Shown here piece after piece: positions 1 to 64,000 of a DNA stretch of 64,000 nt. Source of the DNA: Flavobacterium cupriresistens (GTDB lineage Bacteria > Bacteroidota > Bacteroidia > Flavobacteriales > Flavobacteriaceae); contig NZ_CP087134.1 of NCBI RefSeq assembly GCF_020911925.1, positions 1,364,001 through 1,428,000 of the forward strand, given 5' to 3'. Numbering within the stretch: position 1 is the first letter of the stretch; each line of letters begins with the position of its first letter. The notes under the pieces were generated by a model. That model saw nothing but the letters and a program-made list of their open reading frames with translations, did no database searches and was not told where the DNA came from. The position numbers and the translations under genes were made by a program.

Positions 1-1
1 A

Positions 2-1417
2 AGTTATTTATTAGGCGATTCTGTAAAGCAATTTTCATTTATCATTGGTGTATATCTGTTTTCGATGGGTATAGGCTCTTTTTTTTCTAAGTTTTTCAAT
101 AAAAACCTACTGAATACTTTCGTCGAAATCGAAATATTAGTGGGGTTAATTGGAGGATTGAGTTCGGTTGTCTTGTTTTTACTGTTTGAAAGTGTAGCTT
201 CCTTTCAATTCATTTTATACCTGCTTGTTTTTGTAACCGGTTTTTTAGTCGGACTGGAAATTCCGTTACTGATGAACATACTAAAAGATAAAGTCGAGTT
301 TAAAGATTTGGTCTCGAATGTTTTTACTTTTGATTACATAGGAGCTTTATTAGCATCTATTCTTTTTCCTTTAATTTTAGTTCCGAAGTTAGGAATTATG
401 GGGACTTCCTTGTTTTTTGGAATGATTAATGTCAGTATTGCAATCGCACTGTGTTTTGTTTTAGAATCGGAATTAAAAAAGAGCTATTTTTTAAAAGCAA
501 AAGCTATTTTTTCGTTCTTGGTATTATTGACTGTTTTTATATTTTCAGAGAATATCCTGTCGTATTCAGAAGGGAAATTGTACGGAGAAAATATCATTTA
601 TACCAATTCAACTCCTTATCAACGGATTGTCCTGACGCACAATAAGAGTGATTACAGGTTGTATCTTAATAATAACTTACAGTTTAGTTCTGCTGATGAA
701 TATCGTTACCACGAAGCACTCGTACATCCCGTAATGTCAATTGCCAAAAAGGCAGATCATGTTTTGGTATTAGGTGGGGGAGACGGTCTGGCAGTGCGTG
801 AAATTCTGAAATACAAAAACGTAAAAACAATTACTTTGGTTGATTTAGATGAGGGAATGACTAAATTGTTTAAAACCAATAAAGTATTGACAGATCTGAA
901 TCAGAATTCGTTAAACAATCCGAAAGTTACTGTAATCAATACGGATGCTTATATTTGGGCAAAAAGTTCAAAAGTAAAATATGATGTTGCAATTATCGAT
1001 TTTCCTGATCCGTCTAATTACAGTCTGGGGAAGTTATATTCATTAAACTTTTATCAGACCATTCAAAGTATTCTCCAACCGGATGCTGCGATAGTGGTAC
1101 AAACAACTTCGCCTTATTTTGCACCAAAATCATTTTGGTGTATCAATAAAACAGTAATGGCTGTTTTCCCTCAGACAGATGCTTATCATGCGTATGTTCC
1201 GTCGTTTGGAGAATGGGGGTTTACCATTGCAATAAATGGTTTTAACACCACTTTTAATACGGTAAACAGAAAAGCATCGGGACTGAAGTTTTATAATTAT
1301 CAGTTTGACCGATTTAATTACTTTACTAAAGATATGATTTCAAATGAAATTGAGATCAATCGTTTAGATAACCAAATTTTAGTGCGCTATTTTGATGAAG
1401 AATGGGGAAAATTATAG
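2..1417 (+). CDS. Membrane-embedded spermidine synthase-like protein, 5' partial
   Basis: The reading frame is open from the first complete codon of the window, so the gene begins upstream and the ATG at 65 is an internal methionine. The first ~190 residues are very hydrophobic, with about six membrane segments. The second half is a Rossmann-type spermidine synthase-like domain with the SAM/polyamine-site motif LVLGGGDGLAVREIL, the acidic strand end TLVDLDEG and the DFPDP motif where polyamine synthases carry their catalytic acidic residues. Family knowledge: membrane-fused spermidine synthase homologues occur in many bacteria, but most have no shown aminopropyltransferase activity, so the substrate is unknown. 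The stop overlaps the next gene by 23 nt, which implies translational coupling with the flavoprotein and membrane protein downstream. The fold is well supported, the reaction is not. Confidence 0.82.
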   Translation, partial: SYLLGDSVKQFSFIIGVYLFSMGIGSFFSKFFNKNLLNTFVEIEILVGLIGGLSSVVLFLLFESVASFQFILYLLVFVTGFLVGLEIPLLMNILKDKVEFKDLVSNVFTFDYIGALLASILFPLILVPKLGIMGTSLFFGMINVSIAIALCFVLESELKKSYFLKAKAIFSFLVLLTVFIFSENILSYSEGKLYGENIIYTNSTPYQRIVLTHNKSDYRLYLNNNLQFSSADEYRYHEALVHPVMSIAKKADHVLVLGGGDGLAVREILKYKNVKTITLVDLDEGMTKLFKTNKVLTDLNQNSLNNPKVTVINTDAYIWAKSSKVKYDVAIIDFPDPSNYSLGKLYSLNFYQTIQSILQPDAAIVVQTTSPYFAPKSFWCINKTVMAVFPQTDAYHAYVPSFGEWGFTIAINGFNTTFNTVNRKASGLKFYNYQFDRFNYFTKDMISNEIEINRLDNQILVRYFDEEWGKL

Positions 1418-3023
1418 TAGTTCCAGACGAAGTTTTGTAAAAGGAATTACGGCTTCTCTGCTTCTTGTTCCGTTTTTGCAGTTTTGTACGGATAAAATTG
1501 CCGTTTTCATGATTCGTTTGTCAGGAACCAAACATCTTTTGGGACATCGATTGTGGATCAAAGATTTTCCTGAATCATCTTCTCAGATTCAAACACCTTA
1601 TCTTATTGTTGGAGGCGGGATTTCTGGTTTAAGCGCGGCACGTCAATTGACAAAAAGAGGCATTTCTGATTTTATTCTTGTGGAATTGGAAGGGCACTTA
1701 GGCGGAAATTCTTCAAATGGCGAGAATCAACATTCTAAATTTCCACTTGGGGCACATTATCTGCCCTTGCCTAACTTTAAGGACAAAGAACTATTGAATT
1801 TTCTGGAAGAAGAAAAAATAATCCAAGGTTACGATTCAAATGGACTTCCTGTTTTTGATGAGTTGCAACTTACTTTTACACCAGATGAGAGATTGTTTTA
1901 TAAAAATAATTGGCAGGAAGGTGTAGTTCCAAAAGAAGGAAATTCTCCGGCAGAAGACGCAGAATTGAAAGTTTTTTTTGAACAGATGGATACTTTTAGA
2001 ACAAAAAAAGGAGCAGACGGGAAGTACTTGTTTGATATTCCGCTTCACCTTTCTTCTGCAGATGAAAATACCAGAGCTTTAGATAAAATAACGATGAAAG
2101 AGTGGTTTGAAAAAAACAATTTCAAATCAGAACCTTTATTTAAGTATATCGATTATTGTTGTAAAGACGATTTTGGATTGGGAATAGAATACGTTTCGGC
2201 CTGGGCAGGAATTCATTATTTTGCCGGTAGAAAGCAAGACGTGACATCAGATAAAAGAGATAGTGTATTAACCTGGCCCGAGGGCAATGCCAGATTAGCA
2301 AGTCATTTAAAGAAGTATTCTAAAGATAAAGCACTTAAAAATCATTTGGTTTACGAACTTAAAATCGAGAATAATAAAGTTATCGTTAAAACATTTGATG
2401 ACCATAAAAAAGCTACTGTTACCATTGTTGCTGATAAAGTGATAATGGCAACGCCTCAATTTGTGAATCAATATATTCTAAAAGACAGAAAGGAGTTTAC
2501 AAAACATTTTCATTATACACCCTGGCTTCTCGCAACACTTGTAGTTTCTGATTTGGAGGATAATTTCAGCTTTCCGCTATCTTGGGATAATGTGATTTAC
2601 GGATCAAAAGGATTGGGATATGTATACGATCAACATCAGTCTTTAAATCAGGTTCAGACTAAAAAAGTGATTACCTATTATTATAGTTTCTCAAGTGCGG
2701 ATCTTAAAAAGACGAGAAAAGAAATTTATAAAAAGAAAACGGAACATTGGAAACAAATGGTGTTTGATGACCTGAAAATTGCACATCCGGATATTGAAAA
2801 TGTTACAGAAGAAATGGAGGTTTTTGTATTGGGACACGGTATGATAAGTCCGGTTCCGGGTTTTATATTTGGAGAGGCCAAAAAACAAGCTAAAAAAAAT
2901 ATAGAGAATCGGGTGTTTTTTGCCCATACCGATTTGTCTGGAATTTCTATTTTTGAAGAAGCTTTTCACTGCGGAATTAATACCGTAAATCAGATTTTAG
3001 ATGAGACAACCCTGGATTCATAA
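1395..3023 (+). CDS. Tat-type NAD(P)/FAD-dependent oxidoreductase (amine oxidase-like)
   Basis: About 542 residues. The N-terminus has a twin-arginine motif (SSRRSFVKG) followed by a hydrophobic stretch ending in LQFC, suggesting folded export or membrane anchoring through Tat. A classic FAD-binding beta-alpha-beta motif follows near residue 70 (YLIVGGGISGLSAARQL), with the conserved acidic residue in LVELEGHLGGN. The C-terminal GISIFEEAFHCGINTVNQIL resembles the second FAD-contact region of flavin amine oxidases. ATG at 1395 is preferred over the TTG codon just before it. The start overlaps the synthase-like gene by 23 nt and the stop overlaps the next ATG by 23 nt, so the three genes form a tight operon. 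A polyamine-linked oxidase is a possible reading because of the upstream neighbour, but nothing in the sequence proves the substrate. Confidence 0.8.
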   Translation: MKNGENYSSSRRSFVKGITASLLLVPFLQFCTDKIAVFMIRLSGTKHLLGHRLWIKDFPESSSQIQTPYLIVGGGISGLSAARQLTKRGISDFILVELEGHLGGNSSNGENQHSKFPLGAHYLPLPNFKDKELLNFLEEEKIIQGYDSNGLPVFDELQLTFTPDERLFYKNNWQEGVVPKEGNSPAEDAELKVFFEQMDTFRTKKGADGKYLFDIPLHLSSADENTRALDKITMKEWFEKNNFKSEPLFKYIDYCCKDDFGLGIEYVSAWAGIHYFAGRKQDVTSDKRDSVLTWPEGNARLASHLKKYSKDKALKNHLVYELKIENNKVIVKTFDDHKKATVTIVADKVIMATPQFVNQYILKDRKEFTKHFHYTPWLLATLVVSDLEDNFSFPLSWDNVIYGSKGLGYVYDQHQSLNQVQTKKVITYYYSFSSADLKKTRKEIYKKKTEHWKQMVFDDLKIAHPDIENVTEEMEVFVLGHGMISPVPGFIFGEAKKQAKKNIENRVFFAHTDLSGISIFEEAFHCGINTVNQILDETTLDS

Positions 3024-4026
3024 AGCTAAAACAGATTTTCTTTTTATAATTGGCCCGTCCTTTTTTGTGTTGGCCATCATTTTTCTGTTTCAGGATTTTA
3101 TCAGTAAGATCGAAGAACAGTATTCATTTTATACCTGGCTTTTTTTAATTGTCTTTATTGATGTTGCGCATGTTTATGCTACTTTATTTAAAACCTATTT
3201 TGTAAAAGACGAGTTCGAAAAAAGAAAAAAACTGCTGACGATTTTACCCGTAATTTGTTTTTCTATTGGATTTATTCTCTTTGCTTTTGGAGGAATTGTG
3301 TTTTGGTCTTTTCTGGCTTATGTGGCTGTTTATCATTTTATCAGACAGCAATATGGTTTTATGAGATTGTATGCGCGAAATGAAAACAAAGCAAAATTGT
3401 CGGTTTGGATAGACAATCTCACGATTTATTCCTCAACCGGATATCCGATGTTGTATTGGTTTTTGTCGTCTCCGCGAAAGTTCAACTGGTTCGTCGAAAA
3501 CGAATTTTTTCGTTTCCATAACCAAACGATTCTAACAATTGCATTTTGGATTTACATTGCAATTCTATCAATTTATCTAATTTATATACTTCACAGTAGT
3601 AGTATAAAAACGAGATTTTTTAATATCCCTAAAAACAGTATTATTTTAGGCACAGCACTTTCCTGGTACTTCGGAATTGTTTATTTTAATGATGATTTGA
3701 TTTTTACATTGCTGAATGTTATTTCTCATGGAATCCCTTATATGGCGCTGGTTTATTTTAGAGAAATCGATGGTAAAACAGATTCGGAGTTAGGGAAACT
3801 ACGTCATTTGAAAAAGTACAAAGGCATTTTTATTTATGCAATAATCTTATTATGTATTGCTTTTGCAGAAGAATTTCTTTGGGAAGTTTTTGTTTGGAAT
3901 GAAAATATTTCTTTTGAAGTAATAAATTTTTCAGGGTGGGAATTTTTGGCAGTGCCATTGCTGAGCGTTCCACAATTTACACATTATATTCTCGATGGAT
4001 TTATATGGAAATCTAAGAAAGGGTAA
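3001..4026 (+). CDS. Polytopic membrane protein of the spermidine synthase-like operon
   Basis: 341 residues with roughly eight predicted membrane helices. Conserved-looking polar residues lie inside or beside helices: DVAHVYAT, YHFIRQQYGFMRLYAR, NVISHGIPYMALVYF and PQFTHYILDGFIW. The repeated histidines in membrane context could bind a metal or act in catalysis, as in membrane-bound desaturase or carotenoid-oxygenase-like proteins, but no family can be named with certainty. The ATG lies inside the end of the flavoprotein gene, so it is almost surely co-translated with it. It is the last gene of this operon. A hairpin-rich 135 bp gap separates it from a convergent gene. Confidence 0.7.
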   Translation: MRQPWIHKAKTDFLFIIGPSFFVLAIIFLFQDFISKIEEQYSFYTWLFLIVFIDVAHVYATLFKTYFVKDEFEKRKKLLTILPVICFSIGFILFAFGGIVFWSFLAYVAVYHFIRQQYGFMRLYARNENKAKLSVWIDNLTIYSSTGYPMLYWFLSSPRKFNWFVENEFFRFHNQTILTIAFWIYIAILSIYLIYILHSSSIKTRFFNIPKNSIILGTALSWYFGIVYFNDDLIFTLLNVISHGIPYMALVYFREIDGKTDSELGKLRHLKKYKGIFIYAIILLCIAFAEEFLWEVFVWNENISFEVINFSGWEFLAVPLLSVPQFTHYILDGFIWKSKKG

Positions 4027-4080
4027 GAGCGTTGTAAATTTATCTTTATAAAGTTTCTTTGATTTTGAAAATCATAAAAT

Positions 4081-4143
4081 AAAGCTCCGCAGAGGATTTA
4101 TAAACAGAACAAACCCCTGCGAAGTTATCGTAAGGGGCTTTCT
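4081..4143. terminator. Possible bidirectional terminator between convergent genes
   Basis: The gap between two convergent genes holds a nested imperfect inverted repeat. The outer arms are aaagctcc and ggggcttt, the inner arms cgcagagg and cccctgcg. No long T-tract follows, so termination is only suggested. Confidence 0.35.
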
Positions 4144-4161
4144 ATTCTTTTAAAGCATTTC

Positions 4162-4668
4162 TTAAAGTTTAATTTCAAACAAACTAAAAGAGCCTTCCTT
4201 GTAATGTTCCGGTAGTTCTGATGTCCATTCGATAGTACTGATGCCTTTGTAGTCAAAACCACAACTTGTGTAATACTTATTTATTCTTTCATTTCCGCTG
4301 TGCGTGTCAAGTCTGATATAGGTTTTATCATTTTGAACGGCATATATTTTTACCCATTCTATGATTTTTTTAACATAAGAACGACCTCGGAATTTTGGAT
4401 TCGTAGCAATACGATGAATGTATACCGCAGGATCTGCAGCGGCTTCTTTCCATATGATTAAGTCATTAAAAGTAAGAACAAAAGTGCAAGCTATTTCATC
4501 ATCTTCTTTTATTATAAAATGCCGGTCTTCTTTAATTTCAGTTTCTATTAGTGATTTTTCAAAGCCTCTCCAGCTTTTTATGTTGACCGTTTTTTGGTAA
4601 GAGGTTGCCTCATTATAGATATCGAAAACGGCATCGATATCTTTGTTTGTAGTTTTAAGAAATTCCAT
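4162..4668 (-). CDS. GNAT family N-acetyltransferase
   Basis: 168 residues, the usual size of a single GNAT domain. The acetyl-CoA-binding region is visible as IHRIATNPKFRGRSYVKKI, corresponding to the (Q/R)xxGx(G/A) loop after strand 4, and the C-terminal YYTSCGFDYKG is the typical late GNAT strand. Such enzymes move an acetyl group from acetyl-CoA to an amine. The acceptor cannot be predicted. A TATCTTTG -7 box (4700..4707 on this strand) lies about 30 nt upstream of the start, without a clear TTG -33 box. It is likely a single-gene unit. Confidence 0.85.
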   Translation of the reverse strand: MEFLKTTNKDIDAVFDIYNEATSYQKTVNIKSWRGFEKSLIETEIKEDRHFIIKEDDEIACTFVLTFNDLIIWKEAAADPAVYIHRIATNPKFRGRSYVKKIIEWVKIYAVQNDKTYIRLDTHSGNERINKYYTSCGFDYKGISTIEWTSELPEHYKEGSFSLFEIKL

Positions 4669-4744
4669 TATTGTGTTTATGCTGTAAATTAATCTCTATC
4701 AAAGATAGATTTTTGGGAGGTGAAAGACTTTGAAATTTTTAGTT

Positions 4745-5707
4745 TTAACTTTTCTTATTTGCTGTAGTTAGCCATGCTACATTTTGTTCGGATTGGTGGT
4801 CCTGGCCAATAATATCTCGATATAAATCAGGTCTTCGGGCTTTTAGGTAGCGATTCCCTCCTGCTTGAATGCATTTTTCAGGGGTAATGAGTGCAGTTGC
4901 AAAGGAGTCTTCAAAAGAACGGCATTCGGAGATGATATCCCCAAAAGGATCAATGATCATAGAACAACCATTCTTCAATTGATCATCATCCATACCAATT
5001 GGGTTGGAGAAAACTGCGTATATGGCATTATCGTAGGCTCTTGCCGGCAGCCATTTCATTAACCAGTCTCGGCCTTTCATTCCGTCAAATTCTATTCGTA
5101 AAGAAGTCGGGTCGTTTTCGCGATTTTTCCAGAGCTCGGGAGCGACAAAACCGGCGCCAGGTCGGGTAGAAGGGGTGCACATGGTGACATGAGGCATAAA
5201 AATAATTTGAGCCCCCAATAGCGTTGTTGCCCGTACATTTTCGATAATGTTATTGTCATAACAAATTAAGATGCCACATTTCCATCCCTTGATTTCAAAG
5301 ATGCAATATTCGTTTCCGGGAGTGAGATAGGGGTTTATAAAAGGGTGAAGTTTGCGGTATTTGGCGACTAAACCATTTTTATCGACGCAGACATAAGCTT
5401 TAAATAAAGCGTCATTTTCGTCTTTTTCAAAAAGGCCTGCCAGTATAACAATGTTATACGTTTTGGCTATTTCGATAAGTTTTAAAATACTACCCCCGGT
5501 TGGAATTATTTCTGCGACTTCAAGCAATTGCTCTTTCGATAAATGTCTGGCGAAAGTATATCCGGTAATAGAACATTCGTGAAATGCAATCACATCGCAA
5601 CCTTCTGCTGAAGCTTTTTTTGTAAGTTGTTCAATTACAGTTAAATTGTAGTTTTTGTCACCGCTCTTGTTTTCAAACTGTACAGTGGCTATTTTTAGAT
5701 TTTTCAT
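4745..5707 (-). CDS. Carbon-nitrogen hydrolase (nitrilase superfamily)
   Basis: 320 residues. The three catalytic residues of the superfamily can be placed: Glu44 in IAFHECSITGY, Lys119 in KYRKLHPF and Cys149 in GILICYDNNI. These enzymes cleave C-N bonds in amides or nitriles through a thioester on the cysteine. The C-terminal part keeps the usual AYDNAIYAVFSNPIG strand. Substrate is unknown. N-carbamoylputrescine amidase or an omega-amidase-like role would be guesses. The AraC-family gene upstream on the same strand, 70 nt away, may be its regulator or operon partner. Confidence 0.85.
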   Translation of the reverse strand: MKNLKIATVQFENKSGDKNYNLTVIEQLTKKASAEGCDVIAFHECSITGYTFARHLSKEQLLEVAEIIPTGGSILKLIEIAKTYNIVILAGLFEKDENDALFKAYVCVDKNGLVAKYRKLHPFINPYLTPGNEYCIFEIKGWKCGILICYDNNIIENVRATTLLGAQIIFMPHVTMCTPSTRPGAGFVAPELWKNRENDPTSLRIEFDGMKGRDWLMKWLPARAYDNAIYAVFSNPIGMDDDQLKNGCSMIIDPFGDIISECRSFEDSFATALITPEKCIQAGGNRYLKARRPDLYRDIIGQDHQSEQNVAWLTTANKKS

Positions 5708-5777
5708 TTGATGGACTATTTAAGAATAGCCCAAAAGTAAGAGTAGCGTGAATCGATAAATTGTATAAAACCGACAT

Positions 5778-6605
5778 TTAAAGCGCATTCTTTGGAAAAG
5801 TTTCGATAAAATTGTTCGTCAGTTTCCCCGTATTAAGCAGATACTCACTGGGTGTCATACCCGTATGCTTCTTAAATTCTTTTATGAGATGTGATTGATC
5901 GGAAAATCCTGTTTCATAAGAAATTGATGTAAGGGAGGTGTTTTCCGTTTTGTTTTTAAGAAGTTTCAGAAAATGATGCAGTTTTATAATATTGCCAAAC
6001 TTTTTTGGATTTAATCCAACACCTTCCGTAAATTTTCTTTCAATATGTCTTTCCGTGTAACCGGTGTAAGCAACTAATTGTTTTAGAGAAAACTGTCCTT
6101 TATTTTTGATGATAAAAGCTAAAGAGGCATCCGCTATTAATTGGTTTGTCTGTGGTTTTTTCGCTTCAAGCGTTTTAAAAAAATGATTCAGGAGTTGTAA
6201 GCGATCCGGAATTGTTAATAATGTGGTTAATTTTTCCTCGAGATCCCTGCCCATTTGACCAAATATAGCATCAACCGTGATAATGGAATCACGAAATTCG
6301 CCGCTGTCAACTCCCAGAAGCTGATGTAAGCCGTTTGGTTGAAAAACTACAATTACAATCGACATTTCACTGCCGGAATAAACATCTTTAAAATTGTTTA
6401 GCTGTCCATATAAAAAAGAAGTGGGTAGATAACTTTGTGTTTTGTAATTATCAAATCCCGATATAAGTTTGCTTTTCAACGAGAATACGATACCGGTATT
6501 ACCATCAGAAAATAAGCGAAGTTTTTGAATGTCATTGCCTTTTCTTTCTAAAAAAAGATAATGTTTTATATAAGGTGATAATTCTTTTGGAGGTACAACT
6601 TGCAT
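5778..6605 (-). CDS. AraC family transcriptional regulator
   Basis: 275 residues. The C-terminal ~100 residues are an AraC/XylS double helix-turn-helix: FSLKQLVAYTGYTERHIERKF is the first HTH, and SISYETGFSDQSHLIKEFKKHTGMTPSEY is the second, typical one. The N-terminal ~150 residues resemble the DUF6597-type ligand domain common in Bacteroidota AraC regulators (opening with VPPKELSPYIKHYLFLE). It likely responds to a small ligand. The adjacent nitrilase-type gene downstream on the same strand is the most natural target, by position only. Confidence 0.87.
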   Translation of the reverse strand: MQVVPPKELSPYIKHYLFLERKGNDIQKLRLFSDGNTGIVFSLKSKLISGFDNYKTQSYLPTSFLYGQLNNFKDVYSGSEMSIVIVVFQPNGLHQLLGVDSGEFRDSIITVDAIFGQMGRDLEEKLTTLLTIPDRLQLLNHFFKTLEAKKPQTNQLIADASLAFIIKNKGQFSLKQLVAYTGYTERHIERKFTEGVGLNPKKFGNIIKLHHFLKLLKNKTENTSLTSISYETGFSDQSHLIKEFKKHTGMTPSEYLLNTGKLTNNFIETFPKNAL

Positions 6606-6826
6606 CGTTTATTGTTCTTTTAACCTGTGTTGACGGTAGCAGAATGAAGTAAAATTAAATATATTTTTCGAGTTTTTTCTGATTTTGTAGTAGTTCTTGA
6701 AGAAAATATATTCTTTTGAGGGTTTCTCTTTATGAATTGATATTTGTCTTAATCTGGTATATTAATGGCCTTTATAGACTTTCTGTTTTTTGATTGCATT
6801 TTAGCTTTGTCAATTAAAATTGTATT

Positions 6827-6937
6827 ATGAAAGATGTGAATAAAATCGAAATTATACGCGACAATCGGGTTTCGAAATTACTATGGTTTTTGCTTGGTGC
6901 CATTTTTTCTTTTCTGATGAGTATGTTATGGCGATGA
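6827..6937 (+). CDS. Putative 36-aa single-span membrane protein
   Basis: A short ORF in the 356 bp gap between two minus-strand genes. It starts with ATG and encodes a charged N-terminus (MKDVNKIEIIRDNRVSK) followed by one hydrophobic helix (LLWFLLGAIFSFLMSMLWR). That topology, a basic region then one helix, is typical of bacterial small membrane proteins and unlikely in a random AT-rich spacer, but no family is recognised. A TTG-rich, T-rich region lies upstream without a clear promoter. The rest of this gap shows nothing else. Confidence 0.45.
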   Translation: MKDVNKIEIIRDNRVSKLLWFLLGAIFSFLMSMLWR

Positions 6938-6961
6938 TAAAGAGATAGTTATGTTAAAATA

Positions 6962-7696
6962 TCAATCCTGAAGCGTTATTATTATTTTAGGTAGTATTCT
7001 TTCATTGAATAACTTATAAGCGCTCTCCGATGGATGTAGGCCGTCTGAGGCGACTAAGGAGGTGTTCTGGAGTCCCTGTCTTGTAATATCTGTTATGGAT
7101 ACGAAGACAATATCGTTATTTTTGCAATAATTCTCTGCAAAGTTATTGTATTGGTCTATTTCTGAGCTTATTATTTCACCCTGACCTCCCATTTGAATTT
7201 GCCCAAAACGAGTATAGGCATAATCGGGAATCGAAATTACAATGACATTTTTTTTATCACCTTTCGCCAGAGTGATTGCTTTGGTAACTAATTCGGGGAA
7301 TTCTTTTTCATAGATCGAAAAACTTTTTCCTTGATATTGGTTGTTTACACCAATTAGTAAAGTGACAAAATCATAATTTGGCTCTGGATTCTCTACGTTT
7401 ATTGCCGAAAGTAAATTTGAGGTTGTCCAGCCTGTTGTGGCAATTATTTTTAATGCGGTACTGCTTTGTGGATAAATGGCTCGCAAGGTTGCCTGAAGTT
7501 GTGTGGGAAAATTGCAGGTTTCACATACACTCTGACCTATTGTATAGCTATCTCCTAAAGCTAAATACTTTATTGCATTTGGAACAGGCTTTGTGGGAGG
7601 CACGATAGTATTCTCTGTAGCGCCTTCATCAGAACTGCAACTAATAAGGAAAATGGAAAGAAAAACAATAACTATTTGTTTGAACGCTGTTGTCAT
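6962..7696 (-). CDS. SGNH/GDSL hydrolase lipoprotein
   Basis: 244 residues. The N-terminus is a lipoprotein signal peptide with lipobox LISC followed by SSDEG, so the protein is probably lipid-anchored in the cell envelope. The SGNH blocks are in order: block I YLALGDSYTIGQ with the nucleophilic Ser, block III LIGVNNQYQ with the Asn, and block V SDGLHPS with the catalytic Asp and His. This family contains esterases, lipases and acetylhydrolases acting on lipids or polysaccharide acyl groups. The actual ester substrate is not evident. It is a single gene on the minus strand. Confidence 0.88.
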   Translation of the reverse strand: MTTAFKQIVIVFLSIFLISCSSDEGATENTIVPPTKPVPNAIKYLALGDSYTIGQSVCETCNFPTQLQATLRAIYPQSSTALKIIATTGWTTSNLLSAINVENPEPNYDFVTLLIGVNNQYQGKSFSIYEKEFPELVTKAITLAKGDKKNVIVISIPDYAYTRFGQIQMGGQGEIISSEIDQYNNFAENYCKNNDIVFVSITDITRQGLQNTSLVASDGLHPSESAYKLFNERILPKIIITLQD

Positions 7697-7762
7697 AATT
7701 TAGCTAAATTAAATTTAGGTCATTCTAAACAAATAGTTACGTTAAATAGGGGGCTTTGGTTT

Positions 7763-8545
7763 TTACACCATTTCTGCTTTCATGACAATTTCTTCTTCGA
7801 TTGCATTCCAAAGACCGATTCTTTTTTCTAGTGCTAAAATAGAAACTTCTTCAACTTCTTTCCATTTTTGTGCATCGTCACCACATAAATCAGTAATCAT
7901 TTGCATCGCCATTGGTCCATGTTCATCAGCATCAAGTTCGATATGTCTTTCAAAATAATAAAGCAGTTTGCTTAAATTGATTTCAGGCAAGTTCTTTTGA
8001 AAGTTTTTCAGAATTTCGGTAAACATACCCGGAATTAAATCTTCTCTTCCAAAGGTAAAGGCAGCAGCGATTTCGTGTGGTTTTCCTTGTTCAATTACCC
8101 TGAAAGTAAAATCTAGAAACGCTTTTACTTCAATAGGTAAAGAACTTTGTTTGATAGCAACAAAGATGTTATGAAGTGAATGTACTTCAGATAAAAAAGC
8201 ATTAATTCCGGTTGTATCAGCGCCACAGTCTTCCATAGCTTCCAGATACATTTCGTAATGGCTTTGTCTTCTTCCGTCAAGAGTTAAATCAGTTTCTTCT
8301 GCCAGAACAATTTCGTTGATTAAATATCTTGTCTCAGGGTTTTTTGTTGCAAACCAAGGTGTTGTAGTGCAGGTAAGTTTCGTTTGTAGTGCTTTTAACA
8401 ATGACATAAAATCCCAAACAGCAAAAACATGGTTTTCCAGAAAGCTATGAAGATCATCAATATTCTGGATTTTATTGTACAAAGAATGTTGTAAAAGCTT
8501 GTCTTTTTGAGGTTGAATGCTATTGTTTATAGTTTCAATGTTCAT
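7763..8545 (-). CDS. DUF3050 domain-containing protein (heme-oxygenase-like fold)
   Basis: 260 residues matching the DUF3050 family across its length, with the hallmark start QPQKDKLLQHSLYNKI and LHSFLENHVFAVWDFMSLLK. The family is all-helical and is placed near the heme-oxygenase/TenA-like folds that often house a di-iron site. His and acidic residues such as YFERHIELDADEHG would suit metal ligands. Function is unknown in the literature I can recall. A TATCTTTG -7 box sits at 8562..8569 on this strand, directly after the terminator of the upstream gene, so it has its own transcript. Confidence 0.85.
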   Translation of the reverse strand: MNIETINNSIQPQKDKLLQHSLYNKIQNIDDLHSFLENHVFAVWDFMSLLKALQTKLTCTTTPWFATKNPETRYLINEIVLAEETDLTLDGRRQSHYEMYLEAMEDCGADTTGINAFLSEVHSLHNIFVAIKQSSLPIEVKAFLDFTFRVIEQGKPHEIAAAFTFGREDLIPGMFTEILKNFQKNLPEINLSKLLYYFERHIELDADEHGPMAMQMITDLCGDDAQKWKEVEEVSILALEKRIGLWNAIEEEIVMKAEMV

Positions 8546-8567
8546 TTCATTAAATTTTGGTACAAAG

Positions 8568-8598
8568 ATAAAAAGCTTCTTGGTAAGAAGAAGCTTTT
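8568..8598 (-). terminator. Rho-independent terminator of the acyl-CoA dehydrogenase gene
   Basis: Perfect 11-bp inverted repeat (aaaagcttctt at 8570..8580 and its complement at 8588..8598) with a 7-nt loop and a T-run on the minus strand. It lies about 35 nt after the stop at 8631. Confidence 0.7.
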
Positions 8599-8630
8599 AA
8601 TATTGATTTTGTGTATATTTTAATAGTTAT

Positions 8631-9812
8631 TTACGATTTAAACGCTGGAATTCCAGTTACATCCATTCCTGTAATCAGTAAATGAATATCATGCGTTCCT
8701 TCGTAAGTAATGACACTTTCCAGGTTCATCATATGGCGCATAATCGAATATTCGCCGGTGATTCCCATTCCGCCTAACATTTGTCTGGCTTCACGTGCAA
8801 TATGAATGGCCATGTCTACATTGTTTCTTTTTGCCATCGAGATTTGAGAGGTTGTTGCCTTTCCTTCATTTCTCAAAACACCTAAACGCCAGGTTAACAA
8901 TTGCGCTTTTGTGATTTCGGTAATCATTTCGGCTAATTTCTTTTGCTGTAATTGAGTTCCTGCAATTGGTTTTCCAAATTGAATTCTTTCTTTGGCATAA
9001 CGTAAAGCCGTATCGTAACAATCCATCGCAGCTCCGATAGCTCCCCAGGCAATTCCGTATCTGGCTGAATCTAAACATCCTAGAGGCGCACCTAAACCTG
9101 ATTTATTTGGTAGAAGGTTTTCTTTTGGAACTTTTACATTATCAAAGATTAATTCTCCGGTTGATGACGCACGAAGTGACCATTTATTATGGGTTTCAGG
9201 AGTAGAAAAACCTTCCATTCCACGCTCTACAATTAAACCGTGAATTCTTCCCTCTTCATTTTTAGCCCAAACTACAGCAATATCTGCAAAAGGGGCGTTT
9301 GAAATCCACATTTTGGCACCATTTAAAAGATAATGATCTCCCATATCCTTAAAATTGGTAATCATACTTCCCGGATCCGAACCATGATCAGGTTCTGTTA
9401 GACCAAAACAACCTATGAATTCACCGGTCGCTAATTTTGGAAGGTATTTCACTCTTTGCTCTTCATTACCATATTTCCAGATTGGGTACATTACCAAAGA
9501 GGATTGAACAGAAGAAGTCGATCGTACACCGGAGTCACCGCGTTCGATTTCTTGCATGATCAAGCCATAAGAAATCTGGTCTAATCCTGCTCCGCCATAT
9601 TCTACCGGAATGTAAGGACCAAAACCACCAATTTCTCCAAGACCTTTGATAATCTGTTTTGGAAATTCTGCTTTTTGAGCGTATTCTTCTATAATAGGAG
9701 AAACTTCTCTTTTTACCCATGCTCGTGCTGAGTCGCGAACCAATTTGTGTTCGTCTGTCAATAAATCGTCAAGATTGTAATAATCCGGGGCCTGAAATAA
9801 GTCTGGTTTCAT
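8631..9812 (-). CDS. Acyl-CoA dehydrogenase, glutaryl-CoA dehydrogenase-like
   Basis: 393 residues, full length for the family. Visible signatures: CFGLTEPDHGSDPGSM (substrate/FAD-binding loop), RIQFGKPIAGTQ (signature 2 region) and ITYEGTHDIHLLI, where the Glu is the catalytic base in the position used by glutaryl-CoA and related dehydrogenases. The N-terminal VRDSARAWVKREVSPII and EIERGDSGVRSTSSVQSSLV also fit the glutaryl-CoA dehydrogenase branch, which makes crotonyl-CoA in lysine/tryptophan degradation. The exact acyl chain is inferred from resemblance only. A -7 box (TAAATTTG on this strand, 9833..9840) precedes the start by about 20 nt. Confidence 0.88.
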   Translation of the reverse strand: MKPDLFQAPDYYNLDDLLTDEHKLVRDSARAWVKREVSPIIEEYAQKAEFPKQIIKGLGEIGGFGPYIPVEYGGAGLDQISYGLIMQEIERGDSGVRSTSSVQSSLVMYPIWKYGNEEQRVKYLPKLATGEFIGCFGLTEPDHGSDPGSMITNFKDMGDHYLLNGAKMWISNAPFADIAVVWAKNEEGRIHGLIVERGMEGFSTPETHNKWSLRASSTGELIFDNVKVPKENLLPNKSGLGAPLGCLDSARYGIAWGAIGAAMDCYDTALRYAKERIQFGKPIAGTQLQQKKLAEMITEITKAQLLTWRLGVLRNEGKATTSQISMAKRNNVDMAIHIAREARQMLGGMGITGEYSIMRHMMNLESVITYEGTHDIHLLITGMDVTGIPAFKS

Positions 9813-9977
9813 TTTTTGTTAGTTTTACAAAACAAATTTACGCAATAAAAATATAACAAAATACAGTTAATTTGTTATATTTTTATATCGTTGAATAAAA
9901 AAAAATAAGAATAAGAGAAACTAATACTAGTTTATTGGTTATTTATAAACTAATTTTGAGTTTCAAATTCAATTTAA

Positions 9978-11723
9978 ATGAGGCTGATCATCTCTTTTTT
10001 ACTTCTTTTTGTTCTGAATATTACTTTTGCCCTGCAAAAGAAAGAATTATCGGAGCAGGAATATTTACTTTTACAGGATAAAATACGAATAAGCGGGAAT
10101 ACAGACAGAGACCTGGCGATTACGTACGCCTATGAGATGCTCAAATCTAATAATGACAAACATTTGGCTTTTGCAAATGGTGCATTGGCGTATTTGTTTC
10201 AATTAAAATCTGAAACGGTAAAATCAAAAGAAAAGTATGTACTGGCATTTAATTATTTGAATAAAATGCCGGATTCAAGAGATAAAACGCAACTTAAATC
10301 GTACCTCTATAATTACGGCGGACTAATCGAATGGAAAAGAGGTAATTTTGGAGAGGCTCTTGAAAACTATCAGACCGGAATAAAACTTTCGATACAATTA
10401 GGTGATATTATCCAGATAATAAAGTTTAAAAGTAATATCGCTATTATTAATGAGGAAGTTGGTAACTATCAGTTGGCCATAAAAAACTTAAGGTATCTTA
10501 ATGACTTTATAGACAAAAATGAAAGTTATTATTCCAAAGAGCAATACAATATTATAAAGAGTAATAACAATCTTCATTTAGCAGGATCGTATGAAGGCTG
10601 GTACATGAAAAATCGTACAAAGTTGTTTCTGCTGGATTCTGCCGCATACTTTTACAAAAAAACAGTATCTTTTTCTCATGACTTTCCAATTAATAATATT
10701 GGGGCTAAGATCAGTCTGGGAAATGTTTATTACATGAAGAATGATTTTAAGAATGCAGAAAAAGCTTACTATGATATTATATTTTTTGCGAAACAGAACA
10801 ATTACAAATCAGAATTTAAAGTAGCCAACTATAATTTGGGTAATTTATATTATGAAGTAAAAAAGTACGACAAAGCCTTAGTTTTCTTTAAAAAAGTAGA
10901 TTCAGTCTCCTTAATAGACAATTCAAAAGATGAAAGTTTTTTAAAGTCAAATTATTATCAGGCAAAAATCTATAATATATTTAAGGAACCCGAATTGGCT
11001 TTTAAATATTCAAAAAACTATTTGGATAATTATGAAAAAACGGAAGCCAAACTAAATAATGAAGCCCTGGAAGTTAATTATAAACTGGGAGTCGGAGATT
11101 TGAGTGAGGAGATGGTTACCATTCAGAAAAAATACGAATTTGAAGTTTTCTTTAATAAAGCATTAAAGGTGTTCTATGTTTTACTTGTCGTTGGAATTGT
11201 TTTCTTACTGATAAAAAACATAAGAGATAAAAACAAGGCCCATAAGAAAATGAATGCCCTGATTGAAGAATTTAAAGCCAATCTGGAGAAAAAAGAGAAT
11301 TCCGAAACCGAAACCGTACTGATCGATCAGGAAGAGGATCCGCTTATTAAGAAAGAAAACGTCAATCTGAGTATCGACGAGGATAAAGAGAATAAAATTG
11401 TCGAAAAACTGCTGGCTTTAGAAAATAAATTAGAGTATCTGAATGCCGATTTTACGTTGTCTTATGTTGCAAAAAAGATAAAAACAAATACCACTTATCT
11501 GTCCTATATCGTAAACAAGCGATTTGGTAAATCTTTTGGAGAATATTCTAATGAGTTAAAAATCAATTATGTAATCAATCAAATGATTACCAATCACATG
11601 TATCGGAAATATTCTACTCAGGCCATTGCTGAAAGCGTCGGATTTAAGAATGCAGTATCCTTTGCGAAATCATTTCGCAAAAGAACTGGAGTGTCTCCAG
11701 CTCAGTTTGCGAATAATATTTAA
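9978..11723 (+). CDS. TPR-containing AraC-type membrane regulator
   Basis: 581 residues. A signal-like N-terminus (LIISFLLLFVLNITFA) is followed by ~350 residues of TPR-like helical repeats (for example ALENYQTGIKLSIQLGD and AKISLGNVYYMKNDFKNAEKAYYD), a membrane helix near residue 400 (VFYVLLVVGIVFLLI), a coiled linker and a C-terminal AraC HTH (TTYLSYIVNKRFGKSFGEYS, AESVGFKNAVSFAKSFRKRTG). Family knowledge: Bacteroidota use such periplasmic-TPR/cytoplasmic-AraC proteins as one-component regulators. A TAATTTTG -7 box lies at 9951..9958. It ends only 36 nt from the convergent peptide genes at 11760, so control of the peptide cluster is a reasonable inference from position. No ligand is known. 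Confidence 0.85.
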   Translation: MRLIISFLLLFVLNITFALQKKELSEQEYLLLQDKIRISGNTDRDLAITYAYEMLKSNNDKHLAFANGALAYLFQLKSETVKSKEKYVLAFNYLNKMPDSRDKTQLKSYLYNYGGLIEWKRGNFGEALENYQTGIKLSIQLGDIIQIIKFKSNIAIINEEVGNYQLAIKNLRYLNDFIDKNESYYSKEQYNIIKSNNNLHLAGSYEGWYMKNRTKLFLLDSAAYFYKKTVSFSHDFPINNIGAKISLGNVYYMKNDFKNAEKAYYDIIFFAKQNNYKSEFKVANYNLGNLYYEVKKYDKALVFFKKVDSVSLIDNSKDESFLKSNYYQAKIYNIFKEPELAFKYSKNYLDNYEKTEAKLNNEALEVNYKLGVGDLSEEMVTIQKKYEFEVFFNKALKVFYVLLVVGIVFLLIKNIRDKNKAHKKMNALIEEFKANLEKKENSETETVLIDQEEDPLIKKENVNLSIDEDKENKIVEKLLALENKLEYLNADFTLSYVAKKIKTNTTYLSYIVNKRFGKSFGEYSNELKINYVINQMITNHMYRKYSTQAIAESVGFKNAVSFAKSFRKRTGVSPAQFANNI

Positions 11724-11759
11724 TGAAGAATTTGTATTAAGTAATACAGTTTTAGGGAG

Positions 11760-11912
11760 TTACCCGTTACCGCCTGTGCTACCGGTGTGACCAGTACCTC
11801 TTATAGGATCTTTTCCGTCGACCCACTCGTCTCCGCCTCGAACTGTTTTTAGTTGATTTTTAGGTAATTTTTCTGTTCCAAAGTCTTCAAGGTTAAATGT
11901 TCTAATTTTCAT
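11760..11912 (-). CDS. Double-glycine leader peptide 1 (Gly-rich core)
   Basis: 50 residues. The leader is MKIRTFNLEDFGTEKL then PKNQLKTVRGG, with the double glycine at 26-27. The core after cleavage is 23 residues, holds WVDGKDPIRG and ends in GSTGGNG. It has no Cys. It is the fourth and most diverged of a tandem set of paralogues. Leaders of the form LEDF..KL.K.QQK.V.GG are known from Bacteroidota RiPP-like and bacteriocin-like peptides exported by C39 ABC transporters, and such a transporter is encoded nearby. Its function (toxin, signal or other) is not known. Confidence 0.75.
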   Translation of the reverse strand: MKIRTFNLEDFGTEKLPKNQLKTVRGGDEWVDGKDPIRGTGHTGSTGGNG

Positions 11913-11958
11913 GGTTTTCTAAATTATTGGTTTGTTTGAGTTAATTTTTTATAGTTAG

Positions 11959-12102
11959 TTATCCGTTTCCACCTGTATTTCCACCGCCTTTTATAGGATC
12001 TTTTACATCTATTGGACCATCCCCGCCACGGACCGCTTTTTGTTGTTTTTTAGATAATTTATCTGCTTTAAAATCTTCGAATTTTATCTTTTTAGTTTTC
12101 AT
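11959..12102 (-). CDS. Double-glycine leader peptide 2 (Gly-rich core)
   Basis: 47 residues with the double glycine at 26-27 (QQKAVRGGDG). The core reads DGPIDVKDPIKG and then GGNTGGNG, with no Cys. The leader is LEDF-like (KIKFEDFKADKLSKKQQK). The same length, GG position and core ending as the next two paralogues indicate recent duplication. It lies 46 nt from peptide 1, probably on one transcript. Confidence 0.78.
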   Translation of the reverse strand: MKTKKIKFEDFKADKLSKKQQKAVRGGDGPIDVKDPIKGGGNTGGNG

Positions 12103-12155
12103 GATGTTGTAAATTAATGATTTATATTTTTAGTGTCAATTTTTTTTGTAGTTTT

Positions 12156-12299
12156 TTATCCATTTCCTCCTGTATTACCACCACCTTTTATCGGATCTTT
12201 TCCATCTATCGGCGCATCTCCGCCATGAATCATTTTTTGTTGTTTTTTGGATAATTTTGCTGTTTCAAAATCTTCTAATTTTACTATTTTAGTTTTCAT
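12156..12299 (-). CDS. Double-glycine leader peptide 3 (Gly-rich core)
   Basis: 47 residues. Leader KIVKLEDFETAKLSKKQQK, double glycine at 26-27 (MIHGGDA), core APIDGKDPIKG then GGNTGGNG. It is nearly identical to peptide 2 after residue 27, while the codons differ in several places, so the tail appears to be under protein-level constraint. No Cys, Ser or Thr pattern suggests lanthionine formation. Confidence 0.78.
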   Translation of the reverse strand: MKTKIVKLEDFETAKLSKKQQKMIHGGDAPIDGKDPIKGGGNTGGNG

Positions 12300-12344
12300 A
12301 ACTTGAGTATTTAGAATTTGTATAATTTTATTTTTAAGAATTTT

Positions 12345-12488
12345 TTAGCCGTTTCCGGCGTTACCTCCACCACCCCGAATTGGGTCTTTGTCTTCCTCCA
12401 GAGATGCTCCTCCAAGTACTTTTTTTTGATGATTTTCAGGTAATTTTTCTACTTGAAAATCTTTGATTGTTGCCTTTTTTTTTGTCAT
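12345..12488 (-). CDS. Double-glycine leader peptide 4 (Gly-rich core), first of the array
   Basis: 47 residues. Leader TIKDFQVEKLPENHQKKV, double glycine at 26-27 (VLGGAS), core ASLEEDKDPIRG then GGGNAGNG. It is the promoter-proximal member. A TAGTTTTG -7 box (12517..12524 on this strand) lies about 30 nt upstream, without a clear -33 TTG. Its core keeps KDPI(K/R)GGG and the NG end but differs between the GG and KDP. Confidence 0.75.
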   Translation of the reverse strand: MTKKKATIKDFQVEKLPENHQKKVLGGASLEEDKDPIRGGGGNAGNG

Positions 12489-12747
12489 GTTTTATTGTGT
12501 TAGCGTTTAACTTTTTCAAAACTAGGCAAAAAGCAAAACCCTTAATCGAGAATAGCCTTTTTGAGGTTTTTGAGAGACTTGTTTTTATGTAACTATTTAT
12601 ATATCAACATATTGAATAGTGCATTCGTACTGGTATAATTTATAAATTGTATGTGCTATTATTAATAAAAAGTATACATAAAGGCATTTTTTTAAAATAA
12701 AAACCACAATATTTGCATCGTAGTTATGATTTAAACGACACGAAAAG

Positions 12748-14307
12748 ATGTTAAAACTGGTTCAGAAATTTCTTCTAATTAACAAGTACTCGGAAGTGAA
12801 AAATGAGTTCAAAGATTTGTTTCTTTCTCATCCAAATTATCCAAGCTTGTTTGCGATAACAGATTCGTTGGATTTGTTGTCAGTAGAGAATGCTGCCGTA
12901 AGAGTTTCGAAAGAGCAGATTGAAAATTTGCCTTCTAATTTTTTAGCTTATTTTAAAGAGGAGCTTATTTTGGTTGAAAGAGCAAAAGACTTTGTTCGCA
13001 TCAACACAATTAAAAAAGGAAGTCAAAAAATATCGTACGATAGCTTTCTTTTAGATTGGAATGGAGTTATTGTAGCAATTGAGCCAAATAATGTAGTTGG
13101 AAGAGATAGTTTCAGAGATGAGTATAAAACTTTAAAGTATTATGTTCCATTATTTCTCTTAGTTGGATTGTCATTTTTTTACAACGCCTATAATTTATTC
13201 AGTAGCCTGTTTTTAATTACATCGCTTTTAGGATTAATAGTTAGTGTTTTTATAGTACAGGAGAAATTAGGTTTGAAAAGCAGTATCATTTCAAAGTTTT
13301 GTAACCTGACTCCAAATACGTCTTGTAACTCTGTTCTTAATTTTGACGGTTCAGGTAGAAAATGGGTTAGTTTCTCAGATTTGCCTTTGATGTTTTTTGG
13401 TGCAAGCTTTTTAGCGATTTTGATAGAGCCTTCAGATTCGTCAATCTTTATCGGATTTTTAAGCTTATTGGCTATTCCGGTGGTGGTAACATCAATTTGG
13501 ATACAGAAATTTGAGATTCAAAAGTGGTGTGTAATGTGTCTGTCAGTTTCATTTCTGATTTTAGTGCAAAGTATTATTTGGTTTGCGTCAGATTTTTTCA
13601 CACTAAGTTTTAGTATTGACAGTGTTTTTCCTTTTGTGTTCTCATTGGGGTTCTTAGGAGCCTTTTGGTTGGCTTTAAAACCAATCATTAAAAACATGTT
13701 GAATGTTAATTCGGATTTAAAAGAGTTGAAGAAATTTAAGAGAAATTTTTCATTATTAAATTTCTTATCGCAAAAAGTACCTTACACGTCAGATTTTGAG
13801 GATTTAAGAGGATTGAATTTTGGAAATAGAAATGCAGCAATAAAATTAGCGATTATAATTAGTCCAAGTTGTGGACATTGCCATAAATCATTTCAGGATG
13901 CATTTGATCTGGTTTTAAGATTTCCGGAGAAAATATTTTTAAATGTATTATTTAATGTTAACCCTGATAATGTAGATAACCCGTATAAGATTGTTGTAGA
14001 AAGATTGCTGACTATAAACAGATCAACACCCGGGAAAACGGTAGAAGCCATTTCAGATTGGCATATTAAAAAAATGGGTCTCAAAAAGTGGTTGAAAAAA
14101 TGGAATGCAGAGCCCGTAGGATTAATAATAAATCAGGAGATACAAAAACAGTACGATTGGTGTTCTAAAAATAATTTTAATTATACACCGGTTAAAATTG
14201 TCAATGAGAAAATATTTCCTAACGAGTATGAATTAAATGAACTGAAATACTTTTTAAATGATTTTGTGGAAGAGAAAGAGATTGAAGTTTTAGAAAAAAT
14301 AGCCTAA
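12748..14307 (+). CDS. C39-like / VKOR / thioredoxin fusion, likely disulfide-forming oxidoreductase
   Basis: 519 residues in three parts. Residues ~1-120 resemble a C39 peptidase fold (LSHPNYPSLFAITDSLD, then FLLDWNGVIVAIEPN) but have no Cys at all, so this part cannot be an active cysteine protease. Residues ~130-330 form a vitamin K epoxide reductase domain with four to five membrane helices, a Cys pair (FCNLTPNTSCNSV) and the active CxxC in KWCVMCLS. Residues ~370-510 are thioredoxin-like with IISPSCGHCHKSF. VKOR-Trx fusions oxidise cysteines of exported proteins. It sits directly before two Cys-rich double-glycine peptides, so these are its likely clients. The dead C39 domain may bind their leaders (inference). 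Confidence 0.85.
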   Translation: MLKLVQKFLLINKYSEVKNEFKDLFLSHPNYPSLFAITDSLDLLSVENAAVRVSKEQIENLPSNFLAYFKEELILVERAKDFVRINTIKKGSQKISYDSFLLDWNGVIVAIEPNNVVGRDSFRDEYKTLKYYVPLFLLVGLSFFYNAYNLFSSLFLITSLLGLIVSVFIVQEKLGLKSSIISKFCNLTPNTSCNSVLNFDGSGRKWVSFSDLPLMFFGASFLAILIEPSDSSIFIGFLSLLAIPVVVTSIWIQKFEIQKWCVMCLSVSFLILVQSIIWFASDFFTLSFSIDSVFPFVFSLGFLGAFWLALKPIIKNMLNVNSDLKELKKFKRNFSLLNFLSQKVPYTSDFEDLRGLNFGNRNAAIKLAIIISPSCGHCHKSFQDAFDLVLRFPEKIFLNVLFNVNPDNVDNPYKIVVERLLTINRSTPGKTVEAISDWHIKKMGLKKWLKKWNAEPVGLIINQEIQKQYDWCSKNNFNYTPVKIVNEKIFPNEYELNELKYFLNDFVEEKEIEVLEKIA

Positions 14308-14382
14308 GACAAAAATCATTTGAGGAAAGAGAGATACAAATTTCTAAATGAATTGAAACAATAACAAAAAAACCAAATAATC

Positions 14383-14535
14383 ATGTTAAAAAACATTCTA
14401 CAATTAGAAGGAGCTCAAGAGCTTACTAAAAATGAGAAAAAAGGTATTAAAGGAGGATTAGCTTGTGATCAGAACGGTAAGTGTCCAAAAGGATCTTATT
14501 GTGACTATGATTCGTCTCTTTGCAAACGTATCTAG
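14383..14535 (+). CDS. Cys-rich double-glycine leader peptide A
   Basis: 50 residues, too short for most gene callers. The leader MLKNILQLEGAQELTKNEKK ends in GIKGG (Gly24-Gly25). The 25-residue core has four Cys (28, 34, 40, 47) spaced x5, x5, x6, which would allow two disulfides. Leader sequence and length match the next peptide (MLKxILxLEGA..L..NE), so both are paralogous leaders with unrelated cores. It starts 75 nt after the VKOR fusion and is probably on the same transcript. Bacteriocin-like or signalling peptide is the best description. Activity is not known. Confidence 0.78.
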   Translation: MLKNILQLEGAQELTKNEKKGIKGGLACDQNGKCPKGSYCDYDSSLCKRI

Positions 14536-14596
14536 TTGTTAAAAGAAAAATCTTTTAATAAATAACCACAAAGTAGTAACCCAATAAAACTTAATT

Positions 14597-14833
14597 ATGT
14601 TAAAAGCAATTTTAAATCTTGAAGGTGCAGAAAAACTGCAAGTTAATGAGTTGAAAAATATTATGGGTGGACAACCGGTTCAACCGGCAAATTGCAAATG
14701 TTTTTGTTATGTTGGAGGACAACAGGTAAATGCCTATTGTTTTTCATATTGTCCAAACGGTTCAATTCCCGGAATATCGGAAGGAAGTACAGGAAACTGC
14801 AAGTTTCCACTTAATCCAAAACCGGAATTATAG
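14597..14833 (+). CDS. Cys-rich double-glycine leader peptide B
   Basis: 78 residues. The leader MLKAILNLEGAEKLQVNELK ends in NIMGG (Gly24-Gly25). The 53-residue core has six Cys (33, 35, 37, 48, 52, 68), starting with NCKCFCYVGG and ending PLNPKPEL, enough for three disulfides. It shares the leader type of peptide A, which is different from the LEDF-type leaders of the four minus-strand peptides. A weak hairpin (taaaaga/tctttta, 14540..14557) separates A and B. The mature peptide would suit oxidation by the VKOR-thioredoxin fusion upstream and export by the C39 ABC transporter downstream. Confidence 0.8.
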   Translation: MLKAILNLEGAEKLQVNELKNIMGGQPVQPANCKCFCYVGGQQVNAYCFSYCPNGSIPGISEGSTGNCKFPLNPKPEL

Positions 14834-15020
14834 AATACGATTACCTCTTTAGTGATAAAGAAAATTTTAAAGTTATAAAGTTACTTGGAGAATTAGAATA
14901 GCAGACTAAAAACAAGCAGTGAGATACTCTTGGTTTTTATTGGCAAGTTTTCTAAGTTTTTAAAAATATCGAATATAAAGCCTTATTTAAAATTTAGTCA
15001 TGTTTTTTTTGAATTTGTAG

Positions 15021-15346
15021 GCGCCCGATCGTGGAACATTGGGCAAACATCCCCACATTGATGATTGGTGTTGGGATTCTCAGGAAAATTGGTCACTGAG
15101 TTGGTTTTATTTGGTTAGAGCTAACCGGTGCCATCTCCTAGAGAAATTGATGTTGATTCTAAATTAAAGTGTAAGCACTTTTTGCTATGGACAACATTAT
15201 TTTAAAGATGGAAAAAATATAGGATCCAAAAGGTCTGAAAGAAGTTCAAATATTGAAAAAAGAAAGTAACAAACGATACAAGTGCGGAGCTTTACTTTAA
15301 TAGAAATATGGGACAAATATGTTACGAAATGACAATTGTAGAATAA
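15021..15346 (+). pseudogene. Possible decayed gene remnant inside the peptide cluster
   Basis: The 620 bp gap between peptide B and the exporter has no intact ORF, but protein-like stretches follow one another in shifting frames. Frame 0 gives GTLGKHPHIDDWCWDSQENW and, after a stop, YGQHYFKDGKNIGS. Frame +1 then gives DPKGLKEVQILKKESNKR, and frame +2 gives ELYFNRNMGQICYEMTIVE before a stop. Composition looks coding and the order of frames suits successive single-base indels. No family is recognised. An immunity-type gene would be expected here in a bacteriocin locus, but that is speculation. Confidence 0.35.
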
Positions 15347-15388
15347 TCATTTATTGTAATATAAATATAACAGTTTTGAATAATTTTA

Positions 15389-15422
15389 ACAGAGAGGAAA
15401 TTTTTTCCTCTCTGTTTTTTTT
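15389..15422 (+). terminator. Strong rho-independent terminator before the exporter gene
   Basis: Perfect 12-bp stem (acagagaggaaa at 15389..15400 with its complement at 15404..15415), a 3-nt loop and an 8-T tract. It separates the peptide transcript from the exporter transcript, whose -7 box TAGATTTG follows at 15431..15438. Confidence 0.88.
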
Positions 15423-15455
15423 AAATAATGTAGATTTGTATAAATCAAAAGTAAA

Positions 15456-17648
15456 TTGAAAAAATTCACCAATTATAAACAAGCTGATTTTAAGGATTGT
15501 GGCCCCACATGTTTAAAGATTATCGCAAAGCACTACGGCAAGACAATCCATATTCAGGAGTTGAGGGAGCATAGTGAAACAACTCGTGAAGGAAGTAATT
15601 TGCTTTTTTTGAGCGATGCAGCAGAGAAAATTGGTTTCAGAACTTTAGGAGTTAAGTTAAGTCCGGAGCGCTTAGAAGAAGCTCCATTACCTTGTGTTTT
15701 ACACTGGAATCAGAATCATTATGTTGTGCTTTATAAAATTAAAAGAGGCACTTACTATATCTCAGATCCGGCTTTTGGTTTAATTGAATACACTAAAGAA
15801 GATTTTATTAAATTTTGGATCGGAAACAATGCCGATGAATCAACTCAGGAAGGAATTGCCTTGTTGATCGAAGCTACTCCAAAATTCTTTCAGACCGATT
15901 TTGACAAGGAAGATCATAAAGGCATCGGATTCGGATTGTTGTCCCAGTATGTTTTAAGATACAAAACCTTTCTAGTTCAATTAAGTATAGGGTTATTAGC
16001 CAGTAGTTTGCTGCAGTTGATTTTTCCTTTTTTAACCCAGAGTATCGTTGATATCGGGATTCAAAACCAGAATATTAATTTTATATACCTGATTCTGTTT
16101 GCGCAATTGTTTCTTTTTGCCGGAAGAACAGGTTTAGAACTTATTCGGAGTTGGATATTACTTCATCTTTCAACGCGGATAAACATTTCGCTCATCTCTG
16201 ATTTCTTTATTAAATTAATGAATCTGCCTATTTCGTTTTTTGATGTGCGAATGACGGGAGATATCATGCAGCGTATAAACGATCATAGAAGAATTGAGCG
16301 TATCCTGACTACATCCTCCTTAAACGTTTTATTCTCCATAATCAATATGTTTGTGATGGGCGGCGTTTTGGCTTATTTTAATCTCAAAATATTTTTTGTG
16401 TTCTTCGCAGGAAGTGTTCTTTACTTTGTGTGGATCACGTTGTTTTTAAAACGAAGAGAAGTTTTAGATTATAAGCGTTTTGCAGAGGTTTCCCAAGAGC
16501 AAAGTAAAGTGATGGAGCTGATCAACGGTATGCAGGAGATTAAGCTTCACAATGCCGAAAAACAGAAGCGTTGGGGCTGGGAATATGTGCAGGCAAGGTT
16601 GTTTAGAGTTTCAATAAAAGGACTGGTCCTGGAGCAAACACAAACGATCGGTTCCTCAGTGATCAATGAATTAAAAAATATTTTTATCATCTTTTTGTCG
16701 GCCAAATTAGTTATTGATGGTTCCATTACACTCGGTATGATGTTGGCGATTAGCTCCATTGTAGGGAGTTTAAATGGACCAATTACACAACTTATAGAGT
16801 TTGTTCGAGAGCTTCAGGATGCCAAGATTTCATTAGCAAGACTATCTGAAATTCATGAAAAAGAAGACGAAACACAACAAGAAGTACACCAAACCAGTGA
16901 AGTTCCTTTTGACGCTGATATAGAGATAAAAAACCTATCCTATCGTTACTTAGGCTCTGATATCCCTGTTTTAGATGATTTAAGCCTGATAATTCCCGCA
17001 AATAAGGTTACGGCAATAGTTGGTGTTAGTGGAAGCGGGAAAACGACTCTGATGAAATTACTGCTTAAATTTTATGAGCCGGAGAAAGGTGAGATTCATA
17101 TTGGTTCTGCACAGTTAAAAAATGTGTCACAAAAAGCATGGAGAGCCAATATTGGTGCGGTTATGCAGGAAGGTTTTATTTTTAGTGATACCATCGCCAA
17201 CAATATTGCCATTGGTGTTGACAAGGTAAATAAAGAACGATTGGTTTATGCCGCCGATGTTGCCAATATAAAAGAGTATGTTAGTGGCTTGCCGCTGGGT
17301 TTTAATACTAAAATTGGCTCTGAAGGTTTAGGTATGAGTACAGGTCAGAAACAACGATTGCTTATTGCCAGGGCAGTATACAAAAACCCGGAAATCTTGT
17401 TTTTTGATGAAGCCACTTCGGCTTTAGATGCTAATAATGAAAAGGAAATTATGCGAAAATTGGATATTTTCTTCAAAGATAAAACCGTAGTGGTAATTGC
17501 ACATCGTCTGAGTACGGTAATGAATGCGGATCAGATCGTGGTTTTAGACAAAGGGCGCATTATTGAAATAGGAAGTCATTCGGCTTTAGTAGAACAAAAG
17601 GGGAATTATTTTGAATTGGTTAGAAATCAATTACAATTAGGAAACTAA
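15456..17648 (+). CDS. C39 peptidase-containing ABC exporter (PCAT) for double-glycine peptides
   Basis: 730 residues. The N-terminal C39 protease has its triad: Cys15 in DFKDCGPTCL, His88 in NQNHYVVLY and Asp104 in ISDPAFG. It cuts after Gly-Gly leaders on the cytosolic side. A six-helix exporter domain follows (~165-440), then an ATPase domain: Walker A GVSGSGKTT, Q-loop VMQEGFIFSD, signature GMSTGQKQR (S-T-G in place of the usual LSGGQ), Walker B ILFFDEATSALD and H-loop VIAHRLS. The start is TTG at 15456; no ATG fits and the family N-terminus (KKFxxYKQxDxxDCGPT) is complete from here. Its own -7 box (15431..15438) gives a ~10 nt leader. The HlyD gene follows after 2 nt. Confidence 0.93.
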   Translation: MKKFTNYKQADFKDCGPTCLKIIAKHYGKTIHIQELREHSETTREGSNLLFLSDAAEKIGFRTLGVKLSPERLEEAPLPCVLHWNQNHYVVLYKIKRGTYYISDPAFGLIEYTKEDFIKFWIGNNADESTQEGIALLIEATPKFFQTDFDKEDHKGIGFGLLSQYVLRYKTFLVQLSIGLLASSLLQLIFPFLTQSIVDIGIQNQNINFIYLILFAQLFLFAGRTGLELIRSWILLHLSTRINISLISDFFIKLMNLPISFFDVRMTGDIMQRINDHRRIERILTTSSLNVLFSIINMFVMGGVLAYFNLKIFFVFFAGSVLYFVWITLFLKRREVLDYKRFAEVSQEQSKVMELINGMQEIKLHNAEKQKRWGWEYVQARLFRVSIKGLVLEQTQTIGSSVINELKNIFIIFLSAKLVIDGSITLGMMLAISSIVGSLNGPITQLIEFVRELQDAKISLARLSEIHEKEDETQQEVHQTSEVPFDADIEIKNLSYRYLGSDIPVLDDLSLIIPANKVTAIVGVSGSGKTTLMKLLLKFYEPEKGEIHIGSAQLKNVSQKAWRANIGAVMQEGFIFSDTIANNIAIGVDKVNKERLVYAADVANIKEYVSGLPLGFNTKIGSEGLGMSTGQKQRLLIARAVYKNPEILFFDEATSALDANNEKEIMRKLDIFFKDKTVVVIAHRLSTVMNADQIVVLDKGRIIEIGSHSALVEQKGNYFELVRNQLQLGN

Positions 17649-17650
17649 TC

Positions 17651-18946
17651 ATGGCAGAAGATAATAGTACATTCGAATTAAGAAGTGAAGAAGTTCAGGA
17701 CATACTCACCAAAGTACCTCATTGGATGATACGTTGGGGAACAGTACTGATATTTACCATAATTGTGATGCTGTTTTTTGTGTCCTGGTTTATCAAATAT
17801 CCGGATGTTGTCAATACCGAAATTGTGATCACAACGAATATTCCACCCGAAAAAATAGTTTCTAAAACTTCCGGACGAATAGAAGCGATATTGGTTAAAG
17901 ATAAAGCCGTCATACAAAAAAACACCACTTTGGCAGTTATTGAAAATACCGCGAATTATGAAGATGTTTTTTTATTGAAGGATATTGTTGATCATTACAA
18001 TATCAATGAATCCAAAAAAGATTTTCCTTTTGCATTGTTGAAAAATACCCAATTAGGAGAAATTGAAAGTGCTTATGCTGTTTTTCAAAAAGACTATCAG
18101 GCGCAGGAATTAAACAAAGATTTGCAACCTTTTGAAGTAGAAAGCAGAGCGCAAACATCAGAGAACATTCAAATAAAAGAACGATTGGATATTTTGCAGC
18201 AGCAAAAAGCAATCAATGAAAGCGAATTGCAACTCCAGAAGAACGAAGTGGCTCGTTTTGAAACTTTGTTTAATAAAGGAATAGTTTCGACTCAGGAAAT
18301 GGAGGCTAAAAAGCTGAATTATCTTCAGGCACAAAAGAATTACAGGAGCTTATTATCGTCGATTTCGCAATTGAGGTCCTCACTTATTGATAATACAAAA
18401 TCAAGTCAAAGTTCGCACATAAACAGCACTAAAGAAGAAGTTAACCTGGGACGCAATATGGCGCAATCTTTTTATCAGCTCAAAAAAGTGATAAAAGACT
18501 GGGAGCTTAATTATACATTGAAATCCTCAGTTAGTGGTGTTGTTACTTTTTTACAGGTTTGGACAGAAAATCAAACGATTAATGCCGGAGATAACGTTTT
18601 TTCGATAATTCCGGATGCAAGAAATGGTTTTGTCGGAAAAGTTAAAGCGCCCGCTTTAAATTCCGGGAAAATAAAAGTGGGACAAAGAGTGAATATAAGA
18701 CTATCCAATTTTCCCGACAGAGAATTTGGAGTTTTATATGGTACAATTCAGAACATTTCGTTGGTTCCCGATAAAGATGGAAATTTATTACTGGATGTTG
18801 CCTTGCCAAACGGATTGGTAACGTCTTATAAAAAGAAAATCCTGTTTCAGCAAGAGATGAAAGGAAGTGCCGAAATCGTGACGGAAGATTTGCGATTACT
18901 GGAAAGAATTTTATATCAGTTTAAAAGTATTTTTGAACAGGTTTAA
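17651..18946 (+). CDS. HlyD family secretion adaptor (periplasmic)
   Basis: 431 residues. A short cytosolic N-terminus is followed by one membrane helix (~28-48, WGTVLIFTIIVMLFFVSWFI), a lipoyl-like half-motif (VSKTSGRIEAILVKDKAVIQ), a long coiled-coil hairpin (~100-270) and the second half-motif with beta-barrel (YTLKSSVSGVVTFLQVW, then GKVKAPALNSGKIKVGQRV). This is the adaptor that joins the C39 ABC exporter to an outer-membrane TolC-type channel. No TolC gene lies in the window, so a housekeeping channel is presumably used. It begins 2 nt after the exporter stop and is translationally coupled. Confidence 0.9.
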   Translation: MAEDNSTFELRSEEVQDILTKVPHWMIRWGTVLIFTIIVMLFFVSWFIKYPDVVNTEIVITTNIPPEKIVSKTSGRIEAILVKDKAVIQKNTTLAVIENTANYEDVFLLKDIVDHYNINESKKDFPFALLKNTQLGEIESAYAVFQKDYQAQELNKDLQPFEVESRAQTSENIQIKERLDILQQQKAINESELQLQKNEVARFETLFNKGIVSTQEMEAKKLNYLQAQKNYRSLLSSISQLRSSLIDNTKSSQSSHINSTKEEVNLGRNMAQSFYQLKKVIKDWELNYTLKSSVSGVVTFLQVWTENQTINAGDNVFSIIPDARNGFVGKVKAPALNSGKIKVGQRVNIRLSNFPDREFGVLYGTIQNISLVPDKDGNLLLDVALPNGLVTSYKKKILFQQEMKGSAEIVTEDLRLLERILYQFKSIFEQV

Positions 18947-18986
18947 TTTTTAAGTAACCGAAAAGTTTCTTCGTATAAAGTAAAGA

Positions 18987-20240
18987 ATGAAAAAAATTTG
19001 TTTTATTGTTTTTGTTGCGTGGTTTCAATGGGTAGGGGCTCAGGGGAAATGGGCTAAAAACTCAAATGTAGTGCTCACTTTTAGCATTTCAGGAGATATT
19101 AAAGATTCAAAAACAAAAGAGGTAATTCCAAATGCCGATTTGTATCTGCTTAATTGTAATAAAAGTAGTGTCGCAAATGAGGATGGAATTTTCCAATTCA
19201 ATATTCCAAAAAGTAGTTTTAATGATCAGTTGGTTATTTCGGCTGTGGGTTATTATTCCGATACTATTTTGGTTTCTCAGCTTGAAAAACTAAAGCATGA
19301 ATCCTTTCATATCGCATTAAATAAAGAAACAGAGGCTGAAATCGTTTTGAATGATATGGTGGTTTTGTCTTCAAAAAATAAAGCAAAATCGGATTCTCCG
19401 GAAACAATTTTAAAAAAAGTAAGACAGCATATAAAGGATAATTATTATCAGGAGCCATTTAATCAGAAATTCTTTTTTAGAGCGCAATGTAAAAAGGATG
19501 GTGTGTTTTCTGTTAATGAAGCAGCTTCTATTATGACCTATAGTCCAAATGGAATTAGGGTTTCAAAAGATGCAGCGACGAATTATTTTGGGGAGATTCT
19601 TCAATTTAAAGGTAAGGCGGAAGAAACTTCAAAAGAAAATTGGGAAGGAATAGGGTATTTTGGAGTTGTTGTCTTTCGAAATATAGTGTTGAGTAGCCAA
19701 AATGTACTCTATGAAGCTGCTTCATTTGAGTTGAAAAAAGAAAAAACAATTGAGTACGCCGGAAAGAAAGTGTACGTAATCAGTTTTCAGAATTTAGTGC
19801 CGGATGTGTATTCAACAGGTTTTGGTAATCCTTCACCTAAATCGGTAAGTGGGTTTATCTATATCGATACCGTTTCTTTTGCTGTGGTGAAGTTTGAGCA
19901 ATATGTAATTTTAAATGCAGACCGGTCAAATGATAGTGATCATGTATGGATTCAATCATCCGTGAAAATGACGCAGACTTATAAATGCGTAAACGGTAAA
20001 TATTTTGTAAATTATTGCAATGAAAAAAAAGAAAGCCGTTATTTTTCAACAGTAGAGAAAAAACAAATAGGAGAGGCAAATTCAAATTACGATTTAATGT
20101 CTGAAGATGTCAATACAGATAAAGTACTGCCAATAGTACGCCCTATAGATCGACTAAAGTTAGATGTAAAAGTAGCAGAAGACCCGGAATATTGGAATAA
20201 TAACAATTTTATTCCGGAGATTAAAAACAATGATTTGTAA
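18987..20240 (+). CDS. Secreted CarboxypepD_reg-like domain protein
   Basis: 417 residues with a signal peptide (MKKICFIVFVAWFQWVGAQG). Residues ~30-110 form a carboxypeptidase-like regulatory (beta-sandwich) domain, e.g. ISGDIKDSKTKEVIPNADLY and SVANEDGIFQFNI. The remaining ~300 residues resemble the outer-membrane-associated domain found with such N-termini in Bacteroidota (SPETILKKVRQHIKDNYY). It begins 40 nt after the HlyD gene on the same strand and may be co-transcribed, which would make it an outer-membrane component of the peptide secretion module. Its role is unknown. Confidence 0.7.
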   Translation: MKKICFIVFVAWFQWVGAQGKWAKNSNVVLTFSISGDIKDSKTKEVIPNADLYLLNCNKSSVANEDGIFQFNIPKSSFNDQLVISAVGYYSDTILVSQLEKLKHESFHIALNKETEAEIVLNDMVVLSSKNKAKSDSPETILKKVRQHIKDNYYQEPFNQKFFFRAQCKKDGVFSVNEAASIMTYSPNGIRVSKDAATNYFGEILQFKGKAEETSKENWEGIGYFGVVVFRNIVLSSQNVLYEAASFELKKEKTIEYAGKKVYVISFQNLVPDVYSTGFGNPSPKSVSGFIYIDTVSFAVVKFEQYVILNADRSNDSDHVWIQSSVKMTQTYKCVNGKYFVNYCNEKKESRYFSTVEKKQIGEANSNYDLMSEDVNTDKVLPIVRPIDRLKLDVKVAEDPEYWNNNNFIPEIKNNDL

Positions 20241-20249
20241 AGGTTCTCG

Positions 20250-20957
20250 CTACATCTTCAGATAGAAATCCTGTGTTAGCGCAATATATTCGGGAGTATA
20301 AACATGTCTTTCGATTTCGATTGTTAGTTCGTCGATTTCAATTTCGGTATTTTCGTTTCGGCTAAAAGCCATTAAACTGCGCTTAATACTTGAAGTTGGA
20401 GTTCCTTTTACACGAGTTATTTTGGTAGGGTATAGCTCTGATTCTTTTGCCAGGGCAATAAAACTATCTTCTTCTTTATAAGGAAGGATAACTGCAAATA
20501 TTCCATTCTCAGAAAGCAATAAATCGGCAGCCTCAATTAATTCTTCAAAAGGCATAGCGTCCTGAAAACGGGCTAAATCGCGTTGTTCACTTTCAGTTTT
20601 ATAATCTTCAGAATAAAAAGGAGGATTGGAAACAATTAAGTCATATTCATCTTCAGGTTCTTCTATAAACTCATCCAGTCCTGCGTGAAAGCAAAACAAA
20701 CGGTCTCCCCATGGAGAATTTTCAAAATTCTCTACAGCTTGTTCGTAAGCATCTTCGTCAATCTCCAAAGCGTCTATTTGCTCTGCAGCTGTACGTTGCG
20801 CAAGCATAAGAGCAATAACTCCCGTTCCCGCACCAACGTCTAAAACGCTAAACGGATTATGATTTATGGTAGCCCAAGCGCCTAATAAGACACCATCAGT
20901 TCCGACTTTCATAGCGGTTTTGTCTTGTTGAATAGAGAATTGTTTGAATGTAAACAT
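20250..20957 (-). CDS. trmN6: tRNA1(Val) (adenine(37)-N6)-methyltransferase
   Basis: 235 residues. Class I SAM methyltransferase with motif I VLDVGAGTGVIALMLAQ, the acidic end of strand 2 DALEIDEDAYEQA and the N6-adenine/catalytic NPPF motif (LIVSNPPFYSEDYK). The opening FTFKQFSIQQDKTAMKVGTDGVLLGAW is diagnostic of the YfiC/TrmN6 family, which methylates A37 of tRNA1(Val). The gene ends 10 nt from the convergent CarboxypepD_reg-like gene. Identification rests on whole-length family resemblance. Confidence 0.88.
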   Translation of the reverse strand: MFTFKQFSIQQDKTAMKVGTDGVLLGAWATINHNPFSVLDVGAGTGVIALMLAQRTAAEQIDALEIDEDAYEQAVENFENSPWGDRLFCFHAGLDEFIEEPEDEYDLIVSNPPFYSEDYKTESEQRDLARFQDAMPFEELIEAADLLLSENGIFAVILPYKEEDSFIALAKESELYPTKITRVKGTPTSSIKRSLMAFSRNENTEIEIDELTIEIERHVYTPEYIALTQDFYLKM

Positions 20958-20965
20958 AACTTAGT

Positions 20966-21000
20966 AAATTCCAAATTTTTTAAAATTCCAAATTCCAATT
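20966..21000. repeat. Left arm of ~35 bp inverted repeat flanking a small gene
   Basis: AT-rich tract of attccaaatt-type units. Its reverse complement matches 21519..21554 almost throughout, with only an indel or two. The pair brackets the four-helix-bundle gene. Confidence 0.75.
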
Positions 21001-21077
21001 AAGAGGGATGTCTTGCTTGAAGAAGGAATTTGCAATCTAATTTTGTGGTGCAAAAGTAAGACTAAAATCTTGATTAA

Positions 21078-21428
21078 TTAGTGTGCAGTTTTGGTAATTA
21101 TTGTTGATAAAATCTTTCGTAATTGTTCTATTTCAATTAAAAGAGATTCGGAGTATGTATTTTGGTCGGTGTTTAAATCGTGGAGTAAGCGCAGCCAATA
21201 TTTAGATTCCTTTGCTTCTTTTCGGGCTATTTTAAGTCTGAAAGCTAAATCTTTATCGCTTAATTTTTCGTTAGCTTCAATGTAATTAGCACCAACCGAA
21301 CCAGACGATCGTATTAATTGTTTCCCATCCTCAATATTAGATGCAGTTTTGGGTAAAGTTTTAATATAAAGTCGACATTCGCGAGCAAACAAAAATGTTC
21401 GTTCCTCCAAATCATAAGGTTTGTTCAT
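21078..21428 (-). CDS. Four-helix bundle protein (23S rRNA intervening-sequence family)
   Basis: 116 residues of the TIGR02436-like four-helix-bundle family. Diagnostic: LIRSSGSVGANYIEANEKLS, then FRLKIARKEAKESKYWLRLL. These small pentamer-forming proteins were first seen inside 23S rRNA intervening sequences but are common as stand-alone genes of unknown function in Bacteroidota and appear mobile. Here the gene sits between rimM and trmN6 and is bracketed by a near-perfect 35 bp inverted repeat (20966..21000 and 21519..21554), which supports an insertion by a mobile unit. A ~50 nt spacer separates its start from the rimM terminator. Confidence 0.83.
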   Translation of the reverse strand: MNKPYDLEERTFLFARECRLYIKTLPKTASNIEDGKQLIRSSGSVGANYIEANEKLSDKDLAFRLKIARKEAKESKYWLRLLHDLNTDQNTYSESLLIEIEQLRKILSTIITKTAH

Positions 21429-21494
21429 AATATAAATTATTACAAACCAAAAATAACAATTTTATATCAATAAAATAAGATTTTTCTGTCAAAT

Positions 21495-21516
21495 TAAAAA
21501 ACAACCGCAAGGTTGT
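21495..21516 (-). terminator. Terminator of the rpsP-rimM transcript
   Basis: Hairpin ACAACC-gcaa-GGTTGT (21501..21516) followed on the minus strand by a T-run, 42 nt after the rimM stop. The inverted-repeat arm 21519..21554 lies between the stop and this hairpin. Confidence 0.7.
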
Positions 21517-21518
21517 AA

Positions 21519-21554
21519 AATTTGGAATTTGGAATTTTAAAAATTTTGGAATTT
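21519..21554. repeat. Right arm of ~35 bp inverted repeat flanking a small gene
   Basis: Matches the reverse complement of 20966..21000 nearly base for base, with an extra base within the T-run. See the four-helix-bundle gene. Confidence 0.75.
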
Positions 21555-21557
21555 AAA

Positions 21558-22082
21558 TTAAAGGTACATTTCAACCAGTCCTTCCGGCAGGTTCATGATG
21601 ACTTTTTTGTTTTCACGATCTACTTTGACTAAGAAATGGTCGATCATCGGAATCAGCATTTCGACTTCGCCATTTAAAACTTCAAAAAGAGGTTGTGCAG
21701 TAGTATCGTTTACGGCAACTATTTTTCCGAAAACGCCTAAACGTTGGTCTTCAATTTCGAAACCAATAACTTCGTGAAAATAAAATTTGTTACCGCTAAG
21801 TTTTGGTAACATATTTAAAGGAAGATAAATTGCATTACCCATGATGGCATCTGCATCTTCTTCGGTATTCATGTCTTCAAAACGAATTCTAAGAAAATCG
21901 TTTTTGTGCAAAGAGCTTTTTTCAATAAAAAAAGGAACCAAGTGTTTGTTGCATTCAACAAACACTGATTCCAAGTTTTCGTATAACTCGGGTTCATCTG
22001 TGTCTAAATAAGCCAAGACTTCCCCCTTGAAACTAAATTTTTTAGCGATCTTACCTAAATAAAAACATTCTTCTTTACGCAT
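21558..22082 (-). CDS. rimM: Ribosome maturation factor RimM
   Basis: 174 residues, standard length. N-terminal beta-barrel: YLGKIAKKFSFKGEVLAYLD. PRC-barrel half: FYFHEVIGFEIEDQRLGVFGK and VLNGEVEMLIPMIDHFLVKVD. RimM helps assemble the 30S head domain and binds S19. It starts 16 nt after rpsP, as in many bacteria, so both are one operon read from the rpsP side. Confidence 0.92.
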   Translation of the reverse strand: MRKEECFYLGKIAKKFSFKGEVLAYLDTDEPELYENLESVFVECNKHLVPFFIEKSSLHKNDFLRIRFEDMNTEEDADAIMGNAIYLPLNMLPKLSGNKFYFHEVIGFEIEDQRLGVFGKIVAVNDTTAQPLFEVLNGEVEMLIPMIDHFLVKVDRENKKVIMNLPEGLVEMYL

Positions 22083-22098
22083 TCTCGCTAACTAATAT

Positions 22099-22662
22099 TT
22101 ATGCTTCAGTTGTTTCGTTATTTTCTTCAGCAGCAGGAGCTTCTTCAGTTGATACTTCAACTTCAGTAACTTCTTCAGCTGCAGGAGTTGCAGCAGCAAT
22201 AGCATCAGCTTCAGCCTGAGCTGCAGCAGCTAAACGCTTAGCGTTAACTTCTTGTTCTGCTTTGAAAGCTTTAGCTTTAACATCAGCTTGTGCTTTTGTT
22301 AAACCGTCTTTTTTAGCGTCAACTTTTCCAGATTTAGCATCTAACCAAGCAGCTAATTTAACGTCAGCTTGCTCTTGAGTTAAAGCACCTTTACGAATAC
22401 CTCCATCAAGGTGGTGTTTCAATAAAGCACCTTTATAAGAAAGGATAGCTCTAGCAGTATCAGTTGGTTGTGCACCATTGTGTAACCATTTAACTGCACT
22501 ATCAAGGTTTAAGTCGATAGTTGCTGGGTTTGTGTTTGGATTGTAAGTACCGATTTTCTCTAAGTATTTACCATCTCTTTTTGAGCGTGCATCTGCAGCT
22601 ACAACCCAGTAAAAAGGTTTTCCTTTTTTACCGTGTCTTTGTAATCTAATTTTTACTGACAT
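22099..22662 (-). CDS. rpsP: 30S ribosomal protein S16 with long Ala/Glu-rich tail
   Basis: 187 residues. The first ~85 are a canonical S16 (MSVKIRLQRHGKKGKPFYWV, then RDGKYLEKIGTYNPN). The remaining ~100 residues are a low-complexity Ala/Lys/Glu-rich tail (KAEQEVNAKRLAAAAQAEAD), a known Bacteroidota extension with no assigned role. It is the first gene of the rpsP-rimM operon. A strong -7 box (TATCTTTG, 22712..22719 on this strand) lies about 50 nt upstream next to a short palindrome (cccctattaattaaggg), with no well-placed -33 TTG. Confidence 0.95.
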   Translation of the reverse strand: MSVKIRLQRHGKKGKPFYWVVAADARSKRDGKYLEKIGTYNPNTNPATIDLNLDSAVKWLHNGAQPTDTARAILSYKGALLKHHLDGGIRKGALTQEQADVKLAAWLDAKSGKVDAKKDGLTKAQADVKAKAFKAEQEVNAKRLAAAAQAEADAIAAATPAAEEVTEVEVSTEEAPAAEENNETTEA

Positions 22663-22856
22663 AATCGTTTGATTAAATTTTGAGGTACTCGACCCCTATT
22701 AATTAAGGGCGCAAAGATATAATTTTTTTCTGAATTGTGCGTTCAAAACTATATTAAATGTCTTTAAGGTGTATTATTCTTAAAATTTTGTTGTTTTTGA
22801 GCTTGCTTTTTAGCTATTTCTTTTAAATCAAATACTTTTGCATTAAATTATTCTGT

Positions 22857-23333
22857 ATGAAAAAATATTTTTATTTTCTTTCATTACTTCTTGTACTCAC
22901 CTCTTGTACAGAAGAGATAAAGTTCAATAACCCTGCATTTCAAGCTTTAAAAGATAATGATTTTTGGAGAGCCCAGAGTTATAGCGCACACATTGGAACA
23001 GATGGGAGAGTAGTCATTGAAGGAACATTGGGTTTTGAAAAAGTGAGTCTGCAAACGGCTTCTTCAGGTGAAAAAAACTATGTTCTTGGTGTTGATGCAA
23101 TTTCAAAAGCATCCTATTTAAATACGCTTCCGGCTGAAGTAGAAGGATTCTCTACAGGAACCAATATTGGGGACGGGCTGATTGTGATTACGGAATATAA
23201 TACGGAAACCAACACGATTTCAGGAACTTTTAAATTTAGTGCGGTGAATCCGGAAGAAAATAATACCGAAAAATCAGAAGTCCATTTTACAGAGGGAGTG
23301 TTTTACAAAGTGCCACTAGAACCTGTCCAATAA
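22857..23333 (+). CDS. DUF6252-type lipoprotein
   Basis: 158 residues. Lipoprotein signal peptide (MKKYFYFLSLLLVLTSC) with lipobox LTSC. The rest is beta-rich (NNPAFQALKDNDFWRAQSY, GTNIGDGLIVITEYNTETN) and resembles the DUF6252 family of Bacteroidota envelope lipoproteins of unknown function. A TACTTTTG -7 box (22833..22840) lies about 17 nt before the ATG, giving a very short leader. It is a single-gene unit. Confidence 0.75.
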   Translation: MKKYFYFLSLLLVLTSCTEEIKFNNPAFQALKDNDFWRAQSYSAHIGTDGRVVIEGTLGFEKVSLQTASSGEKNYVLGVDAISKASYLNTLPAEVEGFSTGTNIGDGLIVITEYNTETNTISGTFKFSAVNPEENNTEKSEVHFTEGVFYKVPLEPVQ

Positions 23334-23479
23334 GACATTGCTTGTAATTTGATTTCTCATTGCTTGATTCTGGTTGATTTTTACTTTTTTAAATCAAAAT
23401 AAAAGCATAAATAAACTAATATATAGTGGATTAGAGAAAAATAAGATTACATTTGCTACATTATTATAAATAAGTACAT

Positions 23480-23833
23480 ATGAACATTTTTGTTGGAAGC
23501 CTTCCATTCAGTATTGAGGAAGCAGATTTAAGAGAGTCTTTCGAGGCTTACGGAGCAGTTGATTCAGTTAAAATCATTACTGATAAATTCACTGGAAGAA
23601 GCAAAGGATTTGGTTTCGTTGAGATGCCAAACGATAGCGAAGCTCAAAAAGCAATTGATGAATTGAACGGAGCTACTGTTCAAGGACGTGCAATTGTTGT
23701 TAATAAATCTGAACCGAAACCTGAAGGTGAAAGAAGAAGCTTCAATAACAACCGTGGAGGTGATTCTCGCGGAGGTTACGGAAACAACCGTGGTGGTGGA
23801 AATGACCGTGGTGGTAACAGAGGAGGATATTAA
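23480..23833 (+). CDS. RNA-binding protein with RRM and RGG-rich tail
   Basis: 117 residues. The RRM (1-80) has RNP2 (NIFVGSL) and RNP1 (KGFGFVEM) in the right places. The last ~35 residues are Gly/Arg/Asn-rich with repeated RGG-like units (NNRGG, SRGGYG, DRGGN), as in glycine-rich cold-response RNA-binding proteins. It probably acts as an RNA chaperone. A TACATTTG -7 box is at 23448..23455. A good terminator follows (23855..23886). Confidence 0.92.
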   Translation: MNIFVGSLPFSIEEADLRESFEAYGAVDSVKIITDKFTGRSKGFGFVEMPNDSEAQKAIDELNGATVQGRAIVVNKSEPKPEGERRSFNNNRGGDSRGGYGNNRGGGNDRGGNRGGY

Positions 23834-23854
23834 TATTTTTTTCTAAATATACAA

Positions 23855-23886
23855 AAGGCGTCAATTTTTATTGACGCCTTTTTTTT
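23855..23886. terminator. Terminator after the RRM gene
   Basis: Perfect 10-bp stem (aaggcgtcaa at 23855..23864 and ttgacgcctt at 23871..23880), 6-nt loop, T-tract on the plus strand. It may also stop the leu transcript from the other side, with a weaker T-run. Confidence 0.88.
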
Positions 23887-23903
23887 GTGCCGTATTGTGC
23901 CTT

Positions 23904-23947
23904 CCGTAGAGACGCACAGCAGTGCGTCTCTACGTGCGTCTCTACGG
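23904..23947. repeat. Palindromic repeat with two alternative right arms
   Basis: The left arm (cgtagagacgcac, 23905..23917) can pair with gtgcgtctctacg at 23922..23934 (4-nt loop) or, shifted by one base, with tgcgtctctacgg at 23935..23947. It is a dispersed GTAGAGACGCA-type repeat located just after the leuB stop. Confidence 0.8.
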
Positions 23948-23953
23948 TTATTT

Positions 23954-25018
23954 TTAAGACAAATTCGCAACCAACCAATCTCCAACTTCGCTGGTTTTAT
24001 ATGTTTTTGCACCTTTTGGGGCTAAATCTTCTGTAACAAATCCTTGTTCCAACGATTTATTGACAACAGCTCTAATAGCTTCCGCTTCTTCTTTTAGTCC
24101 AAAAGCGTCTTCGAACATCATAGCAGCAGATAAAATCGTTGCCAGAGGGTTCGCAATATTTAAACCAGTTGCTTGTGGATAAGATCCGTGGATGGGTTCG
24201 TAAAGTGAAGTGTGTGTACCAACAGAAGCTGAAGGCATTAATCCCATGGAACCTGAGATTACAGAAGCTTCGTCTGTTAAGATATCTCCAAATAAATTTT
24301 CGGTGATTAAAACATCATAAGAATTTGGCCATTGTACTAAACGCATGGCAACCGCATCAACAAACTCGTAAGAAACGGTTACTTCCGGATAGTCTTTTTC
24401 CATTGCTTGTACGGTTTCTCTCCATAAGCGAGAAGTTTCTAATACGTTTGCTTTGTCCACACAACACAGTTTTTTGCTGCGGGTCATGGCTAGTTCGAAA
24501 CCTTTTTTGGCCAAACGTTGTACTTCAACTCTGGTGTAGACGCAATTGTCAAAAGCAGTTTCTCCACCATCTTTTCTTCCTTTTTCGCCAAAGTAAATTC
24601 CTCCGGTAAGTTCTCTTAAGAAAACTAAATCAGTTCCTTCGATTCTTTCTCTTTTTAAAGGAGAATTGTCAATTAGAGAAGGAAAAGTAAAGGTTGGACG
24701 TACATTGGCGAACAAACCTAGTTTTTTACGCATCAATAATAAACCTTGTTCCGGACGAACGGGTGCGCTTGGATCGTTATCATATTTCGGGTGTCCGATT
24801 GCTCCAAATAAAACGGCATCTGCTTTCATACAGATTTCGTGTGTTTCATCAGGATAAGGAACACCAACCGCATCAATGGCACAGGCGCCTGTAAGTGCCG
24901 GTGTCCAGGTTATTTCGTGATTGAATTTTTTTGCAATAGCATCAGATACTTTTACGGCTTCATTAATTACCTCAGGACCAATTCCGTCTCCTGCTAATAG
25001 GGCTATGTTAAATTTCAT
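23954..25018 (-). CDS. leuB: 3-isopropylmalate dehydrogenase
   Basis: 354 residues, full length. Family signatures: NIALLAGDGIGPEVINEAV at the start, RKKLGLFANVRP, ELTGGIYFGEKGR and the metal/substrate site ITENLFGDILTDEASVISGS. It oxidises and decarboxylates 3-isopropylmalate to 2-oxoisocaproate with NAD+, the third step of leucine synthesis. It is the last gene of leuC-leuD-leuA-leuB. The 135 bp gap to the preceding gene is filled with CTTAG-type repeats. Confidence 0.95.
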   Translation of the reverse strand: MKFNIALLAGDGIGPEVINEAVKVSDAIAKKFNHEITWTPALTGACAIDAVGVPYPDETHEICMKADAVLFGAIGHPKYDNDPSAPVRPEQGLLLMRKKLGLFANVRPTFTFPSLIDNSPLKRERIEGTDLVFLRELTGGIYFGEKGRKDGGETAFDNCVYTRVEVQRLAKKGFELAMTRSKKLCCVDKANVLETSRLWRETVQAMEKDYPEVTVSYEFVDAVAMRLVQWPNSYDVLITENLFGDILTDEASVISGSMGLMPSASVGTHTSLYEPIHGSYPQATGLNIANPLATILSAAMMFEDAFGLKEEAEAIRAVVNKSLEQGFVTEDLAPKGAKTYKTSEVGDWLVANLS

Positions 25019-25029
25019 TATTTTATTGT

Positions 25030-25153
25030 TTGTTTTTTTAGTTTCTAAGTTTCTGAGTGACTGAGTTTCTAAGTTTTAGGGTTTTGAGGAACTTAGCATC
25101 TAAATTCAAAGATTTTAAAACTTAGAATCTTAGAGCCTTAGAACCTTAGCAAC
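25030..25153. repeat. Inverted arrays of CTTAG-type short repeats between leu genes
   Basis: One arm repeats ttctaagt/ttctgagt units, the other repeats ttagaacc/ttagcaac units in the opposite sense, so the whole gap can fold into a long imperfect hairpin. The right-hand array runs up to the stop codon of the leuA-like gene. Confidence 0.6.
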
Positions 25154-26674
25154 TTAGGTAACCACATTCAGCATTTTCTGAGTGGCAATAATAGCGGCAA
25201 CAGTTTGATCAGAATCCAGACCTCTGGTTTTGAATTCTTTTCCATTGTTTACCCAGGTGATGATGGTTTCGCATAAAGCGTCAGAACTACTTCCCGGGGG
25301 AATTCTGACCGCATAGTCGATTAATTTTGGCAGCGTTAATTTCTTTTGTTTGTAAATTTTAGACAAAGCATTCATAAAGGCATCAAACTGACCATCTCCT
25401 TGTGCGTTTTCTTCGATTATCTCCCCGTCAAATATCAGGCATAAAGTGGTTGACGGACGCATCCCTTTTGAGTGTACTAATATATAGGACTCGATTTTTA
25501 TTTTTTCTTCGTAAGTATGACTGTCTAAAACATCAGAAATAATATAAGGAAGGTCCTCTTTTGTAACGGTTTCTTTTTTGTCTCCTAATTCGATGATTCT
25601 TTGTGTTACCAATTTTAAATCTTCCTGGTTTAGTTTTAAACCTAATTCCTGCAGGTTTTTTTCGATATTAGCTTTTCCTGAAGTTTTCCCGAGTGCGTAT
25701 TTTCTTTTTCGTCCAAAGCGCTCTGGAAGCAAATCATTAAAATATAAGTTGTTTTTGTTGTCACCATCGGCATGAATACCCGCGGTTTGTGTAAAAACAT
25801 TATCGCCGACAATTGGTTTGTTGGCAGGAATTCGGTAACCGGTAAAAGTCTCCACCAATTTGCTTACAGTATAAAGAGAGGTCTCTTTTATGCTAATGCT
25901 AACTTCGGGCATATAATCGTTTATTACTGCGACGGTACTTTCCAGAGGGGCGTTTCCTGCTCGTTCTCCCATTCCGTTTACGGTAACATGTAGGCCGTGA
26001 ATGCCTCCTTTTATAGCTTCCATAACATTGGCTACACTTAAATCGTAATCGTTATGAGCGTGAAAATCAAAATGGATATTAGGATATCGGGCTGTGATTT
26101 TTGAAATAAATTCAAAAGCTTGTGATGGAATTAATACGCCAAGAGTGTCCGGGAGTAAAATTCTTTTTACAGGCTGTTGTGTTAAAAAATCCAAGTATTG
26201 AAATACATATTCGGGAGAATTGCGCATGCCGTTGCTCCAGTCTTCCAGATAAACGTTAGTGTCTATGTTGTTTTCTTGGGCAAGTGTAATGGTTTGGGCA
26301 ATTTCAGAAAAATGTTGTTCCGGTGTTTTTTTTAATTGATGGGTTAGATGATTCAGAGAGCCTTTGGTTAGTAGATTTTGAACTTTGGCTCCTGTTTTTT
26401 TCATCCATTCAATCGAAAGACCGCCGTCAACAAAAGTCAAAACTTCTATTCGTTTGGTATAACCTCGTTCTTCGGCCCAGGACATAATGCCTTTTACGCC
26501 TTGAAATTCGCCTTCGCTTACACGGGCAGAAGCAATTTCGATTCGGTCAATATTTAGTTCTTCCAACAACAATTGTGCAATGGTTAGTTTTTCTGCAGCA
26601 GAAAAAGAAACTCCTGAGGTTTGTTCGCCATCACGGAGTGTCGTATCCATTATTTCAATTTTTCTTTTTTTCAT
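25154..26674 (-). CDS. 2-isopropylmalate synthase family protein (LeuA/CimA-like)
   Basis: 506 residues. HMGL-like TIM barrel (DTTLRDGEQTSGVSFSAAEK) with the metal-site histidines in HFDFHAHNDYDLSVANV and VTVNGMGERAGNAPLE. The C-terminal ~140 residues form the LeuA allosteric dimer domain. Position between leuD and leuB argues for 2-isopropylmalate synthase (leucine step 1). The sequence type is that annotated in Bacteroidota as alpha-isopropylmalate synthase regulatory domain protein, so (R)-citramalate synthase cannot be excluded. Confidence 0.85.
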   Translation of the reverse strand: MKKRKIEIMDTTLRDGEQTSGVSFSAAEKLTIAQLLLEELNIDRIEIASARVSEGEFQGVKGIMSWAEERGYTKRIEVLTFVDGGLSIEWMKKTGAKVQNLLTKGSLNHLTHQLKKTPEQHFSEIAQTITLAQENNIDTNVYLEDWSNGMRNSPEYVFQYLDFLTQQPVKRILLPDTLGVLIPSQAFEFISKITARYPNIHFDFHAHNDYDLSVANVMEAIKGGIHGLHVTVNGMGERAGNAPLESTVAVINDYMPEVSISIKETSLYTVSKLVETFTGYRIPANKPIVGDNVFTQTAGIHADGDNKNNLYFNDLLPERFGRKRKYALGKTSGKANIEKNLQELGLKLNQEDLKLVTQRIIELGDKKETVTKEDLPYIISDVLDSHTYEEKIKIESYILVHSKGMRPSTTLCLIFDGEIIEENAQGDGQFDAFMNALSKIYKQKKLTLPKLIDYAVRIPPGSSSDALCETIITWVNNGKEFKTRGLDSDQTVAAIIATQKMLNVVT

Positions 26675-26746
26675 AGCCAGTTTCGGAATTCCTTTTTTAA
26701 AAGTAAAATTTAGTTGTGTTGTTTTGATTGGTCTAACTTATAAAGA

Positions 26747-26774
26747 CCCGACTGATTTCAAAAAACCAGTCGGG
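26747..26774. other. Hairpin in the leuD-leuA spacer
   Basis: Perfect 8-bp arms cccgactg and cagtcggg with a 12-nt loop. No T-tract follows on the transcribed strand, so RNA processing or stability is more likely than termination. Confidence 0.5.
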
Positions 26775-26798
26775 CCCAATAGCGTGAGTTGGATTTTT

Positions 26799-27395
26799 TT
26801 AGTATGGAAGTTTATCGGCAAAAGCCACAATATCTTCACTAATGTTTTGCAGGTAATCAATGTCGTCAAAGCCATTGATCATGTTGTTCTTTTTGTATCC
26901 GTTAATGGCAAAAGATTCTTTTTGACCTGTTGCTAATAAAGTAATCGTTTGTTCGGGTAAATTGATTTCCAATGCTGTTTTAGGATCGGCTTCGATGGCG
27001 TTGAAAATAATTTCAGCAAATTCCGGGCTTACTTGTACAGGTAAAACACCAATATTAAGACAGTTTCCTTTGAAGATATCAGCGAAGAAACTGGAAACTA
27101 CAGCACGGAATCCATAGTCATAAACCGCCCAGGCAGCATGTTCTCTGGAAGATCCTGAACCGAAGTTTTTTCCCCCAACCAAAATTTGCCCTGAGTAGGT
27201 AACATTGTTTAAAACAAAATCTGTTTTCGGAGTATCGTCTCCATTGTATCTCCAATCTCTAAAAAGGTTGTCTCCAAAGCCTTCTCGTTTTGTAGCTTTT
27301 AAGAAACGGGCCGGTATGATTTGATCGGTGTCTACGTTTTCAATTGGCAGCGGCACAGCACTGCTGGTAAGGATATTAAATTTATCGTATGCCAT
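26799..27395 (-). CDS. leuD: 3-isopropylmalate dehydratase small subunit
   Basis: 198 residues. Aconitase swivel domain: IENVDTDQIIPARFLK near the N-terminus and GSGSSREHAAWAVYDYGFRA, with the substrate-binding region, then FADIFKGNCLNIGVLPV. It forms the isopropylmalate isomerase with LeuC, encoded upstream in the same operon. Standard length and motifs. Confidence 0.95.
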   Translation of the reverse strand: MAYDKFNILTSSAVPLPIENVDTDQIIPARFLKATKREGFGDNLFRDWRYNGDDTPKTDFVLNNVTYSGQILVGGKNFGSGSSREHAAWAVYDYGFRAVVSSFFADIFKGNCLNIGVLPVQVSPEFAEIIFNAIEADPKTALEINLPEQTITLLATGQKESFAINGYKKNNMINGFDDIDYLQNISEDIVAFADKLPY

Positions 27396-27399
27396 TGTA

Positions 27400-27568
27400 A
27401 TTTTAGATTTTAGGATTTTAGATTTTAGATTTTCCTTAAGTAGGACGAAATCGTAAACGCTAAAATGATTTTCTGTTAAATAATGTAAGTGAGTTTTTTT
27501 TGAAGGTTTTAGATTTTAAAGCAGCAATGCCATTCGCAAAGTGAAATCTAAAATCTTCAATCTAAAAT
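27400..27568. repeat. Inverted tagatttt-type repeats between leuD and leuC
   Basis: The left side (27400..27432) holds repeated attttagatttt units, the right side (27543..27568) repeated aaatctaaaat units. The two arms can pair and flank ~110 bp without other features. The right arm reaches the leuC stop codon. Confidence 0.6.
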
Positions 27569-28956
27569 AACTCTCTAGGATCTGTTAGTTTTCCGGTAAC
27601 GGCAGCAGCGGCAGCCATAATTGGACTTGCTAAAAGTGTTCTTGAACCCGGACCTTGACGGCCTTCGAAATTTCTATTTGAAGTACTCACTGCGTATTTT
27701 CCTGCCGGAACTTTGTCATCATTCATTGCCAGACAGGCAGAACATCCCGGTTGACGTAACACGAAACCGGCTTCTGTCAAAATATCCAATATACCTTCTT
27801 CTTTAATTTGAGCTTCTACAACGTGAGAACCTGGAACTAACCAAGCAGTTACATTTTCTGCTTTTTTTCTTCCTTTTACAATTTCAGCAAAAGCTCTGAA
27901 ATCTTCAATACGTCCATTGGTGCAACTTCCTAAGAAAACATAGTCAATTGGTTTTCCAATCATAACATCGTCTTCCTGAAAGCCCATGTAGGCAAGAGAT
28001 TTTTTATAGGTTTCCTCACCGCCTTCCACTTGGTTGGCGTTCGGAATATGTTTAGAGATACCAATTCCCATTCCCGGGTTAGTACCATAAGTAATCATAG
28101 GTTCAATGTCTGAAGCTTTGATGTTTAGTTCAGCATCAAAAACAGCATCAGCATCCGTTTTTAGGGTTTTCCAGTAAGCAACTGCATTGTCCCAGGTTTC
28201 GCCTTTTGGAGCGTATAGCTTGCCTTCAAGGAAATCAAATGTTTTTTGATCGGGGGCAATCATACCACCACGAGCACCCATTTCGATACTTAGGTTACAA
28301 ACGGTCATACGGCCTTCCATGGTCATGTTTTCAAAAACATCACCGGCATATTCAACAAAATATCCGGTACCACCTGAAGTGGTTAATTGTGCAATAATAT
28401 AAAGAGCAACATCTTTTGGACCAACACCTTTGCTTAATTCACCGTTTACGTTGATACGCATTTTCTTTGGCTTAGGCTGCATAATACATTGTGTAGAAAG
28501 TACCATTTCAACCTCAGAAGTTCCGATACCGAAAGCAATCGCTCCAAAAGCACCATGAGTAGAGGTGTGCGAATCTCCGCAAACGATAGTGGCACCTGGC
28601 AAAGTAATTCCGTTTTCAGGACCTACTACGTGTACAATTCCATTTTTTTTATGTCCTAATCCCCAGTGCGAAATACCGTATTCTGCGGCATTATCTTCAA
28701 GCGCTTTAAGCTGATTGGCTGATAAAGCATCTTCAACCGGTAAATGTTGGTTTATAGTTGGTGTATTGTGATCGGCAGTTGCAAAAGTACGTTCCGGATA
28801 TAAAACTTTAACGCCTCTGGCTTTTAATCCTAAAAAAGCAACAGGACTCGTAACTTCGTGAATGAAATGACGGTCAATAAAAAACACATCCGGTCCATCT
28901 TCAATTTTACGTACTACATGTGAATCCCATACTTTGTCAAATAATGTCTTACTCAT
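27562..28956 (-). CDS. leuC: 3-isopropylmalate dehydratase large subunit
   Basis: 464 residues. The three 4Fe-4S cluster cysteines are visible in [14 protein letters not shown] and [12 protein letters not shown]. Other aconitase signatures: [21 protein letters not shown] and [13 protein letters not shown]. With LeuD it converts 2-isopropylmalate to 3-isopropylmalate. It is the first gene of the leu operon. A complete Bacteroidota promoter lies at 29021..29050, giving a ~58 nt leader. Confidence 0.96.
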
Positions 28957-29020
28957 TTTTTATTTTTTTTATTTGTAATTTTATAACTACCGCAATTCTT
29001 TGGTAATTATAATAGGAAAA

Positions 29021-29050
29021 CAAAATTAAATAAAGATATAAAGTAGTCAA
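29021..29050 (-). promoter_or_regulatory. Promoter of the leu operon (-33/-7 type)
   Basis: On the minus strand: TTG (29050..29048), 19 nt, TAATTTTG (29028..29021), matching the TTG/TAnnTTTG consensus of Bacteroidota housekeeping promoters. Expected start near 29014, about 58 nt before leuC. No leader peptide or riboswitch was recognised. Confidence 0.72.
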
Positions 29051-29488
29051 TTTCAATATTGCATTATATACGATACCCAAACTAAAATACAAATTAAGAT
29101 TCGCTTTTATTCCGTAAAACTGAATTCCAAAATTGAAGTGGAAATTGATTTTGTATTTCTTTTAAAGAGGGTTAGTTTTAAGGTTGCTGCAGTTTTTTGT
29201 AATTAGCAATTTTACCTTAGATTCAATGCAAAATGACTGATTTTATAGGTTTTAATGCTGTAAAATAGTGATTATTGATAGTTTTGATTTTGTTTTTGAA
29301 TTTCTGAAACCGTGGATAAAAGCTCTTTTTTGAGGTATAAAACAAAGATTTTTGAAAGACTTTATTTGTTTTTTTTTGATTCCAATACTACGACATCCAA
29401 GAAAGTGAATTTTTGTTTTTTAGAATGGAAATAAAAGATATTAAGGTTGTTTAGGACGAATTTAGGTGTAATGACAACTATCTGACAT
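29051..29488. other. Intergenic region with no recognised gene
   Basis: About 440 bp of AT-rich DNA between the leu promoter and the DUF417 promoter. No ORF with protein-like character and no strong hairpin was seen. It could hold regulatory sites that cannot be named. Confidence 0.5.
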
Positions 29489-29516
29489 TTGCCTCGCGAA
29501 AAGGCTCTTAATTTTG
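29489..29516 (+). promoter_or_regulatory. Promoter of the DUF417 gene (-33/-7 type)
   Basis: TTG (29489..29491), 17 nt, TAATTTTG (29509..29516). Expected start near 29523, which lies after the ATG at 29514 and so fixes the gene start at 29544. Confidence 0.65.
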
Positions 29517-29543
29517 ATATTTCTAATAAAAATAAATAAAATC

Positions 29544-29963
29544 ATGAATTTAAATCAGATTGCTTACAGAATTGGTGTTTTCGGAACTGTTATTATTTTG
29601 CTTTGGGTTGGGCTTTTTAAGTTTACTGCTGTAGAGGCAGGAGCTATAAAAGGTTTAGTCGAAAATCATTTTGCAATGGGCTGGATGTACAAAGTAATGT
29701 CAGTGCAACAAGTTTCGAACGTAATAGGAATATTTGAAGTAGTTACAGGAATAGGGTTGGCATTGTCTTTTTTTAATAAAAAAATAGCGATGTACTCGGG
29801 TTTGGCATCGGCGGTTATTTTTGTAACTACATTGAGTTTTCTTTTTACAACGCCGGGTGTTTTTAAAATGGTTGAGAATTTTCCTGTTACGGACTTTTTT
29901 ATTCTTAAAGATATTCCTTATTTGGCTATTTCGCTGATGGTTTATGCGAAAAGCAAAGAATAA
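29544..29963 (+). CDS. DUF417 (YkgB-like) integral membrane protein
   Basis: 139 residues with four membrane helices (e.g. GVFGTVIILLWVGLFKFTA and LASAVIFVTTLSFLFTTPG). The pattern KFTAVEAGAIKGLVENH and GIGLALSFF fits the DUF417/YkgB family, whose role is unclear (links to stress and chlorine-species responses in E. coli relatives). The start at 29544 is chosen because the promoter -7 box covers the alternative ATG at 29514. It is a single gene, convergent with the barrel gene next to it. Confidence 0.82.
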   Translation: MNLNQIAYRIGVFGTVIILLWVGLFKFTAVEAGAIKGLVENHFAMGWMYKVMSVQQVSNVIGIFEVVTGIGLALSFFNKKIAMYSGLASAVIFVTTLSFLFTTPGVFKMVENFPVTDFFILKDIPYLAISLMVYAKSKE

Positions 29964-29983
29964 AAAATGGTTTCTCATTTGGG

Positions 29984-32605
29984 TTAAAAGCGGTATTTTA
30001 CTGTTGCAAGTAAATACCGGGGAACTAAATCTATAGTAGCTTTATAAGAGGTGTAACTATCTAATGTAACCAATGTAAATTCGTTCTCGTTGGTTACATT
30101 ATTGAACAGGAGGCGATAAGAAAAGCGGCTGTTTTCAGGAGTGTAGTTGGCAATAATGTTTACAAAACTGTAATTTTGAGTATTAATTTTATAATAGGTC
30201 GTATTGACTTCGGCTAACCATACTTTTGAAATTTTATAGTTACAGTTAATGAAAGCATCTTTGGTTGTATTGGTAGTAAGTGTATTATTGAAATTTGTCT
30301 GATAGTAGTTGTAATTGAAACCAAAATCAAAGTTTACGACTAAGCTATAATAACTTGTTGCTGAAAAGGAATACTGACTATTGTAACTTTTTAGGTTTGT
30401 AAAGTCTTGGTTGTTTACTTTTGTCGGAGTATTACTCCAGGTTTGTTGTGTGGCTATCTTGGTGGCCCATTTTAGTTTTTTCAGGTAATTAATGAAGCTA
30501 AAAGAGGCGTTATAATTTTCTCCTCCGTTTGTAACGATATAGTTTTTGAAGTTGAAATTCTGAGTAATCAGGTTATCGATATTAAGCGTTTTCTTCAATT
30601 TTGTATAGACTAAATTGGTCTTAACAGAAAATCCCTTTTCATCTTTGTACAAGGTGTGTAAAAAAGAAATGGTTTTGTTTTTTAAAAGTGCAACATCAGA
30701 AACTCCCTTTTCGAAAGTTCGGTAGTCTGCCAGTAAATAGTTTGTTTTTAGATAATTGATTTCAGGCAGAGAACTGTTTTCGGAATAGTTTAACCGGAAT
30801 GTCCCTAAGCGTGTTTTTTTTAGATTAAATGAAAATACAGGATTAAAAAAATGAAAATGTTGCTGAGAAATATTGCGTGCAAAATTATTTTGAACATATT
30901 TCAGATTAGCTGTAAAATCTGTTTCAGAAGTAAAATTGTACCGGATTCCCGCATCGAAAGAAAATATGGTTTGATTTGTGTTTGTGTCTACCTGGTAGTC
31001 TGTCTTTTGTTTTTGGTCGATAAGAAAATCTGAAACGATTGATTCTTTGCTTTTTTCGTATTGAAAAGCAAGAACAGATTCTAGTTTTTTGTACTTCGAA
31101 ATCAGTTTACTTTTGATTCCAAAATACTGGTTTTTAGTATCCCCCTTTTGGTCAATCTGAGCTTCCGGATCTATTTTGAAGAATTCATTTAAAAAGGGAG
31201 ATTTTAATCTGTTTTTCTCATTCAAATAATCGCTTCCCAAATAAATATAATTGTTTAATATTGTTTGATTCGATAAGCTGTAACTGTGGTTAAGATGATT
31301 GTAAAAAGTATAATTGCTGTTTTTAGAATTCTGATTGATTTGCTCACTATTAAATAAGAGATTTGAATTTATAACATCAGGATTGTTCTTGTAAATAAAT
31401 AAGTTGGTGAGATAATTGTCTTCATTCCCTGAATATTTAAGTTCAATTTCTCCTGATGAAAGTGTTTTTTTGCCGGAATAGTGATTGGCTTCGGAGTTGA
31501 TTATAGGTTGTGGGTCTATGTTGTAAATTGTTTCTGAAAAAGAATGCTGAATTTGATGGTCATTAGTAAAATAGCCAACCCCACGAAGGGTTAAGGAAGG
31601 TTTAAGTTTTGTGGTAAAACTTAAAGAATTAAATAGTGCTTTGTTAAAGACGCTTTGAGATTTACTGAAAGAACTGTTTTCATTACTGTTGATAACGTAT
31701 TGTTTTCTTGCCTTTTTTTCGATTCGGTCTGCTCCAAAAAAATCAAGATTTATACTGGATTCTTTTATAAGTGAAGTTGCTTTTTCGCCTGAATTGTTGT
31801 AGTCCGCCAAGTAAAAGATTTTGATCTTCTTTTTTAATAGTCCGAGATTAATACCTTCTTTCCATCGGTTTTCAGAAATTATGCCTGCTCCGGCCGTTAT
31901 GTTGCCGAACCAGATATTTTGCTTGTCTTTTTTTAACTTCAGATTCAACGCAACTTTATCCGAATTATTCATTTTTTTGAAAATGGGATTATCTTCAAAT
32001 GCTTCTATTATTTGAACTTCATCAAGTGTTTTTGCATCCAGATTTTTGGACAGTAAGGTGTAGTTCTTATCAAACAAATCTTCTCCTTCAACAAGTAATT
32101 TATCAATAGGTTTTCCATGGGCTTTTATAGAGCCGTCTTTTTGGACTTCGATACCGGGTAATTTTTTTAAAATGTCTTCTATTGTTTGCTCTGTTTGGTT
32201 AGAAAAAGCGCTCGCCTTTATAGTGGTCGTATCCTGATTGATTCTTACTTTTTTGTGCGATTCTATTACGACTTCCTTCAAACTTTCTTGTTGGGATTCC
32301 AGAGAAACAGAGTGATTTATTTCGGTCTTTGTGCTGAGATCAATTACGTTTGTGTTTTTAGCAAAGCCTAAGCAAGAAATTTCTATACTTACAATTCCGC
32401 TGGCTGGTTTTTTTAATTGAAGAGTATAGTTTCCATCTTCATTAGCAAAAGTATAGAATAGAATATTTCCAGAGTTGTCTAAAATAACAACAGAAGCCCT
32501 TTCGACGCTTCTGTTCTGTTTGTCTTTTATAGTTCCCGATATTTTAATATTTTGGGAAAATGCAATAAAAGGGATGAAAAAAATAAAAGAGAATAGTTTT
32601 AGCAT
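29984..32605 (-). CDS. Outer-membrane beta-barrel protein with CarboxypepD_reg domain (TonB-receptor-like)
   Basis: 873 residues. Signal peptide (FSFIFFIPFIAFS), then a carboxypeptidase-like regulatory domain (~20-100: ISGTIKDKQNRSVERASVV), a plug-like region (TIEDILKKLPGIEVQKDGS, KLLVEGEDLFDKNY) and a long beta-barrel ending in aromatic-rich strands (RYLLATVKYRF), the outer-membrane insertion signal. Proteins of this type occur next to GLPGLI genes. Here the GLPGLI gene is only 6 nt upstream. Substrate is unknown. It lacks an evident N-terminal TonB box. Confidence 0.85.
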   Translation of the reverse strand: MLKLFSFIFFIPFIAFSQNIKISGTIKDKQNRSVERASVVILDNSGNILFYTFANEDGNYTLQLKKPASGIVSIEISCLGFAKNTNVIDLSTKTEINHSVSLESQQESLKEVVIESHKKVRINQDTTTIKASAFSNQTEQTIEDILKKLPGIEVQKDGSIKAHGKPIDKLLVEGEDLFDKNYTLLSKNLDAKTLDEVQIIEAFEDNPIFKKMNNSDKVALNLKLKKDKQNIWFGNITAGAGIISENRWKEGINLGLLKKKIKIFYLADYNNSGEKATSLIKESSINLDFFGADRIEKKARKQYVINSNENSSFSKSQSVFNKALFNSLSFTTKLKPSLTLRGVGYFTNDHQIQHSFSETIYNIDPQPIINSEANHYSGKKTLSSGEIELKYSGNEDNYLTNLFIYKNNPDVINSNLLFNSEQINQNSKNSNYTFYNHLNHSYSLSNQTILNNYIYLGSDYLNEKNRLKSPFLNEFFKIDPEAQIDQKGDTKNQYFGIKSKLISKYKKLESVLAFQYEKSKESIVSDFLIDQKQKTDYQVDTNTNQTIFSFDAGIRYNFTSETDFTANLKYVQNNFARNISQQHFHFFNPVFSFNLKKTRLGTFRLNYSENSSLPEINYLKTNYLLADYRTFEKGVSDVALLKNKTISFLHTLYKDEKGFSVKTNLVYTKLKKTLNIDNLITQNFNFKNYIVTNGGENYNASFSFINYLKKLKWATKIATQQTWSNTPTKVNNQDFTNLKSYNSQYSFSATSYYSLVVNFDFGFNYNYYQTNFNNTLTTNTTKDAFINCNYKISKVWLAEVNTTYYKINTQNYSFVNIIANYTPENSRFSYRLLFNNVTNENEFTLVTLDSYTSYKATIDLVPRYLLATVKYRF

Positions 32606-32611
32606 TTAATT

Positions 32612-33397
32612 TCAGAATATTTCGGTGCTAATATCATTCATTCCAGCTGCTTTTATCGTAACACCATGTTCTTTCCCTAATAAAATAGCCTTGTTTTTGT
32701 TTTTTTCTATCAATTTTTCTAAAATCATTTTATACTCGTCAATTGAGACCCAATTGGTAGGAGTGCCTTGATTGATGGGCTTAATTTTCGGAACAGATAC
32801 ATTTTTCGACGGGTATTCTAGTGATTTGAAATAGATGTATAATTCCTTCTTGGTGTCATAAGCTTCGAGTATTAATCCGGGTAATCCCTGCAGTTTCCAA
32901 GGCCCAAACGGAACAGGAATCTCTTTGGTAAACCAGACGGTGTAATCCCGTCCTCTAAAATGCCCGGTTGCTTTATTGCAAAGAAGATTTCCAATTTTTT
33001 TCGTTTCAGGGTCAATTTTCCATTCTATTGCTACACGCTTTTCTTTTCCGTAAATCTCATTAGAATATTTTTTATTCCACCACAAACTATCTTTGGCTCT
33101 GTCGTAATATACCTGTTTCCCTTGTTCTAAGGTATGTTTCCCGAGGTAAATCTGTTTGATTTCCCCTTCTGCCTTTTTTTTCTTTTGATTTTCAATATTA
33201 GATTCATTTTCCAGAGAATCTTTGGCGCTAACATAATAGGACTGGTTTTGGTCAAAAATAAGGTAAGAGTTAAAATCTAAGCCATTAGGACCTCCCTTGC
33301 CCGGACTTTCGATGTGCCCATAATACACAATTCCTTTGTTTTGAGCATAAGAGTAGGTGTAAATTGTAAATACTGTGAGGAGTAGTAGTTTTTTCAT
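32612..33397 (-). CDS. GLPGLI family secreted protein
   Basis: About 261 residues, with signal peptide MKKLLLLTVFTIYTYSYAQ. The family-naming motif is present as PWKLQGLPGLILEAYD. An upstream ATG at 33406 is possible, but the one used here gives the cleaner signal peptide. GLPGLI proteins are periplasmic or outer-membrane-associated Bacteroidota proteins of unknown function, usually paired with a barrel protein, as here with a 6-nt gap. They probably act together in transport or envelope assembly. Confidence 0.87.
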   Translation of the reverse strand: MKKLLLLTVFTIYTYSYAQNKGIVYYGHIESPGKGGPNGLDFNSYLIFDQNQSYYVSAKDSLENESNIENQKKKKAEGEIKQIYLGKHTLEQGKQVYYDRAKDSLWWNKKYSNEIYGKEKRVAIEWKIDPETKKIGNLLCNKATGHFRGRDYTVWFTKEIPVPFGPWKLQGLPGLILEAYDTKKELYIYFKSLEYPSKNVSVPKIKPINQGTPTNWVSIDEYKMILEKLIEKNKNKAILLGKEHGVTIKAAGMNDISTEIF

Positions 33398-33438
33398 AAG
33401 TATCATTTTATAATGCTTTATGCTGTTGTTTTTAGATT

Positions 33439-33714
33439 TTAGCTACAAAGTTCTAAAGCTAAATCTACTATTTGTCCAATGGAACATCCGTCACAAGTAA
33501 ATGCCCAGCCGGTTCCGTCACCACAATCAACAGTTACATCGTATACTTGGATTAATGGGTTTGATTCTAAAACGGGTTCAACAATTTTATTTTCGATTAC
33601 AAAGGATTTGTTGATTTCCTTATTTACTTCTGGATTTATGTTTTTTGAGCTGCTATTTGCGAAAACTCCAACAGACATAAGAACTGTAATGGCTAATGTG
33701 AATATTGTTTTCAT
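33439..33714 (-). CDS. Small secreted Cys-containing protein
   Basis: 91 residues. Clear signal peptide (MKTIFTLAITVLMSVGVFAN). The mature part has four Cys near the end (VDCGDGTGW, FTCDGCS, ELCS). No family is recognised. It is closely related to the broken gene at 33876..34134: same signal peptide and the pattern K-(P/S)-F-x-I-x-N-x-x-(L/V)-E-x-x-LESN, which shows a tandem duplication. Function is unknown. Confidence 0.7.
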   Translation of the reverse strand: MKTIFTLAITVLMSVGVFANSSSKNINPEVNKEINKSFVIENKIVEPVLESNPLIQVYDVTVDCGDGTGWAFTCDGCSIGQIVDLALELCS

Positions 33715-33875
33715 AATTTTTAGGTTTTTGGTTAAATTAATAAAATTTTAACAGCATAAAGCAGGCTAATTTATAGAATAAAACCATATAAAAATTAAAA
33801 ATTTAACAGGTTTTTTTTTAATCACGTATAATTACGGAGGAATAGTAGTACAATTAACAAAAAACTTATGTGGCT

Positions 33876-34134
33876 TTATCGGCAAGCCTCCTTAAGTATT
33901 TCTGCTAGTGTTTCAGGGGAGTAATAATGACAATGTACGTAATAAAGGTTGCTATCTCTGCAATCAATAGCGATTAAAGTTGCTTCATCTGCCATTATGG
34001 AATTTGATTCTAAAATTGTTTCTAGTGCATTATTTTTTGATTGCGAAAGGTTTAATAATGTTTTTTGAGTCGTTGTTTGCGAAAGCACCAACAGACGTAA
34101 GAACTGTGAGGACTAATGTGAATATTGTTTTCAT
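33876..34134 (-). pseudogene. Frameshifted paralogue of the small secreted protein
   Basis: From ATG at 34134 the frame reads a signal peptide (MKTIFTLVLTVLTSVGAFAN) and then stops after IKPFAIKK. One extra A in the run of six A (34033..34038, T on the plus strand) breaks it. Removing that A joins the start to the downstream frame (NALETILESNSIMADEA, ending ILKEACR) and gives an ~85-residue protein aligned to the neighbour at 33439..33714. The region upstream is also duplicated (shared taacagcataaa and attaacaggtttt). It is either a true pseudogene, a slippage-controlled gene or a sequencing error. The intact open frame 33876..34091 alone has no sensible start. Confidence 0.75.
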
Positions 34135-34455
34135 CGTTTTCTGGTTTTTTCAGTTTAATTAATAGGGGGTAACAGCATAAAACGCAGCTGATTCGCAGAA
34201 AAGGATTGAAATTAATGAAAAATTAACAGGTTTTATTTTGGAAAAAAATAGCAATCCCGATAGGATTTTGCTCAAAAAAGAGAATGTCGGGAAAAATCCT
34301 GATGTTGATAAAATGTATTTCGTCAATAGCCTAAAAAAGACTAAATTTGAACTTCCTCCATTTTTTAATTTAAAGTTCTTTATGGTTCATGAAATCAGTG
34401 TTTTATGAATGATGAAGTTTTGAATTTGGGGGTTTAATTTTTGTCTTTTAAACCT
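34135..34455. other. Intergenic region with duplicated upstream sequence and dnaE 5' region
   Basis: The left part repeats the upstream sequence of the neighbouring small secreted protein gene. A TAAATTTG -7 box at 34342..34349 could serve dnaE, but no TTG is well placed. Nothing else was recognised. Confidence 0.45.
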
Positions 34456-37400
34456 ATGTATTTAATATTCGATACTGAAACTACTGGATTACCAAAACGT
34501 TGGGATGCTCCAATAACCGATTCTGATAACTGGCCTCGCTGTATACAAATTGCCTGGCAGTTGCATGACGATATGGGGAAACTGATAGAACATCAGGACT
34601 ATCTGGTAAAACCTGACGGATTTAATATCCCGTATGACGCAGAACGTATTCACGGAATTTCTACAGAATTAGCAGAAGCCGATGGAATTACGCTTGCCGA
34701 AGTTTTGGAGAAATTCAATATCGCTTTAAGTAAAACCAAATATATTGTAGGTCAGAATTTGGGTTTTGACGTTAATATTATGGGTGCTGAATTTCATAGA
34801 ATGGGCGTGGACTCTCCAATGAGTTCTATGCCTGTTTTAGATACCTGTACCGAAGTTACGGCCTCCTTATTACAGCTTCCGGGAGGTAGAGGTGGAAAAT
34901 TCAAATTACCAACTCTTACAGAATTACACAGTTATCTTTTTGATAAGCCTTTCGCGGAAGCGCACAACGCAACTGCCGATGTTGAGGCAACTACGCGTTG
35001 TTTCCTGGAGTTAATCAGAAGAGAGGTTTTTACCAAAGAAGAATTAGATGTACCGAAGGATTATTTTGGAGAATTTCAAAATAAAAACCCGCAGCCGATC
35101 AAACTTATTGGTCTAAAACACATCAATTTAAAAGCAGCGTCTGATAAAATCAGAGAACAGTTGCGAGCCTTAGAATCCGATGGAAAAGAAACTGTTGTTT
35201 CGGAGTCTGATCAACAAGATTTTATAGCAGCGAAATATTCGCATTTACACAATCATACACAGTTTTCGGTTTTACAATCTACTATAGGTATTGGTAATAT
35301 TGTTGCGGCTACGGCCAAAAATGGTATGCCGGCGGTTGCGATGACAGATACTGGAAACATGATGGGAGCCTTCCACTTTGTGAGTGCGGTGATGAATCAT
35401 AATAAAGCGGCTTCCGGTAAAAATAAAGCTTTGGTTGATGCTGGTGAAGAGCCAACAGAAATGGAAATTAAGCCAATTGTCGGATGTGAATTTAATGTCT
35501 GCGACAATCATTTAGATAAAAGTAAAAAAGACAACGGTAATCAGATTGTATTATTAGCCAAAAACAAAAAAGGTTATCACAATCTGGCTAAAATGTCTTC
35601 GATTGCGTTTACCGACGGATTCTATTATGTTCCCAGAGTCGATCGAAAAATTATCGAGTACTACAAGGAAGACATTATGGTGTTGTCCGGGAATTTATAC
35701 GGAGAGATTCAGAGTAAAATTCTGAATGTCGGTGAAAATCAGGCCGAAGAAGCCTTGATTTGGTGGAAAGAGCAATTTGGGGATGATTTTTATCTTGAAG
35801 TTATGCGCCACAATCAGGAAGATGAAAATCGTGTGAACAAAACCCTGATTGAATTTTCACAGAAACACAATGTCAAGTTAATTGCGACAAACAATACCTA
35901 CTATTTAAATAAGGAAGATGCCAATGCACACGATATTTTGTTGTGTGTAAAAGATGGTGAAAAACAAGCAACACCAATTGGTCGTGGCCGAGGTTACCGC
36001 TACGGATTACCGAATCAGGAATACTATTACAAGTCGCAAGAAGAGATGAAAAAGCTCTTTTCTGATTTGCCTGATGCGATTATCAACATTCAGGAAATTG
36101 TCGACAAGGTGGAGATTTACTCACTTTATCGCGATGTATTGCTTCCGAAATTTGATATTCCCGAGGAATTTTTAGTGGTAGAAGACGAGGCTGACGGTGG
36201 TGTTCGCGGTGAAAATAAATATTTGCGTCATCTTACCATGACGGGGGCAAAAAGGCGATACGGTGAAATTACCGAATCGATTCAGGAACGTCTGGACTTT
36301 GAGTTGTTGACGATTTCGAATTCCGGATATCCGGGTTACTTTTTGATTTGTCAGGATTTTATCGCCGAAGCCAGAAACATGGATGTTTCGGTAGGTCCCG
36401 GTCGTGGATCTGCGGCGGGTTCTGCAGTAGCTTATTGTTTAGGAATTACCAACATTGACCCGATTAAGTACGATCTGCTTTTTGAGCGTTTCCTGAATCC
36501 GGATCGTGTATCCATGCCCGATATTGATATCGATTTTGATGACGAGGGTCGTGGTCGTGTTATGGATTATGTAATCAATAAATATGGTAAAAATCAGGTA
36601 GCGCAAATTATTACCTATGGTAAAATGGCGACTAAATCTGCGATTCGTGATACGGCTCGTGTACTGGATTTACCACTATTTGAAGCTGATAGAATTGCAA
36701 AATTGATTCCGGGAATGATGCCGTCAAAATGGAATTTGGCGCGTTTTATTTCTGAAAGTGAAGACGATATTAAAAAAGCACTTCGTTCGGATGAATTTGA
36801 TAATGTAAAGGAATTAATCGCTATTGCTAATGAAGATGATTTGGCGGGTGAAACCATTCAACAAGCAAAAATTCTGGAAGGATCGATGCGAAATACAGGT
36901 ATCCATGCCTGTGGTGTAATCATTACGCCATCGGATATTACCAATTTCGTTCCGGTTACAACCGCAAAAGATTCGGATTTATATGTAACTCAGTTTGACA
37001 ACTCGGTCGCAGAAAGTGCCGGATTGCTTAAAATGGACTTCTTGGGTCTGAAGACCCTTACGCTGATAAAAGATACCGTTAAACTGGTAAAATACAGAAA
37101 CGGAATCGATCTAAATCCCGATGAATTTCCTATTGATGACGCTCCGACTTATGAGCTTTTCCAAAGAGGAGAAACCGTTGGAATCTTCCAATACGAGTCG
37201 CCCGGGATGCAGAAATACATGAAAGAACTGAAACCGACGGTGTTTGGAGATTTAATTGCCATGAATGCTTTATATCGTCCGGGACCGTTAGAGTATATTC
37301 CTTCTTTCGTTCGAAGAAAAAACGGGGAAGAAGAAATTAAATACGATTTAGATGCCTGTGAAGAATATTTAGGGGAGACTTACGGAATTACAGTTTATCA

Positions 37401-38994
37401 GGAGCAGGTAATGCTTTTGTCGCAATCATTGGCCGATTTTACAAAAGGTGAGGCCGACGTTTTGCGTAAAGCGATGGGTAAGAAACAAAAGGACGTACTG
37501 GATAAAATGAAACCTAAATTTGTAGAACAAGCTGCAAAAAAAGGACATGATGCAAAGGTTTTGGAGAAAATCTGGAAAGACTGGGAGGCTTTTGCGAGTT
37601 ACGCCTTCAACAAATCCCACTCGACTTGTTATGCCTGGATTGCGTATCAAACGGCTTACTTAAAAGCACATTATCCGGCAGAATATATGGCAGCGGTTCT
37701 TTCGAACAATATGAATGATATCAAACAGGTATCCTTTTTTATGGAAGAATGTAAACGTATGGGATTGGCAGTATTAGGTCCAGACGTGAATGAGTCGTAC
37801 TATAAATTTACAGTAAATGATGATTACGCTGTTCGTTTTGGAATGGGTGCGATCAAAGGAGTAGGTTCGGGAGCAGTAGAAACGATTGTTGAAACCAGAA
37901 AAGACGGGAAGTATAAGTCTATTTTTGATTTGGCCAAACGAATTGATTTGCGTGCAGCCAATAAAAAAGCGATCGAAAATCTGGCTCTTGCCGGTGGTTT
38001 TGATTCGTTTGAAGGGACTACAAGAGCGCAGTATTTTCATGATGACGGAGATGGAATTACGTTTTATGAAAAAGCGATACGTTACGGATCGAAGTTTCAG
38101 GAAAACGAAAATTCATCGCAAGTGAGTTTGTTTGGAGAAACAAGTGAAGTGCAAATCGCAGAGCCTATTGTACCTCCTTGTGAAGACTGGAGTACAATGG
38201 AGAAACTTTCAAGAGAAAAAGAAGTCGTTGGAATTTATATTTCGGGTCATCCACTGGATGATTTTAGATTCGAAATGAAATATTTCTGTAATGCCCGATT
38301 AGAAGCTTTAAAAAGCATGGAACTTTACGTCGGTAAGAGTTTAAACTTTGCCGGTATTGTTAGTAATTTTCAAAGGAGAACGGCTAAAAATGGTAAGGAT
38401 TGGGCAATTTTCACCTTAGAGGGATATGATGAAAGTTTTGAGTTTAAAATTTTTGGAGAGGAATACCTAAAATTCTACCATTTCTTATACAACAACCAAT
38501 TCGTTTATTTGAAAATCTTAATTAAAGACGGTTGGGTAAACAGAGATACCGGTAAAAAAACGGATCCAAGGATGCAGTTTGTTGAGGTGAGACAGCTGCA
38601 GGATATTTTGGAGACATTTGCTAAAAAATTGATTTTGTTATTAAATATTAAAGACTTGCAAACCGAGTTCATTCATAAATTGAGTCATTTATTTAATGAA
38701 AATAAAGGCGATAACTCGGTGACTTTTGAAATCATGGAATTAGAAAAGGTGAAGCGATTGGTTGAGGTAGAAACACCAACAGATTTTGAAGAAACAGAAG
38801 ACGCTGTTTTTGAAGAGGAGAACGATGGTGAGGAAAATGCAATTGAAGCAACCAAAATTCAGGAAGTAAATGAGGTCGAAGAAATAAAAGTGGTGACCAA
38901 ATTAACCATGCCAAGCCGTAGACTAAAGGTTAAGATTTCGACAGAACTATTAGAGGAATTAGAAAAAATGCAGATTAATTTTAAGCTGAACTAA
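34456..38994 (+). CDS. dnaE: DNA polymerase III alpha subunit with fused N-terminal exonuclease
   Basis: About 1512 residues. N-terminal DnaQ-like 3'-5' exonuclease (~1-180): Exo I YLIFDTETTGLP, Exo II VGQNLGFDVNIMGAE, Exo III HNATADVEAT. PHP domain from ~255 (HLHNHTQFSVLQS, MTDTGNMMGAFHF). C-family polymerase core: SVGPGRGSAAGSAVAYCLG and the catalytic aspartates in MPDIDIDFDDEGRG. An OB-fold and tail follow. The ATG at 34456 is chosen because the exonuclease strand begins directly there; a TTG 15 nt upstream is the alternative. The exonuclease-polymerase fusion is typical for Bacteroidota DnaE, the replicative polymerase. Confidence 0.96.
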   Translation: MYLIFDTETTGLPKRWDAPITDSDNWPRCIQIAWQLHDDMGKLIEHQDYLVKPDGFNIPYDAERIHGISTELAEADGITLAEVLEKFNIALSKTKYIVGQNLGFDVNIMGAEFHRMGVDSPMSSMPVLDTCTEVTASLLQLPGGRGGKFKLPTLTELHSYLFDKPFAEAHNATADVEATTRCFLELIRREVFTKEELDVPKDYFGEFQNKNPQPIKLIGLKHINLKAASDKIREQLRALESDGKETVVSESDQQDFIAAKYSHLHNHTQFSVLQSTIGIGNIVAATAKNGMPAVAMTDTGNMMGAFHFVSAVMNHNKAASGKNKALVDAGEEPTEMEIKPIVGCEFNVCDNHLDKSKKDNGNQIVLLAKNKKGYHNLAKMSSIAFTDGFYYVPRVDRKIIEYYKEDIMVLSGNLYGEIQSKILNVGENQAEEALIWWKEQFGDDFYLEVMRHNQEDENRVNKTLIEFSQKHNVKLIATNNTYYLNKEDANAHDILLCVKDGEKQATPIGRGRGYRYGLPNQEYYYKSQEEMKKLFSDLPDAIINIQEIVDKVEIYSLYRDVLLPKFDIPEEFLVVEDEADGGVRGENKYLRHLTMTGAKRRYGEITESIQERLDFELLTISNSGYPGYFLICQDFIAEARNMDVSVGPGRGSAAGSAVAYCLGITNIDPIKYDLLFERFLNPDRVSMPDIDIDFDDEGRGRVMDYVINKYGKNQVAQIITYGKMATKSAIRDTARVLDLPLFEADRIAKLIPGMMPSKWNLARFISESEDDIKKALRSDEFDNVKELIAIANEDDLAGETIQQAKILEGSMRNTGIHACGVIITPSDITNFVPVTTAKDSDLYVTQFDNSVAESAGLLKMDFLGLKTLTLIKDTVKLVKYRNGIDLNPDEFPIDDAPTYELFQRGETVGIFQYESPGMQKYMKELKPTVFGDLIAMNALYRPGPLEYIPSFVRRKNGEEEIKYDLDACEEYLGETYGITVYQEQVMLLSQSLADFTKGEADVLRKAMGKKQKDVLDKMKPKFVEQAAKKGHDAKVLEKIWKDWEAFASYAFNKSHSTCYAWIAYQTAYLKAHYPAEYMAAVLSNNMNDIKQVSFFMEECKRMGLAVLGPDVNESYYKFTVNDDYAVRFGMGAIKGVGSGAVETIVETRKDGKYKSIFDLAKRIDLRAANKKAIENLALAGGFDSFEGTTRAQYFHDDGDGITFYEKAIRYGSKFQENENSSQVSLFGETSEVQIAEPIVPPCEDWSTMEKLSREKEVVGIYISGHPLDDFRFEMKYFCNARLEALKSMELYVGKSLNFAGIVSNFQRRTAKNGKDWAIFTLEGYDESFEFKIFGEEYLKFYHFLYNNQFVYLKILIKDGWVNRDTGKKTDPRMQFVEVRQLQDILETFAKKLILLLNIKDLQTEFIHKLSHLFNENKGDNSVTFEIMELEKVKRLVEVETPTDFEETEDAVFEEENDGEENAIEATKIQEVNEVEEIKVVTKLTMPSRRLKVKISTELLEELEKMQINFKLN

Positions 38995-39171
38995 ATTTTA
39001 ACAGTTAAAATTTAAAAGAATGCATTTTTTTTTAGTTAAAATTATGCATGCATAATAGTTTTTTAGTAATATTGCCCAAAATTACAACGATTTCGTTCCA
39101 AGTCTAACCATGCAAACTCGTGAATTATGTTAAAATAATTTAAGTTTGTATAAATTAATTAAAACAAAATT

Positions 39172-40092
39172 ATGAAAAAGAACCTATTTCTATTAGGATT
39201 ATTAGTTTGCTCTATGGCCACAATGGCGCAAACAGAAAAAGCAGAGAAACCGGAAAGCTGGTATTTTAAATTAGGAGGGTCATACTTTAATCAAACAGCT
39301 TCGACAGAATTTCCAACAGTAGGAGGAAATGATGCGTTAAATAGAACTTATGCAGGAGGGAAATTAGTGTCTGAAGAAAGTATTACAGGTTCTTTTGGAC
39401 AAGGATTTAGAACAGGAATTACAGCAGGATATCGTTTTTCAGTACGTTTGGGAGTTGAGTTAGGAGTTAATTATTACTCAAGTACTGATAAAAAGATGGC
39501 ACAAACGACGACTGATGCTATTTTCGTATCAGGAGGAAAACCAATTTATAATTTTAAATCGGTAGGTCAAATTACTGCTTTTGATGTTGCTCCAGCACTT
39601 GTTATGTTTTTAGGAGAATCTCATGGTTTTGAACCGTATACTAAAGTTGGGGTTTTGGTACCAATTCACGGAGATTTAGAAATCACTACTGATGCGGTTG
39701 TTCCAACTGGTGTTGCTAATCCAGCGACAGTTGCTGTTCATAGTGTTGATAAGGTAAAACCAAATCCAACAATAGGATTTACTGCTGCTTTAGGGACTTC
39801 TTACAAATTAGGAAAACATATTTCTGCTTTTGCAGAACTAGAATACCGTAACTTTACTGTTCACGGAAAAACAAAAGAAACTACTAAGTTTACTCAAAAT
39901 GGACAGGATGCTTTAGCAACTAGAACAACAGCTCAAATTCATACAAATTATCAAGATCGTTTAGATGTTAATTCTAATAATGCTTTAACTAATCCAAATG
40001 GTGTTAATAAAGATAAACCGATGGATGAATTAAGCTCTTATGTTGGAATTAGTGGTTTAGGTTTGACTTTAGGTCTTAAATACAGCCTATAA
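39172..40092 (+). CDS. Secreted outer-membrane beta-barrel protein
   Basis: 306 residues. Signal peptide MKKNLFLLGLLVCSMATMAQ. The rest alternates beta strands with aromatic and Gly residues (TGITAGYRFSVRLGVELGVN, ending GLGLTLGLKYSL with a near-terminal aromatic), the pattern of an OmpA/OmpX-like barrel. No peptidoglycan-binding domain. A TAAGTTTG -7 box lies at 39141..39148. Function is unknown, probably an abundant small porin-like protein. A strong terminator follows. Confidence 0.82.
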   Translation: MKKNLFLLGLLVCSMATMAQTEKAEKPESWYFKLGGSYFNQTASTEFPTVGGNDALNRTYAGGKLVSEESITGSFGQGFRTGITAGYRFSVRLGVELGVNYYSSTDKKMAQTTTDAIFVSGGKPIYNFKSVGQITAFDVAPALVMFLGESHGFEPYTKVGVLVPIHGDLEITTDAVVPTGVANPATVAVHSVDKVKPNPTIGFTAALGTSYKLGKHISAFAELEYRNFTVHGKTKETTKFTQNGQDALATRTTAQIHTNYQDRLDVNSNNALTNPNGVNKDKPMDELSSYVGISGLGLTLGLKYSL

Positions 40093-40118
40093 TTTTATAG
40101 CAATTTTAGTTTTTAGAA

Positions 40119-40154
40119 AAAAGAGGATATTCAATTTTGAGTATCCTCTTTTTG
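40119..40154 (+). terminator. Terminator of the barrel protein gene
   Basis: 12-bp stem (aaaagaggatat at 40119..40130 with gtatcctctttt at 40141..40152, one wobble pair) followed by T residues. Confidence 0.82.
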
Positions 40155-40194
40155 TTTGTTAGGGGTGAAATTTCAATTTTTGGCCCTTTTTTTT

Positions 40195-40292
40195 GTCCTT
40201 TCGACGAAGGAGAAATCACACTCGTAACTCGACAAAGATTGGCGATTTTCTATGTGGAATTTCTGATGTGATTTCTCCTTCGTCGAAATGAC
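40195..40292. repeat. Long inverted repeat with perfect 22-bp arms
   Basis: Arms at 40199..40220 and 40267..40288 are perfect reverse complements (core gacgaaggagaaatcaca), extendable to 26 bp with one mismatch. The 46 bp between them have no gene. It is a dispersed Bacteroidota-type palindromic element just after a terminator. Confidence 0.82.
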
Positions 40293-40351
40293 AATGTGAT
40301 ACTAAAGTTGAGGTGTTTGCTTTTATAGTTGAACCAAGATAAGCTGTGTTT

Positions 40352-41344
40352 CTACTTCAAGCTTCTAAATTCCTTCAAAACTTCATCAATCACCCAGGTG
40401 GTTCTTGATGCGGAGACTCCATTAGAGGGCGAAGCATTTTCGTCTCCTAAAAGTTCAGCAACTATGGTTTCTATAAGTGGTTGTTGTATGTGAAGTGGGT
40501 TTTCGATGGTAATGCTTTCTTTCTCACCATTTACAAGTTGAATGTGAATGGGATCATTGCCAAAAGAAGAGAAAGAGATTTTTCCTTTATCCCCCACAAT
40601 TTCGGTATTGTCATAACGTTCAAAACTGGCAAAGTTCCATAAACCGGAACCGTGAATCCCATTTTCAAACAAAAAGGACATCGAAACCGTATCTTCTGCC
40701 GGATAAGCCAAAAGTTGGGAACTCGCATGACCACGAACGGATTGGATTGGTCCAAATAAGTAATCCAGAAAATCGAGCGTATGACAAGCTAGATCCACAA
40801 AAATTCCTCCACCTGAGAGATGCGGTAAAACCGTCCAAGGCAAATTAATTTCATCATCGTAACGTTGCTCGAAAGGGTGGTACAAAACACAATTTACATG
40901 TCTTACAGTTCCTATCTTTCCTTGGTCAATTAGTTCTTTTATTTTAAGAAATCGGGGTAAACGTCTTCTGTAGTAAGCCACAAACAAGGGCACATTATGG
41001 GCTTTACAGGTGTTTATCATTTCGTTGCATTCTTCAAATGTGAGTGCCATAGGTTTTTCTACATAAACCGGTTTTCCGGCTTTAGCACACAAAATAGTGT
41101 ATTCTTTGTGGGAAGAAGGAGGCGTCGCAATATAAACCGCATCGACTTCGGGATCGTTGATTAAGTCAACGGCATTGGAATACCATTTTGGGACATTATG
41201 ACGTTTTGCATAATCTTCCGCAAGTACAGGATCTCTGCGCATCACGGCAACTAAAGCAGAGTTTGGTGTTTTTTGAAAAGCAGGTCCGCTTTTAACTTCG
41301 GTTACATTTCCGCAACCAATGATTCCCCATTTTACAATTTTCAT
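40352..41344 (-). CDS. Gfo/Idh/MocA family oxidoreductase
   Basis: 330 residues. Rossmann NAD(P) motif at the N-terminus (KWGIIGCGNVTEVKSGPAF), then VDAVYIATPPSSHKEY and VYVEKPMALTFEEC, the Lys-Pro motif of the family. YYRRRLPRFLKIKELIDQG and HLSGGGIFVDLACHTLDFLDY match the substrate domain. These enzymes oxidise sugars, inositols or biliverdin-like compounds. The sugar here cannot be predicted, and no neighbouring sugar genes help. It is a single gene on the minus strand. Confidence 0.88.
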   Translation of the reverse strand: MKIVKWGIIGCGNVTEVKSGPAFQKTPNSALVAVMRRDPVLAEDYAKRHNVPKWYSNAVDLINDPEVDAVYIATPPSSHKEYTILCAKAGKPVYVEKPMALTFEECNEMINTCKAHNVPLFVAYYRRRLPRFLKIKELIDQGKIGTVRHVNCVLYHPFEQRYDDEINLPWTVLPHLSGGGIFVDLACHTLDFLDYLFGPIQSVRGHASSQLLAYPAEDTVSMSFLFENGIHGSGLWNFASFERYDNTEIVGDKGKISFSSFGNDPIHIQLVNGEKESITIENPLHIQQPLIETIVAELLGDENASPSNGVSASRTTWVIDEVLKEFRSLK

Positions 41345-41403
41345 TTTTTGGCTTTTTTAGGTATTTCAAATTTAGGAGAAAAGGATTGTTTAAAAAAAGG
41401 GTT

Positions 41404-41537
41404 GCCACGAATTACACTAATTTGCTCGAATTTTTTTTTGAAAAGCTTGGTGTGGCAAAAAAGACAAAAAAGAATAGCCACGAACTTCATAAACTATCCC
41501 CAAAAAATAATTCGGGAAAATTCGTGAAATTCGTGGC
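41404..41537. repeat. GCCACGAATT-type palindromic repeat element
   Basis: 29-bp arms at 41404..41432 and 41509..41537 begin and end with gccacgaatt and aattcgtggc and match at about 22 of 29 positions. A second partial left arm (gccacgaactt) lies near 41477. It is the same family as 45889..46002 and the inner part of 62240..62378. Confidence 0.75.
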
Positions 41538-41589
41538 TAAAAAAAGCGTTAAAGTCTACTTTTTGTGGTTCTTGTGATTAAGTGAAAAA

Positions 41590-43797
41590 TTATAAGTTGA
41601 AGTTAATCCCTAAAACTATATTTCTTCCAATATTAGGAATCCCGTCTGTTTTTAATCTGGAAAGGTGTGCAATGTATTTTTGATCAAATAAATTGTTTCC
41701 GTTCAAGTTTACATCAAAAGAAGTTTTACCTAATTTTACAGTTCCTCCAAAACCTAAATTCACCAAAGTATATCCTTTAGAAGCTGTTTCAAAACCGCTT
41801 ACATTATCCTGACTGAATGTCGATGAAACGTTAAAAGAAGCAAATCCTTCTTTTAGCCAGTTTTTAATATTAAATTCAGTTCTAAGCGTGTTGTTCCAAT
41901 TGTTAGCCGGAATTAAAGGTAAATAATCCTTGTTGTCTTTTTTACCTGTTACCGTTTCAAAACTGGTTTCAAAATGCAACCAATCCAGTGGATGCGGGTG
42001 AAAGTGGAAACCAACTTCACCACCATATAATTTTGCATTGTCCTGTACATAAGCAAAAACATCATTTTCATCTAAGATTTCTCCTGTTGGGGAAGTGTAG
42101 ATGTAGTTATTTATATGGTTGTAAAATCCATTAATAAAAAACTCAAAATGGGTGTTCTTGTATTCTAAATTCAGGTCAGTCTGAACGTTTTGCTCTGTTT
42201 TTAAATTAGCATTTCCAATCTCGTATCGGTTGGTTCCTTCGTGAACTCCGTTTGAAGTTAATTCGGCTAAGTTTGGTGCTCTGAATCCGGTAGCTACATT
42301 TAAACGTAACGTCAAAGGTTCTGCTAATTTGGTTTTGTAACCTAATGAAGCATTAAAGCTGTCAAAAGAGCGGTCTAAGGCTTGGAAATAACCTTCTTCA
42401 TCTGCAACTCCGTGTGCTTGCGAAGTGATATTTCGATTGTCAAAACGCAGTCCGGCTTGGATAACACTATTGTCCCATTCGTAATTTGCTGTTCCAAAAA
42501 CACCAAAATCATTGGTAGTGGCATCCGGAATTAAAAATTCTTCGCCCGAATTTTTATTGGTTTGATGCATTCCCTGTACACCAAGGATCGCTTCGATTTT
42601 ACCAAATTTTGGAAAATGGTATTTTGCATTGTAATTGAAGGTGTTCAATTTCATTCGTAAAGCTGCATTGTTACTGTCCTCAAATTCGCTTCTGTCATTA
42701 GAAATATAACCCAAATCAACATCTAATTTAGAGTCCTGAAAAAAGATAACGTTGTTTAAACTGAACAAATGATTAAAAATTCCTTGTCTCGGGAACTGGG
42801 TGTCTTTACTTGAAGATTGCTCTGCGATTCCTTCTTCCGGAATTCCGATGTCTAATTTGTTGTAATTGTATCTTAAAACACTCGAGAAACTAGAGTTGCT
42901 GTATCCGATTCCGGTTTTAAAATCGGTTTCGTTGTAACGGGTATTGGTTACGCGATCTCCATCAGGAATTTTATAGTCTGAATGGGTGTTGAAGCTTCCA
43001 CGGGCTAAAAATTTCCAGTTGTCTGTAGAGGTTTTTAATCCAATAGAGGAATTACTTCCTTCTGTATTGGTGAAATATTTTTGACTGAAATTGGCTTTGA
43101 ATGTATTCGCATCAGCAAATTTCTCCGGATTAAAGTACAAAACACCACCCAAAGCATCCGATCCGTATAATAAAGATGCAGGGCCTTTGATTACTTCAAC
43201 GCTTTCAATTCCGGCATCATTTAAACCTAAACCATGTTCGTCTCCAAACTGTTGATTTTCGATACGAACTCCTTGCGAGTATACTAAAACACGATTACCG
43301 CTAAGTCCTCTGATTACGGGTTTTCCGATTGAAGTTCCCGTTGAAATTTGAGAAACTCCCGGAATTGTGGCTAAGCCTTCAATTAAAGTCGAAGTTCCTT
43401 TTTGCTGTAATGTTTTGATGCTTTCATGCTCAATTTTCATTACGTTTTGTGACTGCAATTTATTAAAAGGAGTAGAGACAATTACTTCATCCATTTCAAA
43501 AATGGATTCCTGAAGTGTAACATCTAAGGTGTTTTCTTTTACAAGTTTGGCAATTGTTTTGTTCTCGGCAGTAAAACCGACAAAAGTAAAGGAAAGACGT
43601 AAGCTTCCGTTTGGCAGATTAGTGAATTCGTATTTTCCGTTTGCATCAGTAGTGGTGCCTTTGTGCAATTCCGGTGCATAAACTGAAACGCCCGGTATGG
43701 GTTGATTTTGAAGGTTGGATACGATTCCGGAAACAGAGTTTTGAGCTGAAAGCAGCCCTGAAAATCCTAAAATAAGGATTACGATTATTTTTTTCAT
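41590..43797 (-). CDS. TonB-dependent receptor, possibly metal-related
   Basis: 735 residues. Signal peptide (MKKIIVILILGFSGLLSAQ), CarboxypepD_reg domain (SGIVSNLQNQPIPGVSVYAP), plug (LQQKGTSTLIEGLATIPGVS, GKPVIRGLSGNRVLVYSQGV, GDEHGLGLNDAGIESVEVIK) and a 22-strand-type barrel ending FDVNLNGNNLFDQKYIAHLS...LGINFNL. Internal loops contain a His-rich piece (GFHFHPHPLDWLHFE). The plug motif and this loop resemble the ZnuD-type metal receptors. Upstream on the same strand lies a His/Cys-rich secreted protein, which fits a metal uptake role (inference). Confidence 0.88.
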   Translation of the reverse strand: MKKIIVILILGFSGLLSAQNSVSGIVSNLQNQPIPGVSVYAPELHKGTTTDANGKYEFTNLPNGSLRLSFTFVGFTAENKTIAKLVKENTLDVTLQESIFEMDEVIVSTPFNKLQSQNVMKIEHESIKTLQQKGTSTLIEGLATIPGVSQISTGTSIGKPVIRGLSGNRVLVYSQGVRIENQQFGDEHGLGLNDAGIESVEVIKGPASLLYGSDALGGVLYFNPEKFADANTFKANFSQKYFTNTEGSNSSIGLKTSTDNWKFLARGSFNTHSDYKIPDGDRVTNTRYNETDFKTGIGYSNSSFSSVLRYNYNKLDIGIPEEGIAEQSSSKDTQFPRQGIFNHLFSLNNVIFFQDSKLDVDLGYISNDRSEFEDSNNAALRMKLNTFNYNAKYHFPKFGKIEAILGVQGMHQTNKNSGEEFLIPDATTNDFGVFGTANYEWDNSVIQAGLRFDNRNITSQAHGVADEEGYFQALDRSFDSFNASLGYKTKLAEPLTLRLNVATGFRAPNLAELTSNGVHEGTNRYEIGNANLKTEQNVQTDLNLEYKNTHFEFFINGFYNHINNYIYTSPTGEILDENDVFAYVQDNAKLYGGEVGFHFHPHPLDWLHFETSFETVTGKKDNKDYLPLIPANNWNNTLRTEFNIKNWLKEGFASFNVSSTFSQDNVSGFETASKGYTLVNLGFGGTVKLGKTSFDVNLNGNNLFDQKYIAHLSRLKTDGIPNIGRNIVLGINFNL

Positions 43798-43958
43798 TGG
43801 AAAATGATGCTATAGTTAAATGGATTTTTCTTCTTTAAATAAAAAAGGATAACAACAATAATGTCTGCCTATTCTGATTCAGTCAGAACGGGGAGATGTA
43901 GTTTTCTTTTTAAGTTTAAGTAAGAAAGTTATAATTTATGTTTCGAGTGTTTCGAAAC

Positions 43959-44312
43959 TCAGGCAACTATACCAACAGGTGGTCCACGTAACAAATAGGC
44001 GCTTTCAGGAAAGGAGAATATCTTTTCTGAATGGGTAAAGAAATAAGGAATTCCTTCTGTTGCGGTATGAAATTGAAATGAAAATTGTTCCGGAAGTATT
44101 GAACTTTCAAAAGAAAAGTGGCATACAAAACAAACGTCATAATTATGATGTTGGTGTGTAATTTCGCCGCTTGGATCATTGTAGTCGTGATGACATTGTT
44201 TTTCCGAGAGCTGTTTTACAATATGCTCATAACTGTGTATCGACTGAAACAATATTGAGAACAATACTGTTAGAGCGAAAGAGACACTTAATATGAGTTG
44301 CTTTTTCTTCAT
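43959..44312 (-). CDS. Small His/Cys-rich membrane or secreted protein upstream of a TonB receptor
   Basis: 117 residues from the ATG at 44312 (a TTG at 44321 is upstream). N-terminal hydrophobic signal (LILSVSFALTVLFSILFQSI), then clustered potential metal ligands: QCHHDY, ITHQHHNYDVCFVCHFSF. The Cys-x-x-Cys-His pattern and His tracts suggest metal binding in the periplasm. No family can be named. It lies 161 nt upstream of the TonB receptor on the same strand, and the two are probably co-regulated. Confidence 0.68.
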   Translation of the reverse strand: MKKKQLILSVSFALTVLFSILFQSIHSYEHIVKQLSEKQCHHDYNDPSGEITHQHHNYDVCFVCHFSFESSILPEQFSFQFHTATEGIPYFFTHSEKIFSFPESAYLLRGPPVGIVA

Positions 44313-44436
44313 GCCGTACAAAGGTATAAAAGAACAATCAAAAATGAATTTATTTTTTACTTCTGTTTTGAATTTCTTAATAATAGCGCTGTAAAACGTT
44401 TTATTTTTAAGGGAAAAGAGAATAATTGCGTTCTAA

Positions 44437-44468
44437 TTGTCACCTAAGCTGTCATTATATTATATTTG
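44437..44468 (+). promoter_or_regulatory. Promoter of the PorT-like barrel gene
   Basis: TTG (44437..44439), 21 nt, TATATTTG (44461..44468). Expected start near 44475. Confidence 0.5.
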
Positions 44469-44532
44469 TAAGTGAAATAAATCAACTTCAAAAAACGTTT
44501 GCTTGAAAAACTCTTTAAAACCAAAATACGAT

Positions 44533-45237
44533 ATGCGATTACTTTTCAGTTGTTTGTTTTTAGTGTCTTTTTTTTCTGTTTTTTCACAGGAAGAAACGAC
44601 GCCTAAAATAGAACCGGTTGTTAAAATCGATTCGTTATATCGGGAAGATCAGTTTTATTTTTCGGTTACCTATAATCTTTTTACGAATGCTCCGACTGGT
44701 CTTAAGCAGGATAAATTCTCTGTGGGGCTTTCCGGTGGTTTTTTGCGTGACATGCCAATCAATAAAAAAAGGACTATTGCAATTGCAACCGGGATAGGGT
44801 TAAGCTATCAGAATTTCTATCAGAATCTGACTATTTCCAAAGATGCTTCGGGAGCGCTAGTGCATGGGGTAACAGATTACAATGAATTTGTTACCAATAG
44901 ATTCAGGCAATATTTAGTGGATGTTCCGCTGGAGTTTCGCTGGAGAAATTCAACGTATGAAAGTTATAAATTTTGGAGGATTTACGGAGGAGTTAAATTT
45001 AGTTATATGTTCTCTAATAAATCGGTTTTGGATAACGGAGAGACTACCTATAAAATCACCAACAATCCGTACATCGCTAAATTTCAATATGGAGTCTACC
45101 TTGCCACAGGATATAATACCTGGAACATTTATGTGTATTATGGATTGAATCCTTTGTTTCAGGCAGTCAAGACGAACGAAGGTGAAACGGTTGGTGTTAA
45201 AACGATTAATGCCGGTTTGATTTTTTATATTTTATAA
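44533..45237 (+). CDS. PorT-like outer-membrane beta-barrel protein
   Basis: About 234 residues. The ATG at 44533 gives a clean signal peptide (MRLLFSCLFLVSFFSVFSQ); a TTG 30 nt upstream would add a non-signal tail. The mature part is beta-rich with aromatic strand ends (TIAIATGIGLSYQNFYQNL, GGVKFSYMFSNKSVL, ending LIFYIL). It resembles PorT-type proteins linked to type IX secretion in Bacteroidota, but a general small barrel is also possible. It overlaps the convergent membrane-protein gene by 6 nt. Confidence 0.7.
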   Translation: MRLLFSCLFLVSFFSVFSQEETTPKIEPVVKIDSLYREDQFYFSVTYNLFTNAPTGLKQDKFSVGLSGGFLRDMPINKKRTIAIATGIGLSYQNFYQNLTISKDASGALVHGVTDYNEFVTNRFRQYLVDVPLEFRWRNSTYESYKFWRIYGGVKFSYMFSNKSVLDNGETTYKITNNPYIAKFQYGVYLATGYNTWNIYVYYGLNPLFQAVKTNEGETVGVKTINAGLIFYIL

Positions 45238-45837
45238 CCACAAATACAAGAATAACAACTGCGGAAGTGTTCCGATTGCAAGACCAATAATTAATTCTTT
45301 GTTGGTATGTGCCTGCATTTCCAAACGTGATGAGGCTACTATTCCCGTCAATAAAACTAATAAAGCAGTCCAGTACGGGTTTTGCATCTGAAAATGAATG
45401 TTTAATCCAAGTATAAAAATGGTGAGTCCGCTGATGGCCATCATGTGTAAGCTCGCTTTTGTTTTAAAAAGAATAAGCACCAGCGCTAAAATGGTACTGA
45501 ACAAAGCCCCGAGAAAAAAGAAATGAAGTTCCGGATAACGGGTGATAACAATACTTCTCTTTACTAATAGGATATATAAAAAACATTGTAAAATTAAGGG
45601 GATTTTACGCTGAGAAGCTTCGTGAACCATAACCGATTTTACGTGTCCGGTAGAGCGAAGCAACATAAAAAACAACACCGGAACCAAAATGGTAATAATC
45701 AGAATTTGAAATAAAACATAGTATTTTTCCCTGTCCGTAAAAATATCTTCTTTGCAATACAGATAAAACAAAGTGGCATACATCGAGATGAAAATAGGAT
45801 GAAGGATATAGGAGAATAATGGAAGTATTTTTTTCAA
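45232..45837 (-). CDS. Multi-span membrane protein, PAP2-like remnant
   Basis: 201 residues with six hydrophobic helices. C-terminal motifs resemble PAP2 phosphatases in order (KASLHMMAISG; ASSRLEMQAHTNKELIIGLAIG), where family members have PSGH and SRxxxxxHxxxD. The exact catalytic residues are not all kept (no PSGH), so it is probably a non-catalytic or diverged relative. It overlaps the barrel gene at the 3' end. Unknown function. Confidence 0.6.
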   Translation of the reverse strand: MKKILPLFSYILHPIFISMYATLFYLYCKEDIFTDREKYYVLFQILIITILVPVLFFMLLRSTGHVKSVMVHEASQRKIPLILQCFLYILLVKRSIVITRYPELHFFFLGALFSTILALVLILFKTKASLHMMAISGLTIFILGLNIHFQMQNPYWTALLVLLTGIVASSRLEMQAHTNKELIIGLAIGTLPQLLFLYLWL

Positions 45838-45888
45838 AGCGCATTATTTAAAAGGTGTTCAACAAATATAAATGAATTAATGTTTTTT

Positions 45889-46002
45889 GCCACGAATTGC
45901 GCTAATTTTCACGGATTATTTATTCGCTAATTTCAAAGAGTATATTTCTTCTAATAAATTTAAGAACAGTGACAATTTGTGAAAATTAAAGCAATTCATG
46001 GC
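45889..46002. repeat. GCCACGAATT-type palindromic repeat element
   Basis: 25-bp arms at 45889..45913 and 45978..46002 match at 22 of 25 positions as reverse complements. It is the same family as 41404..41537, in the gap between divergent genes. Confidence 0.75.
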
Positions 46003-46116
46003 GAACTCTATTCCGATTTTTAAAACCAATAATTACCGTTAAGTACTCCTTTATTTTAAGAAAATCACAACTCTTTTCTGTTTGTAATGTTTTAAATTTG
46101 ACAAAAAGAATTTTAA

Positions 46117-48585
46117 ATGAGCATAAACCTAAGAAACCTTATTCCGGTTCTTGAAGCCGAATGGATTGGTTTACATACAGCTATTTTTGTTGATCATGTT
46201 TCGATTGACAGCCGTTCGTTGCAAAACGGATCTCAAACCTTGTTTTTTGCCTTATCAGGTGTTAATAATGATGCTCATTTATATATTTCTGAGCTTATAG
46301 ACAAAGGTGTTCAAAGTTTTGTGGTGCAATATGTGCCTGATAACTGTAAAGGGAGGGCTAATTTTTTAATCGTAAAAGACACTTTAAAAGCTTTGCAGGA
46401 ATTTGCAGCTTATTATCGTAATCTTTTTGATTTTCCTGTAATCGGACTAACCGGTAGCAATGGAAAAACCATTGTAAAAGAATGGCTTAATTTTTTACTG
46501 AGCCCTGATTTTAATGTGATAAGAAGTCCTAAAAGTTATAATTCTCAAGTAGGTGTTCCGCTTTCAGTTATTGCGATAAACGAAAAGCATAATTTAGGCA
46601 TTTTTGAGGCCGGAATTTCCACGGTTAATGAAATGATTAATCTGGAGAAAATCATTAAACCTACTATTGGTGTTTTAACGAATATTGGATCGGCACATGA
46701 CGAAGGATTTCTGAATTTAGAACAGAAAATAAACGAAAAACTACGACTGTTTAAAGATTCGGCACTTGTTGTTTATCAGAAGAATGAAATTGTTGATTTG
46801 TGCCTGGCAGCTTTTGTAAAAGAAAACCAATTAAAAGGACAGGTTCTTTTTTCGTGGAGTTTCACGGATAAATCGGCAACAGTTTTTATCTTGAAAAAAG
46901 AAAGCAAAAATGATAAAACGCAAATTGAATATCAGTATAAAAATGAAATTTTCAATTTAGAAATCCCTTTTCAGGACTCGGCTTCCATAGAAAATGCGAT
47001 TTCCTGTTTGCTGGTTTTACTTTATTTTAAATATGATTTTGCGACGATCCAGAATCGAATGCAAATGTTGTACCCCGTAGAAATGCGTCTTGAAGTAAAA
47101 AACGGAATTAATAATTGCAGTATTATTGACGATAGTTACAGTTCCGATTTTCAATCGCTCAAAATCGCTTTAGACTTTCTGGAGAGTCAGAAAAAGAATG
47201 CATCAAAAACGGTAATCTTATCGGATATTTTTCAGAGCGGATTTTCAAACGAAGAGTTGTATTCTAAAGTAGCCCAACTAATTGCCGATAATAAAATAAA
47301 TCGTGTCATTGGAATTGGAAATACAATTTCCTCTTTCTCGGATAAATTTTCAAACGCGGTAGTTTTTGCCAGTACGGCTGATTTTATCGCCAATTTTGAA
47401 AGTCTGAATTTTGCCAATGAAACCATTCTGATCAAAGGAGCAAGGTCCTTTCAGTTTGAAGAAATTGTCACGCTGCTAGAGGAGAAAACCCACGAAACGA
47501 TACTGGAGATTAATCTGAATTCAATCAGTCATAATCTGAATTTCTTTAAATCTAAATTAGGCAGCAATGTAAAAATGATGGTGATGGTGAAAGCCTTTGG
47601 ATATGGAAACGGGGGCTTGGAAATTGCAAAGTTACTGGAACATCATAAAGTTGATTATTTAGGTGTGGCTTTCGCTGATGAAGGAATTTCGCTTAAGAGC
47701 GGTGGAATCAAATTGCCTATCATGGTTTTGAATCCGGAGTCTACCAGTTTCCCGTCAATTATTCAATACCAGTTAGAGCCTGAGATTTACAGTATAAAAG
47801 GATTGAATGCCTTTTTGAAAATTGCCCGTGAAAAGAATCTTAAGGACTTTCCAGTTCACATTAAATTAGATACCGGAATGCATCGTTTGGGTTTTGAAGA
47901 AAATACGATCGATGAATTGATTGCAACTTTAAAAGGAAATTCGACAATTCGGATACAAAGTATTTTATCACATTTGGCAACCAGTGATGATAAGGATCAT
48001 TTTGAATTTGTACGTTCTCAAATTCGTTTATTCGAAAAATTGTCGTCAAAATTAATGACTGAATTGGGGGTGAATCCTATTCGTCATATCTTGAATACAT
48101 CGGGGATTAGTAATTTTCCGGATGCGCAGTTTAATATGGTGCGTTTGGGAATTGGTCTTTATGGCGTTTCAAATGATGCTGCTGAGCAAAAGTTTTTAGA
48201 GAATGTAGGTACGTTGAAATCAATTATTTCTCAGGTTCGTACAATTCCGTCTGGTGATAGCGTTGGTTATGGTCGACGATTCATGGCGACTAAGGAAACT
48301 AAAATTGCAACTATTCCGATTGGTTATGCGGATGGGATTTCAAGATTATGGGGAAATGGAGTTGGTTATGTGATCGTTAAAAATCAAAAAGCAGCAATAG
48401 TAGGAAGTGTTTGTATGGATATGTTAATGATTGATGTCAGCGAAATTGATTGTAAAGAAGGAGATTCTGTGATCATTTTTGGAGAAAATCCAACGGTAAC
48501 TGAAATCGCAAATGCTTTAAAAACAATACCATATGAAATTCTAACGAGTATCTCACAACGTGTGAAAAGAGTATTTTTCAGGTAA
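46117..48585 (+). CDS. Bifunctional MurF ligase / alanine racemase
   Basis: 822 residues. N-terminal MurF half: ATP loop GLTGSNGKTIVKEWLNFLL, then TIGVLTNIGSAHDEGF, and DDSYSSDF. It adds D-Ala-D-Ala to the UDP-muramyl tripeptide. C-terminal half from ~455 is alanine racemase: PLP lysine in MVKAFGYGNGG, catalytic Tyr region GYGRRFMA, IPIGYADGISR and GSVCMDMLMIDVS. The fusion joins D-Ala production and use in peptidoglycan synthesis and is characteristic of Bacteroidota. A TAAATTTG -7 box is at 46093..46100. Confidence 0.93.
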   Translation: MSINLRNLIPVLEAEWIGLHTAIFVDHVSIDSRSLQNGSQTLFFALSGVNNDAHLYISELIDKGVQSFVVQYVPDNCKGRANFLIVKDTLKALQEFAAYYRNLFDFPVIGLTGSNGKTIVKEWLNFLLSPDFNVIRSPKSYNSQVGVPLSVIAINEKHNLGIFEAGISTVNEMINLEKIIKPTIGVLTNIGSAHDEGFLNLEQKINEKLRLFKDSALVVYQKNEIVDLCLAAFVKENQLKGQVLFSWSFTDKSATVFILKKESKNDKTQIEYQYKNEIFNLEIPFQDSASIENAISCLLVLLYFKYDFATIQNRMQMLYPVEMRLEVKNGINNCSIIDDSYSSDFQSLKIALDFLESQKKNASKTVILSDIFQSGFSNEELYSKVAQLIADNKINRVIGIGNTISSFSDKFSNAVVFASTADFIANFESLNFANETILIKGARSFQFEEIVTLLEEKTHETILEINLNSISHNLNFFKSKLGSNVKMMVMVKAFGYGNGGLEIAKLLEHHKVDYLGVAFADEGISLKSGGIKLPIMVLNPESTSFPSIIQYQLEPEIYSIKGLNAFLKIAREKNLKDFPVHIKLDTGMHRLGFEENTIDELIATLKGNSTIRIQSILSHLATSDDKDHFEFVRSQIRLFEKLSSKLMTELGVNPIRHILNTSGISNFPDAQFNMVRLGIGLYGVSNDAAEQKFLENVGTLKSIISQVRTIPSGDSVGYGRRFMATKETKIATIPIGYADGISRLWGNGVGYVIVKNQKAAIVGSVCMDMLMIDVSEIDCKEGDSVIIFGENPTVTEIANALKTIPYEILTSISQRVKRVFFR

Positions 48586-48655
48586 TTTTGATGAACTTTG
48601 GAGAAAATTACGTATTTTCGAGATTCAATTAAGTATAAATTAAAACAAATCAATT

Positions 48656-49033
48656 ATGGGATTTTTTTCTGAATTTAAGGAATTTGCAATGAAAGGCAAC
48701 GTGGTTGATCTGGCTGTCGGTGTAATCATTGGAGCTGCTTTTAGTAAAATCATCAGCTCATTTATTGACGATGTAATTACGCCATTGCTATTGAAGCCGG
48801 CTTTAGAAGCTGCACATTTATCTAAAATCGAAGAATTGACGGCTTTTGGAGGTGTTAAGTACGGTTTGTTTCTGTCGGCATTGATCAATTTTATCATTGT
48901 TGCTTTTGTATTATTTCTGATTATAAAAGGAATTAATGCTTCAAAAAAGAAAGAAGTTGCTGCTGCTGCTCCGCCTGCAGGACCAACTCAAGAAGAGTTA
49001 CTTACGCAAATTAGAGATTTGTTAAAAAAATAA
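48656..49033 (+). CDS. mscL: Large-conductance mechanosensitive channel
   Basis: 125 residues with the hallmark N-terminus FFSEFKEFAMKGNVVDLAVG and VIIGAAFSKIISSFIDD, two membrane helices (VDLAVGVIIGAAF and FLSALINFIIVAFVLFLII) and a charged C-terminal helix (EELLTQIRDLLKK). It opens under membrane tension to release solutes on osmotic downshock. It follows murF-alr by 70 nt. A terminator follows. Confidence 0.95.
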   Translation: MGFFSEFKEFAMKGNVVDLAVGVIIGAAFSKIISSFIDDVITPLLLKPALEAAHLSKIEELTAFGGVKYGLFLSALINFIIVAFVLFLIIKGINASKKKEVAAAAPPAGPTQEELLTQIRDLLKK

Positions 49034-49057
49034 ATACCGCTACACTAAGTCTAATTT

Positions 49058-49086
49058 AACCGCTTCTTAACTGAGGCGGTTTTTTT
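49058..49086 (+). terminator. Terminator after mscL
   Basis: Stem aaccgctt / aggcggtt (one wobble pair) followed by seven T, 25 nt after the stop. Confidence 0.8.
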
Positions 49087-49131
49087 CATGTTTGTTTCAT
49101 TTGTAACATTTTGTTATTTTTTGTGAACCTC

Positions 49132-49161
49132 TTGTTTTGTTTTTTATTATACCTACTTTTG
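49132..49161 (+). promoter_or_regulatory. Promoter of asd (-33/-7 type)
   Basis: TTG (49132..49134), 19 nt, TACTTTTG (49154..49161); expected start ~49168, a 32 nt leader before the ATG. Confidence 0.75.
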
Positions 49162-49199
49162 TGTAAAGATTTACATTAATTCATACTAAAAATATAAAA

Positions 49200-50189
49200 A
49201 TGAGAATAGCGATTGTAGGCGCCACTGGTATGGTTGGCGAAGTAATGCTTAAAGTTTTAGCGGAAAGAAATTTCCCTGTTACCGAATTAATTCCTGTTGC
49301 TTCTGAGCGATCGATAGGGAAAGAAATTGAATTTAAAGGAAAAAAATATAAAGTTGTAGGCATGCAAACGGCTGTCGATATGAAAGCGGATATTGCTGTT
49401 TTTTCTGCCGGAGGAGATACTTCGTTAGAATGGGCGCCAAAATTTGCTGCTGCCGGGACTACTGTTATTGATAATTCTTCGGCATGGAGAATGGACCCTA
49501 CAAAAAAATTAGTGGTTCCTGAGATCAATGCATCGACATTAACAAAAGAAGATAAAATTATTGCAAATCCAAACTGCTCTACTATACAAATGGTATTGGT
49601 ATTGGCTCCTTTGCATAAAAAATACAATATTAAAAGAATTATTGTTTCTACGTACCAATCTATTACCGGAACAGGTGTAAAAGCGGTTAGACAGCTTGAA
49701 AACGAGTATGCAGGAACGCAGGGAGAAATGGCTTACAAATACCCAATTCACAGAAATGCAATCCCACATTGCGATAGTTTTGAAGAGAACGGGTATACTA
49801 AAGAAGAAATGAAGTTAGTTCGCGAGACTCAAAAAATCATTGGAGATAAAACGATTCGTGTTACGGCTACTGCAGTTCGTGTACCGGTTGTTGGAGGTCA
49901 CAGTGAGGCTGTAAATGTCGAGTTTACAAATGATTTTGATGTAAATGAAGTACGTGAAATTTTACACCACACAGACGGAGTAACGGTTCAGGATAATATA
50001 GACACCTTTACCTATCCAATGCCTTTATATGCGGAAGGTAAAAATGATGTTTTTGTTGGAAGAATCCGTCGTGATGAAAGCCAGGAGAACACCTTAAACA
50101 TGTGGATTGTTGCCGATAACTTGAGAAAAGGGGCAGCTACAAATACCATTCAGATTGCTGAGTACTTAATCGCAGCTGGTTTGGTTTAG
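49200..50189 (+). CDS. asd: Aspartate-semialdehyde dehydrogenase
   Basis: 329 residues. NADP site MRIAIVGATGMVGEVMLKVL, catalytic Cys in IIANPNCSTIQMVL, and substrate-site motifs VVGGHSEAVNVEF and GRIRRDESQENTLNMW. It reduces aspartyl phosphate to aspartate semialdehyde for lysine, methionine, threonine and diaminopimelate synthesis. Single gene with own promoter and terminator. Confidence 0.96.
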   Translation: MRIAIVGATGMVGEVMLKVLAERNFPVTELIPVASERSIGKEIEFKGKKYKVVGMQTAVDMKADIAVFSAGGDTSLEWAPKFAAAGTTVIDNSSAWRMDPTKKLVVPEINASTLTKEDKIIANPNCSTIQMVLVLAPLHKKYNIKRIIVSTYQSITGTGVKAVRQLENEYAGTQGEMAYKYPIHRNAIPHCDSFEENGYTKEEMKLVRETQKIIGDKTIRVTATAVRVPVVGGHSEAVNVEFTNDFDVNEVREILHHTDGVTVQDNIDTFTYPMPLYAEGKNDVFVGRIRRDESQENTLNMWIVADNLRKGAATNTIQIAEYLIAAGLV

Positions 50190-50223
50190 GGGTCAGAGGT
50201 TAAAGAAGAATGTTATAAAAAAG

Positions 50224-50259
50224 AAACCGTAATTACAGCTATGTGATTGCGGTTTTTTT
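50224..50259 (+). terminator. Terminator after asd
   Basis: Stem aaaccgtaat / attgcggttt (one wobble pair) and a T-tract, 35 nt after the stop. Confidence 0.78.
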
Positions 50260-50320
50260 ATGAGATTCAACTTGGTTTTGTAGAAAAAAACTATATTTAA
50301 CAATTAGAAATACAAATGGA

Positions 50321-50827
50321 ATGAACTTAGAAACGTATAAAATAATCCCGAACTATAAGACGAATAAAACGGATCTGTTTCTTGCTGTGCATGAAGAAAT
50401 TCTGGCTTGTGAAAAAACTTTAGACTTTGTTTTTGATGAGAGCTATAAGGAGTATGTCTTAAAATACGGCAGTGGAATCCTTGGAGGGACCTATGTGCGA
50501 ATTTTTCTTCCCGAAACAATAATAGTAACCATTGCAGCTTGGAGAGATCGTATAACAGAATATTGGTTTTGGGATGAGGGGAAAAATGTTTTGACTAAAG
50601 AAGAAGTTGTAAGCTCAATCAGAGTTGGAGATACCTTTGATGGAGATGAAATCATCTTATTTAAAAAGGAATACTATATTTTGCCACGACATCAAGAAAT
50701 GATTTATAAAGTCGGGGATACGCTTGAAGAGACAATAAATTGGTTATGTTCATCCGGAATTTTGACAGAGGCATTTTCTGAAAGAGAATTTGAGCCTTTT
50801 AATCCGGAAGATTTGAATAATAGTTAA
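50321..50827 (+). CDS. SMI1/KNR4 (SUKH) family protein
   Basis: 168 residues. The pattern EILACEKTLDFVFDESYKEYVLKYG followed by GGTYVRIF fits the SUKH superfamily (SMI1/KNR4), known from toxin immunity proteins and eukaryotic cell-wall regulators. No toxin gene lies next to it, so it may be an orphan immunity protein or have a regulatory role. Single gene, followed by a large palindromic element. Confidence 0.72.
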   Translation: MNLETYKIIPNYKTNKTDLFLAVHEEILACEKTLDFVFDESYKEYVLKYGSGILGGTYVRIFLPETIIVTIAAWRDRITEYWFWDEGKNVLTKEEVVSSIRVGDTFDGDEIILFKKEYYILPRHQEMIYKVGDTLEETINWLCSSGILTEAFSEREFEPFNPEDLNNS

Positions 50828-50841
50828 TTGGTAAAAATAAG

Positions 50842-51135
50842 GGATCAAGTTCAAAAATTGTGGGATAATTTTTAGAAATTTCCTTTTGTTAGAAGTGGTA
50901 GATCTTATGCTTTTTTTAAGTACCTATTTCCCAACTTCTCGCTTTGACGATCTCGCAAAGACGCAAAGACGCAAAGTTTTTTTATTTTTAAGTTCCGCCT
51001 TTCTGTTTTCTTCTTTCTTACTTTGGGTTTTTTAAAATGTCATGGAGTCTCAAAGTTTTTCTGCTTTTTCATTAAAACTTTGCGATTTTGCGACTCTGCG
51101 ATATTTTTACTTCCCATAATTTTCGAACTTGATCC
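50842..51135. repeat. Nested palindromic element (294 bp)
   Basis: Terminal arms of 24 bp (50842..50865 and 51112..51135) match at 22 of 24 positions. Inside them a second pair of arms carries cgcaaag-type repeats (50949..50982) and their complement (51074..51104). No gene in it. The size and nested arms resemble a MITE or a multi-stem repetitive element. Confidence 0.75.
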
Positions 51136-51162
51136 AAAATAAGGTGTGCTTTTATTTGACAT

Positions 51163-51200
51163 AAAAAAAGCGGGAATTCTTATTAGATTCCCGCTTTTTT
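51163..51200. terminator. Bidirectional terminator
   Basis: Perfect 14-bp arms aaaaaagcgggaat and attcccgctttttt around a 9-nt loop, between convergent genes. Confidence 0.88.
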
Positions 51201-51205
51201 ATACT

Positions 51206-51523
51206 TTAATATTCTGGTGCTAATTCCAGTTCTAATCCTTCAAGATCTGTAGTGATTGGTATCTGACAGCCTAAACGACTATTTGACTTAACATAAAATG
51301 CTTCCGAAAGCATGGCTTCTTCTTCATCTCCCATTTCCGGTAATGCAACATCATTCAGAACATAACACTGGCAGGAAGCACACATTGCCATTCCCCCACA
51401 GGTTCCTTCAACAGGAAGTTCGTATGCTTTGCATAACTCCATTATATTCATTGCCATATCAGTTGGAGCCTGTAATTCGTGTATAACTCCTTCTCGATCT
51501 TTAATCTTTATTAATACATCCAT
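51206..51523 (-). CDS. 2Fe-2S ferredoxin
   Basis: 105 residues of the adrenodoxin/Isc-ferredoxin type. Cluster cysteines: C-x5-C-x2-C in GTCGGMAMCASCQCYV plus the fourth in SRLGCQIPI. Electron carrier for iron-sulfur assembly or oxygenases. The neighbouring NifU-like and Mrp genes make an Fe-S cluster setting likely. Confidence 0.92.
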   Translation of the reverse strand: MDVLIKIKDREGVIHELQAPTDMAMNIMELCKAYELPVEGTCGGMAMCASCQCYVLNDVALPEMGDEEEAMLSEAFYVKSNSRLGCQIPITTDLEGLELELAPEY

Positions 51524-51586
51524 TTTAATTGTTGGAATTTTTCTTACTTCGGATTTGAAAACGTGAACAGATCCTGATGTTTACTA

Positions 51587-52072
51587 TTAACTGTTAGGTT
51601 TTAAACTAAAAGCATATTCTCTTGCGTTGTTGTCTTTTAAATGCATTTTTACTCCCAGCATATTTCCTTCTTTCTCCAATAGAGTAACTACAGCAATTAC
51701 GGAATAATAATCTTTATCAGCTTGAAAGATTAAAGTTCCTTCGTAAGTTGAATTTACAACTCCTTGTTTGTCTGTCGTTACAGAAACTTTTCTTGGATGA
51801 GCAAATTCTGCTGCGCTATATGTTGCTTTGTTGGCAAATTTAGCTTTTCCTTCGCAGATATCATATAAAAAATCATAATTGCCAATTCTTAATGTTCCTT
51901 CTTCGTTGCTTGCATTGGTTGAGAATACAATTTGCCCCGCATATTTAAAATCCGACCATTCTTCAGAGTCATTTACCCAGGCTTTGTCAACTACTAAGGT
52001 TTTTTGGCTTTGTTGTGCATGGCTTACTGAAACAAAAAATAACAATAAAATTAGAGCGTAATAATTTCTCAT
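51587..52072 (-). CDS. Secreted protein of unknown function
   Basis: 161 residues. Signal peptide (MRNYYALILLLFFVSVSHAQ). The mature part is beta-rich (EGTLRIGNYDFLYDICEGKA, YEGTLIFQADKDYYSVIAVV). No family recognised. A promoter-like pair lies upstream: TAAATTTG (52107..52100) with TTG (52132..52130), spacing 22. Conserved periplasmic protein is the best guess. Confidence 0.6.
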   Translation of the reverse strand: MRNYYALILLLFFVSVSHAQQSQKTLVVDKAWVNDSEEWSDFKYAGQIVFSTNASNEEGTLRIGNYDFLYDICEGKAKFANKATYSAAEFAHPRKVSVTTDKQGVVNSTYEGTLIFQADKDYYSVIAVVTLLEKEGNMLGVKMHLKDNNAREYAFSLKPNS

Positions 52073-52099
52073 AAGATTTGTGATTTAAGGGTTATGTCA

Positions 52100-52132
52100 C
52101 AAATTTAAGTTAATTATGTAACAATAACGCAA
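52100..52132 (-). promoter_or_regulatory. Possible promoter of the 161-aa secreted protein
   Basis: TAAATTTG (52107..52100) with TTG (52132..52130), spacing 22, at the upper end of the usual range. Confidence 0.4.
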
Positions 52133-52288
52133 TGAAATCTCTTAAATCTTTGTGTTGTTTTTTGATAAAACCGCAAAAACAAGCGTTTTTCTGAATGTTT
52201 TTTTGATTTATTCAAATAAAAACAGCTTAAGGCCTATTATTCTTGTTAATTTGTTGAAACTGAAAAACTTGCAAAAACAATGTTTTGA

Positions 52289-52528
52289 TTACATGATGTT
52301 TACTACAGTTTCAATCTGTGGTGCGTATTTTTTTATTGTCGTTTCAACGCCAGCTTTTAAAGTCATCTGATTCACGCTACAGCTAATGCATGCTCCTTCA
52401 AGACGAACTTTGACATGTTTGTCATCGTCAATAGAGATAAGTGTAATGTCTCCTCCATCAGAATTTAAAAATGGTCTGATCTCGTCAAGAGCCAATAATA
52501 CGTTGCTTGTTAATTCTTCTGTTGTCAT
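52289..52528 (-). CDS. NifU C-terminal domain protein (Fe-S scaffold)
   Basis: 79 residues, the size of a stand-alone NifU-type domain. The cluster-binding CxxC is in GACISCSVNQMTLKAGVE. Such proteins receive or deliver Fe-S clusters. It follows the Mrp gene (52725..53855) on the same strand with 196 nt of repeats between them. Confidence 0.9.
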   Translation of the reverse strand: MTTEELTSNVLLALDEIRPFLNSDGGDITLISIDDDKHVKVRLEGACISCSVNQMTLKAGVETTIKKYAPQIETVVNIM

Positions 52529-52724
52529 AATTTAATGTGTCAATTAGAAAATGTGTCAATTAGAGAATGTGTTAATTAGAAGAGGTGTCAATTAGAAAAT
52601 GTGCCTATTAGAAAATGTGTGAATTAGTGATGACACCAATTATTTCATTATCGAATTATCTCATTGCCGAATTGTCTCATTATCGAATTATCTCATTGTC
52701 CAATAATAGCATAGTCTAAATTAT
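52529..52724. repeat. Two-armed degenerate tandem repeat between the NifU-like and mrp genes
   Basis: The left side repeats tgtcaattagaaaatg-type units about six times. The right side repeats tcattatcgaattatc-type units about four times. The right units, reverse-complemented, align to the left units at about 12 of 16 positions, so the array is a large imperfect hairpin. Confidence 0.65.
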
Positions 52725-53855
52725 CTAATTTTTCTTTACTGCTGAACAACCTGCCATAGTTGTGATTTTGATGGCTTCTGTAGCAGGTAAACTATCGTTT
52801 CTGTTTACTGTTTCTTGTACAACATTTCGGGTAATCTCTTCAAAAACAGTCTCGATTACTGAAGCTGTTTGCAAAGCTGCCGGACGACCATAATCTCCTG
52901 CTTCACGAATAGATTGTACAATTGGCACTTCACCTAAGAAAGGAACATTTAGATCTTCAGCCAGGTTTTTAGCCCCTTCTTGTCCAAAGATATAATATTT
53001 ATTGTCAGGTAATTCTTCTGGTGTAAAGTACGCCATATTTTCTATAATTCCCAAAACAGGAACATTTATATTATCCTGCATAAACATCGCTACTCCTTTT
53101 TTTGCATCAGCAAGAGCTACAGCTTGTGGTGTACTTACCACTACAGCTCCTGTAATTGGTAACGATTGCATGATCGAAAGGTGAATGTCACCTGTTCCCG
53201 GAGGTAAGTCGATTAACATAAAATCTAATTCTCCCCAGTCTGCATCAAATATCATTTGATTTAATGCTTTTGAAGCCATTGGACCTCTCCAGATTACCGC
53301 CTGACTTGGAGCGGTGAAAAATCCGATAGAAAGTATTTTGATCTCATAGCTTTCAACCGGTTTCATTTTCGATTTCCCGTCAACAGTAGTCGAAACGGGT
53401 TTCTCATTCTCTACATCAAACATAATTGGCATTGATGGCCCATAAATATCGGCATCCAAAATACCAACTGCAAAGCCCATTTTTGCTAATGTTACAGCTA
53501 AATTTGCAGTAACAGTAGATTTTCCAACACCACCTTTACCGGATGCAACGGCGATTATATTTTTAATTCCCGGAATGGCACGACCTTTAATTTCGTTTTT
53601 CTCAGGAGTTTCCACTTTAATATTTACTTTAATTTTTGCTTCAGGTGATATTAATTCATGAATTGTTTTTTTAATATCATCTTCAGCTCTTTTTTTGATG
53701 TGCATAGCAGGCGTATGAATCACTAAATCGACTACAACTTCATCGCCAAAAGTAATTACATTGGCTACAGCTCCGCTTTCAACCATATTTTTTCCTTCTC
53801 CCGCTATAGTAATTGTTTCTAGAGCTTTAAGAATTTCTTTTCTGTCTAATTTCAT
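52725..53855 (-). CDS. Mrp/NBP35-type iron-sulfur ATPase
   Basis: 376 residues. N-terminal FeS_assembly_P (DUF59-like) region (~1-95), then a deviant Walker A P-loop (VASGKGGVGKSTVTANLAV), DADIYGPSMPIMF, LIDLPPGTGDIHLSIMQ and VVSTPQAVALADAKKG. These are carriers or scaffolds for Fe-S clusters (ApbC/Mrp). The C-terminus carries AGCSAVKKN. A TATCTTTG -7 box is at 53928..53935 on this strand. A NifU-like protein and a 2Fe-2S ferredoxin lie downstream. Confidence 0.92.
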   Translation of the reverse strand: MKLDRKEILKALETITIAGEGKNMVESGAVANVITFGDEVVVDLVIHTPAMHIKKRAEDDIKKTIHELISPEAKIKVNIKVETPEKNEIKGRAIPGIKNIIAVASGKGGVGKSTVTANLAVTLAKMGFAVGILDADIYGPSMPIMFDVENEKPVSTTVDGKSKMKPVESYEIKILSIGFFTAPSQAVIWRGPMASKALNQMIFDADWGELDFMLIDLPPGTGDIHLSIMQSLPITGAVVVSTPQAVALADAKKGVAMFMQDNINVPVLGIIENMAYFTPEELPDNKYYIFGQEGAKNLAEDLNVPFLGEVPIVQSIREAGDYGRPAALQTASVIETVFEEITRNVVQETVNRNDSLPATEAIKITTMAGCSAVKKN

Positions 53856-54286
53856 TTTTAACGTCGTGTTTTTCTATTGAGCGAAATTAATTTAAAAACT
53901 GTTTTTATTTAAACTGATTTCAGAGTGCAAAGATAACGGATTATGTTCGAATTTTAACTTTTTTTAGATTGGATTTGTTGATAGCGAGATTGTTCAAAAT
54001 GATTCTAGGTAACTTGAAGTTCTCGTCTTTAAGAACTCAAAAAAAACAGTTGTTTTTTTACAGATTGTTTTAGGGACTGTTTTTTTTAATTAAGCAGAAA
54101 AAACCGCACACTAATTTAGAAGATTTTATGCGTTAATTGTCAATAATCTTGGCTATATTTGAGTACCCCAAATTGATGATTTCCAAGTAATTCCGAAAAT
54201 GTTAAAAACTTGTTTTTCAGAAGTTTTTATAGCTTTTTAATGTTTTTGTAATTAAACAAAGTTCTAAAAATTTAATCCGTAAAAGT
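53856..54286. other. Divergent intergenic region, no gene recognised
   Basis: About 430 bp between the divergent Mrp and L,D-transpeptidase genes. It holds the mrp -7 box (53928..53935) and a TATATTTG box at 54154..54161 for the plus-strand gene with no well-placed -33. Otherwise AT-rich without visible features. Confidence 0.5.
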
Positions 54287-55909
54287 ATGCGAAATTTTAC
54301 TTCTTTCACTGTAATTATTGCGATGAGTTTTTTAGTGTTTTCTTTTACATCATTGGATGTTGATGAAATAAAAGCGAAGAATACATCGGTTAATATTGAA
54401 AATGGGATTGTTTCTAAAAAAAGTCTTCAGTCAGTCTCTCTTGACGACGCTTCTATAGAACAGTTTTTTAAAAAATATTCCAAACTAAAGAAATACAAGA
54501 AGGATGTTTTGGATATTTATACCAAAAGAAATTACAAATCGATTTGGTATGATGAGAAAAACATCACTGAATTTGGGAATTTACTCTATCAGAAAGTAAA
54601 CGTATTACAAGATCAGGGTATAGAAAATAAAATGCCCTATAAAGACGAGATTGATGAGGCTTTTAATGAAAGCTCGGAAGAAAAACCAACGGAACTCGAC
54701 ACCGAATTACTGCTTACCAATATGTACGTTTTTTACGCCAGTAACGTTTATTCGGGTGTAGATCCGGCAACGCTCAAGAAGATAGGGTGGTATTTACCAG
54801 CCAAGACAATTTCGTATCCCAAAATTCTGGACTCGCTTATTGTAGATTCCAATCGTTTAAATAAAGATGATAATTTGTTGTTCGGTCAGTATTACAAACT
54901 TCAAGAAGCATTAAAAAAATACCGAAAAATTGAGACTGATAATTTGTGGCAGCCCATTTCGATTAATGCGGCGACGTATAAAGATCTAAAACCTTTTGAC
55001 ATCTCCAATACGATAAAAGATGTACGACAACGTCTTTTTGTGGTCGGAGATCTTGCTCAGGATTCTAAGAGTGATGTTTATGACGAAGAGCTTATGGCGG
55101 GAGTGCTGAACTACAAAAAAAGATACGGTCTGAAGTTAAACTATGCTTTAACGAAAGAGCATATTGATCAGCTGAATGAACCGATCTCTAAACGTATAAA
55201 AACCATTATGCTTAATATGGAGCGTTGCAGATGGATCCCTACTAAACTGTCTAAGGCCAGCGAATATATTATGGTAAACATTCCTTCTTTCAGACTGATT
55301 TATGTGAAGGATGGAAAATATGATCTGGTATCGGATATTTTTGTGGGTACCAGAATGACCGAAACGGTAATTTTTAGCGGTAATATGGACCGAATTGTTT
55401 TCAGTCCGTATTGGTATGTGCCAACCAGTATTATTAAAAACGAATTAAAACTTCAGATGGCCAGTGATAAGAATTATCTGGCAGATCATAATATGGAGTG
55501 GAACGGTGGTCGCGTAAGACAAAAACCAGGGCCTAAAAATTCGTTGGGACTGGTTAAATTTATGTTTCCAAATCCAAATGATATTTACCTGCATGATACA
55601 CCTGCAAAAAGTTTATTTGAGTTCGAAAAACGTACGTTCAGTCATGGTTGTATCAATGTAAAAGAAGCAAAAAATCTGGCACTTGCTATTTTAAAAGACG
55701 ATCCGGATTGGCCCGTTGATAAAATTGATACTGCGATGAGCGGGGAGAAAGAAACGACTTGTATGCTTAAAAGAAAAATCCCGATTTACATTGGTTATTT
55801 TACCTCTTGGGTAAATGATAATGGCGAAATTAGTTTTTTTCCTGATGTTTACGGAAGAGACGAAAGTTTAGATAAATTACTGTATTCAGATTCAGTTACG
55901 ATGAAATAA
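54287..55909 (+). CDS. L,D-transpeptidase (YkuD) family protein
   Basis: 540 residues with an N-terminal hydrophobic signal (TVIIAMSFLVFSFTSL). A long N-terminal scaffold (~30-300) contains a peptidoglycan-binding-like segment (ELMAGVLNYKKRYGLKLNYA). The YkuD catalytic domain (~320-490) ends with the Cys motif SHGCINVKEAKNLA, preceded by FPNPNDIYLHDTP with the His. It makes 3-3 cross-links in peptidoglycan, as YcbB-type enzymes do. Single gene with a strong terminator. Confidence 0.92.
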   Translation: MRNFTSFTVIIAMSFLVFSFTSLDVDEIKAKNTSVNIENGIVSKKSLQSVSLDDASIEQFFKKYSKLKKYKKDVLDIYTKRNYKSIWYDEKNITEFGNLLYQKVNVLQDQGIENKMPYKDEIDEAFNESSEEKPTELDTELLLTNMYVFYASNVYSGVDPATLKKIGWYLPAKTISYPKILDSLIVDSNRLNKDDNLLFGQYYKLQEALKKYRKIETDNLWQPISINAATYKDLKPFDISNTIKDVRQRLFVVGDLAQDSKSDVYDEELMAGVLNYKKRYGLKLNYALTKEHIDQLNEPISKRIKTIMLNMERCRWIPTKLSKASEYIMVNIPSFRLIYVKDGKYDLVSDIFVGTRMTETVIFSGNMDRIVFSPYWYVPTSIIKNELKLQMASDKNYLADHNMEWNGGRVRQKPGPKNSLGLVKFMFPNPNDIYLHDTPAKSLFEFEKRTFSHGCINVKEAKNLALAILKDDPDWPVDKIDTAMSGEKETTCMLKRKIPIYIGYFTSWVNDNGEISFFPDVYGRDESLDKLLYSDSVTMK

Positions 55910-55931
55910 TTTTTTACGACGTCAAAAAAAC

Positions 55932-55964
55932 AAACCCAACAGGTTTTTGAAACCTGTTGGGTTT
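55932..55964. terminator. Strong terminator after the L,D-transpeptidase gene
   Basis: 15-bp perfect stem (aaacccaacaggttt and its complement, 55932..55946 and 55950..55964) with a 3-nt loop. The sequence is a common dispersed repeat and the stop is 22 nt upstream. Confidence 0.85.
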
Positions 55965-56003
55965 AGATAAAAAAAATGGTAATGGTCTACAAGTCTCAGT
56001 CTC

Positions 56004-56058
56004 AGTCACAGTCTCAGTCTTAGTTTTGAACTGAAGACTGAGACTGTGACTGAAAACT
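56004..56058. repeat. Inverted and dispersed gactg-type repeat at the end of the permease gene
   Basis: 18-bp arms agtcacagtctcagtctt (56004..56021) and aagactgagactgtgact (56034..56051) are perfect. The end gactgtgactgaaaact recurs exactly at 59451..59467. Both copies lie just after stop codons of genes of the efflux operon. Confidence 0.75.
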
Positions 56059-56077
56059 TTTAAAAAAAACAGGAAGT

Positions 56078-58507
56078 CTATTCGTATTTTAAATACTTCA
56101 ATATATCTATTTTGGTGACTTGATAGGCTTTGGTTAAAACAATCAGGAGTGTTAAAACCAACAAAGAAAGTAAGGCAATACTAAAGGGAACAAATGAAAT
56201 TCCGATTCGGAAAGCGAAATCTTCTAGCCACTTTTGCAGTAAAACATAGGCGGGAATAATTCCAATTGCAAAACCTAATAAACAGTAAAAAATATATTGT
56301 TTGGATAATTCTTTCAATAAAATGTCAGTTTCAGCTCCTAATGTTTTTCTGATGGCAATTTCTTTTAATCTTCTCTCCATCGAAAAGGATGCCAAAGCGA
56401 ACAATCCGAAGATCGCAATTATAATTACAACCATATTTAGAATAAAGAAGAGATTTTTTTGTTTTACATGTTCCTCAAATGTTTTAGCAAAACCTTTGTT
56501 TACAAATTCATAATCAAAAGGATAATCCGGGTTTACATTTTTATTCCAATACATTCTTAATTGGTCTAATGTTTCGGTCATATTATTTGGAGAAACTCTT
56601 ACCAGAATATTATTAAAATTATTCCATTTTAAAGTTTTAAGGTTGATAAAGACCATTGGCGGAATTTTATTTTGTAAGCCGCTTACATTAAAATCTTTTA
56701 CAACTCCAACAATTTTAAACTTCAGATTGCCTTTTTCATTTCCCCAACCCGATGTTATAATTGTATTTATAGGATCTTTTATATTTAAAGCTTTAACCAA
56801 TGTTTCATTCATAAGCATATTGCTTACCGTGTCAGAGGCAAATTGAGGAGATAAATCACGTCCTTTTACGATTTTAATTTTCATCATATCCAGGAAGCCA
56901 AAATCCATTTCGACATTTCGTGGCTGTACAAAAATACCATTGTGTTTAAATCCCGAACTGGAGCTTGTGCTTCCTCCAAAAGTACCGGCAAATGTGGAAA
57001 CATCTATAACGCCGGGTATTTTTTTGATTTCCTGCTTTGCTGTCAAATACTGCTCTGTTCTTCTCAAGCGATCCGGTTTGTTAAACGGAATGGAAATTAT
57101 CTGATCACCACTAAATCCAAGATCTTTGTTTGTCATATAATCAACCTGTGCATTGACAATTAAGGCACCAATGATGAAAAATGTTGCGATTCCGAATTGA
57201 AAAATAAGCATCGAATTTCGAACCCAGATACCACTTTTGCTTCTTGAAAAATTCCCTTTTAAAACTTTTAGGGTTTCAAAATTTGAAATATAAATGGCGG
57301 GAAAAATACCTGCACAGACAATTACTAATCCAAAAATAAAAATGAGTTGCAGATAAAATTCGCTACCATTCATAGTCAAATTTTTGTTTAAGAAGGTATT
57401 ATAGTAAGGTAGTGAAAGTTCTACAATGGCCAAGGCAAACAAAATGGCTAAAAGAACAATGATTGCCGTTTCAAATATAAATTGCCTCATGATCTGACTT
57501 TTTGAAGCCCCGACAATTTTACGTACACCTACTTCTTTAGCACGTTTGATTGCTGATGCGGTTGCTAAATTGATATAATTTACCAATGATAAAACCAGAA
57601 TCAAAAGAGACAAACCTCCCATGATATAAAGTAATTTCAGATTACCGATACCTTCAGGATAGTTTTGGCCTGCTGCGCTTTTTGTGCCATATAATCGAGA
57701 CGTTTTTAACTGATCGATTATTACTTTTATTTCACCATTTTCTTTTAGATACTGCTCAGGAGTTTGTCCGTTTTCCTTTGCATCTTTTAAAGTTCTGTTT
57801 ATATAATTTACGTTTTGCATTTTCTTCAAAACAAGAGATGCGTCCGCGGTTTTTTTAATTTTGATCAGTAAACCATAATTAAAATTCCCCCAGCTGTTTA
57901 GATCACCTTCTCTTTTTACCCCGCTAAACACATAATTTGGTTCTATTGAAGAGGGTCTGGTAATGCGGTATATAGATTTTACAGTATAATTTGCGCCTCC
58001 ATATGTGATAGATTTACCGATAGGATCTTCATCCTTAAAAAGCAGTTTGGCCTGATCTTCTGAAACCGCAACACTATTTTTCTCTTTTAGAATATTTTGT
58101 TTAGGACCTTTTAAGATTTCGAAAGGAAAAAAATCAAAAAAATTCTCATCACTGGTAGTGATTTTTTTAACCAATAATTTTTGACTCTTGTACTTAATAA
58201 TATCCTCATCGTACCAAGTATTAAAAAAACATACTTTTTCAATTTCGGGAATTGTGGCTTTACAGGTTTCTCCAAACGGAATGGAGTTTGAACCCCAGGT
58301 ATCGCCTGTTCTGCCAATCTTGTTCAGTACCATGTAAGTGTTTTCTTTTTCGGGATTCCATTGATCATAAGAATGTTCATTATTCCAATATAAAATGGCG
58401 AAAATAATGCTCGCAATTCCAATGCTTAACCCTAAAACATTCAAAAACGAAAACAATTTGTTTTGCTTTAAATGATAAATAAATATTTTGAACCAGTTAG
58501 AAATCAT
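56078..58507 (-). CDS. MacB-like ABC transporter permease
   Basis: 809 residues. N-terminal membrane helix (LFSFLNVLGLSIGIASIIFAIL), a large periplasmic MacB_PCD domain (~40-280), then two FtsX modules of membrane helices (LGNLKLLYIMGGLSLLILVLSLVNY, GVRKIVGASKSQIMRQFIFETAII; and FALASFSMERRLKEIAIRKTLGAE, FAIGIIPAYVLLQKWLEDF). This is the typical permease of mechanotransmitting MacB-type efflux. It begins 3 nt after the small ORF 58511..58633. The HlyD adaptor and ATPase genes lie upstream. The substrate is unknown (drug, peptide or lipid). Confidence 0.9.
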   Translation of the reverse strand: MISNWFKIFIYHLKQNKLFSFLNVLGLSIGIASIIFAILYWNNEHSYDQWNPEKENTYMVLNKIGRTGDTWGSNSIPFGETCKATIPEIEKVCFFNTWYDEDIIKYKSQKLLVKKITTSDENFFDFFPFEILKGPKQNILKEKNSVAVSEDQAKLLFKDEDPIGKSITYGGANYTVKSIYRITRPSSIEPNYVFSGVKREGDLNSWGNFNYGLLIKIKKTADASLVLKKMQNVNYINRTLKDAKENGQTPEQYLKENGEIKVIIDQLKTSRLYGTKSAAGQNYPEGIGNLKLLYIMGGLSLLILVLSLVNYINLATASAIKRAKEVGVRKIVGASKSQIMRQFIFETAIIVLLAILFALAIVELSLPYYNTFLNKNLTMNGSEFYLQLIFIFGLVIVCAGIFPAIYISNFETLKVLKGNFSRSKSGIWVRNSMLIFQFGIATFFIIGALIVNAQVDYMTNKDLGFSGDQIISIPFNKPDRLRRTEQYLTAKQEIKKIPGVIDVSTFAGTFGGSTSSSSGFKHNGIFVQPRNVEMDFGFLDMMKIKIVKGRDLSPQFASDTVSNMLMNETLVKALNIKDPINTIITSGWGNEKGNLKFKIVGVVKDFNVSGLQNKIPPMVFINLKTLKWNNFNNILVRVSPNNMTETLDQLRMYWNKNVNPDYPFDYEFVNKGFAKTFEEHVKQKNLFFILNMVVIIIAIFGLFALASFSMERRLKEIAIRKTLGAETDILLKELSKQYIFYCLLGFAIGIIPAYVLLQKWLEDFAFRIGISFVPFSIALLSLLVLTLLIVLTKAYQVTKIDILKYLKYE

Positions 58508-58510
58508 TGT

Positions 58511-58633
58511 TTATCCTTTTATAATTAGCTCAGTTAAAGCCGAAACCGAAACTGTATTTTTATTTTCTATAGTCATCACTTTGCAGATAAATCCTACCAG
58601 GATTAAAATTGCAGTTACAATAAATTTGATCAT
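58511..58633 (-). CDS. Putative 40-aa small membrane protein between ATPase and permease
   Basis: A short frame from ATG to TAA filling nearly the whole gap between the ATPase and permease genes (8 nt and 3 nt spacings). It encodes one membrane helix (MIKFIVTAILILVGFICKVM) and a polar tail (TIENKNTVSVSALTELIIKG). The tight gene order suggests a real coding gene and possibly a small subunit of the transporter. No family recognised. Confidence 0.55.
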   Translation of the reverse strand: MIKFIVTAILILVGFICKVMTIENKNTVSVSALTELIIKG

Positions 58634-58641
58634 TTTGATTT

Positions 58642-59349
58642 TTATTTAGCGTCCATAAAAACATCAACATTTCTCTGATTTAATTTTTCAGAGAAGATAA
58701 CCCCATCCTTCATGTGAATTGTTTTTTGCGAAAAAGAAGCATCATAATCAGAGTGGGTAACCATCAGAATTGTAGCGCCTTTAGCGTGCAAATCTGTTAA
58801 AAGTTCCATTACTTCATTGCCGTTTTTACTGTCCAAATTTCCCGTTGGCTCATCGGCAAGAATAATTTTAGGGTCGTTTACTAAGGCTCTCGCTACGGCA
58901 ACCCTTTGTTGTTGACCTCCTGAAAGTTGTTGCGGAAAGTGTTTTAAACGGTGCGAGATATTTAGTTTTTCTGCAATGGCTTCAATCTTTGGTTTTCTGT
59001 CAGCAGCTTTTACATTGTTGTAAAGCAAAGGCAATTCGATATTGTCGTAAACTGAAAGCTCATCAATTAAATTGAAATTTTGAAAAATAAAACCAATATT
59101 TTCTTTGCGAACCTGCGCTCTTCCTTTTTCTTTTAAGCCGATCATTTCCTGATCCAGTAATTTATAACTTCCTTCAGAGGCGCTGTCCAGTAATCCTATT
59201 ATATTTAGTAAAGTCGATTTGCCACAACCCGAAGGCCCCATAATAGTTAAAAAATCTCCTTTTTTAATGGTTAAGCTAATGCCGCTTAGAGCAGAGGTTT
59301 CTACTTCTTCGGTTCTAAAAACTTTGGTTAAATTTTCAATAGTTATCAT
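58642..59349 (-). CDS. ABC transporter ATP-binding protein (MacB/LolD type)
   Basis: 235 residues. Walker A MGPSGCGKSTLLN, Q-loop FIFQNFNLIDELS, signature LSGGQQQRVAVARAL, Walker B ILADEPTGNLDSKNG, H-loop MVTHS. It drives the permease downstream on the same strand. It matches the LolD/MacB subfamily, which uses a separate ATPase polypeptide. Confidence 0.95.
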   Translation of the reverse strand: MITIENLTKVFRTEEVETSALSGISLTIKKGDFLTIMGPSGCGKSTLLNIIGLLDSASEGSYKLLDQEMIGLKEKGRAQVRKENIGFIFQNFNLIDELSVYDNIELPLLYNNVKAADRKPKIEAIAEKLNISHRLKHFPQQLSGGQQQRVAVARALVNDPKIILADEPTGNLDSKNGNEVMELLTDLHAKGATILMVTHSDYDASFSQKTIHMKDGVIFSEKLNQRNVDVFMDAK

Positions 59350-59437
59350 ATTTTTAAGGTGTAAGTTGTTGTTAAAAACGTTTTTTGATTGATGACTGAT
59401 GGTTATTTGTTATTTGTGAAATGTTAGCTGTAAAATG

Positions 59438-59467
59438 TGACTGCGACCGCGACTGTGACTGAAAACT
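59438..59467. repeat. Copy of the gactg-type repeat near the HlyD stop
   Basis: tgactgcgaccgcgactg followed by tgactgaaaact. It shares 17 exact bases with the copy at 56042..56058 in the same orientation and lies 3 nt after the stop codon of the adaptor gene. Confidence 0.7.
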
Positions 59468-59469
59468 AA

Positions 59470-60714
59470 CTACTCTGTGCTAATCGATAATTCCTCAACA
59501 TCTTTATAATCTGTATAAGAAGAAGTAATCACAGATTCGCCTTCTTTTAAACCTTCCAAAACTTCATAATAAGAAGGGTTTTCGCGTCCTAGTTTAATAT
59601 TTCTTCTTTCGGCTTTGTTTCCTTTGACTACAAAAATCCATTTTCCGGCAGTTTCCTGATTAAAGCTTCCTTTTGAAATGACCAGAGTTTTATTTTTCTC
59701 GGATAAAATTAGTTTTACTCCAAAACTTAAGCCGTCTTGTAATGTGATTTTTTCTTTAGAAGTAAAAGCTAATTCTACTGTAAAATGACCGCTTTTTACT
59801 TCCGGAATAACTTTGGTTACTAAAACCTCAAGATTTTGCCCTTTAAATTCGACCTGACCTTTTAAGCCTTCACGAACTTTTTCCAGATAAAACTCATCCA
59901 CATCAGCAATAAGTTTGTATCCTTTTTTAGAATCTATTTTTCCGATGCTGGCACCAGCTTGAAATGTTTTCCCCAGAACAGGTTCGAATGAAGTCAGTCT
60001 TCCGGACTCAGGCGCTGTGATCAAAAAGTTCTTTTTGTTGTTTCGCAAGATATCAAGACTTCTTTCCATGGTTTGTATCGAAAGGTTGATTTGTGAAATC
60101 TGAACCTGATTGCTTGCCTTTTCTTTTTGAATACTTTGCTGAATCGTCTTTTTTCGTTCTTCCTGAAAACGCAAGCCCTCTTTAAAGGTATTCCAGTCAT
60201 TTTTCGAAATCACATCTTTGGCAAACAATTTCGAGTTCATATCATACAATCTTTTGGCGTCATTATAATCATGTTCAATTAAAACCAAATCCTTGGTTAA
60301 GTTCAATTCCTGATTTCTAATATTCAGTTTACCTGTATTTAGATTGTTGATTTGCTCAATAATGGCTGTTTCCTGAGTTAGATAGTTCAGTTCAGTATTT
60401 GGGTTGTACAAGCGGGCCAAAGATTGTCCTTTAGTAACCATAGCGCCATTTTCTACAAAAATCTCTTTTACCGATCCTCCCTCGGTTACATTTACAAGCA
60501 TCACATTCAAAGGTTCTACTTTGGCTTGAAAAACAACGAAGTCTTCAAAAAAAGCTTTTTCAACTTGTTGCACAGTCAGTTCATTTGCTTTTACGTTTAG
60601 ACTTCTTTTAGTGCTAAACGAATAAAAGAAGAGTGCTGCCAAAACTAAAAAAACACCAATTAGTATTGTGAGGTTTCTAAATTTTCTATTTTTACGAGGG
60701 ATTACTGTGTCCAT
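59470..60714 (-). CDS. HlyD/MacA-type periplasmic adaptor of an ABC efflux system
   Basis: 414 residues. One N-terminal helix (NLTILIGVFLVLAALFFYSF), lipoyl-like half (VLNVMLVNVTEGGSVKEI-type, then VENGAMVTKGQSLARL), a coiled-coil hairpin (~90-210), second lipoyl half and barrel (ITAPESGRLTSFEPVLG, VKSGHFTVELAFTSKE) and C-terminal domain (VKGNKAERRNIKLGRENPSY). The ATG at 60714 is chosen because the sigma54-like promoter (60744..60759) lies inside the longer frame upstream (60762). First gene of the efflux operon. Confidence 0.88.
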   Translation of the reverse strand: MDTVIPRKNRKFRNLTILIGVFLVLAALFFYSFSTKRSLNVKANELTVQQVEKAFFEDFVVFQAKVEPLNVMLVNVTEGGSVKEIFVENGAMVTKGQSLARLYNPNTELNYLTQETAIIEQINNLNTGKLNIRNQELNLTKDLVLIEHDYNDAKRLYDMNSKLFAKDVISKNDWNTFKEGLRFQEERKKTIQQSIQKEKASNQVQISQINLSIQTMERSLDILRNNKKNFLITAPESGRLTSFEPVLGKTFQAGASIGKIDSKKGYKLIADVDEFYLEKVREGLKGQVEFKGQNLEVLVTKVIPEVKSGHFTVELAFTSKEKITLQDGLSFGVKLILSEKNKTLVISKGSFNQETAGKWIFVVKGNKAERRNIKLGRENPSYYEVLEGLKEGESVITSSYTDYKDVEELSISTE

Positions 60715-60743
60715 TTCTTTAAATAATTTACTGATAGTCAATA

Positions 60744-60759
60744 GGTAAATATTGTGCCA
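60744..60759 (-). promoter_or_regulatory. Sigma54-like promoter of the efflux operon
   Basis: On the minus strand TGGCAC-N5-TTACC matches the sigma54 -24/-12 consensus (TGGCAC-N5-TTGCW) at all key positions except A for G in the -12 pair. The predicted start near 60733 lies about 20 nt before the adaptor ATG at 60714. A sigma54-type regulator gene is divergently encoded, which supports it. Confidence 0.62.
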
Positions 60760-60822
60760 CAAAAAGTATTATTTGTAAAGCCTTGATTTTAAAGAGACTT
60801 TAAAAGCGATCAAAAAAAGGAC

Positions 60823-60838
60823 TGTTCGAAAATGGACA
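60823..60838. promoter_or_regulatory. Operator 1 (enhancer site) of the sigma54 regulator
   Basis: TGTTCGAAAATGGACA, an imperfect palindrome. It aligns to the second site at 12 of 16 positions. Centre ~22 bp (two helix turns) from site 2 and about 100 bp upstream of the sigma54-like start, which suits an enhancer. Confidence 0.5.
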
Positions 60839-60844
60839 GTTGAC

Positions 60845-60860
60845 CGTTCGAAATCGAACA
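60845..60860. promoter_or_regulatory. Operator 2 (enhancer site) of the sigma54 regulator
   Basis: CGTTCGAAATCGAACA with perfect GTTCG/CGAAC arms. It lies 13 nt before the regulator ATG, so autoregulation is possible. Confidence 0.5.
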
Positions 60861-60872
60861 AAAATAAATACC

Positions 60873-62219
60873 ATGCGAAAAAAATTAGCTCAAATATTAA
60901 TCGTTGACGATCAGGAAGAAATTCTTTTTTCGGCGAAAATGATTCTTAAAAAACATTTTGAAACCATTTTTACGACAAACAGCCCCAAAAAAATCATTTC
61001 AATTTTAAGTGAAAATGAAATTAATGTGGTTTTATTGGACATGAATTACCGAATTGGTTTTGAAGACGGACGCGAAGGGATTCACTGGCTCAAAGAAATT
61101 AAAACACTTTCGCCACAAACCGTTGTTATTTTAATGACAGCCTTTGGTAAAATTGATACGGCTGTTGAAGGGATCAAAATTGGTGCTTTCGATTATGTTT
61201 TAAAACCCTGGCACAATGATAAATTACTCGAAATTATTGACAATGCAGTTGTTGAAAGCAGAAAAAATAATAAGAAAACGCCGAATGAAACAATAGAGAA
61301 AAGATACTTTGTGGGGACTTCGGTAAAAATAAAACAAGCATATTCTATTGCTGAAAAAGTAGCCAGAACAGATGCTAACGTTTTAATTCTGGGAGAAAAT
61401 GGAACCGGAAAATATGTCTTCGCCGATTTTATTCATCAGAATTCAGAGCGAAAAAAGCAGCCTTTTGTACATGTTGATTTAGGATCTCTAAGCGATAGTT
61501 TGTTCGAAAGTGAACTTTTTGGATACGCCAAAGGAGCTTTTACCGATGCAAAGACTGACACCCCCGGAAGATTTGAAATGGCTTCGGAAGGCACTATTTT
61601 TTTGGACGAAATCGGGAATATTCCATTACATCTTCAGGCTAAATTATTACATGTTTTACAAACCAAAACCGTAACCCGTTTGGGTGAAAGTAAAGCGAGG
61701 CCTTTAAATGTGAGGATTATTGCAGCCACAAACAGTGATATTAAGGCCGAGGTAAAAAACAAAACCTTTAGAGAAGATTTATTGTATCGAATCAATACGA
61801 TGGAAATTCATTTACCATCGCTCCGGGAACGAAAAGATGATATTGTTCCGATGGCTGATTTTATTTTAGATAAGATTGCTGAGAAGTACCAACAGGAGAA
61901 TTGGCGTTTTGAAGACAATGTGGCACCATATTTAGAAAAATACCCATGGAAAGGAAACATCCGTGAAATGGAAAACAAGATTGAACGTGCTTTGATTTTA
62001 GCTGAAAACAATACCATTTCTGTAACTGATTTGGATATTCTTGACTTTGATGAGCCAGATGAAACTGACGACAATCCATTGTTTGAAATGGAAAAAAATG
62101 CAATCGAAAAAGCATTGTTTAAACACAACGGAAACATTAGCAAGACGGCTGAAGAATTGGGTTTGTCCAGAGCCGCTTTATACAGAAGAATTGAAAAATA
62201 CGATTTAAAGAATTTGTAA
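60873..62219 (+). CDS. Sigma54-dependent response regulator (NtrC family)
   Basis: 448 residues. Receiver domain (QILIVDDQEEILF, phospho-Asp in VVLLDMNYRIG, AFGKIDTAVEGIKIGAFDYVLKP). AAA+ domain: Walker A GENGTGKYVFADF, the sigma54-contact loop reads GAFTDA (usual GAFTGA, one G replaced by D), Walker B GTIFLDEIGNI, R-finger region LREDLLYRINTMEI. C-terminal Fis-type HTH (NISKTAEELGLSRAALYRRI). ATG at 60873 is chosen because operator 2 lies in the longer frame from TTG 60840. The kinase follows 176 nt downstream, across a repeat element. Confidence 0.93.
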   Translation: MRKKLAQILIVDDQEEILFSAKMILKKHFETIFTTNSPKKIISILSENEINVVLLDMNYRIGFEDGREGIHWLKEIKTLSPQTVVILMTAFGKIDTAVEGIKIGAFDYVLKPWHNDKLLEIIDNAVVESRKNNKKTPNETIEKRYFVGTSVKIKQAYSIAEKVARTDANVLILGENGTGKYVFADFIHQNSERKKQPFVHVDLGSLSDSLFESELFGYAKGAFTDAKTDTPGRFEMASEGTIFLDEIGNIPLHLQAKLLHVLQTKTVTRLGESKARPLNVRIIAATNSDIKAEVKNKTFREDLLYRINTMEIHLPSLRERKDDIVPMADFILDKIAEKYQQENWRFEDNVAPYLEKYPWKGNIREMENKIERALILAENNTISVTDLDILDFDEPDETDDNPLFEMEKNAIEKALFKHNGNISKTAEELGLSRAALYRRIEKYDLKNL

Positions 62220-62239
62220 ACTGCGGTGAGAATAATTTT

Positions 62240-62378
62240 GCCACAGATTAGAGGATTAAAAGGATTAAAAATCTGTGGCGTAAAAAATAGCCACGAATTA
62301 CACGAATTACACTAATTCGTTCGTGGCAAAAAAATAATTCGTGGCAAGAAAATCAATTCAATCCTTTTAATCTGTGGC
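62240..62378. repeat. Nested palindromic repeat between regulator and kinase genes
   Basis: Outer arms begin with gccacagatta and end with taatctgtggc (62240..62266 and 62351..62378). The inner part carries gccacgaatt and aattcgtggc, the same family as 41404..41537 and 45889..46002. No gene inside. Confidence 0.7.
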
Positions 62379-62395
62379 ATAAAAAAAATAAAATA

Positions 62396-63721
62396 ATGAA
62401 AAACTGGAAGTTCTATAATGCTTTGTTTATAAGAGTTTTGTTGGTTATGACGCTCTTTTTTCTTTGCGTTTTTTTAATTTATAAGACGTTTTACTACAAT
62501 GCAGTTTTAGTTGGTGCTTTTGTGGTCATAGTATTATTTGAGATGTATTTCTATATCAAAAATGAATCGTTGTTTTATGACAAAACATTGCTTTCGATCT
62601 TGCAAAATGATTTTTCGACCAATTTCCCGGAAGAGAATAAAAAGGGCAATTTCAAAAACCTGTACCTGTTGTACGATACTTTAAAAGTGCAGAAGCAGGA
62701 GCAGACCTCCAAAGAACTTGTTTATCGTTCGATTTTGAATAGTATAGACACAGCCACTTTGATTTTGGAAAAGGAGAATGAAGAATGGGATATTTTTTTG
62801 ATGAACGATTGTTTCTCTAACCTCTTTAAAGTTCCAAAAGTCAGTCATTGGAAATACCTTAAAAATTATCTGCCGTCACTTTGTGATGAAATTGAAAAAG
62901 TAGAGTTTGCCGAGTTAAAAACAGCGATTTCGATTAAAATAGAATCACAAGACTTGCAGACTTTTATGCTGCAAACCTCCCATACCAAAACCTACAACAA
63001 AGAGTATTTTATTATTTTATTGGATAGTATTCAGCGTGTAATAGAGAAGAAAGAGAAGGAGGCGTGGATTAATTTAATGAAGATTATTTCGCACGAGTTA
63101 ATGAATTCCTTGACGCCAATTCGTGCGCTTTCACAGAATTTACTCCACATTGTCGATCAGGAGGCACTCGAAGAAGAAGATTTTGATGATATCAAAAGCA
63201 GTATTTCGACGATCATAAACAGAAGTGATCATTTGCAGGTTTTTGTCGAAAATTATCGAAAACTGGCGATGTTGCCAACGCCAAATAAAGTAATGACCCC
63301 TATAAATGCGCTTTTTGAGGATTGTATGAGAATTATGACCCCCATTCTCAAGGCTGAAAATATCGAATTGATCAATGAAATTAATAGTTCACGTTCTATT
63401 CTGATTGATAAAAATCAAATGGAGCAAGTGATTATTAATCTAATTACCAACAGTGTTTATGCCTTGAAAGATAAAAGTGAAAAGAAAATGTTTTTGTCCA
63501 GTTACTCCGAGAACAATCGGTTTTTTATCATTATTTCAGATAACGGAAAAGGAATTGATCCAGCCATAAAAGACAAAGTTTTTCTGCCGTTTTTCACCAC
63601 CAGAAAAGACGGCGCGGGAATTGGCTTAACGCTTTCTAAAAACATTATAGAAGCACATGGCGGTTATTTAAGTTATCAGACAGATGAAGATAAAACCAAC
63701 TTTGTTATTTGTCTTATTTAA
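62396..63721 (+). CDS. Membrane histidine kinase, partner of the sigma54 regulator
   Basis: 441 residues. Two N-terminal membrane helices (VLLVMTLFFLCVFLIY and AVLVGAFVVIVLFEMYFYI), then a PAS-like region (ILNSIDTATLILEKENEEWD). H-box ISHELMNSLTPIRALSQNL, N-box DKNQMEQVIINLITNSVYAL, G1 DNGKGIDP and G2 GAGIGLTLSKN. It should phosphorylate the upstream sigma54 regulator. The short N-terminal region, with almost no periplasmic loop, suggests sensing in the membrane. The ATG is the only sensible start. Confidence 0.92.
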   Translation: MKNWKFYNALFIRVLLVMTLFFLCVFLIYKTFYYNAVLVGAFVVIVLFEMYFYIKNESLFYDKTLLSILQNDFSTNFPEENKKGNFKNLYLLYDTLKVQKQEQTSKELVYRSILNSIDTATLILEKENEEWDIFLMNDCFSNLFKVPKVSHWKYLKNYLPSLCDEIEKVEFAELKTAISIKIESQDLQTFMLQTSHTKTYNKEYFIILLDSIQRVIEKKEKEAWINLMKIISHELMNSLTPIRALSQNLLHIVDQEALEEEDFDDIKSSISTIINRSDHLQVFVENYRKLAMLPTPNKVMTPINALFEDCMRIMTPILKAENIELINEINSSRSILIDKNQMEQVIINLITNSVYALKDKSEKKMFLSSYSENNRFFIIISDNGKGIDPAIKDKVFLPFFTTRKDGAGIGLTLSKNIIEAHGGYLSYQTDEDKTNFVICLI

Positions 63722-63733
63722 AAAAGGTTTAAA

Positions 63734-63842
63734 CCATATAAGTGATGTAAGTTCATTTAAACTTTGCGAACTCTTTGCATAAAGTTTAAGGCAAAGCTTA
63801 GTTTTAGCGTAACGTTAATATGAACTTATATCACTTATATGG
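63734..63842. repeat. Inverted repeat after the kinase gene
   Basis: 23-bp arms (63734..63756 and 63820..63842, e.g. ccatataagtgat) match at 22 of 23 positions. The 63 bp between contain actttgcg and aacgttaat and no gene. Confidence 0.8.
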
Positions 63843-63855
63843 TGAAAAAAAAACA

Positions 63856-64000
63856 CTATAATTCTATCTCAGGCTGCCAAAAATGCTTCTCAAAATCTAT
63901 AATCTGATGGTTGACGACTTTAATCCCTTCGCTTTCGAGTAATTGCTGCATTAGATTGGTTCCGTCAAAATGATGTTTTCCGGTCAGAAGCCCTTTTCGG
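63856..64000 (-). CDS. Unidentified CDS, partial at the window end
   Basis: An open frame on the minus strand from the window edge to a TAG at 63856..63858. It gives a plausible protein end: RKGLLTGKHHFDGTNLMQQ, then ESEGIKVVNHQIIDF and EKHFWQPEIEL. No family is recognised from this ~47-residue tail; the gene continues beyond the window. Confidence 0.7.
   Translation of the reverse strand, partial: RKGLLTGKHHFDGTNLMQQLLESEGIKVVNHQIIDFEKHFWQPEIEL

Follow-up and report, generated by a model that had tools for sequence, protein, structure and literature searches.

Architecture of the locus

We analysed a 64-kb stretch of the Flavobacterium cupriresistens contig NZ_CP087134.1 (the window), in which every listed part of the locus is present between positions 9978 and 20240, at the following coordinates.

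9978..11723, plus strand: REG, a TPR-TM-AraC one-component regulator of 581 aa (Pfam TPR_1, TPR_2, TPR_12 and HTH_18, above cut-off)
11760..11912, minus strand: Gly-rich GG peptide 4, 50 aa, candidate autoinducer precursor (GG leader; TIGR04149 16.8 bits, cut-off 25)
11959..12102, minus strand: Gly-rich GG peptide 3, 47 aa, candidate autoinducer precursor (GG leader; TIGR04149 23.4 bits, cut-off 25)
12156..12299, minus strand: Gly-rich GG peptide 2, 47 aa, candidate autoinducer precursor (GG leader; TIGR04149 12.6 bits, cut-off 25)
12345..12488, minus strand: Gly-rich GG peptide 1, 47 aa, which opens the divergent array (GG leader; no NCBIfam match)
12516..12570 (limits approximate), no strand: second conserved non-coding block, 5' of the Gly-rich array (alignment of 59 distinct intergenic regions)
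12634..12673, no strand: candidate REG operator, a direct repeat of 17 bp with a spacing of 23 bp, located where the Gly array and VKOR diverge
12748..14307, plus strand: VKOR-thioredoxin fusion, 519 aa, candidate disulfide-forming enzyme (Pfam VKOR 44.8 bits)
14383..14535, plus strand: Cys-rich GG peptide 1, 50 aa, four Cys in the core (ORF and GG leader)
14597..14833, plus strand: Cys-rich GG peptide 2, 78 aa, six Cys in the core (ORF and GG leader)
15456..17648, plus strand: C39 peptidase-ABC exporter (PCAT), TTG start as listed (Pfam; Cys/His/Asp invariant in eight aligned sequences)
17651..18946, plus strand: HlyD-type periplasmic adaptor (HlyD_3 57.2 bits)
18987..20240, plus strand: carboxypeptidase-regulatory-like protein, sporadic in relatives

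All six small ORFs of the original prediction were recovered. The four on the minus strand (47–50 aa) have Gly-rich cores devoid of Cys, and the two on the plus strand (50 and 78 aa) have Cys-rich ones; every leader ends in GG and follows the common motif L-x5-K-x-[IV]-x-G-G. A leader pattern, composed after the six peptides had been seen, matched exactly these six in the window, and 40 randomised windows with identical dinucleotide composition yielded no match. The arrangement is kept in other species. Because the carboxypeptidase-regulatory-like gene is only sporadic in relatives, it probably lies outside the core of the locus, and the span first assigned to the locus holds for the core parts but not for this last gene. 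No histidine kinase or response regulator was found among the large ORFs of 9978–20240, and no radical SAM enzyme was recognised among the locus genes.

Export machinery and a likely disulfide-forming enzyme

The exporter matches Peptidase_C39 (115 bits), ABC_membrane and ABC_tran, and its Cys15, His88 and Asp104, which we take to be the catalytic residues of the C39 domain, are invariant in the alignment, in agreement with the intact triad that had been predicted. The HlyD_3 and VKOR matches likewise exceed the Pfam cut-offs, supporting the assignment of an adaptor and of a VKOR-thioredoxin fusion, the thioredoxin part of the latter being recognised by an invariant CGHC motif and a sub-threshold Pfam match. 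Five TM helices are predicted in the fusion from hydropathy, and its C185/C193, C261/C264 and C375/C378 are invariant in an alignment of 37 sequences. The fusion is thus likely itself a modification (disulfide-forming) enzyme, so the claim that the locus has no modification enzyme is incorrect. The N-terminal region of the VKOR protein also faintly resembles a degenerate C39 domain (Peptidase_C39 18.1 bits, cut-off 22); a profile comparison was colinear but not significant (probability 0.8%, E 0.071), the AlphaFold model is poor (mean pLDDT 55), and we keep the resemblance as a mere hint.

Gly-rich peptides accompany the regulator

We defined a REG-VKOR unit as a REG gene no more than 3.5 kb before a VKOR gene, which yielded 122 units with 100 distinct REGs; F. 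johnsoniae (strain CI04, L184) is among the carriers. By a lenient rule, all 122 hold a divergent small leader-bearing ORF between REG and VKOR; the GG is canonical in 94 of the 100 distinct units and is GK, CG, GS, AG or GM in the other six. We also applied a strict rule to a VKOR-baited set made up of 74 stretches, taken mostly from the top of a list of 114 matches, and six further ones from other genera; the rule passes over L129, where the contig ends, the window itself and any peptide that has at least three Cys. By this rule a Gly-rich peptide is found at 53/57 VKOR genes beside REG and at 0/32 without REG, or at 53/57 and 0/17 when only related VKOR genes (L097–L162) are considered. The Cys filter discarded a Cys-rich GG peptide next to a VKOR gene that lacks REG (L175) as well as one peptide from a REG unit (L149).

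The same association is visible within single loci and genomes. In seven loci with two VKOR genes, one of them beside REG, the Gly-rich peptide occurs at the REG-linked copy only. A Gly-type match was found in 55 of 249 genomes of the genus, all 55 of which have a VKOR gene. Some cases fit less well. In each of eight units REG is present in two or three tandem copies alongside a single Gly peptide. At L140, where REG lies 4.6 kb from VKOR, a divergent Gly-type peptide was not found between the two, the only GG peptide there being a different one on the other strand. The REG-baited stretches L182 and L183 hold no REG-VKOR unit, as their contigs end, and no VKOR ORF was recognised in L201.

Cys-type peptides, by comparison, do not require REG: they lie downstream of 50/57 VKOR genes beside REG in the VKOR-baited set and are present at 16/32 without it. 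Both classes therefore co-occur with one C39 exporter, as the check proposed at the outset had asked, and we can reasonably infer from sequence that a single exporter would cut both. Taken together, these results imply that the Gly-rich class appears tied to the TPR-AraC regulator and the Cys-rich class to the VKOR/exporter part. The regulator, initially described as merely adjacent, is the apparent partner of the Gly-rich class.

REG varies with the Gly-rich peptide

The TPR and HTH_18 matches of REG bear out its assignment as a TPR-AraC regulator. Hydropathy, charges and an AlphaFold model (mean pLDDT 84) predict an N-terminal signal/TM segment (1–19), a TPR superhelix (about 21–372), a TM stretch (394–412) and an AraC-type HTH (468–580), a topology that would probably place the TPR domain in the periplasm. 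The TPR part varies far more than the HTH (mean distance 0.44 vs 0.10; entropy 1.0–1.3 vs 0.17), and the linker is variable too. In structure comparison the TPR model resembles the pheromone receptors Rap and NprR, with the eukaryotic LGN/Pins ranking higher; TPR superhelices are broadly alike, which limits the weight of this resemblance.

Co-variation was assessed by distance-matrix correlations that retain kinship, uncorrected by a tree; 84 of the 100 distinct units were complete enough, and L222, L227 and L236 were dropped for truncated REG domains, leaving 81. Across all 81 units and across the 70 close ones, respectively, Gly-core distance correlated with that of the REG TPR part at 0.71 and 0.40, with the VKOR domain at 0.64 and 0.26, and with exporter parts at 0.43–0.53 and −0.01 to 0.15. 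An unrelated neighbour gene, ACAD, matched VKOR (0.64/0.26). After control for VKOR, exporter and ACAD the TPR correlation was 0.37/0.29, and that of ACAD after control was 0.27/0.16. We had expected domain-specific co-evolution of the TPR part with the peptide, which was not borne out: the REG linker tracks the Gly core equally well (0.72/0.42), and the sensor is therefore not singled out. In view of the linker and ACAD controls, we limit the claim to co-variation with REG more than with VKOR, ACAD or the exporter, and judging from these distances common ancestry is part of its cause.

A candidate operator between the divergent genes

The direct repeat at 12634..12673 is the sole site in the genome at up to three mismatches. 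Its score is at least 29 of 34 in 116/122 REG units and at most 26 in 32/32 VKOR genes without REG (L129 aside), and 400 resampled sequences reached a maximum of 28. As the motif was derived from the close clade, scores within that clade are circular; in the distant clade 15/17 score at least 29, but only 10 of them with the same strand and a 22–23-bp spacing. We consider the repeat a candidate REG operator on the basis of this distribution, and the block at 12516..12570 is perhaps the promoter of the Gly-rich array.

Similar pairs at other loci and in other genera

REG orthologues outside the genus amounted to three weak matches (25–31% identity), found among the other-genus members of a 149-genome sample, and generality was therefore tested through C39 loci. 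The studied genome has 57 HTH_18 ORFs, five of them of 550–650 aa, and three of these five sit at three of the four C39 loci. For the split-LanB-type regulator, a leader-peptide ORF is adjacent in 17/18 loci including its own, 14 with GG and three without a canonical GG; of the 19 places with 42% identity or more, only the second copy in G152 falls outside this count. A paralogous subfamily of this regulator has an adjacent leader-peptide ORF in 0/12. One regex match, at L284, is unlike a leader and was not counted. For the lanthipeptide-array regulator, both of two loci have a divergent GG peptide.

The survey covered 36 of 40 non-own C39 places, the other four being one genome's third copy and three matches that were short or incomplete. 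Of five AraC-type regulators in this size class that lie near C39 genes in other genera, four have a GG peptide about 80–115 bp downstream; the regulator of L302 borders the end of its stretch, and its downstream side falls outside. Among the four regulators from other genera that were scanned, the TPR part is above the Pfam cut-off in one (L309), below it in two and without a match in one (L316).

A proposed peptide-regulated circuit and its alternatives

We lean towards a peptide-regulated locus, in which the Gly-rich peptides would be autoinducers sensed by REG and the Cys-rich peptides disulfide-bonded bacteriocin-like products; to see them as two cargo classes is probably mistaken. The Gly-rich precursors would be exported and cleaved after GG by the C39 exporter, and the freed core, hydrophilic, some 20 residues long and of a single sequence type in each strain, would bind the periplasmic TPR domain of REG. 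REG would then act on the direct repeat that lies between the Gly array and the divergently oriented VKOR gene and raise transcription of the Gly array, as feedback, together with that of VKOR, the downstream Cys-rich genes and probably the exporter, the sign of regulation being in both cases a guess. The Cys-rich peptides would leave by the same export machinery and, once oxidation by the VKOR-thioredoxin protein has given them disulfide bonds, be released as bacteriocin-like peptides. The disulfide bonds are proposed because the redox cysteines are conserved and the cysteine counts are even: in this class, which is defined by leader and not by Cys content, 182/184 cores have an even number of Cys and 183/184 have two or more. 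A point against the autoinducer model is that a peptide from a type-I-like machine would have to get into the periplasm.

It seems unlikely that both classes are effectors, two cargos of one exporter, with REG sensing something else, e.g. envelope stress or density. Such a reading accommodates the GG leaders and common motif of two classes flanking one exporter, their co-occurrence at most VKOR genes beside REG, and Gly-rich arrays of up to eight copies. However, the Gly class tracks REG rather than the exporter or VKOR, even between two VKOR copies of one locus, and its cores are short, hydrophilic (VILMFWY 11%, Cys class 28%) and, within a strain, uniform, with median distances of 0.27 within and 0.77 between loci (0.91 and 0.91 for Cys cores). 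The multi-product reading in the original prediction thus stands as far as co-occurrence and the common leader motif go, and fails where the Gly-rich class follows REG and is absent at REG-less VKOR genes.

Less probable still is that the Gly-rich peptide would be both killer and inducer, as is the peptide of nisin-type lantibiotics. The arrangement is compatible with autoinduction and eight copies are beyond a signal's need, but the cores are hydrophilic, Cys-poor and mostly acidic (mean net charge about −2), unlike typical membrane-active peptides, and no modification enzyme for the Gly-rich peptides was recognised in the locus. We give little credence to Gly-rich peptides that are intracellular or exporter-directed (antagonist, chaperone, immunity or leader decoy) and simply regulated by REG, a role suggested by the copies without canonical GG and by the lack of a recognised immunity gene in the locus, since 253/260 Gly-type copies keep the GG leader and the core differs between strains while the exporter hardly does.

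If true, the autoinducer model accounts for two chemically distinct peptide classes beside one exporter, adds a receptor architecture in a Gram-negative phylum to peptide quorum sensing, and gives a rule for spotting signal/effector pairs, namely a TPR-AraC gene beside a GG peptide. We see an even chance that it exemplifies a class of peptide quorum sensing new to Bacteroidota and in itself, in which membrane-spanning one-component TPR-AraC receptors with a periplasmic sensor and an adjacent GG pheromone gene would control C39-exported arsenals (disulfide bacteriocins, lanthipeptides). On that reading, three of the four C39 loci of the studied genome would each be served by such a pair, and within the genus pheromone and sensor would diversify into many specificities, with the DNA-binding domain and operator constant.

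Comparison with known systems

According to the accessible parts of PMC6671954, bacteroidetocins are GG-leader peptides with several Cys, encoded with a C39 ABC transporter, a thiol oxidoreductase and a five-TM protein; these Bacteroidota loci have no obvious immunity gene (PMC6671954, Coyne et al. 2019; PMC8546649, both as available in part). Our locus similarly has a C39 ABC transporter beside small GG peptides with at least two Cys (four and six here). It differs in leader length, 15–16 aa in the bacteroidetocins of the accessible text (PMC6671954) vs 25 aa in both Cys peptides of the window, and in having one VKOR-thioredoxin fusion, perhaps functionally comparable, where the portions seen describe separate oxidoreductase and five-TM genes. 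A REG-like regulator and Gly-rich peptides, present here, are not mentioned for bacteroidetocins in the accessible portions of PMC6671954 and PMC8546649. The latter, in the part available, proposes that production is confined to high density, and defers the question of regulation to later studies. The regulation of exported antimicrobial peptides in Bacteroidota thus seems little settled, and the locus offers a concrete candidate circuit of peptide, receptor, operator and targets.

The statement closest to our model comes from PMC10352776, whose accessible text points to genes with TPR domains in two RiPP clusters of Bacteroidales and adds that, in other bacteria, such domains bind pheromones and genes are regulated as a result. 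Titles and the beginnings of abstracts, with subscription papers and preprints outside the scope, gave no description of a TPR-AraC/GG-peptide pair, and a peptide quorum-sensing circuit of this kind would be one for which we found no prior description in Bacteroidota. As expected of peptide quorum sensing, the sensor and peptide are variable and the output domain constant, although the linker varies too. The gene of the Gly-rich peptide, which would be exported and bound, adjoins that of the putative receptor, and the REG-linked repeat, through which REG may control the peptide's own promoter, lies in the divergent promoter region. The NCBIfam families TIGR04149 (rSAM-modified RiPP) and NF047798 (bacteriocin-like protein) have a similar GG leader and match weakly here; the TIGR04149-type scores (23.4, 18.9, 16.8 and 12.6 bits) are all below the cut-off of 25, and, in contrast to that family, the locus has no recognised radical SAM enzyme.

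Judging by its title, a paper by Dirix et al. 2004 (cited in PMC5524665) reportedly considers double-glycine peptides as possible signals in Gram-negative bacteria. In Gram-positive class II bacteriocin regulons (blp, plantaricin), a GG inducer and the bacteriocins use one C39 exporter, the inducer gene adjoins that of the receptor, and receptor sensor and peptide co-vary. Their receptor consists of a histidine kinase and a response regulator, whereas here it would be one membrane-spanning TPR-AraC protein in a Gram-negative bacterium. Like the RRNPP receptors (Rap, NprR, PlcR, Rgg), REG has a TPR superhelix as the proposed peptide receptor, with a strain-specific short peptide encoded alongside. 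RRNPP receptors are cytoplasmic, act after peptide import and have no membrane helix; in REG, unlike these, the TPR part is predicted to be periplasmic (signal/TM plus internal TM) and the DNA-binding domain is of the AraC type.

Gene content and conservation of the locus

The gene inventory of the original prediction (six double-glycine (GG) leader peptides, a C39 peptidase-ABC exporter, HlyD, a VKOR-thioredoxin fusion and a TPR-AraC regulator) was recovered at 9978-20240, in this order:

First in 9978-20240, + strand: TPR-AraC regulator (REG)
After REG, - strand: four small Gly-rich GG peptide genes
12634-12673: direct repeat, 17 bp with 23-bp spacing, candidate operator, in the VKOR-side intergenic block
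After the Gly-rich genes, + strand: VKOR-thioredoxin fusion (VKOR)
After VKOR, + strand: two Cys-rich GG peptide genes
After the Cys-rich genes, + strand: C39 peptidase-ABC exporter
After the exporter, + strand: HlyD adaptor
Last, after HlyD, + strand: carboxypeptidase-regulatory-like protein

The end of the Gly array is separated from REG by 37 bp, and its start from VKOR by 260 bp. A leader pattern, devised after the peptides had been seen, matched exactly these six peptides across the 64 kb and had no match in 40 random windows.

VKOR was matched in 79 of 249 genus genomes and 21 of 149 in the family sample; a Gly-rich peptide model built from the four window sequences matched 55 of the 249, all 55 also holding VKOR. 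We compared 80 stretches around VKOR, six from other genera and 74 from the genus (one from the own genome; 74 of the 114 matches listed, mostly best-ranked), and 67 further loci from a REG search, of which 65 carry the label Flavobacterium. The closest named REG is that of Flavobacterium poyangense (95% identity). In the close clade, the order ACAD (the neighbour gene before REG)-REG-Gly array-VKOR-Cys peptides-exporter-HlyD-methyltransferase is largely preserved at a single chromosomal place.

The Gly-rich peptide accompanies the regulator

We defined a REG-VKOR unit as REG at most 3.5 kb before VKOR without another VKOR in between. Under a lenient rule, every one of the 122 units carried a small, divergent ORF with a leader, located between REG and VKOR. 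Under a strict rule (GG, GA or GS; at most 1.3 kb; fewer than three Cys), which omitted the window itself and the contig-end locus L129, the VKOR-baited set had the peptide at 53 of 57 VKOR genes with REG versus 0 of 32 without (Fisher's p = 4e-20, over-optimistic as the loci are related), and among related VKOR genes alone (L097-L162) at 53 of 57 versus 0 of 17. Two peptides were lost to the Cys filter: a Cys-rich GG peptide at a VKOR lacking REG (L175) and a REG-unit peptide (L149). All four loci missed by the strict rule (L144, L149, L156 and L160) do have an ORF with this leader type, in which the cut site reads GK, CG, AG or GM. Seven loci (L099, L116, L148, L151, L153, L154 and L156) hold two VKOR genes, one with REG, and in all seven the peptide occurs only at the REG-side copy, the other copy being partial in L148. 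L140 is an exception to the pairing: 4.6 kb separate REG from VKOR, and a divergent Gly-type peptide was not found there. In this part of L140 (1657-4030), REG is followed ~0.5 kb downstream, on the same strand, by a GG peptide of 45 aa that contains three Cys.

Cys-type peptides were present downstream of VKOR in 50 of the 57 cases with REG and in 16 of the 32 that lack it. Exactly one Gly-type peptide is present in each of the eight units in which REG is duplicated or triplicated in tandem (L099, L111, L117, L122, L123, L133, L222 and L227), compared with 27 of 92 single-REG units.

An operator-like repeat precedes VKOR

The intergenic region that separates VKOR from the first Gly gene, typically ~260 bp, has two conserved blocks (59 distinct sequences). 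The direct repeat scored at least 29 of 34 in 116 of 122 REG units. Among the 33 VKOR genes that are not part of a REG unit, 32 scored at most 26, and the remaining one is contig-end L129 (34); 400 resampled regions scored at most 28. The motif was derived from the close clade, whose scores are hence circular; the distant clade did not contribute to it, and there 15 of 17 scored at least 29, 10 of these in same-strand orientation at a spacing of 22-23 bp. The genome, a single 5.74-Mb contig, has one site with at most three mismatches. The second strongly conserved block (12516-12570), before the Gly array, has a consensus inverted repeat, CAAAACCC...GGGTTTTG, less perfect in the window.

The two peptide classes differ in composition and diversity

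Gly-type cores (260 peptides, 100 distinct units) are 20 residues long in the median, with 24% Gly and 11% VILMFWY, and Cys is absent from 251. The median distance between Gly-type cores is 0.27 inside a locus versus 0.77 across loci. Cys-type cores (184 peptides, picked by their leader in the interval from VKOR to the exporter) have a median length of 35 residues, with 28% VILMFWY and a distance of 0.91 both inside and across loci. Since Gly cores are alike within a locus and Cys cores diverse, each strain has roughly one Gly-rich 'word', often multicopy, and a mixed Cys-rich set, in this count up to 16 per VKOR gene. The number of Cys was even in 182 of 184 Cys-type cores: 4 (96), 6 (75), 2 (9) and 8 (2), the others having 1 (1) and 5 (1). 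The redox cysteines of VKOR-thioredoxin are invariant, and the even counts fit disulfide pairing and such an enzyme.

In L138 (1654-6100 relative to VKOR), 16 or 17 Cys-type GG peptides (depending on the rule), with diverse cores, lie between one VKOR gene and its exporter. The own genome has a second VKOR-thioredoxin gene (L167, 6061-9515), near which a 60-aa Cys-rich GG peptide is encoded; neither exporter nor REG was recognised within the stretch around it.

Regulator structure and co-variation with the Gly core

An AlphaFold model of REG (41 sequences, mean pLDDT 84) predicts three parts: a TPR superhelix (~21-372), a long helix (377-436) that includes a hydrophobic segment (394-412), and, at 468-580, an AraC domain. 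Because the protein starts with a signal or anchor and six K/R lie within 15 residues after the membrane segment (inner side) and two before, the TPR part is predicted to be periplasmic. It is variable (mean distance 0.44), whereas the DNA-binding domain (HTH) is nearly constant (0.10). Foldseek returned LGN/Pins TPR domains best, then the bacterial Rap and NprR pheromone receptors; for the modelled REG, these matches show a TPR superhelix and say nothing on function.

Rank correlations of Gly-core distance with other genes are listed below.

Rank correlation with Gly-core distance in 81 units (70 close units in brackets)
REG TPR: 0.71 (0.40)
REG linker: 0.72 (0.42)
REG HTH: 0.60 (0.22)
VKOR domain: 0.64 (0.26)
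ACAD, unrelated neighbour: 0.64 (0.26)
Exporter parts: 0.43-0.53 (-0.01 to 0.15)

Shared ancestry clearly accounts for part of this co-variation. REG TPR retains 0.37 (0.29) when controlled for VKOR, exporter NBD and ACAD, and ACAD 0.27 (0.16) when controlled for the other two; REG therefore tracks the Gly peptide more than neighbour genes do. The linker matches Gly-core distance as well as the sensor does.

Similar regulator-peptide pairs at other C39 loci

The own genome has four C39 loci and 57 ORFs of Pfam family HTH_18, five of them 550-650 aa long; three of the C39 loci each have one of these five. Four of these long regulators had a TPR match above the Pfam cut-off; in the fifth, the split-LanB one, the match fell below it. 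The regulator ahead of a lanthipeptide-type array has a divergent GG peptide, as has the sole relative found for it in 150 genus genomes. At 18 split-LanB-like loci (own included, at least 42% identity), a GG leader peptide lies just downstream of the regulator in 14, three more have a similar ORF with no canonical GG, and no leader peptide was seen at the eighteenth, a broken copy; a paralogous subfamily had one in 0 of 12. Several of these cores begin DDPID-like, as in the Gly-rich class. Across 36 C39 loci from other genera there were five AraC-type regulators (543-572 aa), four with a GG peptide ~80-115 bp downstream; among these four, TPR was above the cut-off in one, below in two and unmatched in one.

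Two related TPR-AraC-type regulators of the own genome (L251, 8247-10004; L252, 8587-10278), beside which GG peptides were not found, are each divergent from a ~242-aa secreted or lipoprotein-like ORF and may be a subfamily with another job. L007 (335-8437, ~52-61 kb before the window start) has 44 tandem small GG-peptide ORFs, including 25 near-identical 49-aa copies with a 157-bp period and one longer copy with the same core, preceding HlyD, a C39 exporter and a protein that we take to be LanB-like. At L005 of the own genome (8064-13496), a C39 exporter and an HlyD-like ORF accompany two further genes, one for a 444-aa protein that combines a GG leader with a GHSLGGG lipase-like motif, the other a lipoprotein-like ORF of 194 aa; these may be a GG-exported enzyme plus partner.

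Comparison with known systems

We regard the Gly-rich peptides as putative autoinducers sensed by REG, and the Cys-rich class as probable disulfide-bonded, bacteriocin-like products. Bacteroidetocin loci are close to this locus, although it differs from them in two features that we take as defining, leader length and a separate oxidoreductase. Gram-positive GG-pheromone bacteriocin regulons work comparably with a kinase and a response regulator, neither of which is present here. The proposed working also resembles that of RRNPP systems, whereas the sensor here is predicted to be periplasmic.
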